DNA from: Solobacterium sp.
GTDB lineage: Bacteria; Bacillota_I; Bacilli_A; Erysipelotrichales; Erysipelotrichaceae
Assembly (NCBI GenBank): GCA_017539385.1
Contig: JAFYHC010000100.1
Span: 1-35,084, forward strand
Direction: 5' to 3'
DNA: 35,084 nucleotides
Shown one piece after another: positions 1-35,084 of the stretch (position 1 is the first letter of the stretch; each line of letters begins with the position of its first letter). Below the pieces are notes generated by a model. The model did not search any database. It had not been told where the DNA came from and saw nothing but the letters and a program-made list of their open reading frames with translations. Position numbers and translations under genes: made by a program.

Positions 1-1
1 G

Positions 2-748
2 GCAGCGACCCGTGCCAAGGCGCAGGATATCCTGGATACCTTTGAGATCGAAGGCGGTGCAGATATTGAGACTGTATGGGATATGGCAAAATATGTCGTT
101 GCCTTTGAACAGTGGGTCAAAGATGAACAGCTTGGCTTAGTGGCTTCCCACTATGACGGCTTTGCCCAGGGAACAGCGGGCAAACTCGACAGCATGCTGA
201 TTCCGGCGTTCTCCATGCTGATCAAGCAGGGAACAGCCTGCGCCGTCGAAGGCGATATGAAAGTGGCAATGGCCATGTCTATTCTGAAGACGATCTCCGG
301 AACCGGTCAGCTTTCGGAAATGTATTCGATCGACTTCCCGGAAGATATTTGCATCATTGGTCATTCCGGCAGCGGAGATGCGGCGATCTCACAGGCACGC
401 AAGCCGTCCATGAAGATCGTACCGGTCTTCCATGGCAAGACAGGCGGCGGCTATCTGACACAGTTCTATCCGCCGGCTGGTCCGGTCACATACCTGGCAA
501 TTACCCAGGACCGCGACGGTCATTTCAAATTCGTTGCGGCAGAGGGTGTGAATGAAGAAGGTCCGATCTTTGAATTCGGTGACACCAATATGCGTACACG
601 CTTCACCTGCGGTGCACGGGAATTTGTGAACCGGTGGAGTGAAGCCGGTCCGACGCATCATATGGCCGCCGCAGTAGGCAGGCATATCGATACACTGGTC
701 AAGGTCGCAAAGATCATGGATCTGCCAATCGAGATCATTACCCGCTGA
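2..748 (+). CDS. L-fucose/L-arabinose isomerase family protein, C-terminal part (5' end outside window)
   Basis: The frame is open from base 2 with no start, so this is the last ~248 residues of a longer gene (family members are about 450-500 residues). The family interconverts aldoses and ketoses such as L-arabinose/L-ribulose or L-fucose/L-fuculose in the cytoplasm, using a metal ion. What I see is the family's C-terminal fold signature: a Gly-rich segment around DICIIGHSGSGDAA, FHGKTGGG, and near the end GPTHHMAAAVGRH, whose His pair corresponds to the conserved His region of these isomerases. The stop is 10 bp before the GH78 rhamnosidase start, so the two are almost certainly co-transcribed; an isomerase acting on released L-rhamnose or a related deoxysugar would make sense, but substrate is an inference. 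The catalytic Glu residues expected further upstream are only partly covered by this window. Confidence 0.75.
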   Translation, partial: AATRAKAQDILDTFEIEGGADIETVWDMAKYVVAFEQWVKDEQLGLVASHYDGFAQGTAGKLDSMLIPAFSMLIKQGTACAVEGDMKVAMAMSILKTISGTGQLSEMYSIDFPEDICIIGHSGSGDAAISQARKPSMKIVPVFHGKTGGGYLTQFYPPAGPVTYLAITQDRDGHFKFVAAEGVNEEGPIFEFGDTNMRTRFTCGAREFVNRWSEAGPTHHMAAAVGRHIDTLVKVAKIMDLPIEIITR

Positions 749-758
749 GAAGGAGCAC

Positions 759-3509
759 ATGATGAAGATCGAACATTGCCGGATCAACCACCGGGAGAAT
801 CCCATTGGATGTCATTTCGGTTCATTTCGGTTTTCCTGGCACGTGGAGGAAGCGGACGGCCCGCTTCTTTCGCGTATTGTCGTTCACAAAGGACAGGATG
901 TCTGCTGTGATACGGACTGGAAACAACTGGATATGACCGGTACGGTTCTGTCATTGCAGGCAGAACCCCGCACCCGCTATACATGGACGCTGTATGTGCG
1001 TGATGAAGCAGGAAATACAGAATCCAGTGAACAGTTCTTTGAAACGGGGAAAATGAATGAGCCATGGTCAGCGCAGTGGATCACCTGCACGAAGCAGACA
1101 GACCGCCATCCCATTTTCCGCAAACAGATCGTACGCAGAGCAGAGGTGGTATCGGCACGATTGTATATCTGCGGCCTTGGCCTCTACGAAGCGTATTATG
1201 AGGGCGAAAAGATCGGGGATCAGTATCTGACGCCATACTGCAATGATTATTCCACATGGCTGCAGGCACAGACATACGATGTGACAGACATGCTGCAGAA
1301 GGACGGCATGCTGGAAGTGGAACTGGGCAATGGCTGGTATCTTGGCCGCTTTGGCTTCAATGCTATTTCATCATTCCGCTATGGTACAGGACATCGTCTG
1401 ATTGCCGAAGTGCATATTGCCTATGCGGATGGCAGCACGGAAGTGATCGGTACAGATCCATCCTGGACTGTGAAGCGCTCCCATATTACATTCTCAAATA
1501 TCTATGACGGAGAGCACCGGGATGATACGCTGCAGGACATGGCAGAGGAATCCTGTGAACTGGTTCTGGATATGCCCGCTCCGGAAGACAGCAGAAGTCT
1601 TCCGGTCAAGGCTCATGAGGTATTTATACCGGCAATTGTGCATACACCGGCAGGGGAGACTGTATTTGATCTTGGACAGAATATTGCCGGTATCTTTACA
1701 CTGCGCGTCCATGAACCACGCGGCACAGTGATACGCCTGCAGGCAGGTGAAACACTGCAGGAAGGCAATTTCTACCGGGAGAATCTGCGTACGGCAAAGG
1801 CGGAGTATGTATATGTATCGGATGGGGAAGAACATATTCTGCGGCCGAAGTTTACGTTCTACGGATACCGCTATATGAAAGTGGAAGGCATCAGCGATGT
1901 GCGGGCGGAAGATTTCCGCGGTATTGCCCTGTACAGTGATTTTGAAAAGACTCTTGAGCTGCATACCGGCAATGCGAAGATCAACCGGCTGATCGAAAAC
2001 AGCCGCTGGGGCATGCAGGGGAATTTCCTGGATGTGCCGACGGACTGTCCGCAGCGGGATGAACGCATGGGATGGACCGGGGATGCACAGGTATTTGCAC
2101 CGACAGCAACGTATTTCGCCGATGTATATCCGTTCTTTGCAAAGTACCTGTATGACATGGCAAAAGAGCAGGGCAAGCGCAGCGGTGCGGTGCCGTTTGT
2201 CGTACCTGCCTTTGATATTGATGCGTTCGGACCATTTGGCACAACTTCTTCGGTATGGGGTGATGCGACTGTACTGATCCCATGGTACATGTACCGTACA
2301 TTTGGAGACACATCGATCCTGAAAGAACACTATCCGGCCATGAAAGCATGGGTAGATGCAGTGCGCAGGATGGATGGGGAAGACCACGGCTGGAGACGCA
2401 ATTTCCACTTTGGCGACTGGCTTGCCCTGGACGGCGCAGACCGTCCGGACAGTGTGGCAGGCGGTACAGATGAGGGATTTATCGCTGATATCTATTACCG
2501 CAAGAGTGCTGAGATCGTTTCCCGTACTGCGCATCTGCTGGGCTATGCACAGGACGAAGAAACATATGCTTCACTGGCTGAACAGATCAAAAAAGGCATC
2601 GAAGAAGAATACTATACGCCGTCGGGACGCTGTGCCATCATGACGCAGACCGGCGCCGTATTATCGATCATGCATGGTCTTGGCGATACCAGGAAAAACG
2701 GAGAGATGCTGGTGACGCTGCTGGAGAATAACAACCGAAAGCTGAAGACAGGCTTTGTCGGTGCACCGTTCTTGTGTGCAGCGCTGACTGCAATTGGAAA
2801 TGATGATCTGGCATATGATCTTCTGCTGAATGAAGAGTATCCGGGATGGCTGTATGAGGTGAATCTTGGTGCGACAACGATCTGGGAAAGATGGAACAGC
2901 ATAGGACCGGATGGCAGAATCTCTTCCACCGGCATGAACAGCCTGAACCATTATTCCTATGGCTCCATCGTACAGTGGATCGTTGAACGGTGTGCGGGAC
3001 TGTCACCAAAGGAAGCAGGTTTCCGCCAGGCATGGATCAGACCATTGCCGCACAGGGCGCTGAACGATCTGTCTTTGTCATACCGCTCCGCCGCTGGCAT
3101 GTGGCATGTATCATGGAAGCTGCTGGAAGGAAGAAAGATCGCATTGGATCTGTGTGTGCCATATGGTGCAGAAGCAGATGTCGTGCTGCCATGCTGGGAT
3201 GGTGCAGCAGAAGCGGATAATCCGCTGTTTGCGGACTGCAGGGATGGCATATGCCATGTGCAGGCTGGTGAATACCATGCGGAATATACATGGACATACA
3301 TGCCGGGCATCCTCTCTCTGGATACACCGATTGGAAAGCTGACGTCACGGAAAGATGCCATGAAAGTCCTGATGGAAAACATACCGGGTCTGAATCCGAT
3401 CGCTCTCAGCAAGACATCTTATATGACATTCCGGCAATATGCTGAAAGGAACGGCATCCCGGAAGATGCACTGCATCGTGCTGACGAAGCACTGCAAAAT
3501 CTTTCTTAA
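759..3509 (+). CDS. GH78 alpha-L-rhamnosidase
   Basis: A 916-residue inverting glycosidase that removes terminal alpha-L-rhamnose from plant glycosides or rhamnogalacturonan side chains. The N-terminal ~100 residues are Fn3-like, then come a Bac_rhamnosid N-terminal beta-domain with FDLGQNIAG (303-311) and the (alpha/alpha)6 catalytic domain. This domain carries DCPQRDERMGWTGDAQ (429-444), where Glu435 is the expected general acid, and TTIWERWN with Glu710 as the likely base. A final beta-sandwich is followed by a short helical tail (about 870-916) that is not part of the usual domain set. No signal peptide is visible, so it probably acts inside the cell on imported oligosaccharides. The start is fixed by AGAAGGAG at 748-755. 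It follows the isomerase by 10 bp. No terminator is evident before the CIRCE element 7 bp after its stop. Confidence 0.9.
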   Translation: MMKIEHCRINHRENPIGCHFGSFRFSWHVEEADGPLLSRIVVHKGQDVCCDTDWKQLDMTGTVLSLQAEPRTRYTWTLYVRDEAGNTESSEQFFETGKMNEPWSAQWITCTKQTDRHPIFRKQIVRRAEVVSARLYICGLGLYEAYYEGEKIGDQYLTPYCNDYSTWLQAQTYDVTDMLQKDGMLEVELGNGWYLGRFGFNAISSFRYGTGHRLIAEVHIAYADGSTEVIGTDPSWTVKRSHITFSNIYDGEHRDDTLQDMAEESCELVLDMPAPEDSRSLPVKAHEVFIPAIVHTPAGETVFDLGQNIAGIFTLRVHEPRGTVIRLQAGETLQEGNFYRENLRTAKAEYVYVSDGEEHILRPKFTFYGYRYMKVEGISDVRAEDFRGIALYSDFEKTLELHTGNAKINRLIENSRWGMQGNFLDVPTDCPQRDERMGWTGDAQVFAPTATYFADVYPFFAKYLYDMAKEQGKRSGAVPFVVPAFDIDAFGPFGTTSSVWGDATVLIPWYMYRTFGDTSILKEHYPAMKAWVDAVRRMDGEDHGWRRNFHFGDWLALDGADRPDSVAGGTDEGFIADIYYRKSAEIVSRTAHLLGYAQDEETYASLAEQIKKGIEEEYYTPSGRCAIMTQTGAVLSIMHGLGDTRKNGEMLVTLLENNNRKLKTGFVGAPFLCAALTAIGNDDLAYDLLLNEEYPGWLYEVNLGATTIWERWNSIGPDGRISSTGMNSLNHYSYGSIVQWIVERCAGLSPKEAGFRQAWIRPLPHRALNDLSLSYRSAAGMWHVSWKLLEGRKIALDLCVPYGAEADVVLPCWDGAAEADNPLFADCRDGICHVQAGEYHAEYTWTYMPGILSLDTPIGKLTSRKDAMKVLMENIPGLNPIALSKTSYMTFRQYAERNGIPEDALHRADEALQNLS

Positions 3510-3515
3510 AAAAAA

Positions 3516-3542
3516 TTAGCACTCTACTATTGACAGTGCTAA
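3516..3542 (+). promoter_or_regulatory. CIRCE operator (HrcA binding site)
   Basis: TTAGCACTC, a 9-base spacer, then CAGTGCTAA. This matches the CIRCE consensus TTAGCACTC-N9-GAGTGCTAA at 17 of 18 arm positions with the exact spacer length. It overlaps the -35 box of the hsp20 promoter, as expected for repression by HrcA. Confidence 0.9.
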
Positions 3543-3558
3543 AACATAGCGCTATAAC
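3530..3558 (+). promoter_or_regulatory. sigma-A promoter of hsp20
   Basis: TTGACA at 3530-3535, a 17-bp spacer and TATAAC at 3553-3558. The -35 lies inside the right half of CIRCE. Transcription would start near 3565, leaving a leader of about 105 bases before the start codon. Confidence 0.85.
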
Positions 3559-3671
3559 ATAGTTGCAAAGGATAAGAGAAGATCCTGAAAAGAATCCGAA
3601 CCCTCCATTCCCTTGCTCTGAAACATAGTTTATTTCGATGAACAATGAAGAAGAGTAGGAGGTGAATGACT

Positions 3672-4124
3672 ATGTTGTTTCCGAGAGTATTTACAGAGAA
3701 TTTGTTCGATGACTGGATGGATGATTTCTTCCCGAAGGATTTCGGCAATATCGACCGCAGGCTGTATGGTAAGCGTGCCGGAAGAGAGATGCTGACGGAT
3801 GTAAGAGAGCATGAAGATCACTACGAAGTAGAGATCGATCTGCCGGGCTTTAAGAAGGATCAGATCACTGTGGAACTGAACGATGGTAATCTGACAGTAA
3901 CTGCCGCAAAGGGTCTGGATCAGGACGAAAAGGACGACAAGGGCACATATGTCCGTCAGGAGCGCTATGCCGGTGTCATGCAGAGAAGCTTCTATGTTGG
4001 TGAACAGATCACCCAGGAAGATATCAAGGCACGGTTTGAGGATGGTGTACTGAAACTGACGGTACCGAAGAAGGAACCGGTAAAGCAGATTCCTGAAAAG
4101 AATACGATTATGATCGAAGGCTGA
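3672..4124 (+). CDS. small heat-shock protein, Hsp20/alpha-crystallin family
   Basis: A 150-residue ATP-independent holdase chaperone of the cytoplasm. The alpha-crystallin domain runs from about residue 40 to 135: it opens with DVREHEDHYEVEIDLPGFKKD and closes with the conserved GVLKLTVPKKEP (A-x-x-x-G-V-L type motif). The N-terminus MLFPRVFTENLFDDWMDDF is the short hydrophobic segment typical of clostridial Hsp18/Hsp20. An ATG at 3666 is in frame, but AGGAGGTG at 3657-3664 leaves only one base before it and seven before the ATG at 3672, so 3672 is preferred. Expression is controlled by the CIRCE-overlapped promoter at 3516-3558. The leader contains CCTCC at 3602-3606, which can pair with the GGAGG of the ribosome binding site. 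Confidence 0.93.
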   Translation: MLFPRVFTENLFDDWMDDFFPKDFGNIDRRLYGKRAGREMLTDVREHEDHYEVEIDLPGFKKDQITVELNDGNLTVTAAKGLDQDEKDDKGTYVRQERYAGVMQRSFYVGEQITQEDIKARFEDGVLKLTVPKKEPVKQIPEKNTIMIEG

Positions 4125-4142
4125 TACGCAGCCAAAGAAACA

Positions 4143-4170
4143 AGCAGGCCCTGCATCTATGCGGGGCTTT
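4143..4170 (+). terminator. hairpin after hsp20
   Basis: GCCCTGCA (4148-4155) pairs with TGCGGGGC (4160-4167), followed by only three T. It is a weak intrinsic terminator, so readthrough into the small gene at 4193 is plausible. Confidence 0.5.
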
Positions 4171-4192
4171 GTGCATGAAAAGGAGGTGTCGT

Positions 4193-4393
4193 ATGAGAAG
4201 AATGGATCTTATGACAATGATGTGGATGCTTGCATTGCTGTGCATCGGTGCACCGTTTGTATATATTCTGGCATGCGGTGCCTGGGTGCTTTTGCGAATA
4301 TCCCTTGGTGTGATTGCACTGTTTGCGGGCGGAATGATCCTGCTGGCAGGCTTCATCACCGGTATCTGTCTTCTGGCAGGTATATGGCTGTAA
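4193..4393 (+). CDS. small two-helix membrane protein, unknown function
   Basis: A 66-residue protein, almost wholly hydrophobic. MRRMDLMT is followed by two predicted membrane helices (about 8-30 and 36-64) joined by a short turn with one Arg. An upstream in-frame ATG at 4169 is ignored because AGGAGGTG at 4181-4188 sits just before the ATG at 4193. I recognise no family. It lies 68 bp after hsp20, behind a weak terminator and before a strong one, so it is probably expressed at least partly from the heat-shock promoter. A membrane-stress partner of Hsp20 is conceivable but is only a guess from position. Confidence 0.65.
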   Translation: MRRMDLMTMMWMLALLCIGAPFVYILACGAWVLLRISLGVIALFAGGMILLAGFITGICLLAGIWL

Positions 4394-4403
4394 GAAAGCA
4401 CAA

Positions 4404-4432
4404 GAGCAGTCCTGTATGGGACTGTTTTTTTT
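4404..4432 (+). terminator. intrinsic terminator of the hsp20 unit
   Basis: GCAGTCC (4406-4412), loop TGTAT, GGGACTG (4418-4424), then eight T. Confidence 0.9.
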
Positions 4433-4529
4433 ACATATGTCGAAGAAAACGGACAGATGAAGTGAATCGGGTGGAAGAATTGCGGGAAAGTAGTAAAATA
4501 TAGCGGTCATATGACAGGAGATTTGATGT

Positions 4530-5399
4530 ATGGGAGACAGATTTGACGCGAAATATCTGAAAAATGTAGATTCAATGCACTTTATCATGCCGTTTATGTA
4601 TCCGGACCGCTGTGATAATGAAGCATTCTTCAGCTTCAAGATCGATCTAACGGCAGTCAATGCATATCTGGAAAAGAAGAATGCAGAGAATCCGGATTAT
4701 AAATATAACCTGTTCCAGTGCCTGATCGCTGCAGCACTCAAAACGATCACACTGCGTTCAAAACTTTCGATCTTTATCCATGACCGCAAGATGTACAAGC
4801 GCAATGAGGTCAGTGCGGCATTCACGGTAAAGCAGGAATTCTCGGATGATGGCGGCGAAGTGCTTGCATTCATCCACAGCAAGCCGGACTGGACGATCGA
4901 TGATCTGCACAATGAGATCCGCAGACAGCTGCTGAAGCTGAAGAATAAGAACTATGTGGATGAATCCACCGGTATTATGGATAAGTTCAATAAACTGCCT
5001 AAGTTTATTTCCCGGCCGATCATCGGCGGTATCTGCCGTCTGGAGAAGAAGGGACTCATTCTGCCGGCATTGGTGGAGACTGATCCGTATCATTCCACGG
5101 TCAATTTTGCCAACCTTGGTTCGATCGGTCTGCCGAGCGGCTATCATCACCTGACCAACTGGGGAACGACATCGATGTTTATCGTTGTCGGTGAAAAGGG
5201 ACGCATGCCGTTCTATGAGAATGACCAGATCGTGTTCAAAGAAGGCGTAGAACTGAATATTACGATGGATGAACGCATTGCGGATGGATATTATTTCTCC
5301 AAGTCCATGAAGATGATGCAGTACTTCCTGCAGCACCCGGAACTGCTGGAACATCCGTTTAATGAAAAAATGAGCGACGAGGTATTCAAGAGTCTGTAA
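4530..5399 (+). CDS. stand-alone E2/CAT-fold acyltransferase-like protein
   Basis: A 289-residue protein resembling the catalytic domain of 2-oxoacid dehydrogenase E2 subunits and chloramphenicol acetyltransferases, without lipoyl or E1/E3-binding domains. The family's C-terminal core is clear: STVNFANLGSIG (189-200), the TSMFIVVGEKG strand (214-224), and MDERIADGYYFSKSM (246-260), which aligns with the active-site motif DHRxxDG. The catalytic His of that motif is Glu248 here, so the usual acyl-transfer chemistry may be altered or lost. No pyruvate dehydrogenase or other 2-oxoacid dehydrogenase genes are nearby. GGAG at 4517-4520 supports the start, and a TAAAAT at 4494-4499 could be its -10. 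It is flanked by terminators on both sides and is thus monocistronic. The fold assignment is fairly sure; the reaction is unknown. Confidence 0.75.
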   Translation: MGDRFDAKYLKNVDSMHFIMPFMYPDRCDNEAFFSFKIDLTAVNAYLEKKNAENPDYKYNLFQCLIAAALKTITLRSKLSIFIHDRKMYKRNEVSAAFTVKQEFSDDGGEVLAFIHSKPDWTIDDLHNEIRRQLLKLKNKNYVDESTGIMDKFNKLPKFISRPIIGGICRLEKKGLILPALVETDPYHSTVNFANLGSIGLPSGYHHLTNWGTTSMFIVVGEKGRMPFYENDQIVFKEGVELNITMDERIADGYYFSKSMKMMQYFLQHPELLEHPFNEKMSDEVFKSL

Positions 5400-5405
5400 C
5401 ACATT

Positions 5406-5434
5406 GGCATTGGGATATACCGATGCCTTTTTTT
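5406..5434 (+). terminator. intrinsic terminator after the E2-like gene
   Basis: A perfect 8-bp stem, GGCATTGG (5406-5413) with CCGATGCC (5420-5427), followed by seven T. Confidence 0.93.
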
Positions 5435-5440
5435 ATCATA

Positions 5441-5465
5441 CAGAATATGAATTCTGTGTTATTAT
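5441..5465 (+). promoter_or_regulatory. extended -10 promoter with upstream inverted repeat
   Basis: TGT-TATTAT (5457-5465) is an extended -10 directly upstream of the flavoenzyme gene. The inverted repeat CAGAA-N6-TTCTG (5441-5456) abuts it and could be an operator. No good -35 box is present. Confidence 0.45.
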
Positions 5466-5487
5466 GCGGAAAAAGGAGAAAAGCATA

Positions 5488-7422
5488 ATGGAGAAAAACT
5501 ATCCGCATCTTTGTGCACCGCTGACGGTGGGAAGAACCGTATTCCGCAATCGTATTTTTTCTGCTCCGATGGGAGGGACGGATATTGCAAATGACGGCTG
5601 TATCGGTGACAAGTCCAAGTCTTTTTATGAATTGCGTGCCAAAGGCGGCGCAGCAGCTGTGACTGTATCAGAGTGCATGGTGCATCCATCGACAGATGGT
5701 TCGCATGCATATCATCTGGATGAAAGTATTCTGAATTCACTTGCACAGGCGACATATTGTGCGGATGCAATACGCCGCCATGGGGCAATACCTTCTCTGG
5801 AGTTATCGCATTCCGGAATGTTTGCAGGAACATATATGACGGATAAGAGCAAGCAGAAGTCACTGCATCAGTGGAGTGCAAGCGACGGGGTGCGGGCAGA
5901 TGGTGTGGAAGTACGTGCTTTGACGAAAGATATGATCCATGACATTGTGGCTTCGTATGGACATGTGGCAGGGCTTGCTAAACGGGCGGGTTTTGAGATG
6001 CTAATGATTCATGGCGGACATGGCTGGCTGATCAATCAGTTCCTTTCACCGATGTTTAATCATCGTACCGATGAGTATGGAGGATCACTGGAGAATCGCT
6101 GCCGTCTGGCAATTGAAGTACTGCAGAGTGTAAGAGAGGCGGTTGGACCATTCTTTCCGATAGAATTCCGGATGTCCGGTGATGAGTTTGTAGAAGAAGG
6201 TTATCATCTGGATGAGGGAGTACGGATCGCGCAGATGATTGAACCATACTGCGATATCATCCATGTATCTGCCGGTACGTATCAGAAGACATTCGGCATT
6301 ACGCATCCATCTATGTTTACAGAACACGGACGCAATGTGTATCTCGCTGCGGAGATTAAAAAGCATGTATCCAAGCCGGTTGCGACGATCGGCGGTCTGA
6401 ATGATCCCGAACAGCTGGAAGAAATCATATCTTCGGGCAAGGCAGATATTGTATACATGGGCAGAGCATTGCTGGCTGATCCATTCCTTCCCCGCAAGGT
6501 GGAAGAAAATCGTCCGGAAGATATTGTCAGGTGTCTGCGCTGTTTCACATGCATGGCAGAGCGTGCTTCTACATCGACACGCCGGTGCACGGTCAATCCG
6601 TTGATTGGCAGGGAATTTGAGGGTGATGAGGTCCGTCCTGCACCTGTAAAAAAGAAAGTCATGGTGGCAGGAGGCGGACCGGGCGGTCTGTATGCTGCAT
6701 ATACAGCCGCAAGACGCGGTCATGATGTAACGCTGTATGAAAAAGAACAGCAGACCGGCGGAATTCTGAAGTCCGAACAGGCACTGCCGTTCAAGCATGA
6801 AATGTATGAACTGTCGCTGACATATCGAAGATTCTGTGAGCAGAGCGGTGTGCATATTGTGACTGGTAAAGAAGTCACAAAAGAACTGTGTGAACAGGAA
6901 AAACCGGATGCTTTGATTATTGCGGTGGGGTCAAAACCGATCGTACCGCCGCTGCCCGGTATTGAGCGCTGTATCATTGTAAACAACTATTACAAAGAAT
7001 CCGATCGGGTTACAGATGATGTTGTTGTGCTGGGCGGCGGGCTTGCCGGCTGCGAGTGTGCGATTCATCTTGGCATGGAAGGCAGACATGTCCATCTTGT
7101 AGAAATGCGGGATATGCTGGCACCGGATGCCAATGTCCGTCACCGTCCGCTTCTTCTGAAAGAAATCGAAAAATACGTAACGGTACATACCGGTCTGAAA
7201 GGACTGCGGATCACGGAAGAGGGAGTCGTTTGCGAAAATAAGGAAGGTAAGGAGGTGCTGGTGCCGGGTACAAGTGTGATCTGTGCACTGGGCCAGCGGT
7301 CAAATGATGCATCTGCCCTGTATGACGGTGCACCGTTTGTCCGTGTGATTGGTGATGCCGCAAAAGTATCTACGATCACTAATGCCGTATACCAGGGATA
7401 TCACGCAGCCCTGGATATCTGA
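5488..7422 (+). CDS. NADH:flavin oxidoreductase (OYE / FadH-BaiCD type) with 4Fe-4S and FAD domains
   Basis: A 644-residue reductase of activated C=C bonds, with FMN, one 4Fe-4S cluster and FAD. Residues 1-340 form the Old Yellow Enzyme barrel, with HGGHGWLINQFLSP (175-188) and the conserved NHRTDEYGGSLENR (191-204). A Cys cluster follows at 349, 352, 355 and 367. From 391 comes a FAD fold (GGGPGG) and later a second dinucleotide fold VVVLGGGLAG. The layout is that of 2,4-dienoyl-CoA reductase FadH and of the bile-acid enzymes BaiCD/BaiH; substrate cannot be told from sequence. The frame is open further upstream, but AAGGAG at 5473-5478 fixes the start at 5488. It is monocistronic between two terminators. 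A paralogue sits at 24427-26448. It would dispose of electrons onto an enoate or steroid-like acceptor in an anaerobe. Confidence 0.88.
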   Translation: MEKNYPHLCAPLTVGRTVFRNRIFSAPMGGTDIANDGCIGDKSKSFYELRAKGGAAAVTVSECMVHPSTDGSHAYHLDESILNSLAQATYCADAIRRHGAIPSLELSHSGMFAGTYMTDKSKQKSLHQWSASDGVRADGVEVRALTKDMIHDIVASYGHVAGLAKRAGFEMLMIHGGHGWLINQFLSPMFNHRTDEYGGSLENRCRLAIEVLQSVREAVGPFFPIEFRMSGDEFVEEGYHLDEGVRIAQMIEPYCDIIHVSAGTYQKTFGITHPSMFTEHGRNVYLAAEIKKHVSKPVATIGGLNDPEQLEEIISSGKADIVYMGRALLADPFLPRKVEENRPEDIVRCLRCFTCMAERASTSTRRCTVNPLIGREFEGDEVRPAPVKKKVMVAGGGPGGLYAAYTAARRGHDVTLYEKEQQTGGILKSEQALPFKHEMYELSLTYRRFCEQSGVHIVTGKEVTKELCEQEKPDALIIAVGSKPIVPPLPGIERCIIVNNYYKESDRVTDDVVVLGGGLAGCECAIHLGMEGRHVHLVEMRDMLAPDANVRHRPLLLKEIEKYVTVHTGLKGLRITEEGVVCENKEGKEVLVPGTSVICALGQRSNDASALYDGAPFVRVIGDAAKVSTITNAVYQGYHAALDI

Positions 7423-7430
7423 TCGATGTG

Positions 7431-8723
7431 TCAGAGAGTGGTTACAGCATCGCTGTATTCACTCTCTTTTTTTGGTGTGATGCAGATGCCTGCACAGGAA
7501 AGATCATGGATCGCAGTGACATCAAAGCGGATATCTGCGGCATGTACATCCAGGTTTTCCATTGTGAAATCAGAGAGGATGTACTGGGATTCATCTTTTT
7601 GTACGTTGAAGAAAATATCGCAGTCAAAGCTGCAATTGCGCATTGTTATATGATGGGCGCGGGAAACGGGGATGTCTTTTCTTCCGCCGTCATCATAGAA
7701 CTGCCGCCAGGGATTGATATTGAGGAAGTGTGCGGCTTTCCCGCGGATGTTTTCCATGCATACATATTCATAGCACTGGGGTGTATCGGGACGGAATTTC
7801 ATCCACAGCAGATTGTATCCGGTCGAAACGGTGATATTGCGGAAGAGGATATTGCGGTTATGGACAGACTCTGAGCCGAAGGTCAGACAGCCATGGCAGA
7901 AGCCATATTCACAGTCTTCAATGATGATGCGCTCATTGGCACCGTTGTCTGGGTCACTGTCTGCCCATGGTCCCTTGCCGCCTTTGAGAGCAACAGCATC
8001 ATCGTTGACTGCCATATAGCAGTTTTTTACCAGTACATCGGTACAGGCATCAATGTCGATGGCATCGGTGCTGGGTCCTTTGATTCCTTCATGGGGAGAC
8101 AGCATGCGGCAGTGCAGATAGCGGACATGATCGCATTTGTAGATGTGCGTTGTCCAGAAGGGGGAATTCTGAAAGGTGACACCGGAGATCGTGACGTTGG
8201 AACTATGGGCTATGTACAGAAGACGCGGACGCTGTTCATCTTTGTTGGTGCAGTCCGGATTCCATTGACGACGCAACCAGAAATTCTTCCAATAGCGCTC
8301 CCCGTTGCCGTCAATGATGCCTTCGCCGGTGATGGTGAAACCATCGGCGTGCAGGACATTGATCAATGCCGGAAAGTAGGTGCAGACCTGTCCTTCGATG
8401 CGTGTTGTGCAAAGCGGGAAGTCGGCAATATCATCGCTGCCTTTCAGACAGCCGTCTTTGGCGACATACAGGTGCACGGCGGCGGGAAAGTACAATTCAC
8501 CGGACAGGTATGTGCCCTCGTTTACAACGATTACACCGCCTTCTTCTGCGGCAAGATCAATGACATGCTGGATCTCTCTGGTCTGTATCGTTCCGTCGCT
8601 GCGTATGTCATAGTCTTTGAGAATATATTGTTTTCCCAGGGATTCCAGGGAGGGAACAGAGGTATCGAAGAACCAGGGATCGATCCGTGTTCCGTCCGGG
8701 AAATATTTACTGCATGTATTCAT
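7431..8723 (-). CDS. GH28 polygalacturonase-like pectinase
   Basis: A 430-residue right-handed beta-helix glycosidase acting on galacturonan or rhamnogalacturonan. The GH28 motifs appear in order: STDAIDID (218-225, usually NTD), NDDAVALK (240-247, with the catalytic Asp pair), CHG (276-278, usually GHG) and MKFRPD (308-313, in place of RxK). Asp220, Asp241, Asp242 and His277 match the catalytic set; the Asn to Ser and Gly to Cys changes are common in the exo-acting or rhamnogalacturonan branches, as far as I recall. No signal peptide is present, which suggests cytoplasmic action on short oligosaccharides. The start follows AGAGAGG with good spacing. It lies 68 bp after the SGNH gene but behind that gene's terminator, with a TATAAT of its own, so it may be transcribed separately. 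It fits functionally with the GH78 enzyme. Confidence 0.88.
   Translation of the reverse strand: MNTCSKYFPDGTRIDPWFFDTSVPSLESLGKQYILKDYDIRSDGTIQTREIQHVIDLAAEEGGVIVVNEGTYLSGELYFPAAVHLYVAKDGCLKGSDDIADFPLCTTRIEGQVCTYFPALINVLHADGFTITGEGIIDGNGERYWKNFWLRRQWNPDCTNKDEQRPRLLYIAHSSNVTISGVTFQNSPFWTTHIYKCDHVRYLHCRMLSPHEGIKGPSTDAIDIDACTDVLVKNCYMAVNDDAVALKGGKGPWADSDPDNGANERIIIEDCEYGFCHGCLTFGSESVHNRNILFRNITVSTGYNLLWMKFRPDTPQCYEYVCMENIRGKAAHFLNINPWRQFYDDGGRKDIPVSRAHHITMRNCSFDCDIFFNVQKDESQYILSDFTMENLDVHAADIRFDVTAIHDLSCAGICITPKKESEYSDAVTTL
7433..7473 (+). terminator. intrinsic terminator of the OYE gene, inside the end of the convergent GH28 gene
   Basis: AGAGAGTG (7433-7440) pairs with CACTCTCT (7460-7467), with an inner ACAGC/GCTGT stem and seven T. 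The hairpin lies within the last codons of the minus-strand GH28 gene, so one sequence serves as both protein code and terminator. Confidence 0.9.
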
Positions 8724-8741
8724 AAGGCCTCTCTTTCCGGT

Positions 8742-8747
8742 ATTATA
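8742..8747 (-). promoter_or_regulatory. candidate -10 box for the GH28 gene
   Basis: TATAAT on the minus strand, 18 bp before the GH28 start and after the SGNH terminator. I see no matching -35. Confidence 0.4.
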
Positions 8748-8780
8748 GGCGATTATGAAGGATCGTGGGTATCTGGGTAT

Positions 8781-8809
8781 AGAAAAAGAGATCAGCGGGT
8801 GATCTCTTT
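8781..8809 (-). terminator. intrinsic terminator of the SGNH gene
   Basis: On the minus strand, AAAGAGATCA, loop CCCGC, TGATCTCTTT, then a T-rich tail. The TGA stop codon of the SGNH gene is part of the stem. Confidence 0.85.
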
Positions 8810-9850
8810 GCGGATGTTCTGGGCAAGTGCTTCTGCGGCTTCTTCGGAAAGATGGAAGCCATCCACGGCAGTGTCTTCGGGCAGTGTGACAGTGTGCGTG
8901 TCCGGAATGAAGGTGCGGATCAGGGCAGCCATTTCCTTGTCACCGGTCACATATGCCTTTGCCGGCAGAATATCGCGTGCTTTCCAGTCTTCCAGAACCG
9001 CACGCATTTCGGAGAGCGTGGGTTTGGCGCAATAGCAGAGATCCTGAATGTCCTGCATGTACGGTGCTGTCTGCATCATGCGTTCATCACCTGCCAGAAC
9101 CACACCGGTCTTTTCGTCCGGAAGCAGTGCAAACAGGCGGTCTGTGATCGTCTGCCGGATCAATTGCACATAGGCGGTGCAGCCTTCATCGCTCATATGG
9201 ATGCCGTCTTGGCCAAAATATTCGGGATGATCAGCTGAAGCCGTTTCCCAGTCAATGATCGTTACATTATCGTAGTCATCTGCCAACGACCAGATCATAT
9301 CATGGTTGTCAAACTGCCAGTTGTTTGTTGTTGTGATCCAGAAGACCTGACGCTCACCGCATAATTCCACGGCCTGGTGCGCAGCTTCCACGGGGACCGG
9401 ATTGTTGGTGCCGATGGCAATGACGACCGGGTCGCCCAGTGTTCCGGCATAGGAGCGTTCCTGCAGGATGCTGAGAAGCGGATAGTGGGAACGGCTGACT
9501 TCGGCATCGAAGTATCCGTTGGGGAAAGCTGCCTGCAATGCAGGGACAGCGGACAGCATTACGGAATCACCAATGGCATTGACGGGCAATTGCGCCGTAT
9601 TGACCATGGACTCACGGTAGGATGGATCAGCTTTTCTGCTGTTTTCGTCTGTTTTTGCCTGGATATATGCAGCATTTATTGTTTCTGCAGCGGTCTGTGC
9701 TTCTTCCAGCCGTGCCGTTAATGCCTGCATGGCTTCCTCATATGCCTTGTGTTTTTTATATGCTTCGTTCTCCCGCCATACAATGGCAGATGATCCAACC
9801 AATAACAGGATCACAAGAACGATCAGGAATTTTGTTTCTTTCTGCTTCAT
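8792..9850 (-). CDS. membrane-anchored SGNH/GDSL hydrolase (OatA-like SGNH domain)
   Basis: A 352-residue protein with one N-terminal membrane helix (about 7-24), a charged coiled stretch (27-70) and an extracytoplasmic SGNH domain. Block I is AIGDSV (Ser96), the GTNN of block III is at 147-150, and block V is DGIHMS (Asp215, His218), so the catalytic Ser-Asp-His set is complete. It resembles the SGNH domain attached to acyltransferase-3 proteins such as peptidoglycan O-acetyltransferase OatA, but the acyltransferase membrane domain is absent. Residues 245-352 end in VDGFHLSEEAAEALAQNI, a second DxxH-like block, hinting at a degenerate duplicated half. Possible roles are O-acetyl transfer to, or removal from, cell-wall or exported glycans. 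The start is supported by GGAGG five bases upstream; it has its own TATAAT at 9868-9873. Confidence 0.82.
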   Translation of the reverse strand: MKQKETKFLIVLVILLLVGSSAIVWRENEAYKKHKAYEEAMQALTARLEEAQTAAETINAAYIQAKTDENSRKADPSYRESMVNTAQLPVNAIGDSVMLSAVPALQAAFPNGYFDAEVSRSHYPLLSILQERSYAGTLGDPVVIAIGTNNPVPVEAAHQAVELCGERQVFWITTTNNWQFDNHDMIWSLADDYDNVTIIDWETASADHPEYFGQDGIHMSDEGCTAYVQLIRQTITDRLFALLPDEKTGVVLAGDERMMQTAPYMQDIQDLCYCAKPTLSEMRAVLEDWKARDILPAKAYVTGDKEMAALIRTFIPDTHTVTLPEDTAVDGFHLSEEAAEALAQNIRKEITR

Positions 9851-9867
9851 GGATTCCTCCGCTATCC

Positions 9868-9873
9868 ATTATA
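9868..9873 (-). promoter_or_regulatory. candidate -10 box for the SGNH gene
   Basis: TATAAT on the minus strand between the mgtE terminator and the SGNH ribosome binding site. The leader would be only about 10 bases. Confidence 0.5.
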
Positions 9874-9878
9874 CCGTA

Positions 9879-9904
9879 AAAGAAAGGACCGGAATCACCG
9901 GCCC
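9879..9904 (-). terminator. intrinsic terminator of mgtE
   Basis: On the minus strand, GGGCCGG, loop TGATT, CCGGTCC, then TTTCTTTT. Confidence 0.85.
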
Positions 9905-9911
9905 GTAAGAT

Positions 9912-11297
9912 TCATCCAAGATGCAGAAGGATTGTAGCAAAGCGGAAGTAGATCATCAGCGAGATCGCATCAACGATCGTGGTGATGAATGGAGAAGCCA
10001 TGACCGCCGGGTCAAAGCCGATCCGCTTGGCAATAAGCGGCAGTGAGCAGCCAACCAGCTTTGCGGCAAAGACTGTCACGATCAGGGTAAGGCAGATAAC
10101 AAGTGCAACCTGTGTGGTAATCGGGTTGTGGAAGAGCATTTTATCTACCAGCATGAGCTTGGCAAAGTTCGCTGCAGCAAGGATCGTACCAACGCATACA
10201 GCAACACGGATCTCTTTCCAGATGACCTTGAAGATATCCTTGATGGAGATCTCGTCCAGCGAGATACCACGTATGATGGTGACACTGGCCTGGGAACCGG
10301 CATTACCGCCGGTATCCATCAGCATGGGAATGTATGCGGTCAGGATGGTAACAGCAGACAGTGCATCTTCGAAGGAAGAGATGATCTGTCCGGTGAATGT
10401 GGCTGATACCATCAGCAGCAATAACCACGGCACACGGGATTTGACGGTCTCGAGGATGCCGGTTTTGAGATAGGGCTTGTAGGATGGCGAGATAGCTGCC
10501 ATACGTTCGATATCTTCGGTCGTCTCTTCGGTCAGGACGTCGATCGCGTCGTCGATGGTCACGATACCGACCAGACGGTTTTCCTTGTCCACGACCGGCA
10601 TGGCGAGGAAGTCGTACTTTTCAAATTTACGGGCTGTTTCTTCCTGGTCATCCAATGTCTGGGCAGAGACGACATTGCGGTCCATGATCTCACCCATGGT
10701 CGCATCTTCATCTGCCAGCAGCAGTGTACGGATGGAAGCGTAGCCTAACAGGTGGCGGTCTTTGTCAATGACATACATGACCGAGATGGTCTCCATGTCC
10801 TGACCGACACGGCGGATGCGCTTTAAAGCATCTTCCACTGTCATGTTCCGCTTCATGTCGATGTACTCTGTCGTCATGATCGATCCGGTGGAATCTTCCG
10901 GATACTGCAGGATCTCATTGATGCTCTTGCGTACTTCCGGATCGGATGCAGTCAGGATGCGCTTGACAACATTGGCAGGCATTTCTTCCACGATATCGAC
11001 GGCGTCATCCAGATATAATTCATCCAGGACTTCTTTCAGCTCGGTGCGGGAGAATCCGGTGATCAGGTTTTCTTGGGAGTCCGGATCCAGTTCGACGAAA
11101 ACCTCCGCCGCAAGTTCTTTCGGCAGCAGCCGGAACATGACCGGCATTGTATCTTCCGGCATTGCTTCCATGATGTAGGCAATATCCATTGGCTGAAGAT
11201 CGGTAATGCTGTCACGTACTTTTACATATTGTTTCTTTTCAAGATTCTCAACACATTGATCGATGAGCTGTTCTATTGTCATCTGTTCGTAATCCAT
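9912..11297 (-). CDS. mgtE: MgtE-type magnesium transporter
   Basis: A 461-residue Mg2+ channel of the cytoplasmic membrane. The order is an MgtE N-terminal superhelical domain (about 1-135), a pair of CBS domains (about 136-260), a plug helix, and five membrane helices. Signature segments are PMLMDTGGNAGSQ (324-336) and FDPAVMASPFITTIVD (428-443), whose Asp432-equivalent region coordinates Mg2+ in characterised members. The frame stays open upstream through the leader, but AGGAGG at 11306-11311 places the start at 11297, which also gives the usual family length. A second ATG at 11302 is out of frame. Expression is set by the M-box leader and terminator upstream, so the gene should be switched on only in low Mg2+. 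Confidence 0.96.
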   Translation of the reverse strand: MDYEQMTIEQLIDQCVENLEKKQYVKVRDSITDLQPMDIAYIMEAMPEDTMPVMFRLLPKELAAEVFVELDPDSQENLITGFSRTELKEVLDELYLDDAVDIVEEMPANVVKRILTASDPEVRKSINEILQYPEDSTGSIMTTEYIDMKRNMTVEDALKRIRRVGQDMETISVMYVIDKDRHLLGYASIRTLLLADEDATMGEIMDRNVVSAQTLDDQEETARKFEKYDFLAMPVVDKENRLVGIVTIDDAIDVLTEETTEDIERMAAISPSYKPYLKTGILETVKSRVPWLLLLMVSATFTGQIISSFEDALSAVTILTAYIPMLMDTGGNAGSQASVTIIRGISLDEISIKDIFKVIWKEIRVAVCVGTILAAANFAKLMLVDKMLFHNPITTQVALVICLTLIVTVFAAKLVGCSLPLIAKRIGFDPAVMASPFITTIVDAISLMIYFRFATILLHLG

Positions 11298-11320
11298 CGC
11301 ATATACCTCCTTTTCCCGGT

Positions 11321-11355
11321 AAAAACAAAAATGCCGAAATTGAGAATTCCGGCAT
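11321..11355 (-). terminator. regulated terminator of the M-box leader
   Basis: On the minus strand, ATGCCG plus AATT pair with AATT plus CGGCAT around a 3-base loop (10 pairs, one mismatch), then TTTTTGTTTTT. It lies between the aptamer and the mgtE ribosome binding site, as an expression platform should. Confidence 0.92.
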
Positions 11356-11361
11356 GGTATG

Positions 11362-11525
11362 GCAAAACGTATGTCCGTCACAAGCTTTAGCTTCACAGGG
11401 CGTGAAAATGCATTGGATGATACCTTGCATTCGATATCATCTGTTGAACCAGCGAATGATGTCTCCATCACTTTGCGGCAGCATCCCATATCCCTGTGGT
11501 AGCCTTACCTACCGTACAATTCTGC
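11362..11525 (-). promoter_or_regulatory. M-box (ykoK) Mg2+ riboswitch
   Basis: On the minus strand the conserved aptamer cores occur in order: GGTAGGTAAGGCTACC (11498-11513), GATGCTGCCGCAAAG, CGCTGGTTCAACAGAT, and GTGAAGCTAAAGCTT (about 11381-11395). The ends 11515-11525 and 11362-11371 pair as P1 (about ten pairs, one bulge). M-boxes sense Mg2+ and turn off transporter genes by favouring the terminator, here at 11321-11355. The whole 329-base gap between mgtE and the RpiR gene is thus explained, apart from about 65 bases at 11562-11626, where I see nothing. Confidence 0.95.
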
Positions 11526-11532
11526 TAAACTT

Positions 11533-11561
11533 AGTTTATTTTCTTTCGGGACACTGGTCAA
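11533..11561 (-). promoter_or_regulatory. promoter of the mgtE leader
   Basis: Minus strand TTGACC (11556-11561), 17-bp spacer, TAAACT (11533-11538). Transcription would begin a few bases before the P1 stem of the riboswitch. Confidence 0.75.
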
Positions 11562-11626
11562 TGCTTTCCGGGATATTCGATGCATTTTTAAAGGAAATTA
11601 TCACCGATTATCTGATTATGATTGAG

Positions 11627-12376
11627 TCAGTCTTTCCGGGTATTTTTCAGATAGACCGTAAACATGTCAATAAACATCATAAATGCAAACGTGTCGGAGA
11701 AAACAATATGGTTTCCATCGGCCAGCGAAACCGTGGGAAGAACGATCGTCTGGTCAAAATTATGCCGCAGAGGATGCTTGGAATTGACCGTGATCAGAAT
11801 CAGGTATGGCTTATTTTCTCCGGCTGTGCGCAGGTCCCGCATCAGGTCCTGATAGGAATTGCCGGTGATTGCAGAAAAGACGATATAGACATCACGATGA
11901 TTATGGTTTGCCGGAGGGACATCTGTCTGTACCAGATTGCAGAGGACATCGGATTCAAAGCGCAGACTGATGTTTAACAGCTCTGCCGGAAGACGCGACA
12001 TGTTGGATCCAAAGATGCATACCTGACGGCTGTTCCGGATATGTTCTGCAACGGCCTCAAGATCTTCATTGGTCACTGTCTGTTCGACTTCTTTCAGCAG
12101 TTTTCCATAGACTTCCGCATTAGAGGTCATCTGGGGATGTCCCGTACGTTCTTTGAGTTCCTGCGAGAACTGGTACTGAAATTCCAGATAGCCGCTGAAG
12201 CCAAGCTTCTGGGCAAATCGGGAAAGAGCAGGCTTGGAAATATCACCGTTTGCGGAGATCTCGGAAATACTGAGGTAGGCAAACTGTTCCGGAAATTTCT
12301 TGATGAGCTCATAAATGCGGCGGTCTGTTTTGGAAAAAGAGGAGACTTTATAATCCATTAATTCAAAGATATTCAT
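11627..12376 (-). CDS. RpiR/MurR-family transcription regulator
   Basis: A 249-residue repressor or activator with an N-terminal helix-turn-helix (about 1-75, with SISEISANGDISKPALSRFAQ... in the recognition region) and a C-terminal SIS domain (about 105-230) that binds phosphosugars. The frame is open further upstream, but the family N-terminus MNIFELMDYKVSSFSKTDRRI begins at 12376, behind an AGGAAAGGAT-type site. It is divergent from the PTS IIC / ChbG-like unit, so it very likely controls that unit in response to a phosphorylated amino sugar or disaccharide. A TGAAA-N4-TTTCA palindrome lies between the two promoters, close enough to its own -10 at 12401-12406 to allow autoregulation. Confidence 0.9.
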   Translation of the reverse strand: MNIFELMDYKVSSFSKTDRRIYELIKKFPEQFAYLSISEISANGDISKPALSRFAQKLGFSGYLEFQYQFSQELKERTGHPQMTSNAEVYGKLLKEVEQTVTNEDLEAVAEHIRNSRQVCIFGSNMSRLPAELLNISLRFESDVLCNLVQTDVPPANHNHRDVYIVFSAITGNSYQDLMRDLRTAGENKPYLILITVNSKHPLRHNFDQTIVLPTVSLADGNHIVFSDTFAFMMFIDMFTVYLKNTRKD

Positions 12377-12400
12377 ACGGGTGGATCCTTTCCTATGAGT

Positions 12401-12406
12401 ATTATA
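12401..12406 (-). promoter_or_regulatory. -10 box of the rpiR-type gene
   Basis: TATAAT on the minus strand, 24 bp before the start; the -35 region is weak and is covered by the palindrome at 12419-12432. Confidence 0.55.
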
Positions 12407-12418
12407 CACAAGGGAATA

Positions 12419-12432
12419 TGAAATGTGTTTCA
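12419..12432. promoter_or_regulatory. candidate RpiR operator
   Basis: A perfect inverted repeat TGAAA-TGTG-TTTCA between divergent promoters. It lies at the -35 zone of the regulator gene and about 20 bp upstream of the -35 of the PTS gene. Binding by the neighbouring RpiR protein is inferred. Confidence 0.55.
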
Positions 12433-12449
12433 AAAATAATAAATTAATA

Positions 12450-12478
12450 TTGACACACATTACACATCGGGCTATAGT
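12450..12478 (+). promoter_or_regulatory. promoter of the PTS IIC / deacetylase unit
   Basis: TTGACA (12450-12455), 17-bp spacer, TATAGT (12473-12478), giving a start near 12485. Confidence 0.85.
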
Positions 12479-12490
12479 ATGAGCGTGAGG

Positions 12491-12504
12491 TGAAAGCGCT
12501 CTCA
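12491..12504 (+). promoter_or_regulatory. cre site (CcpA)
   Basis: TGAAAGCGCTCTCA fits the cre consensus TGWAANCGNTNWCA at every position. It begins about 6 bp after the predicted transcription start, a position where CcpA-HPr(Ser-P) blocks transcription. Confidence 0.8.
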
Positions 12505-12550
12505 TAGCAGCTGCCCGATCAGCAGCGAGAAAGGGAAAAAGGAGTCTAAC

Positions 12551-13819
12551 ATGAATAAGTTTCTGGAAAAACTGGTTGGAATATCATCCAAATTGGCACA
12601 GAACAACGTATTAAATATCATTCAGTCCGCATTCATGCTGATGATGCCGGTATCCATGATTGGTGGTTTTGCAGCATTGTTCAACGGTATCAGCGTGGAA
12701 GCGTATCAGGCATTCATTACTTCTGCAGGAATCAAGTCGATCCTGAGCGTGATCTATCAGTGGACGATCGGCATGATCGCCATCTATCTGTCCTTCCTGA
12801 TTGCTTACCGCCATGCCCAGACATATAGGTATGCAAAATCGGACATTGCAGTCGGCATCACTTCACTGGTATCCTTCCTGATCGTTACACCGTATGTGAT
12901 CCCGGAAGAACCATATGCACCGACAATGCTGCCGAGCTCCTGGCTTGGTGCAAGCGGTATGTTCAGTGCAATCATCATTGCATTCGTTGTCGGCAATATC
13001 TTCAAAGTATGCAAGAAGTACAATATCGCGATCCGTCTTCCGGAACAGGTTCCGCCGATGATCTCTGCACAGTTCACAGCAATCATCCCGGCAGCCCTCT
13101 CCATGATCCTGTTTGGCATTGTCAGCCTGCTGTTCGCAAAGACATCGTTTGGCTGCTTCCACCAGCTGATCTACTCCGTCATTTCCAAGCCGCTGGGTGC
13201 AGTCGGCTCCAATATCTTCGGTCTGTGGATCCTGCAGGTCGTTCTGTATGGTCTGTGGTTCTGCGGTATCCATGGCGGTATGACAGTCGGACCGATCATC
13301 ATGATGCTCTTCATGCAGCTGCAGATGGACAACATGACAGCGTATCAGACAGGTGCACCGTTGCCGCATATGCTGGCTGGTGACACACTGACATTCGGTA
13401 CTGGTTCTATTCCGCTGGTCATTGCCGCACTGCTTGTGTGCAAGTCTGAATCCTGTAAATCGATTTCCCGCTTCGGCTTCATTCCGGCATTCTTCGGTGT
13501 CGATGAGCCGGTCTACTTCGGTATGCCGATGATCATGAACCCGATCTTCTTCATTCCGTGGGTCATTGGTGCTCCGACACTGTCAGTCTTTGGAACACAT
13601 CTTCTCAAGATGATCGGCCTGCTTGGTTACTCCAACTGCACAGGCGGACAGAACGCTGCAAACCTGCCGTTCTTCGTTGGCAATATGATGAACTATGGTA
13701 TTGCAGGACTGATCTGGGGCTGCGTATTCTTCGCCCTGATCGTACTCATGTATATCCCGTTCGTAAAAGCATATGATAAGCAGATGCTTGAACAGGAACA
13801 GCAGAACACAGCAGAATAA
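12551..13819 (+). CDS. PTS IIC permease, lactose/cellobiose/chitobiose family
   Basis: A 422-residue membrane permease that imports and, with IIA and IIB, phosphorylates a disaccharide. About ten membrane helices are visible. The family hallmarks are WFCGIHGGMT (237-245; His241 in the sugar-site loop) and VDEPVYFGMPMIMNP (317-331), the counterpart of the NEPxxFGxPxxxNP motif. AAAAAGGAG just upstream supports the start. It is followed by a ChbG-like deacetylase, the pairing seen in the chitobiose (chb) operon, which points to N-acetylated chito-disaccharides or related beta-glucosides. No IIA, IIB or phospho-glycosidase gene is beside it. Regulation is by the divergent RpiR protein and the cre site. 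Confidence 0.93.
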   Translation: MNKFLEKLVGISSKLAQNNVLNIIQSAFMLMMPVSMIGGFAALFNGISVEAYQAFITSAGIKSILSVIYQWTIGMIAIYLSFLIAYRHAQTYRYAKSDIAVGITSLVSFLIVTPYVIPEEPYAPTMLPSSWLGASGMFSAIIIAFVVGNIFKVCKKYNIAIRLPEQVPPMISAQFTAIIPAALSMILFGIVSLLFAKTSFGCFHQLIYSVISKPLGAVGSNIFGLWILQVVLYGLWFCGIHGGMTVGPIIMMLFMQLQMDNMTAYQTGAPLPHMLAGDTLTFGTGSIPLVIAALLVCKSESCKSISRFGFIPAFFGVDEPVYFGMPMIMNPIFFIPWVIGAPTLSVFGTHLLKMIGLLGYSNCTGGQNAANLPFFVGNMMNYGIAGLIWGCVFFALIVLMYIPFVKAYDKQMLEQEQQNTAE

Positions 13820-13896
13820 GTAAAGAAAAGGAACAGGAGGAGGCGGTGGTCTCTTCCTGTTTGCATATATATAATAAAGAACAGGAGAACAGAAAA

Positions 13897-14688
13897 ATGA
13901 AATTATTGGTTCAGAGTGATGACTACGGAATTACAAGAGCAGTCTCCCTTGGCTGTATTCATGGAATTAAAAACGGTGTCGTACGCAATACAGGAATGTT
14001 TGCCAACATGCCCTGGATCGAAGAATGCGTGGAGTGGATCCGTCCGTATCTCGATCAGATCGCATTTGGTATTGATCTGAATGCATCGACCGGACCATCC
14101 ATTCTCGGACATGAGAAACTGCCGACACTGACGCATGAGGACGGTACATTCCTGGGATCGAGAGAGAACCGGGCACTGGATACAGATGAGAATGATCACG
14201 ACCATCTGGCAGACCACAGAGATGAACTGTATGCTGAATTCAAGGCACAGATCGAACGGTATATTGAACTGGTCGGTCATAAGCCGGACTATATCCATAA
14301 CCATGCCTATGGCACAAAGACGACAGATGAAGTAACACGTACACTGGCAAAGGAATATGGTGTATTGTGCTCAGTAGCGTTCATGGATCGTCCGGAAGTC
14401 AAAGAGGCCGGTATGGGCTGGTATGTATGGGGAGGACCGGAAGCACAGCTGAATGAAGATCCGATTACCTATATTACAGAGGATAAGGGCGGTATTCTGG
14501 GACAGGAATATGCATATATTGTTTCGCATTGCGGATATGCAGATGCGGATCTGTTCAAACTGACAAGCTTTACACTTTGCCGTCCGAAAGACCTTGAGTG
14601 TATGACAAGTGATGCAGTAAAGAACTGGGTCAGAGAAAATGGCATTGAACTGGCTTCGTTCAAAGACCTGCCGAAGGAGTGGCTGTAA
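13897..14688 (+). CDS. YdjC/ChbG-family carbohydrate deacetylase-like protein
   Basis: A 263-residue protein of the YdjC fold, in which a metal-bound water removes an N-acetyl group from phosphorylated chito-disaccharides. The family start MKLLVQSDDYGITRAV shows the metal and base Asp residues (8, 9), and HNHAYGTK (134-141) gives the C-terminal metal His. The middle metal ligand, normally the His of a GxHLxL motif, appears as Asp in FGIDLNASTG (Asp60), so metal binding may differ. The frame is open from 13846, but CAGGAG at 13882-13887 indicates the start at 13897. It lies 77 bp after the PTS IIC gene with no terminator between, in one unit. Activity on diacetylchitobiose is by analogy only. 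Confidence 0.82.
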   Translation: MKLLVQSDDYGITRAVSLGCIHGIKNGVVRNTGMFANMPWIEECVEWIRPYLDQIAFGIDLNASTGPSILGHEKLPTLTHEDGTFLGSRENRALDTDENDHDHLADHRDELYAEFKAQIERYIELVGHKPDYIHNHAYGTKTTDEVTRTLAKEYGVLCSVAFMDRPEVKEAGMGWYVWGGPEAQLNEDPITYITEDKGGILGQEYAYIVSHCGYADADLFKLTSFTLCRPKDLECMTSDAVKNWVRENGIELASFKDLPKEWL

Positions 14689-14731
14689 GAACAGCTGGGT
14701 ACCTGCAGGGAAACAGAAAAATGTGCAGTCA

Positions 14732-14761
14732 AACTCAGACAATCAGAATGTCTGGGTTTTT
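14732..14761 (+). terminator. intrinsic terminator of the PTS/deacetylase unit
   Basis: AACTCAGACA (14732-14741) pairs with TGTCTGGGTT (14749-14758), ten pairs with one wobble, then T residues. Confidence 0.9.
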
Positions 14762-14784
14762 CTGTTATCCGGTAAGAGGTTCTG

Positions 14785-14790
14785 TATAAT
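14785..14790 (+). promoter_or_regulatory. -10 box for the CoA-transferase gene
   Basis: TATAAT about 70 bp before the start; no clear -35 at 17 bp. Confidence 0.5.
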
Positions 14791-14862
14791 AAAGACATAC
14801 AGAACAATCAAAATGCAATAGGATGAACAGGCTGGCGGTGTCATAGCATCGCAGGAGGCAGT

Positions 14863-16212
14863 ATGAGTACGTATGTGCAGGAGTATGCAAGAAAGCTGCG
14901 CACACCGGAAGAAGCTGTAAAGATCATAAAGAGCGGAGACTGGGTGGATTACAGCACCAATGTCTGTTTTCCGGTGCTGCTGGATGCGGCGCTGGCAAAG
15001 CGAAGAGATGAACTGGTCGATGTAAAAATACGTGGGAACCTGTCGTTTGGACCGGTCATGACGGCGGAGTGCGATCCATCGCGCAGGCATTTCTATTACA
15101 ACAGCTGGCATTGCTCAGCGTATGAAAGAAAGCTGTGCGACCGGGGATTGTGCAATTACATTCCCATGATTTTCCGAAATGTAGTACCGTATTACCGGCA
15201 TTTCCTGACTGTGAATGTGGCAATGATGTGTGTGACGCCGATGGATAAGCACGGGTATTTTAATCTGTCCTGTGCATCCGGTATTGCAAAGGGAATTCTG
15301 GATAAGGCAGATGTCGTGATTCTGGAAGTGAATGAGAGACTGCCGAAGATCTATGGCGGATTTGATGAGAGTATTCATATTTCGGAAGTTGACTATGTTG
15401 TGGAAGGGGAACACGGTCCATTGCCGGAGTTCCCGATTCCAAAGGCTTCGCAGCAGGATATCCGAATTGCCGAGAATATCCTGCCGTATATTGTGGATGG
15501 GGCAACGATCCAGCTGGGAATCGGCAGTCTGCCCAATGTGGTGGGAAAGATGCTGGCAAAGTCAGGTCTGAAGGATCTCGGCATGCATACGGAATTGTGC
15601 GGAGATGCCTACTATGAGCTGTTCAAAGCGGGAAAACTGACCAACCGGCGCAAGACATACCAGCCTGGCAAGGGTGTGACCGGAATGGTTTTCGGATCAC
15701 AGACTCTGTATGACTGGGTGGATCAGAATCCCGGTGTGATCGTGGAACCGCTGGAATTTGTCAATGCGGCGGAAGTGATCGCACTGCAGGAGAACATGGT
15801 AGCGATCAATAACTGTATTGCAGTGGACCTGTATGGACAGACCGGTGCGGAGAGTGCCGGGTTCCGTCATATCAGCGGGACCGGCGGACAGCTGGATTAT
15901 CTGACCGGGGCGGCCATGAGCAAGGGCGGCAAGGCTTTCGCGTGTATGACGTCGACGTATACAGATAAAGAAGGAAAGGTACATTCACGGATCGTACCGC
16001 ATTTTGACGGGGATATCGTAACGATTCCGCGCAGTCAGGATCATTTCATCGTGACGGAGTACGGAGCGGTGAATCTGGCAGGACGCACGACATGGGAAAG
16101 AGCGGAGATGCTGATATCGATCGCACATCCGGATTTTCGTGAGGAACTGATCAAAGCGGCAGAAAAGCAGAAAATATGGCGGGATCCTTCAATTTACGGA
16201 CATGTGGAATGA
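14863..16212 (+). CDS. acyl-CoA:acetate CoA-transferase (butyryl-CoA or 4-hydroxybutyrate type)
   Basis: A 449-residue cytoplasmic CoA-transferase of the acetyl-CoA hydrolase/transferase family. These enzymes form a Glu-CoA thioester; MHTEL with Glu244 fits that catalytic position. The oxyanion/CoA segments are [11 protein letters not shown] (217-227) and [19 protein letters not shown] (338-356), which resembles gut butyryl-CoA:acetate CoA-transferases as I recall them. It would move CoA from butyryl-, 4-hydroxybutyryl- or another acyl-CoA to acetate, conserving energy at the end of a fermentation. Which acyl group is used cannot be settled by eye, and no butyrate-pathway genes are beside it. 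AGGAGG precedes the ATG with good spacing. The HD-phosphatase fusion follows after 12 bp, so they share a transcript. Confidence 0.87.
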
Positions 16213-16224
16213 GGCAGTGGAGAT

Positions 16225-17709
16225 ATGATAACGAAGAAACGATTTGAAGAGATTATATGTTCAGAGGAGTCATTGACAGACAGAATCGACAGTGTATGGG
16301 ATGAATTGTGTACGCTGTCGGAAGATGTTGCAGTCATGAAGGACTATGACCAGCATAATCCGTATCATTGCTATGATCTGCGGATACATACAACAGTGAC
16401 GGTGGATCAGGTACGGAAAGAAGGTCTGACGGATGAGGAATACCGGCTGATCAAGATCGCAGCGTTTTTCCATGATATTGGAAAGCCTTCGACGATGACG
16501 GAAGTGCGGGATGAAGAGGGGAATGTGCTGAAGCGCAGTTTTGGCGGACATCCCCAGGTGTCTCGGGCATTGAGTGATCCGATTCTGCGGAAACTGGGAT
16601 ATACGCGGGAGATGGAACTGCTGCGGTTCTATATTGGATGCCATGACATGTTCATGCATTTCATGAAGCCGGAGAAGGTACCGCCGGAGTCACGTCTGGC
16701 GATCAATGCAGCGAATGTAGCACGGCAGGTGAGACGGTGGACAGCAAGGCATAAACCGACGGCGATTGGATGGCATGATTTCTATGTGCTGACATGGCTG
16801 TGTGAAGCGGATGGAATGGCGCATGCGGAATATGTGGTGACGGCAAAGGGAACGGACAGCCGTGCGGAAATCGTGGACCGGGTGCGTATGATTCGCGGAA
16901 TACTGAAGACATTGATGGAAAACGATCATTCGATTGAATCGATCCGTCATGAGATGAACTTCCGTGAACTTGGCGGTTATCCGGTCGCTGACAGCAAGGT
17001 GATCCAGGGAATCTTTTTCCGCTCCGGTGCACTGGGCGATCTGACGAAAGAGGAACTGGAAATCGTGCATCAGCAGGGAATTCGTACGATCATCGATCTG
17101 CGCAGTGAGTATGAGCGGGAGATGAATCCGGATCCGGTGCTGGAAGATGCGCAATACTATCCGATTTCCGCATTTGTGGATGAGAACGGGCAGGAATTGA
17201 ACTTCTCACCGGAAGCGATTCGAAAGGCTACAGGAATCGATGTTTCAAGACCGGGTGAATCGAGCATGGGTGCGTTTTTGAAGTATATGTACCAGTCGCT
17301 GGTATTTGGATCGAAGGCGTACCATGAGATGTTTGATGCGATGCTGGAAGAAAGAGTGCCGATGCTGATTCACTGTACGGCCGGGAAGGATCGCACGGGT
17401 GTTGGTTCGATGCTGATCCTGATGGCGCTTGGTGCGGATGAACGCGTGCTGCGCAAGGATTATATGATCACCAATACATACCGGTGGGATGCGGTGCAGA
17501 GGTTCCTGGATGCCCGGAAAGATGAAATAGGGGATAATGAGGAACTGCGCAATGCAATGATTGCGTATGAGGGGGTACGCGAAGAAGCTGTGGATATTGT
17601 GCTGCAGACAATATTGAGCCGGTATGAGAGTATTGAGGCCTATCTGGAAGGTGAGTTCGGGCTGGATGATCTGGCACTGCAGCAGCTGCAGGAAATGTAT
17701 TTGGCATAA
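16225..17709 (+). CDS. HD-domain / tyrosine-phosphatase fusion protein
   Basis: A 494-residue two-domain hydrolase. Residues ~35-235 form an HD domain: the pattern QHNPYHCYDLRIHT (43-56), FFHDIG (81-86, His83-Asp84) and CEADG (193-197, Asp196) gives the H...HD...D metal site of phosphohydrolases. Residues ~243-494 form a Y_phosphatase3-type tyrosine or phosphoinositide phosphatase: NFRELGGYPVADSKVI with GIFFRSGAL (245-270) is its N-terminal signature, and HCTAGKDRTG (383-392) is the P-loop with catalytic Cys384 and Arg390. Both active sites look intact. The substrates are unknown: a nucleotide or cyclic nucleotide for HD and a phosphoprotein or phospholipid for the other are family expectations. 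No signal peptide. It is co-transcribed with the CoA-transferase. Confidence 0.85.
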   Translation: MITKKRFEEIICSEESLTDRIDSVWDELCTLSEDVAVMKDYDQHNPYHCYDLRIHTTVTVDQVRKEGLTDEEYRLIKIAAFFHDIGKPSTMTEVRDEEGNVLKRSFGGHPQVSRALSDPILRKLGYTREMELLRFYIGCHDMFMHFMKPEKVPPESRLAINAANVARQVRRWTARHKPTAIGWHDFYVLTWLCEADGMAHAEYVVTAKGTDSRAEIVDRVRMIRGILKTLMENDHSIESIRHEMNFRELGGYPVADSKVIQGIFFRSGALGDLTKEELEIVHQQGIRTIIDLRSEYEREMNPDPVLEDAQYYPISAFVDENGQELNFSPEAIRKATGIDVSRPGESSMGAFLKYMYQSLVFGSKAYHEMFDAMLEERVPMLIHCTAGKDRTGVGSMLILMALGADERVLRKDYMITNTYRWDAVQRFLDARKDEIGDNEELRNAMIAYEGVREEAVDIVLQTILSRYESIEAYLEGEFGLDDLALQQLQEMYLA

Positions 17710-17717
17710 AGTAAACA

Positions 17718-17726
17718 TGGTATAAT
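17718..17726 (+). promoter_or_regulatory. extended -10 promoter directly before an ATG
   Basis: TGG-TATAAT ends six bases before the ATG at 17733. The transcript would start at or next to the ATG. Confidence 0.6.
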
Positions 17727-17732
17727 CGTGCT

Positions 17733-17969
17733 ATGGCAGAGAAAGAAAAGAATAAAGAAACAAAAGAAAACAGTGAATCCCGGGGAATTGCGATAACGAT
17801 GAAGCAGCTGATCACGCTGTCGTTTGTGCTGGCGGCGGTATTTGCAGGCATTGCGGTGTTTGCGTGGCTGCGGATCAGTCCGGCGGTCGGTTTTAATGCG
17901 GCGGCAATCGCAGCGATTGCTTGCTTTGTTGGAATCCGGGCAGTGCTGTATGAGAAGAGATCCGGATGA
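17733..17969 (+). CDS. small two-helix membrane protein, unknown
   Basis: A 78-residue protein with a very charged, Lys/Glu-rich N-terminus (1-17) and two predicted membrane helices (about 24-45 and 50-70), ending in a short basic tail. No Shine-Dalgarno sequence precedes the ATG; instead an extended -10 box ends six bases upstream, so it is probably translated from a leaderless mRNA, or else by readthrough from the phosphatase gene 23 bp upstream. I recognise no family. Its stop codon lies in the loop of a terminator hairpin, and an anchored protein of unknown function follows. Confidence 0.65.
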   Translation: MAEKEKNKETKENSESRGIAITMKQLITLSFVLAAVFAGIAVFAWLRISPAVGFNAAAIAAIACFVGIRAVLYEKRSG

Positions 17970-17981
17970 CCGGGTCTTTTT
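17958..17981 (+). terminator. intrinsic terminator overlapping the stop codon
   Basis: AGATCCGG (17958-17965), loop ATGA that includes part of the TGA stop, CCGGGTCT (17970-17977), then T residues. Confidence 0.75.
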
Positions 17982-17998
17982 CGTAAGAGGAGACAAAT

Positions 17999-18616
17999 AT
18001 GACGTTGAAGGAACAATCGGGCCGGCAGGTGCGTGTGCTGGTGGTCTGGGTCATCATGCTGGCGGCAGTGATTGGCAGTATTGCGGCGGCGCTGGGGCTG
18101 CAGTCCGGGATGAAGAATACGGAACGCGGATATTACACGGCTTCGGTGAAGGAAGCGTTCGTTTCGCAGGACGAAGAGATTCGTGCGGAAGGAATCTATG
18201 CTGATCTGGAGGAAATCCCGGAAGAATTGCTGAAACAGGTCCACACGGATACGGAACAGGCAATTGCAAAAGAGTATTATGTGCTGACAAACTGGTCGAT
18301 GGCACAGGAATGGAAAAATAAAGCGGTCTATTTCCTTATATCACCGGATGGAAAAGAGAATCGGCTGTACGATGTGTATGAAGCAATATTTACAAACGGT
18401 GAAAAGCAGCAGACCGTGTATGCGGCATATGTTTATAAAAATGTAGGCAGAGAGAATCTGAAGCCGTATAACATGGGAAGGATGGTATTCCTGGATGGCA
18501 ATCGTCAGGAGGTCATTACGGGAATGCTGTCAGTGGATGTGCTGTATGCATCAGAGTTGGACCGGATGATGGAAAAGGGATGGAGTTTTACTGCATCCGT
18601 AAGCGGAAATTATTAA
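17999..18616 (+). CDS. membrane-anchored protein of unknown function
   Basis: A 205-residue protein with one N-terminal membrane helix (about 11-35) and a soluble, acidic, presumably extracytoplasmic domain. The soluble part mixes helices (65-85) with beta-rich segments (100-190) and has no Cys and no motif I recognise. AGAGGAG before the ATG fixes the start. It sits after the terminator of the small membrane gene with only 29 bp between coding regions, so it depends on readthrough or a promoter I cannot see. A terminator follows. Confidence 0.7.
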   Translation: MTLKEQSGRQVRVLVVWVIMLAAVIGSIAAALGLQSGMKNTERGYYTASVKEAFVSQDEEIRAEGIYADLEEIPEELLKQVHTDTEQAIAKEYYVLTNWSMAQEWKNKAVYFLISPDGKENRLYDVYEAIFTNGEKQQTVYAAYVYKNVGRENLKPYNMGRMVFLDGNRQEVITGMLSVDVLYASELDRMMEKGWSFTASVSGNY

Positions 18617-18620
18617 GAGG

Positions 18621-18652
18621 AATGCGCTGTTGAGAATAAATGGCGCATTTTT
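18621..18652 (+). terminator. intrinsic terminator after the anchored-protein gene
   Basis: AATGCGC (18621-18627) pairs with GCGCATT (18643-18649), followed by a short T run. Confidence 0.75.
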
Positions 18653-18668
18653 AGTATAATTTTATCAT

Positions 18669-18693
18669 CACTATATTGCAATGCATAATAGTG
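18669..18693. promoter_or_regulatory. 25-bp palindrome, candidate PadR operator
   Basis: CACTAT-N2-TGCA, central base, TGCA-N2-ATAGTG: ten of twelve positions per arm are symmetric. It covers the -35 zone (TTGCAA at 18676-18681) of the promoter whose -10 is probably GATACT (18697-18702). Control by the PadR protein encoded next is inferred. Confidence 0.65.
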
Positions 18694-18727
18694 TGTGATA
18701 CTCTCTATTACGAAGGAAGGAAATATT

Positions 18728-19030
18728 ATGGAAGCGCAATATAAGAAGGGTGTATTGGAATTGTGCGTCCTGTCTCAGCTTCTGGAGAAAGATGAATACG
18801 GATATGAGCTGTCTGAGAAGATCTCGTCTGCCATATCTGTAACGGCAGGAACATTATATCTGGTCCTGAAAAGGCTGAAAGATAACGGCTATCTGACGAC
18901 GTATCTTGTGGAAAGCAGCGGGGGACCGGCAAGGAAGTATTACCATATTACAGAAGAAGGAAGAAAGTATCACAAAGACCAGAAAACAGAGTGGGAGAAT
19001 TTTTTGAGGAAGGTTGAAAAACTGATATGA
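18728..19030 (+). CDS. PadR-family transcription regulator
   Basis: A 100-residue winged-helix repressor. MEAQYKKGVLELCVLSQL is the family N-terminus, VTAGTLYLVLKRLKDNGYL is the recognition helix and start of the wing, and GGPARKYYHITEEGRKY is the wing signature. It is a short PadR lacking the long C-terminal dimerisation helices. An upstream in-frame ATG at 18695 lies inside the promoter and is rejected; GAAGGAAGG just before 18728 is the ribosome binding site. Its stop overlaps the start of the HAAS/DUF4097 gene (ATGA), a standard pairing in Bacillota. The strong palindrome at 18669-18693 suggests autoregulation. Confidence 0.93.
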   Translation: MEAQYKKGVLELCVLSQLLEKDEYGYELSEKISSAISVTAGTLYLVLKRLKDNGYLTTYLVESSGGPARKYYHITEEGRKYHKDQKTEWENFLRKVEKLI

Positions 19031-20106
19031 GAAAAGAAGAGTATTTTGCATTGCTGGAAGAAAAACTGGCCGGGTATGATATACAGATGCAGCAGGAGAT
19101 TCTGGAGGAATTCCGCGCGCATCTGGCAGAGGCAGTACAGAATGGAAGAAGAGAAGAAGAAGTACTGGAAGAACTGGGATCTCCGGATGAATTGTATGAG
19201 AATATCCGGTCGATCTATGGGGATCCGAAACCGCAGAGTACAGAAGGATTTCCTTTTGACATGGATCAGTTCTCTTCCGCGCTGAAGGGGGCGTTTAATA
19301 CGATTGGGGAGATCGTATCGATTACCGTGGACAGTGCGGTGCAGAGTTTCAAGGAACAGGAAAATGAAACACAGCTGCGCCAGAAGAGCAGTGTCGTGGA
19401 ATGTGAGGGATGCGATACGCTGCGGATCCGCTCGTGGAACTGTGATCTGGATGTATATATCAGCCATGGGGAGACGCTGGAGTATACATTCCGTCCGGTA
19501 AACAGCCTGTTTACGAAAAAGGAAGCGGATCTGCATGTAGAAGTGAATGACAGAAAAGTGGACTTTGTCGGAGAACTGGGCAGGGGCAAACTGATCGTAA
19601 AGGTTCCGGACCAGTTCAGGACACTGCAGATGGATCTGACATCCGGAGATACGGAGATGATTGATGTGAAGCTGGATGAGATGGATATGCGGACGACATC
19701 CGGTGATCTGACATTGCGCAATAGTGAGATTGGGACATTGCGCGTCAGTGTGACAAGCGGTGATATTTCCTGCCGGGGATGCAGAGGGGATGTGTATCTG
19801 AAGGCAACTTCCGGAGATATCAGCATGTTTTCCCATGAAGGGGAGACAATTATGGTGAGCACAACATCCGGTGATATCGATGTACAGGCGAAGGCAGAGC
19901 AGATCAGTCTGTCGGCGGCGAGCGGTGATATCCAGTGTGACCGGGCAGATGGAGAGTATGCGGTAGATATTCTGACACGCTCCGGTGATGTGGTGAATTA
20001 CACCGGTGAAAAGATGGTGCGTGTGAACAAAGGAAGTTATTTCATCAATGGCGGCACGAAGCATATCCGCCTGCAGACAGCTTCCGGAGATGTAACGATC
20101 GTCTGA
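19027..20106 (+). CDS. HAAS (DUF1700) - DUF4097 beta-helix protein
   Basis: A 359-residue protein. The N-terminal ~65 residues match the HAAS/DUF1700 domain: MRKEEYFALLEEKLAGY, then QEILEEFRAHL and VLEELGSPDELYENI, helices that usually associate with PadR regulators. After a linker, residues ~130-359 form a DUF4097-type repeat domain with eight SGD turns (for example TTSGDL, VTSGDI, ATSGDI, TRSGDV), one about every 18-20 residues, consistent with a right-handed beta-helix. No membrane segment or signal peptide is evident, although such proteins often sit at the membrane. It is translationally coupled to padR by an ATGA overlap and probably serves in sensing envelope stress together with it; this role is inferred from context. 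Confidence 0.87.
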   Translation: MRKEEYFALLEEKLAGYDIQMQQEILEEFRAHLAEAVQNGRREEEVLEELGSPDELYENIRSIYGDPKPQSTEGFPFDMDQFSSALKGAFNTIGEIVSITVDSAVQSFKEQENETQLRQKSSVVECEGCDTLRIRSWNCDLDVYISHGETLEYTFRPVNSLFTKKEADLHVEVNDRKVDFVGELGRGKLIVKVPDQFRTLQMDLTSGDTEMIDVKLDEMDMRTTSGDLTLRNSEIGTLRVSVTSGDISCRGCRGDVYLKATSGDISMFSHEGETIMVSTTSGDIDVQAKAEQISLSAASGDIQCDRADGEYAVDILTRSGDVVNYTGEKMVRVNKGSYFINGGTKHIRLQTASGDVTIV

Positions 20107-20114
20107 GGAAAATG

Positions 20115-20155
20115 AACCAGCCCCTGCACAAAACTGTATGCAGGGGTTGTGTTTT
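20115..20155 (+). terminator. intrinsic terminator of the padR unit
   Basis: CAGCCCCTGCA (20118-20128) pairs with TGCAGGGGTTG (20139-20149), then TGTTTTC. The stem is strong and the T-tract moderate. Confidence 0.75.
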
Positions 20156-20163
20156 CTGAGAAG

Positions 20164-20210
20164 TGTTCCGGTGTTATTCGAACATGCATGTAAGGTATAA
20201 TACGTTCGAA
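20164..20210 (+). promoter_or_regulatory. promoter of the ABC transporter operon with TTCGAACA repeats
   Basis: TATAAT at 20196-20201 is the -10. TTCGAACA occurs at 20177 and again at 20205, 28 bp apart on either side of the -10. The inverted repeat TGTTC-N11-GAACA spans 20164-20184. These look like binding sites for a dimeric regulator that is not encoded next to them. Confidence 0.5.
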
Positions 20211-20226
20211 CAGAGGGGATACGCTT

Positions 20227-20994
20227 ATGGATGAGATTATTCTGAAAACCAAAAATGTCAGGAAGGTTTACAATGCGGACACACTGCATGCAGTGACGGC
20301 GCTGCATGATGTCAATGTTGAAGTGAAAAAAGGAGAGTTTCTCGGTGTTATGGGACCCTCTGGATCGGGAAAGTCTACATTTATCAACATGATTTCAACA
20401 ATGGACGTGCCGACGGATGGAAAAGTCTGGATCAATGGCAAGAATGTGCTGGCGATGACGGCGAATGAGATCGGACATTTCCGGTATGAGAATCTTGGCT
20501 TCATCTTCCAGGAATTCAACCTGCTGGATACACATACGATCTTTGAGAATATTGCGCTTCCTCTGACACTGGCAAAGGAAGATCCCCGGGAAATAGAAAA
20601 GCGTGTAACGAGTGTGGCAGAACAGCTGGGAATTGCGAATCTGCTGGATAAGATTCCGCCGGAGTGCTCGGGCGGTCAGCGGCAAAGAGCGGCGATTGCC
20701 CGCGCATTGATTAACCGGCCGGGTCTGGTCGTGGCAGATGAGCCGACAGGGAATCTGGATTCAGAGAATTCAGAGGAACTGATGGAATTGTTTGAGGAAA
20801 TGAACCGGAATGGTACAACGATCGTCATGGTTACGCATGATTCCTATGTTGCTTCGTTTACTTCACGATTGATCTTTATTAAAGACGGGACGCTGTATAA
20901 AGAGATTGAACGGGGCGATATGGATCAGGATAGTTACTTTGCAAAGATCGTTGAAGTTAGTGCTGCGAATCGAAGAAAGCGGGTATCCGCATGA
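20227..20994 (+). CDS. ABC transporter ATP-binding protein (MacB/BceA type)
   Basis: A 255-residue ATPase. Walker A is GPSGSGKST (43-51), the Q-loop follows in FIFQEFNLL (92-100), the signature is CSGGQ (147-151, with Cys in place of Leu), Walker B is LVVADEPT (167-174) and the switch His is 204. The sequence type is that of LolD/MacB/BceA ATPases, which drive FtsX-like permeases in peptide or antibiotic defence or lipoprotein handling. GAGGGG precedes the start. It overlaps the permease gene by four bases (ATGA), so they are translated together. Confidence 0.93.
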   Translation: MDEIILKTKNVRKVYNADTLHAVTALHDVNVEVKKGEFLGVMGPSGSGKSTFINMISTMDVPTDGKVWINGKNVLAMTANEIGHFRYENLGFIFQEFNLLDTHTIFENIALPLTLAKEDPREIEKRVTSVAEQLGIANLLDKIPPECSGGQRQRAAIARALINRPGLVVADEPTGNLDSENSEELMELFEEMNRNGTTIVMVTHDSYVASFTSRLIFIKDGTLYKEIERGDMDQDSYFAKIVEVSAANRRKRVSA

Positions 20995-22283
20995 GAAAAG
21001 AAGCGTTTCGTTCTCTGCGGAACAGCCCGGCAAATGCATTGTTTTTTGCATTGACCTTTTATCTGACAACGGCGCTGCTGTTTGCATACTTTCATATGGC
21101 AGCGACTGTAATGGGGGATCAGCCGGAAGTGTTTATCAATTCAAACCATCTGGCAGATATTTTTCAGCAGCTGGAAAAAGGGAATGCCGGGAATCTGATG
21201 ATGGTATTTATTGTGATCATGTGCGCGGTCGATCTGATATTTGCGAATGATTTCTTCGTGAAGAATAAGGCAAAAGAAATTGGAATCCGGCTGATGTGCG
21301 GAGCAACATATACGCAGCTGGCCTTTTATCTGCTGATCCAGACGATGATTCTGATGGCCGCAGCGATACCGTTAGGAATTCTGAGCGGCTACGGCTTGCT
21401 GTTGTGGATGCAGAATGCTCTGCAGACCGCAATTCCGCTGGATGGATATGCATGGATGGAATTCATTGCAGTGATGACAATGATCGTTTTCTGGACGACA
21501 GCATTGAATTGCAGTTTTGCATATAAAAGCGGTGCGGTGCTGCTGGCGGGCGGCAATATGAATGCTCTGATGAAAAAAGAGAATCCCTATGGTCTGAAAA
21601 AATCGAAAACTGCAGAGTATATACTCAATATTGTCGGCATATTGGCAGCTTTATTCCCGTTGGTGCAGTTTGCATATGGCGGTATTGGGATGATCGTCGG
21701 CATGGTAATTGGATGTATCGGGCTAAATCGGGTGCTGGAGAATATTGTGGTGCCGGCGCTGACGAAACATACCCGCAGATCCTCTACGAAAAAGACAGAG
21801 AATGTATTGAGAAATGGATTCCTGCGCAGGGATATTCTGTTTTCGCGTCTGCCGGTATTTCTTTATCTGACAGATATTCTGGTACTGCTGGCAATGATGA
21901 CACGGAACAATACTCCTCTGGAAGCTTCACTCGTAAAGATATCGTATGGAGCAGTCTGTATTCTGCAGGCATTGACGATTCTGTTCCGGCTTGCGACAGA
22001 TTTGTCCACGAGAACAAAGGAATACCGTATTATGGATCAAATTGGAGCCGATGCGGAAATGCGGGAAAGAATACCTGTGCTGGAAATCGTATGGTATGGG
22101 CTTTTCCTTCTTGCAATAACACTGTTTTACATTGGTACTGCACTGTATTTTGTGGTTGGCAATGGAAGTCTGCCGGCGGGGAGTGCCGTGTTTGCGGTGC
22201 TGTTTGCAGTAGTTCCGTTATTGATCTGTCTTGGAATACTGCTGGTGTATTACCGCAGGAATGTTTTAGGTGAATCATTATGA
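20991..22283 (+). CDS. FtsX-like ABC permease, short form
   Basis: A 430-residue membrane protein with about eight predicted helices in two sets (about 15-40, 65-85, 100-185; then 210-250, 285-340, 355-420). The first set includes NKAKEIGIRLMCGATYTQL (89-107), the FtsX-type coupling segment that contacts the ATPase. It lacks the large (~200-residue) extracellular domain of BceB and is about two thirds its length, so it is an atypical member. It overlaps both the ATPase gene upstream and the HAD gene downstream by ATGA, forming a tight three-gene operon. The transported substrate is unknown; export of or resistance to a peptide is the usual role. Confidence 0.82.
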   Translation: MRKEAFRSLRNSPANALFFALTFYLTTALLFAYFHMAATVMGDQPEVFINSNHLADIFQQLEKGNAGNLMMVFIVIMCAVDLIFANDFFVKNKAKEIGIRLMCGATYTQLAFYLLIQTMILMAAAIPLGILSGYGLLLWMQNALQTAIPLDGYAWMEFIAVMTMIVFWTTALNCSFAYKSGAVLLAGGNMNALMKKENPYGLKKSKTAEYILNIVGILAALFPLVQFAYGGIGMIVGMVIGCIGLNRVLENIVVPALTKHTRRSSTKKTENVLRNGFLRRDILFSRLPVFLYLTDILVLLAMMTRNNTPLEASLVKISYGAVCILQALTILFRLATDLSTRTKEYRIMDQIGADAEMRERIPVLEIVWYGLFLLAITLFYIGTALYFVVGNGSLPAGSAVFAVLFAVVPLLICLGILLVYYRRNVLGESL

Positions 22284-23053
22284 AAATACTGGCGATGGAT
22301 TATGACGGAACGCTGAAAATTGACGGAGAAGTATCCGCCAAAGATCTTACGGCGATCGAACGATGGAAAAAGGCAGGAAACGTATTCGTGATCGATACAG
22401 GGAGATCACTGGAATCAATACAGATGGAAGCAAAGACATGGGGCTTTGTTCCGGATTATTGGATCACGAATAATGGCGGGATGGTCTTTGACCGGGAAGG
22501 TACTGTGCTTTCTGCATCAGTGATCGATTCTGTGATGAGCGTTGATATTATGTACATCGCGCATGCGGTTGGAAATGTCGTTTCTTATGTGGTCAATGAC
22601 GGCATATACCGGCACAGAGTGATCATTGATGAAAAAGAAGCAGATCAAAGATATCCGGAACTGGAACCGGATCTGACGGAGGAAGAGGTTATGCAGCTTC
22701 CCCGTCATGCACAGATCGTAATCTCCATGAACTCCATAGAAGAAGCTCGCCTTCTGGCGGAAAGAATCCGGAGTCATTTTCCGTATCTGGTGGAAGCATA
22801 TGCAAATAAGTATGTCGTGGATGTGGTGCCGTATGGGATTTCAAAAGCGGGAGGTCTGGATTATCTGCGAAACCGTCTTGGAGTTGATGTGAAAGATATC
22901 TATACTCTCGGAGATGCAGAGAATGACATTCCGTTAATGGAATATGGGATACATGGTGCATGTATCAGGAACTCCCCGGAAGAAGTCCGTTCCCATGCAA
23001 AGATCCTGTGTGACAGTGCAGCGGAACTGATTGACGGAATAATGGCAGAATAA
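22280..23053 (+). CDS. HAD-superfamily Cof-type phosphatase
   Basis: A 257-residue cytoplasmic phosphatase of the Cof/YbiV (subclass IIB) type. Motif I is MDYDGTL (6-12; Asp7 nucleophile, Asp9 acid/base), motif II is the Thr in VIDTGRS, motif III a Lys in GISKAGGLDYL, and motif IV is LGDAENDIPLM. The C2B cap lies between motifs II and III. Such enzymes dephosphorylate sugar phosphates or flavin precursors. It is translationally coupled to the ABC permease by ATGA, an unusual partner with no obvious functional link. Confidence 0.92.
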   Translation: MKILAMDYDGTLKIDGEVSAKDLTAIERWKKAGNVFVIDTGRSLESIQMEAKTWGFVPDYWITNNGGMVFDREGTVLSASVIDSVMSVDIMYIAHAVGNVVSYVVNDGIYRHRVIIDEKEADQRYPELEPDLTEEEVMQLPRHAQIVISMNSIEEARLLAERIRSHFPYLVEAYANKYVVDVVPYGISKAGGLDYLRNRLGVDVKDIYTLGDAENDIPLMEYGIHGACIRNSPEEVRSHAKILCDSAAELIDGIMAE

Positions 23054-23076
23054 AAAGCCGCCGGAGCGGCTTTGGA
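23051..23076. terminator. terminator shared by convergent genes
   Basis: AAAGCCGC (23054-23061), loop CGGA, GCGGCTTT (23066-23073). It has a good T run on the minus strand and three T on the plus strand, so it can serve both the HAD operon and the aldo/keto reductase gene. Confidence 0.85.
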
Positions 23077-23077
23077 A

Positions 23078-24265
23078 TCAGTCCATGTGCAGATCTTTGC
23101 GGATTGCTTCGTGACGGACTTGAGATTGTTTTGCCCAGTTTGGACCTTTTGCATAGAGTTCTGTCAGCTCAGCCAGGGCAGCAGGGACATCAATTCCCTG
23201 CGGGCAGGCATGGGAGCACTGGCCGCAACCAATGCAGGCAGAAGGAAGTTTTTCCGGATCCAATGCGTCCAGGCGCATCGAACTCGACATGGATGAAGCA
23301 TATTTGTAATCGTTGTAGCAGGAAAGCAGATAAGGGATATCCAGTTCCATCGGGCAGCCTTCACAGCAATACCGGCAGGCTGTGCACGGTACGCCTTTTT
23401 TCATATGTTCTGCAATGGTCAGCAGGGTATCAGTTTCAGCAGAGCTAATTTGACGCTCTTCCGCAAAGGAATTGATATTGTCGATGACCTGATCCATGGC
23501 ATTCATACCGGACAGGATAACTTTAATGTTTGGCAGAGCCTGTAAGAATCGGAATGACCATGCGGCATCACTCATAGAAGAATCCAATGCTTTGAGGGAA
23601 GCGGATTCTTCTTCCGGCAGTGCAGCGAGTTTTCCGCCTCTTAATGGCTCCATGACCCATACACCCAGTCCATGTTTTGTGATAATGTCGTATTTCTTCT
23701 TTGCATCCTGCAGTGTCCAGTCAAGATAATTGCACTGGATCTGCACAAACTCGAAGACACCTTCGTAGCGTGTAAGGAATTCTTCCAGAAGCTGTGGACC
23801 GCCATGGAATGAGAAGCCGAGATGGTGTATCTTTCCTTCTTCTTTCATTTTCAGGATGTCCGGAATAATGTGGTAATCCGGGCTTTCATAGATTTTTACA
23901 GACCACTCCGTGATATTGTGCAGAAGATAGAAATCAAAATAATCAGTATTGCATCTTTCCAGAGACAGGTGGAAAAGAGCAATGTTGTCAATGGGACCGG
24001 GAAGAGAATGACCGGGGAATTTGTCAGCAATGTAATAACTGTCACGCGGATATTTCTTCAGTGCTTCTGCCATAGCACCTTCGGATTTTCCGCCGAGGTA
24101 CGGATAAGCGGTATCGAAGTAATTCACGCCATGTTCGATTGCATAGTCAAACATGGAATTGACTAGTTTTTGATCGATTTCTCCGGTAGCTGGATCCATG
24201 GCAAAGCGCATGCAGCCAAAGCCGAGGCGGGATAGTTTTAATCCTTGAAAATTACTATATAACAT
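23078..24265 (-). CDS. aldo/keto reductase with C-terminal 2x[4Fe-4S] ferredoxin domain
   Basis: A 395-residue oxidoreductase. The N-terminal TIM barrel (1-~285) has the AKR tetrad: Asp51 and Tyr56 in YFDTAYPY, Lys82 in ADKFPG and His116 in YLLHNI. The C-terminal ferredoxin domain has two Cys clusters: 294-297-300/301-304 (CTACRYCCEGCP) and 344-347-350-354 (CIGCGQCSHACP). This type is common in anaerobes and may draw electrons from ferredoxin-like partners rather than only NAD(P)H; its carbonyl substrate is unknown. AAGGAG before the start is well placed, and TATACT at 24286-24291 is the likely -10. It is divergent from the second OYE gene, so the two may be co-regulated. Confidence 0.93.
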   Translation of the reverse strand: MLYSNFQGLKLSRLGFGCMRFAMDPATGEIDQKLVNSMFDYAIEHGVNYFDTAYPYLGGKSEGAMAEALKKYPRDSYYIADKFPGHSLPGPIDNIALFHLSLERCNTDYFDFYLLHNITEWSVKIYESPDYHIIPDILKMKEEGKIHHLGFSFHGGPQLLEEFLTRYEGVFEFVQIQCNYLDWTLQDAKKKYDIITKHGLGVWVMEPLRGGKLAALPEEESASLKALDSSMSDAAWSFRFLQALPNIKVILSGMNAMDQVIDNINSFAEERQISSAETDTLLTIAEHMKKGVPCTACRYCCEGCPMELDIPYLLSCYNDYKYASSMSSSMRLDALDPEKLPSACIGCGQCSHACPQGIDVPAALAELTELYAKGPNWAKQSQVRHEAIRKDLHMD

Positions 24266-24285
24266 ATGTCACACTCCTTACGAAT

Positions 24286-24291
24286 AGTATA
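24286..24291 (-). promoter_or_regulatory. -10 box of the aldo/keto reductase gene
   Basis: TATACT on the minus strand, 20 bp before the start. Confidence 0.5.
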
Positions 24292-24386
24292 GCTGAAAAG
24301 AAAAAAAGAGACATGGAGGCTGAAAGAACAAATCGGCTGGATGGATGAAAAATATGAGCGTCGCCGCAATAAATATGCATGCAGGG

Positions 24387-24395
24387 TGCTATACT
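24387..24395 (+). promoter_or_regulatory. extended -10 promoter of the second OYE gene
   Basis: TGC-TATACT, 31 bp before the ATG; the -35 is weak. The 161-base divergent gap holds this, the minus -10 and no other feature that I can see. Confidence 0.55.
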
Positions 24396-24426
24396 GAAAG
24401 TAACAAGGAGAGTGAGGAACATAATT

Positions 24427-26448
24427 ATGGAATTCAAGAAAGACTACAGCCGTCTTCTCGAGCCCGGGAAGATTGGAACGATGGAACTGCGCAATCGTAT
24501 CATTATGCCTGCAATGGGTACGAACCTGAACAATTCCGACTGTACGGTATCTGATGCATTCGTTGCCTACTGCTTAAGAAGAGCGGAAGGCGGTGTCGGT
24601 ATGATCGTTACCGAAGTTGTCGCTCCGGAGGCAGAAGGCCGTGTCATTACCGGAGAACTGGTACTGGATTCGGATAAGTACATGAATTCTATGAGCCGTC
24701 TTCCGCATGCAATCCATGCGGGCGGTGCAAAGGCATGTCTGCAGCTGGCACACGGTGGATGTTATGCATCTGCACGTATTACCGGTGTACGTCCGAAGAC
24801 ACCGTCTTCTGTCGGTAATTTCCAGAGACCGGAAGATACACCGCGTCCAATGGAAATCGATGAAATTCATGAACTGACAAGCAAATATGCTGAAGCAGCA
24901 TTACGCGGTAAAAAGTGCGGATTTGATGCTGTGGAAATTCACTGCGCACATGGTTATATGCCGCTGCAGTTCCTGTCCGGCTATACGAACCGCCGTACCG
25001 ATGAGTTTGGCGGATCACTGGAGAACCGTGCAAAGTTCGCATTGGAAATCATCCGCAAGACAAAAGAACTGTGCGGAAAGGATTATCCGGTCATTATCCG
25101 TCTGTCTGCTTCGGAATATGTACCAAACGGCGTAACAATCGAAGAAGCATGTGCATTTGCAAAAATGGCTGAAGAGGCAGGATGTGATGCAATTAACGTC
25201 TCTGCCGGTACATGGGATTCCAGAGCTGCTGATTATGGTGCAGTACTGGCTGGTGAGAAAGATCCGGAAGGACTGGATCTTGGATTAGGTGTTGGTACTT
25301 CGGTCTGGGTACAGCCATACTTCACACCGCGCGGAAGCCTGAAGCATCTGGCAGCTGCGATTAAGAAGAGTGTATCGATTCCGGTTGATGCCGTTGGTTC
25401 TATTTCCCCGGAAATGGGCGAAGAGATTCTGGAAGCAGGAGATGCAGATTTCATCTGTGTTGGACGTCAGACGATTGCCGATCCGGAATGGCCGAATAAA
25501 ATCTATGCAGGGCATCCGGAAGAAATCCGCAGATGTCTGCGCTGCAATGAGTGTCTTGGTAAAGTAGAAGCAAACTGCCAGATTTCCTGCCAGGTTAACC
25601 CGGAAGCAGGTCGGGAAGCTGAACTGTTTGGACAAGTCTATCCGGCTTGCGGCGATAAGCGTGTTGCCATCGTTGGTTCCGGCCCTGCAGGAATGCAGGC
25701 TGCACTGACGGCTAGAAAGCGCGGCCTGGATGTTACTCTGTATGAAAAAGAAGCAGAGATTGGCGGAGAACTGAATCATATTGGCAATCCGGACTTTAAG
25801 GAAGATTTCCGGAATTATGCGGCTTATATCAAGAATGCAGTTAAGAAGTGCGGTGCAAAGATCATTACCGGTCATGAAGCAACAGCAGAAGAACTGGCAG
25901 CGATTGGATATGATGCAGTAATCGTGGCAGAAGGTTCTCATGTTTCCTGCCCGCCGATTCCGGGAATTGAAACAAGCGGTGTCCTGGATCCGATTCCTGT
26001 CATTGATGGCGTATTACCGAAAGGCGAAGAAGTGCTGGTATGCGGTGCCGGACTGGTGGGCTGCGAAGCGGCACTGGTATTAGCAGAAAAAGGCAAGAAA
26101 GTTACAATGATTGATCAGCTTCCGGAACATGCTCCAAATATGCCGATCTATGCAAAATGGGTACTGAATGCACGTCTGGCTGAAACACATGTAAAGATCT
26201 GCACCAATCATATGATCAAAGAATTGCGTCCGGGTGAAGTTGTAACATGTGATAAAGACGGTAACGAGGAAGTATTCAAGGGTGATGCAGTAGTGCTGGC
26301 TCTTGGTCTGACTCCGAATCACAAGCTTGCGAATGAACTGCGCCGTATTGCTCCGCAGATTCGAGTACTTACTGCCGGCGATACAAATGGTTCTCGCAAG
26401 ATCATGAATTCTACAGAAGAAGGCTACCACGCAGCACGGATCATCTGA
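24427..26448 (+). CDS. NADH:flavin oxidoreductase (OYE / FadH-BaiH type), second copy
   Basis: A 673-residue enoate reductase of the same architecture as 5488-7422: OYE barrel (1-~360) with AHGYMPLQFLSGYTNRR (174-190) and TDEFGGSLENR (191-201), 4Fe-4S Cys at 370, 373, 376 and 388, a FAD fold starting with VGSGPAG (415-421), and a second nucleotide fold VCGAGLVGCEA. The two proteins share domain order but differ widely in sequence, and this one carries extra residues around 262-300, so the substrates likely differ. The frame is open from 24379, but the AAGGAGAGTGAGG region upstream of 24427 and the family N-terminus favour the later ATG. A terminator follows. BaiH-like steroid reduction is possible but unproven. 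Confidence 0.9.
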   Translation: MEFKKDYSRLLEPGKIGTMELRNRIIMPAMGTNLNNSDCTVSDAFVAYCLRRAEGGVGMIVTEVVAPEAEGRVITGELVLDSDKYMNSMSRLPHAIHAGGAKACLQLAHGGCYASARITGVRPKTPSSVGNFQRPEDTPRPMEIDEIHELTSKYAEAALRGKKCGFDAVEIHCAHGYMPLQFLSGYTNRRTDEFGGSLENRAKFALEIIRKTKELCGKDYPVIIRLSASEYVPNGVTIEEACAFAKMAEEAGCDAINVSAGTWDSRAADYGAVLAGEKDPEGLDLGLGVGTSVWVQPYFTPRGSLKHLAAAIKKSVSIPVDAVGSISPEMGEEILEAGDADFICVGRQTIADPEWPNKIYAGHPEEIRRCLRCNECLGKVEANCQISCQVNPEAGREAELFGQVYPACGDKRVAIVGSGPAGMQAALTARKRGLDVTLYEKEAEIGGELNHIGNPDFKEDFRNYAAYIKNAVKKCGAKIITGHEATAEELAAIGYDAVIVAEGSHVSCPPIPGIETSGVLDPIPVIDGVLPKGEEVLVCGAGLVGCEAALVLAEKGKKVTMIDQLPEHAPNMPIYAKWVLNARLAETHVKICTNHMIKELRPGEVVTCDKDGNEEVFKGDAVVLALGLTPNHKLANELRRIAPQIRVLTAGDTNGSRKIMNSTEEGYHAARII

Positions 26449-26471
26449 TCTGAATTCTGATTGTAAATTGA

Positions 26472-26497
26472 GAGGCCCGTTTCGACGGGCTTCTTTT
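26472..26497 (+). terminator. intrinsic terminator of the second OYE gene
   Basis: GAGGCCCGT (26472-26480), TTCG loop, ACGGGCTTC (26485-26493), TTTT. Confidence 0.9.
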
Positions 26498-26501
26498 AAG
26501 A

Positions 26502-26510
26502 TGGTAAAAT
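26502..26510 (+). promoter_or_regulatory. extended -10 promoter directly before an ATG
   Basis: TGG-TAAAAT ends six bases before the ATG at 26517, the same spacing as at 17718-17733. Confidence 0.6.
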
Positions 26511-26516
26511 AGAAGT

Positions 26517-26912
26517 ATGGAAAAGAACGGAAAAATCAAAGGAATACATCATGTTTCGATGCGATGCAGTGATGCAGAGTGCTATGAAAAAGCAATAGCA
26601 TTCTACACCAATGTCCTGGGACTGCCTGTTTATCGAAAGTGGGAGACAGGGATTCTGCTGGATACCGGGTGCGGATACGTAGAGATTTTTAACAATAATA
26701 CCGGCACGAAAGATATTGGGGCAGTGCGTCATTTCGCTCTGGCGGCGGACAATGTGGATGCCATTGTACAAAGAGTTCAGGATGCAGGGTATGAAGTATT
26801 CGATGGGCCAAGGGATATCATCATTCACTCCGATCCGGAAGTGCATGCACGGATTGCATTTTGCCGCGGTGAATTAAACGAAGAGATCGAACTGTTCGAT
26901 CAGAAGCAATAG
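26517..26912 (+). CDS. VOC-superfamily (glyoxalase-like) protein
   Basis: A 131-residue single-domain vicinal-oxygen-chelate protein made of two beta-alpha-beta-beta-beta units. KGIHHVSMRCSD (8-19) carries the first metal His, FYTNVLGLP is the usual helix turn, VRHFALAADN the second His, and EEIELFDQ the terminal Glu. It could be a lyase, isomerase or resistance protein; the function is unknown. There is no Shine-Dalgarno sequence, and the -10 box lies six bases before the ATG, so the mRNA is probably leaderless. The next gene begins on the base after its stop codon. Confidence 0.85.
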   Translation: MEKNGKIKGIHHVSMRCSDAECYEKAIAFYTNVLGLPVYRKWETGILLDTGCGYVEIFNNNTGTKDIGAVRHFALAADNVDAIVQRVQDAGYEVFDGPRDIIIHSDPEVHARIAFCRGELNEEIELFDQKQ

Positions 26913-27431
26913 ATGCGGTTGTTTGTTGCAATTGATCCTGATGAGGCTATGCGTCAGGAACTGGTATGCTATATGAATGAACTGCGTACGTGCGGCATGC
27001 AGGGAGTGTATACGAAAGAGGAAAATCTGCATCTGACACTGGCATTCATTGGTGATTATGGAGATCCGGATGAAGTACTGGATGCCATGGAAGAGGCTGC
27101 AGGTGAAGAGTTTGCTCTGAAGCTCAATGGAATCGGCAGTTTTGCAGATATCTGGTGGGCTGGTTTTGAAGAAAATGAAGCGCTTGATCATCTTGTGATG
27201 CGGCTGCGTCATGCTCTTGCGGAACATGGTATACCATATGACCGCAAAGCATTTAAAGCACATTGCACGCTGGTACGGAAAGGACATTTTCCGCATAATG
27301 CGTATCGGTTTCCTGTGCGGGAATTGTCTGGATCGATGATCGTGCGATCATTGTCACTATATCGCTCGCAGGCGGGGAAGAATGGAATGGTGTATACCCG
27401 TCTGGGTGAGATCGATTTATTCGAGCCATGA
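26913..27431 (+). CDS. thpR: RNA 2',3'-cyclic phosphodiesterase (2H family, ThpR/LigT)
   Basis: A 172-residue 2H phosphoesterase that opens 2',3'-cyclic phosphates on RNA ends. The twin HxTx motifs are HLTL (40-43) and HCTL (117-120), and MRLFVAID is the family N-terminus. The ATG is fused to the preceding TAG (TAGATG) with no space, so translation depends on reinitiation after the VOC gene. There is no proper Shine-Dalgarno site. It is followed by a strong hairpin. Confidence 0.92.
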   Translation: MRLFVAIDPDEAMRQELVCYMNELRTCGMQGVYTKEENLHLTLAFIGDYGDPDEVLDAMEEAAGEEFALKLNGIGSFADIWWAGFEENEALDHLVMRLRHALAEHGIPYDRKAFKAHCTLVRKGHFPHNAYRFPVRELSGSMIVRSLSLYRSQAGKNGMVYTRLGEIDLFEP

Positions 27432-27432
27432 A

Positions 27433-27469
27433 AAGAGGCTGTCTCAGCGTAAGCAGGAGACAGCCTCTT
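27433..27469. terminator. 13-bp perfect hairpin between convergent genes
   Basis: AAGAGGCTGTCTC (27433-27445) pairs perfectly with GAGACAGCCTCTT (27457-27469). The T run is on the minus strand (TTTT), so it mainly terminates the MATE gene, but it also closes the thpR transcript. Confidence 0.8.
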
Positions 27470-27485
27470 GAATTCCATCCGTGAA

Positions 27486-28838
27486 TTATGCGTTTTGGTA
27501 TTGTGAGCGATTATAGTACCAGTACAGGAGTTCGATGACGCAGGTAGCCATCCAGCCAACCGGATATCCAAAACCGACCAGTGCGGGAGTATTGGAAATG
27601 AAACGCGTCATAATAAAGAGGTATGTCTGACGGATCGCTACGAAGCCAGTCAGCATGATGATCATTGGACCACGTGAATCGCCGCGGCCGCGCAGAGCAC
27701 CGGCAAGAACATGGTTGATGCAGTTGAACAGCATGAAGAAGACGTTTGTACGCAGGAACATCGCGCCATATTTGACGACTTCGCTGTCCTGGGTGAAGAG
27801 TTCTACGGTAAATGGTGCAAAGGCGAAGATGGCAATGGCAATTACACCGGTAATTCCAAGGGTAAGCAGGATGGTCGTCTTTGTGCCTTCGTCCGCCCGT
27901 TTGGATAAACCGGCACCAATGTTCTGAGAAACGAATGTGGTGGCGGCAAGGGCAAGGCTGTTCATTGGCAGCATGATAAACATGTCGATCTTGTTGTAGC
28001 AGCTCCAGCCAGCCATGACACCGGAGCCGAAGTAGTTAATATAAGACTGTACAAAGATATTGGAGAAAGCAGTGATAATGGACTGGATACCTGCTGGGAG
28101 ACCGACTGCGAAGACTCTGCGCAGGATGTTCATATCAATATGGAGGTCTTTCCAGGACAGACGGTAGATATCTTTGGTAACCGTCAGAAGATAAAGAATA
28201 AGGAAGGCAGAAATGAACTGGGACAGGATCGTTGCAATGGCTACACCGGCAATTCCGAGATGGAATGCAATAACAAACAGCAGGTCCAGAATAATGTTCA
28301 GAATGCTTGTCAGGATCAGATAGTATAGTGGTCTCGTCGTGTCACCGACAGCACGGAGAATACCGCTGCCGATGTTATAGATGAGCAGACCGGAGAGTCC
28401 GGCAAAGTAAATGGTCAGATAGGTGACAGCACTGTCGAATACGTCACTTGGAGTGGCCATGAAGTGCAGCATTGGTTTGACTAAGAGTATGCTGAGGCCG
28501 GTAAACAGGACGCAGAGGACCAGGGTGGCTGTCATGACGGTCTCGATGGCATTATGGAGTTCTTCATAGCGTTTTCCGCCGAAGAAGTTGCCGATGACGA
28601 CGCCGGCACCAACAGAGAAGCCGTTGAAGAAGAAGACGAACAGGTTGACGATCATGGTTGTGGAGCCGACGGCCGCAAGTGCCTGTGTGCCGACGAAATT
28701 GCCGACAACAATGGAGTCAACGGTGTTATACAGCATCTGGAATACATTTCCGAGCATAAGCGGCAGGGAGAACAGGAGAATCTGTTTTGCAATGTTGCCA
28801 TTTGTCAGGTCACGCGTAGTTGTTTTTCTTTGGGTCAT
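27486..28838 (-). CDS. MATE-family multidrug/toxin exporter
   Basis: A 450-residue membrane antiporter with about twelve helices in two MatE halves. The first starts with DLTNGNIAKQILLFSLPLMLGN and continues with MLYNTVDSIVVGNFVGTQALAAVG, the typical MATE N-terminal motif; the second half begins near VGLPAGIQSIITAF. It exports cationic drugs or metabolites using Na+ or H+. GGAGG before the ATG supports the start. TATAAT on the minus strand at 28865-28870 is its -10. It is a single-gene unit. Confidence 0.95.
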   Translation of the reverse strand: MTQRKTTTRDLTNGNIAKQILLFSLPLMLGNVFQMLYNTVDSIVVGNFVGTQALAAVGSTTMIVNLFVFFFNGFSVGAGVVIGNFFGGKRYEELHNAIETVMTATLVLCVLFTGLSILLVKPMLHFMATPSDVFDSAVTYLTIYFAGLSGLLIYNIGSGILRAVGDTTRPLYYLILTSILNIILDLLFVIAFHLGIAGVAIATILSQFISAFLILYLLTVTKDIYRLSWKDLHIDMNILRRVFAVGLPAGIQSIITAFSNIFVQSYINYFGSGVMAGWSCYNKIDMFIMLPMNSLALAATTFVSQNIGAGLSKRADEGTKTTILLTLGITGVIAIAIFAFAPFTVELFTQDSEVVKYGAMFLRTNVFFMLFNCINHVLAGALRGRGDSRGPMIIMLTGFVAIRQTYLFIMTRFISNTPALVGFGYPVGWMATCVIELLYWYYNRSQYQNA

Positions 28839-28864
28839 ATTTACCTCCGCTTGTGTACCGTCTC

Positions 28865-28870
28865 ATTATA
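28865..28870 (-). promoter_or_regulatory. -10 box of the MATE gene
   Basis: TATAAT on the minus strand, 26 bp before the start. Confidence 0.55.
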
Positions 28871-29012
28871 ATCGTATCTTTGAAAACGGGAAGTAAATAA
28901 CGCTGCTGTTCTTTATGACATATGAAATTGTAAGAATACTGACAGAGATGGATGGTTGTAGAAACCGGTGAAAAGTGATACAACCTTGGAGGAAACAGGA
29001 GGACGAAATAAG

Positions 29013-29864
29013 ATGAAAAGAAATATCTGGATCCTTATGGCTGGTGCTTTACTGTTGACAGGCTGTGCAAAACAGAGTGCTTCTTCTGCTGCGAGTGAGC
29101 AGAAGGATGATGAGCAGAAAGAACAGGAGCAGGAGAGTGTACCGGAGACACCGGAAAAAGAACTGCTTCTTGTAAAAGAGGAATACAGTGATGCAACACA
29201 GACATATACAAAAGAGTATACGTATGATGAAGAGGGGAATGTACTGACTGAAACATATAACAGCAGTGCAGAAGGATATTCCCGCTCGGAAAATACATAT
29301 GCGAACGGCAAGATCGTTCACAGTGATGTAGAATCGACCGGAGGGTTTATCGAGGGCAATTACACATCGGATTATTTTTACAATGAAGATGGAAGCTATA
29401 CGATGACCAATGTATATGAAAATGGTTCCATTCGGGAAGAGTATGCCTATGATCAATGGGGGAATCTTCTGAAACTGACCAGCGGATATGATGGCGGAGA
29501 GTATGTGCAGGAGAATGAAACAGAGGTAGATGGTGAAGGCCGTCCTGTGCATGTGACCACGAAGGCGAATGGTGAAGTCATGAACGAAGTGTTCTATGAG
29601 TATGATGACAATGGTGCTGTGGTCTATACAAAGACTGTGTCGAATGCAGGACCGGGCATTGGACAGATTATGCATGAAATTCGCTATGAATATACATATG
29701 ATGAGAATGAAAATCTGGCGAAACGGGTACAGTATGAGCCGTCTGACCCGGATAATACGAGAATCATAACGGACTATACGTATAATGAGTACGGGCAGTG
29801 CGTGACAGAAACGACTGTAGATCCGGCTGGGAACCGTTCAGAACTGGTGAGAACATATCAATAA
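29013..29864 (+). CDS. lipoprotein with YD-like (RHS-type) repeats
   Basis: A 283-residue exported lipoprotein. MKRNIWILMAGALLLTGC is a signal peptide with lipobox LTGC, so Cys18 is the lipidated residue. A Ser/Gln/Glu-rich tether (19-48) follows. The rest consists of short beta-repeats with a Tyr-x-Tyr-Asp-x-x-Gly-Asn pattern, such as YTYDEEGNVL, YAYDQWGNLL, YEYDDNGAVV and YTYDENENLA. These resemble the YD repeats of RHS/teneurin shells but are too few to form a closed shell. It probably binds glycan or protein at the cell surface; the ligand is unknown. A GTG at 28968 is in frame, but AGGAGG at 28997-29002 and the signal peptide fix the ATG at 29013. Confidence 0.85.
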   Translation: MKRNIWILMAGALLLTGCAKQSASSAASEQKDDEQKEQEQESVPETPEKELLLVKEEYSDATQTYTKEYTYDEEGNVLTETYNSSAEGYSRSENTYANGKIVHSDVESTGGFIEGNYTSDYFYNEDGSYTMTNVYENGSIREEYAYDQWGNLLKLTSGYDGGEYVQENETEVDGEGRPVHVTTKANGEVMNEVFYEYDDNGAVVYTKTVSNAGPGIGQIMHEIRYEYTYDENENLAKRVQYEPSDPDNTRIITDYTYNEYGQCVTETTVDPAGNRSELVRTYQ

Positions 29865-29869
29865 ACAGG

Positions 29870-29895
29870 AACGAAGCAAAATCGCTTCGTTTTTT
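29870..29895 (+). terminator. intrinsic terminator of the lipoprotein gene
   Basis: AACGAAGC (29870-29877), loop AAAATC, GCTTCGTT (29884-29891), T run. Confidence 0.92.
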
Positions 29896-29896
29896 G

Positions 29897-29902
29897 TACA
29901 AT
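29897..29902 (+). promoter_or_regulatory. -10 box of the CorA-type gene
   Basis: TACAAT directly after the preceding terminator; the -35 would fall inside that terminator and is weak. Confidence 0.4.
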
Positions 29903-29927
29903 GGAAACGTAGGAATGAGGCACATAT

Positions 29928-30848
29928 ATGTATTTTTACAGGATAGAAGAATTGTTGGTTCCGTGTGAGGCGGAGGATATAGTTTCGTGCGGCGGGCCGT
30001 ATGTTGCGGTGATGAAGCCAAAAGATTTTATGGATCATCATGAAAAGTTCCAGATGGGAATTGATATGGATCTGGATTTGAGTCATGTACATGATACGAA
30101 GGCTGTGGTGAACTATGACAGTCTGACCGGTACACTGAATATTCCAGATCATGTGTCATTTCATAAAGAAAAGTTCAAGCTTGCATTTGCATTGGATGAA
30201 AAGGGAATTGTATTCATCGATGAAGATGATTATACATATCATGTGCTGGAAAATATAAGGGCTACAAGAAAGTGGAAACTGCCTTCTCTGGAACGATTCC
30301 TGTATGATTTTCTGGAAGAAACGATCAAAGATGATAATGCGATGCTGGAATCGGTGGATAAGAATCTGGATTCTATTGAGGCATCCATTATGAAGGGAGA
30401 GATAGAAGAATATCCGATGCAGCTGAATGATATTCGCTCGGAACTTCTTGATATGAACCGTCATTATGAGCATCTGATCGATCTGGCAAAGGAACTGGAA
30501 GAAAATGAAAACGGCTTTTTCCAGGAAGCAAATCTGCGTTATTTCAGGCTGCTGGCAGAACGTGTGCAGCGTCTGCAGGATCATGTCACGACATTGCGTG
30601 AATATATTGTGCAGCTGAGAGATCTTGTATCAGAACAACTGAGTATCCGGCAGAATAAGATCATGACGCTTCTGACGGTTATTACATCGATTTTCATGCC
30701 GCTGACATTGATTGCAGGATGGTTTGGAATGAACTTTATTAATATGCCGTCGACGAACTCAAAGATAGGGTATCCAATAACTATTGGCGTCAGTGCTTTG
30801 ATTATTGTGATCGAGCTGGTCTGGTTCCACAAGAAAAAGTGGTTGTGA
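29928..30848 (+). CDS. corA: CorA-family divalent-cation transporter
   Basis: A 306-residue inner-membrane Mg2+/Co2+-type channel. The N-terminal 240 residues are the cytoplasmic funnel with a long helix rich in Glu/Leu/Arg (about 130-245). Two C-terminal membrane helices (249-266 and 281-299) flank the selectivity motif GMN (267-269) in AGWFGMNFINMPS. A basic tail ends the protein. No riboswitch precedes it, unlike mgtE at 9912-11297, so it may be constitutive or serve another metal. ATGAGG lies upstream of the ATG. Confidence 0.93.
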   Translation: MYFYRIEELLVPCEAEDIVSCGGPYVAVMKPKDFMDHHEKFQMGIDMDLDLSHVHDTKAVVNYDSLTGTLNIPDHVSFHKEKFKLAFALDEKGIVFIDEDDYTYHVLENIRATRKWKLPSLERFLYDFLEETIKDDNAMLESVDKNLDSIEASIMKGEIEEYPMQLNDIRSELLDMNRHYEHLIDLAKELEENENGFFQEANLRYFRLLAERVQRLQDHVTTLREYIVQLRDLVSEQLSIRQNKIMTLLTVITSIFMPLTLIAGWFGMNFINMPSTNSKIGYPITIGVSALIIVIELVWFHKKKWL

Positions 30849-30865
30849 GATTCTGAAGATAAAGA

Positions 30866-30902
30866 TGCCTTCGAACGTATGCTGATTCAGCGGTCGAAGG
30901 CA
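30866..30902. terminator. branched hairpin between convergent genes
   Basis: TGCCTTCGA (30866-30874) pairs with TCGAAGGCA (30894-30902), and the loop holds a second palindrome GCTGATTCAGC. There is no real T-tract on either strand, so termination is uncertain. Confidence 0.4.
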
Positions 30903-30945
30903 AAATGGATAATAATCAAACGGTATATGAAGAGCTGGATGAAGA

Positions 30946-31830
30946 TTATTTCCTGAGACTTTCAAGATATTCGTTGAGTTCGCTGCGGAAGATTCTTTCC
31001 GCATTGATTCGGCTTGGTCTGGTATCTTCACGGAATACTTCGTATGTTGTGAGTTTCATCGGTACATTAAGAAGCGGATAGAGGACGAAATCATTCTTTA
31101 AAGAACAGAGGATTCGTCCGCTGGGTTCGCCGATTACAGCCCAGGTGCCTTCTTTCATCAGATAGGAGGCCATCATCAGTTCGCGGCTGACACGTAGAAG
31201 GTATTGTCTTCCGGGAAAGATGGAATTGTGCCAGTGTTCGTACTGGGCGTTATAGCGAAGATAGATCTCTTTATTAGGGGGCAGTTCCTGAATGGTCATA
31301 TTGGCATGATAGGGACTGTCTTTTCTGGTGATGAGAACAAAAGGCTCTTCTGTTATAAGCCGTGATTTGGTGCTCGGAGCGTCCTTGATAATGCTGACAT
31401 AGCCGATATCGATAAAGTGTTCATTCAGGCGCTGATAGATCGTGGATGAATGATAGGAGTGAATTGACAGGCATATTTCAGGATGCCGATCGATGAATAT
31501 GGGACAGAAAGCATCCAGAAATGTTCCCTGTGAACATTCGTTTGCACCAATTGAAAGGAACTGCCGGAACGGTGTACGCACGGAAGTCTCGATATCTTTA
31601 TACAGTACTTCCATTTGTCTGGCACTTCGTAAAAATGATTCTCCGTAAGGAGTGAGGATGATGGTGTTCTGACCTTTGTTTCGGTTTATTAGTGTGACGC
31701 CGATTTCACGTTCGAGTGCTGCAATGCGGCGGGAAACACTGCTCTGAGATGCATATAATAGATTGGCAGCGGCACTGATACTGCCGGTATCGACGACGGC
31801 GAGAAACACACGGATTGATTCCAGATCCAT
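30946..31830 (-). CDS. LysR-family transcription regulator
   Basis: A 294-residue regulator. Residues 1-60 form the winged helix (MDLESIRVFLAVVDTGSISAAANLL, then YASQSSVSRRIAALEREIGVTL), and ~90-290 the two-lobed co-inducer domain. The frame extends upstream, but the family N-terminus begins at 31830 and GGAAGG precedes it. It is divergent from the PTS IIC/GH1 operon, with matching palindromes in the gap, so it most likely activates or represses that operon in response to a sugar metabolite. LysR control of a PTS beta-glucoside operon is less common than antiterminator or RpiR control. Confidence 0.93.
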   Translation of the reverse strand: MDLESIRVFLAVVDTGSISAAANLLYASQSSVSRRIAALEREIGVTLINRNKGQNTIILTPYGESFLRSARQMEVLYKDIETSVRTPFRQFLSIGANECSQGTFLDAFCPIFIDRHPEICLSIHSYHSSTIYQRLNEHFIDIGYVSIIKDAPSTKSRLITEEPFVLITRKDSPYHANMTIQELPPNKEIYLRYNAQYEHWHNSIFPGRQYLLRVSRELMMASYLMKEGTWAVIGEPSGRILCSLKNDFVLYPLLNVPMKLTTYEVFREDTRPSRINAERIFRSELNEYLESLRK

Positions 31831-31844
31831 AAAACCTTCCTTGT

Positions 31845-31863
31845 ATATGCACATATTGCATAT
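31845..31863. promoter_or_regulatory. candidate LysR operator 1
   Basis: ATATGCA-N5-TGCATAT, a perfect 7-5-7 inverted repeat, starting 15 bp upstream of the regulator's own start codon. Confidence 0.6.
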
Positions 31864-31875
31864 TTACATCTTGCT

Positions 31876-31885
31876 ATATGCATAT
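31876..31885. promoter_or_regulatory. candidate LysR operator 2
   Basis: ATATGCATAT, the same half-sites without the spacer, about 26 bp from the first centre and just upstream of the PTS promoter's -10. Confidence 0.5.
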
Positions 31886-31902
31886 TACATGAAAAACATA
31901 CC

Positions 31903-31911
31903 TGTTACAAT
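31903..31911 (+). promoter_or_regulatory. extended -10 promoter of the PTS/GH1 operon
   Basis: TGT-TACAAT; the -35 is poor, as expected for a promoter that needs an activator. Confidence 0.6.
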
Positions 31912-31927
31912 AGTTCTACCGGGAGTA

Positions 31928-31941
31928 TGTAAGTGCTTCCA
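31928..31941 (+). promoter_or_regulatory. cre-like site
   Basis: TGTAAGTGCTTCCA matches TGWAANCGNTNNCA except for T instead of C in the central CG. It begins about 10 bp after the predicted transcription start, as in the other PTS unit. Confidence 0.5.
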
Positions 31942-31977
31942 AAGGGGAATTACCCATGAAAAACAGGAGGATTAATA

Positions 31978-33291
31978 ATGGGTGAAAAATTTATGAATGC
32001 CATGTTGGTCGTTGCCTCTAAGATTGGTAACAACCGAATCATGACATGCATCAGAGATGCCTTCACGGATCTGATGCCGCTGATCATTGCGGGTTCGTTC
32101 TGCACACTCTTCTCGAACGTTATCTGCAACACCACACCGGGCTACGTTTCTCTGGCAAATGTTCCTGGTCTGTCCTGGCTTGGAGTACTGAAGCCTCTGT
32201 TTGATGCAGCCAACTATGGTACCATGAACTTCATGGCTATTGGCATTGTCATTCTTCTTTCCATGAAAGTTGCTGAAAGCTATGACAACAATGACAGAGT
32301 CGTTATGCTCGTTGGTCTGGCTTCCTACATTTCTCTCTGCACGACATCCGTTACAGGTACAGCACCGGAGAGTGGTGAGGTCGTTACGATTGCAAATGCT
32401 CTCGGACGTCAGTTCACAAATGCTCAGGGTCTGTTCGTAGCTATGCTCGTAGGTATCGTTTCTTCGATCCTGTATGTTAAGATGGTTCAGTCCGGAAAAC
32501 TGCAGATCAACATGCCTGATTCTGTTCCACCGAACATTGCTCGTTCTTTCGCAGTTCTGTTCCCGGCAACATTAACAGTTCTGATCGTTTCCGGCTTCGG
32601 ACTTGCATTCCATATGATTACAAATATGACGCTGTTCGATGCAATCACAACATTCATCCAGGCTCCGCTGAAGAACATCCTGACCGGTCTGCCGGGCTTC
32701 ATGTTCCTGATGGGATGCACGGTTGTTCTGTGGTGGTTCGGTATCCATGGTACACAGACTCTGAAGGGTGTTTATGAAGCAATCCTGCTGCAGGCATTCG
32801 CAGAGAACGAAGCTGCTTACCTGGCAAATGAAGTTCCGCCGAACATCATCAACACACCGTTCATGTCCGTATTCGGTACAGTTACTGGTGCTGGTATCAC
32901 AGGTGGTCTGCTGATTGCTATTCTGCTCTTCTCCAAGCGTGAAGACTACAGATCCATTGCTAAGCTGGCTATTCCGTGCGCAATCTTCAACATCAACGAG
33001 CCGGTTACATTCGGTCTCCCGATCGTTATGAACCCGATCCTCGGTATTCCGTTCATTCTCTCTCCGATCGTTTCCGTCGGTGTTGGTTACTTCCTGACTA
33101 AGATCGGATTCTGTGCAAAGATGGTAGTTAACGCTCCGTGGACCACTCCTCCGGGACTGATGGCATTCCTCGCAGGCGGCGGCTCCATTGGTGCAGCTAT
33201 TTCTCAGATCATCGTTATTCTGATTGCGTTTGCAATCTATACACCGTTCGTCCTGATTTCCAACAAGCAGGCAAGCGGTGAAGAAGCATAA
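31978..33291 (+). CDS. PTS IIC permease, lactose/cellobiose family
   Basis: A 437-residue membrane permease for a beta-glucoside-type disaccharide, with about ten helices. Hallmarks are WWFGIHGTQTLKGVYE (252-267; His257) and INEPVTFGLPIVMNP in the C-terminal half. It resembles the permease at 12551-13819 in layout but is clearly diverged. AGGAGG is well placed before the ATG. The GH1 phospho-glycosidase gene follows after 76 bp, which hold a hairpin, so both are in one operon with reduced downstream expression. IIA and IIB are missing from the neighbourhood. It is probably under the divergent LysR regulator and the cre-like site. Confidence 0.93.
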   Translation: MGEKFMNAMLVVASKIGNNRIMTCIRDAFTDLMPLIIAGSFCTLFSNVICNTTPGYVSLANVPGLSWLGVLKPLFDAANYGTMNFMAIGIVILLSMKVAESYDNNDRVVMLVGLASYISLCTTSVTGTAPESGEVVTIANALGRQFTNAQGLFVAMLVGIVSSILYVKMVQSGKLQINMPDSVPPNIARSFAVLFPATLTVLIVSGFGLAFHMITNMTLFDAITTFIQAPLKNILTGLPGFMFLMGCTVVLWWFGIHGTQTLKGVYEAILLQAFAENEAAYLANEVPPNIINTPFMSVFGTVTGAGITGGLLIAILLFSKREDYRSIAKLAIPCAIFNINEPVTFGLPIVMNPILGIPFILSPIVSVGVGYFLTKIGFCAKMVVNAPWTTPPGLMAFLAGGGSIGAAISQIIVILIAFAIYTPFVLISNKQASGEEA

Positions 33292-33304
33292 TTAACTAAT
33301 CTGA

Positions 33305-34858
<1,554 letters not shown>

Positions 34859-34868
34859 CATCCTTCAT

Positions 34869-34883
34869 GATGCAAATTGCATC
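34869..34883. repeat. 15-bp palindrome after the GH1 stop
   Basis: GATGCAA-A-TTGCATC, a perfect 7-bp inverted repeat with a one-base centre. It lies between the GH1 stop codon and the hairpin region of the TnpB element and has no T-tract. Confidence 0.6.
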
Positions 34884-34885
34884 TT

Positions 34886-34971
34886 CCTGGTCAAGGATAC
34901 CAGTGTATCCAGATACCCCAGGCTTATAGGATCCCCGGTGCCTCCGGGTACCGTGTGATCGTATAAAGAGA
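34886..34971 (-). ncRNA. putative right end and omegaRNA region of a TnpB element
   Basis: Downstream of the tnpB stop, on the minus strand, there is a run of hairpins: GTGATC/GATCAC (34955-34975, overlapping the stop), CCCGG/CCGGG (about 34934-34948) and a nested pair with CCTGG/CCAGG outside (34886-34890, 34918-34922) and GGATAC/GTATCC inside (34895-34910). TnpB omegaRNAs are made from exactly this position, the 3' end of tnpB through the element's right end. The true right-end base and the guide start cannot be fixed from this window alone. Confidence 0.45.
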
Positions 34972-35084
34972 TCACTGAGGAAGCATTGTGCTGTATTGGC
35001 GCAGTGCTTCTTTTTTGATTGAGAGTGCGGCGTTGATATCGCGGTCGTGGTGGGTATGGCAGACAGGACAGTCCCATTCCCGTA
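34972..35084 (-). CDS. tnpB: TnpB (IS200/IS605 OrfB) C-terminal end, partial
   Basis: The last 36 residues of a TnpB RNA-guided nuclease; the gene begins beyond the window's right edge. The sequence starts REWDCPVC, the second CxxC of the zinc ribbon, and continues [14 protein letters not shown], the RuvC-III motif in which the Asp of DRDxNAA is catalytic. This is the hallmark C-terminus of OrfB/TnpB. It reads in the third minus-strand frame and ends with TGA at 34972-34974. Another minus frame with an ATG at 35077 is open over this stretch but has no family features. The element lies immediately behind the GH1 operon. Confidence 0.85.
34980..35016 (+). terminator. strong terminator of the GH1 operon, inside the tnpB end
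   Basis: GAAGCATTGTGC (34980-34991) pairs with GCGCAGTGCTTC (34999-35010), twelve pairs with two wobbles, then six T. The GH1 transcript therefore runs antisense across the TnpB right end and stops within the tnpB C-terminal codons. Confidence 0.88.

What the first reader, a model, noticed from the sequence alone, without database searches (positions are those of the whole stretch)
34886..35084. TnpB tail with structured right end behind a sugar operon
The last codons show CPVC and HDRDINAA, the zinc ribbon and RuvC-III of TnpB. Between its stop and the GH1 stop lie at least three hairpins in about 90 bases, the position of omegaRNA and the IS right end. TnpB proteins are RNA-guided nucleases and ancestors of Cas12. 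The guide would come from sequence just past the right end, which here is the end of the GH1 gene.
Basis: partly seen in the sequence, partly recalled or inferred. Interest (0 to 1): 0.75.

Follow-up and report, generated by a model that had tools for sequence, protein, structure and literature searches.

The report
Right end of a TnpB transposon
The end of this contig is the right end of a small bacterial jumping gene that encodes a TnpB RNA-guided DNA cutter and its guide RNA; this is a known kind of element, although the same genome also carries four short copies that kept the guide-RNA part and lost the protein gene.

Summary
The window is contig C84 of a metagenome-assembled genome of the Solobacterium/Erysipelotrichaceae group. 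It stops inside a tnpB because the element occurs twice and broke the assembly. The missing part lies on C39 (401 aa; RuvC-I, II, III, zinc ribbon and N-terminal HTH domain present; E=9e-71 to ISDra2 TnpB). C60 carries a second left end. Behind the tnpB stop lies a structured RNA (window 34867-34975, minus strand) with covarying helices, as expected of an omegaRNA. The DNA end hairpins also fit an IS200/IS605 element. No tnpA adjoins it, so it is of the tnpB-only (IS1341-like) kind. Verdict: a new member of a known kind. Whether the tnpB-less scaffolds are used in trans by TnpB is open and testable.

The parts
34972..35084 (-). 3' end of tnpB (last 36 codons plus stop; zinc ribbon CPVC, RuvC-III HDRDIN); the rest of the gene lies on contig C39/C60 of the same genome
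34955..34975 (-). P1 hairpin GTGATC-TCTTTATAC-GATCAC, overlapping the tnpB stop; stem differs between copies but pairs in most of them
34883..34953 (-). conserved omegaRNA-like scaffold core (71 nt; helices P2 34934-34948 and P3 34886-34922 with inner hairpin)
   Evidence: covariation; model R1; hits
34869..34883 (-). P4, the right-end subterminal hairpin GATGCA-ATT-TGCATC; different sequence in most copies, paired in 9 of 10
34867..34870 (-). likely element terminus TCAT (TCAC or TCAT in other copies; ordinary relatives end in TCAC)
   Evidence: boundary inferred to within a few bases
34847..34866 (-). predicted guide segment (flanking DNA; overlaps GH1 stop and last codons)
   Evidence: inference by homology with ISDra2 reRNA (PMC8612924); the only exact genomic match of an 18-nt stretch is this site
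33323..34858 (+). GH1 glycosidase gene (frame open from 33323; likely start at 33369), convergent with tnpB; host gene, not part of the element
31978..33291 (+). PTS EIIC gene of the sugar operon; host gene, not part of the element

Best explanation
The feature is the right end of a tnpB-only IS200/IS605-type element (IS1341-like) inserted between the GH1 gene and a polysaccharide deacetylase gene. The transcript of the tnpB 3' end and the right end folds into an omegaRNA scaffold. The flanking 16-20 nt (the end of GH1) serve as guide, and TnpB with this RNA would cut an allele of the locus that lacks the element, so that the element is kept or restored by repair. Shown here: gene, domains, catalytic motifs, RNA structure by covariation, end hairpins, copies. 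Inferred from ISDra2: transcription, processing, guide use and cleavage.
For: Full TnpB with PF01385, PF07282 and PF12323 above cut-off; NCBIfam guided_TnpB NF040570 at 6e-85, above its cut-off; ISDra2 TnpB structures at 9e-71; RuvC motifs intact in the own copy and in both sister-species copies. The second copy C81 shares the end. RNA helices covary. P1, P4 and the left-end hairpin are paired in most copies (combined p 5e-10, 5e-12 and 2e-7). Ordinary tnpB elements of the same genus carry the same scaffold followed by a fixed hairpin ending TCAC and then unrelated flanks. The window copy is completed by C60, as in the sister-species locus GH1-tnpB-deacetylase.
Against: No tnpA is adjacent; the Y1 transposase fragments of the genome sit at other contig ends. 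No empty site could be found, so the boundary and the TAM are not proven. The complete window copy is not on one contig. No expression data.
Confidence: 0.93

Rival explanations
1. The element is no longer mobile. It is a long-settled, vertically inherited TnpB/omegaRNA locus kept for some host use (RNA-guided control or protection of the locus).
For: Three of the six loci (GH1, HD-hydrolase gene, purC) hold the element in two species whose TnpBs are 60-68% identical. RuvC motifs and RNA structure are preserved.
Against: Other copies differ between the two species: C92 and C86 have no counterpart in G064, and the C47 and G064:C2 copies sit at different points of one gene neighbourhood. The nuclease motifs are intact, unlike TldR-type exapted relatives. 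Persistence by its own cutting would also give vertical inheritance.
Confidence: 0.12
2. The hairpins are simply a transcription terminator between convergent genes and not a guide RNA.
For: They lie between the GH1 and tnpB stops, and convergent genes often share terminators (general knowledge).
Against: No T-run follows P4 on either strand. The P2-P3 core is conserved in sequence and structure at unrelated loci and directions, which a terminator does not need.
Confidence: 0.03
3. The near-identity of the two tnpB copies of the genome reflects a recent transposition rather than overwriting of one old copy by the other (gene conversion).
For: The copies agree at 97-99%.
Against: Both loci are occupied in the sister species, by two more divergent tnpB genes, so both sites were probably occupied before the species split; gene conversion is the simpler account.
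Confidence: 0.2

Closest known systems
ISDra2 TnpB and its reRNA/omegaRNA (PMC8612924)
   Same: TnpB fold and domains, RuvC motifs, guide scaffold from the tnpB 3' end and right end, guide from flanking DNA
   Different: no adjacent tnpA; scaffold sequence without an Rfam match; TAM unknown and possibly T-rich; activity untested
IS1341 group (tnpB-only elements of the IS200/IS605 family)
   Same: tnpB without tnpA, end hairpins, structured right end
   Different: nothing substantial found; end hairpins vary from copy to copy by compensating changes
PATE-like ends-only IS605 derivatives (Halanaerobium hydrogeniformans, PMC7290912)
   Same: short elements with left and right end and no intact gene
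   Different: here four in one genome, with the omegaRNA scaffold far better conserved than the rest, and a shared ~370 bp body not clearly derived from tnpB
Ordinary tnpB elements of the same genus (e.g. L090, L092, L098)
   Same: same 71-nt scaffold with covarying helices, TCAC-type end
   Different: fixed terminal hairpin CCCCCACC..GGTGGTGGG, more distant tnpB

Membership tests
TnpB (IS200/IS605 RNA-guided nuclease) | RuvC-I/II/III catalytic motifs | tested here: met
   VGIDLG, CIEDL, HDRDIN in the full gene, aligned with ISDra2 TnpB
TnpB (IS200/IS605 RNA-guided nuclease) | zinc ribbon and N-terminal HTH domain | tested here: met
   PF07282 and PF12323 above cut-off; CHVCG and CPVC
TnpB (IS200/IS605 RNA-guided nuclease) | structured RNA at the 3' end of tnpB and right end | tested here: met
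   z -3.66, covariation
TnpB (IS200/IS605 RNA-guided nuclease) | RNA-guided, TAM-dependent DNA cleavage | not testable with these tools
   needs experiment
IS200/IS605 element | imperfect hairpins near both ends | tested here: met
   left-end hairpin p 2e-7 and P4 p 5e-12 combined; mononucleotide shuffles, related copies, segments set by eye
IS200/IS605 element | Y1 tnpA in the element (IS605 type) | tested here: not met
   left ends on C39 and C60 border host genes; Y1 matches lie elsewhere; hence filed as tnpB-only (IS1341-like)
IS200/IS605 element | insertion 3' of a fixed short TAM without target duplication | tested here: inconclusive
   all ten left ends follow a T-rich run but no empty site was found
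PATE-like element (the four short copies) | both ends present, no intact tnpA or tnpB | tested here: met
TldR (nuclease-dead TnpB) | lost RuvC residues | tested here: not met
   motifs intact

The most novel reading that the evidence does not exclude
The four tnpB-less elements are orphan guide-RNA genes served in trans by the two TnpBs of the genome: each keeps the scaffold and offers its own flank as guide, so that the short elements are retained at their sites by a nuclease they do not encode, giving one TnpB a set of scattered guides.
Probability: 0.35. Interest if true: 0.6.

Novelty: new member of a known kind. Interest (0 to 1): 0.35.

Why it matters
TnpB elements are among the commonest genes of prokaryotes and are thought to be the source of Cas12, so one more is ordinary. 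The set of short elements makes a question testable: whether non-autonomous IS605 derivatives profit from a TnpB in trans. Here the scaffold is kept at 92% identity while the rest of the element has drifted to 48%.

Tried and rejected
(1) That the variable hairpin P4 is target DNA rather than element: rejected, because three copies at unrelated loci (C92, C86, C47) share GATTC-N4-GAATCACGA, and other copies keep the pairing with other letters. (2) That the elements aim at terminators: the left ends follow T-runs, but some lie upstream of divergent genes, so not established. (3) A conserved small protein in the short elements (LRMxYCPPL...SAAKTKL in C47, C92, C86): not supported, since the frame is broken in G064:C2 and absent in C98. 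(4) An empty site at the purC locus, the GH1/deacetylase locus, or in G064 for C92, C86 and C47: none clean. (5) Other genomic targets for the window guide: no match better than 3 mismatches in 18, and reversed controls give as many. (7) A literature search for orphan TnpB guide RNAs gave no direct precedent in the held library beyond PATE-like elements; subscription journals are mostly missing. No structure prediction was run, since the sequence match to solved TnpB structures settles the fold.

Full report
Check of the observation. The last 113 bases of the window (34972-35084, minus strand) encode the C-terminus of a TnpB, with CPVC and HDRDIN; PF07282 matches above its cut-off. Between the tnpB stop and the GH1 stop lie 113 bases (34859-34971). 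The stretch 34855-35030 folds at -55.2 kcal/mol against a shuffle mean of -42.0 (z -3.66, 0 of 200 as good). No Rfam family matches here.

Why the window stops there. The window is contig C84 of a 2.70 Mb, 118-contig assembly with 85% completeness. Its last 202 bases match the first 202 of C81 at 99%, and both C84 and C81 overlap the start of C39 by exactly 141 identical bases. This looks like a de Bruijn graph break at a repeat (inference). C39 carries the whole tnpB (401 aa). C60 ends in a second copy of the left part, 97% identical over 371 bases. In the sister species G064 (Solobacterium sp. RGIG5894, JAFWNG) one contig reads deacetylase - tnpB element - GH1, and another reads HD gene - tnpB element - C81 gene. 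So C84 belongs with C60, and C81 with C39. This pairing is inferred by synteny.

The protein. Pfam: OrfB_IS605, TNB zinc ribbon and N-terminal HTH, all above cut-off. NCBIfam guided_TnpB at 6e-85. ISDra2 TnpB structures at 9e-71. VGIDLG, CIEDL and HDRDIN are present here, and their counterparts in both G064 copies, so this is not a nuclease-dead TldR. No tnpA adjoins either left end. The Y1 transposase matches of the genome lie at the ends of other contigs.

The RNA. A 71-nt core (window 34883-34953) aligns without gaps among 24 copies of this genus. A hand-written structure of 18 pairs has 99.1% of cells paired and 7 pairs changed on both sides; no shuffle reaches the covariation score, and slid versions have at most 55% paired. 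A covariance model of it finds copies in 17 of 70 genomes of the genus. Those outside G000 and G064 whose end was read carry a fixed terminal hairpin and TATGTCAC before unrelated flanks. In the window's subfamily (10 copies in G000 and G064) the hairpins P1 and P4 differ in sequence between copies yet mostly still pair (P4 in 9 of 10), and the left end has a hairpin of its own. Combined p values are 5e-10, 5e-12 and 2e-7. These use mononucleotide shuffles of short segments set by eye, with p floored at 1/300, and the copies are related, so they are indicative only. Most copies end in TCAC or TCAT after P4, which puts the right end of the window copy at about 34867.

Relatives without tnpB. 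Four further scaffolds in the own genome (C92, C86, C47, C98) and two in G064 (C39, C2) lie in elements of about 250-370 bp with a left end and no tnpB. They fit the PATE-like elements described for Halanaerobium (PMC7290912). Among the four of the own genome the scaffold is 91.8% identical, the left end 71.9%, and the body 47.9% (the body alignment is weak). A transposase would need the end hairpins, but not P2 and P3 in sequence (inference from the known IS200/IS605 mechanism). The best reading is therefore that the scaffold is kept for binding TnpB. Homogenisation between copies is an alternative.

History. The purC locus carries a short element in both species, and no such gene neighbourhood was found in the other purC loci read. 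The GH1 and HD loci carry tnpB elements in both. TnpB of G000 is 68% identical to the GH1-locus copy of G064 and 60% to the HD-locus copy, whereas the two copies of G000 are nearly identical where both are known, which points to gene conversion. C92 and C86 have no counterpart in G064, and the C47 and G064:C2 elements sit at different points of one neighbourhood, so the family has probably also moved.

How it most likely works. By homology with ISDra2 (PMC8612924) TnpB binds the RNA from its own 3' end and right end, with about 16-20 nt of flank as guide. For this copy that is 34866 to about 34847, minus strand, covering the end of GH1. It would cut an allele lacking the element. An 18-nt stretch of this guide has no other match in the genome with fewer than 3 mismatches. 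Expression, processing and cutting are not shown.

Verdict. The finding is real and correctly read, and it is a new member of a known kind. The part worth following is the set of tnpB-less scaffolds.

Noticed in passing
window 11363-11523, minus strand: M-box magnesium riboswitch (RF00380, 93.4 bits).
   Followed up: no
L031 about 770-1140, L030 about 1060-1450 (minus), L029 about 990-1380 (minus), L113 about 970-1340: The short elements share a body motif CAGCGAAAACCA(A/G)GCTG, a small hairpin with a conserved loop, and three of them share a possible small reading frame that is broken in the fourth.
   Followed up: partly
G000 contigs C29, C17, C61, C103, C67, C68 (L035-L040): Ends of solo IS200-type tnpA elements break these contigs too; possibly a trans-acting transposase for the short elements, untested.
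   Followed up: no
genome G025 (e.g. L044, L047, L049, L189): One genome of the genus carries 18 scaffold matches, many at contig ends, i.e. probably an active ordinary tnpB family.
   Followed up: no
L032 about 945-1000 and the other left ends: All ten left ends of the subfamily follow a T-run of 5-8, often behind a terminator-like hairpin; TAM or site preference unresolved.
   Followed up: partly
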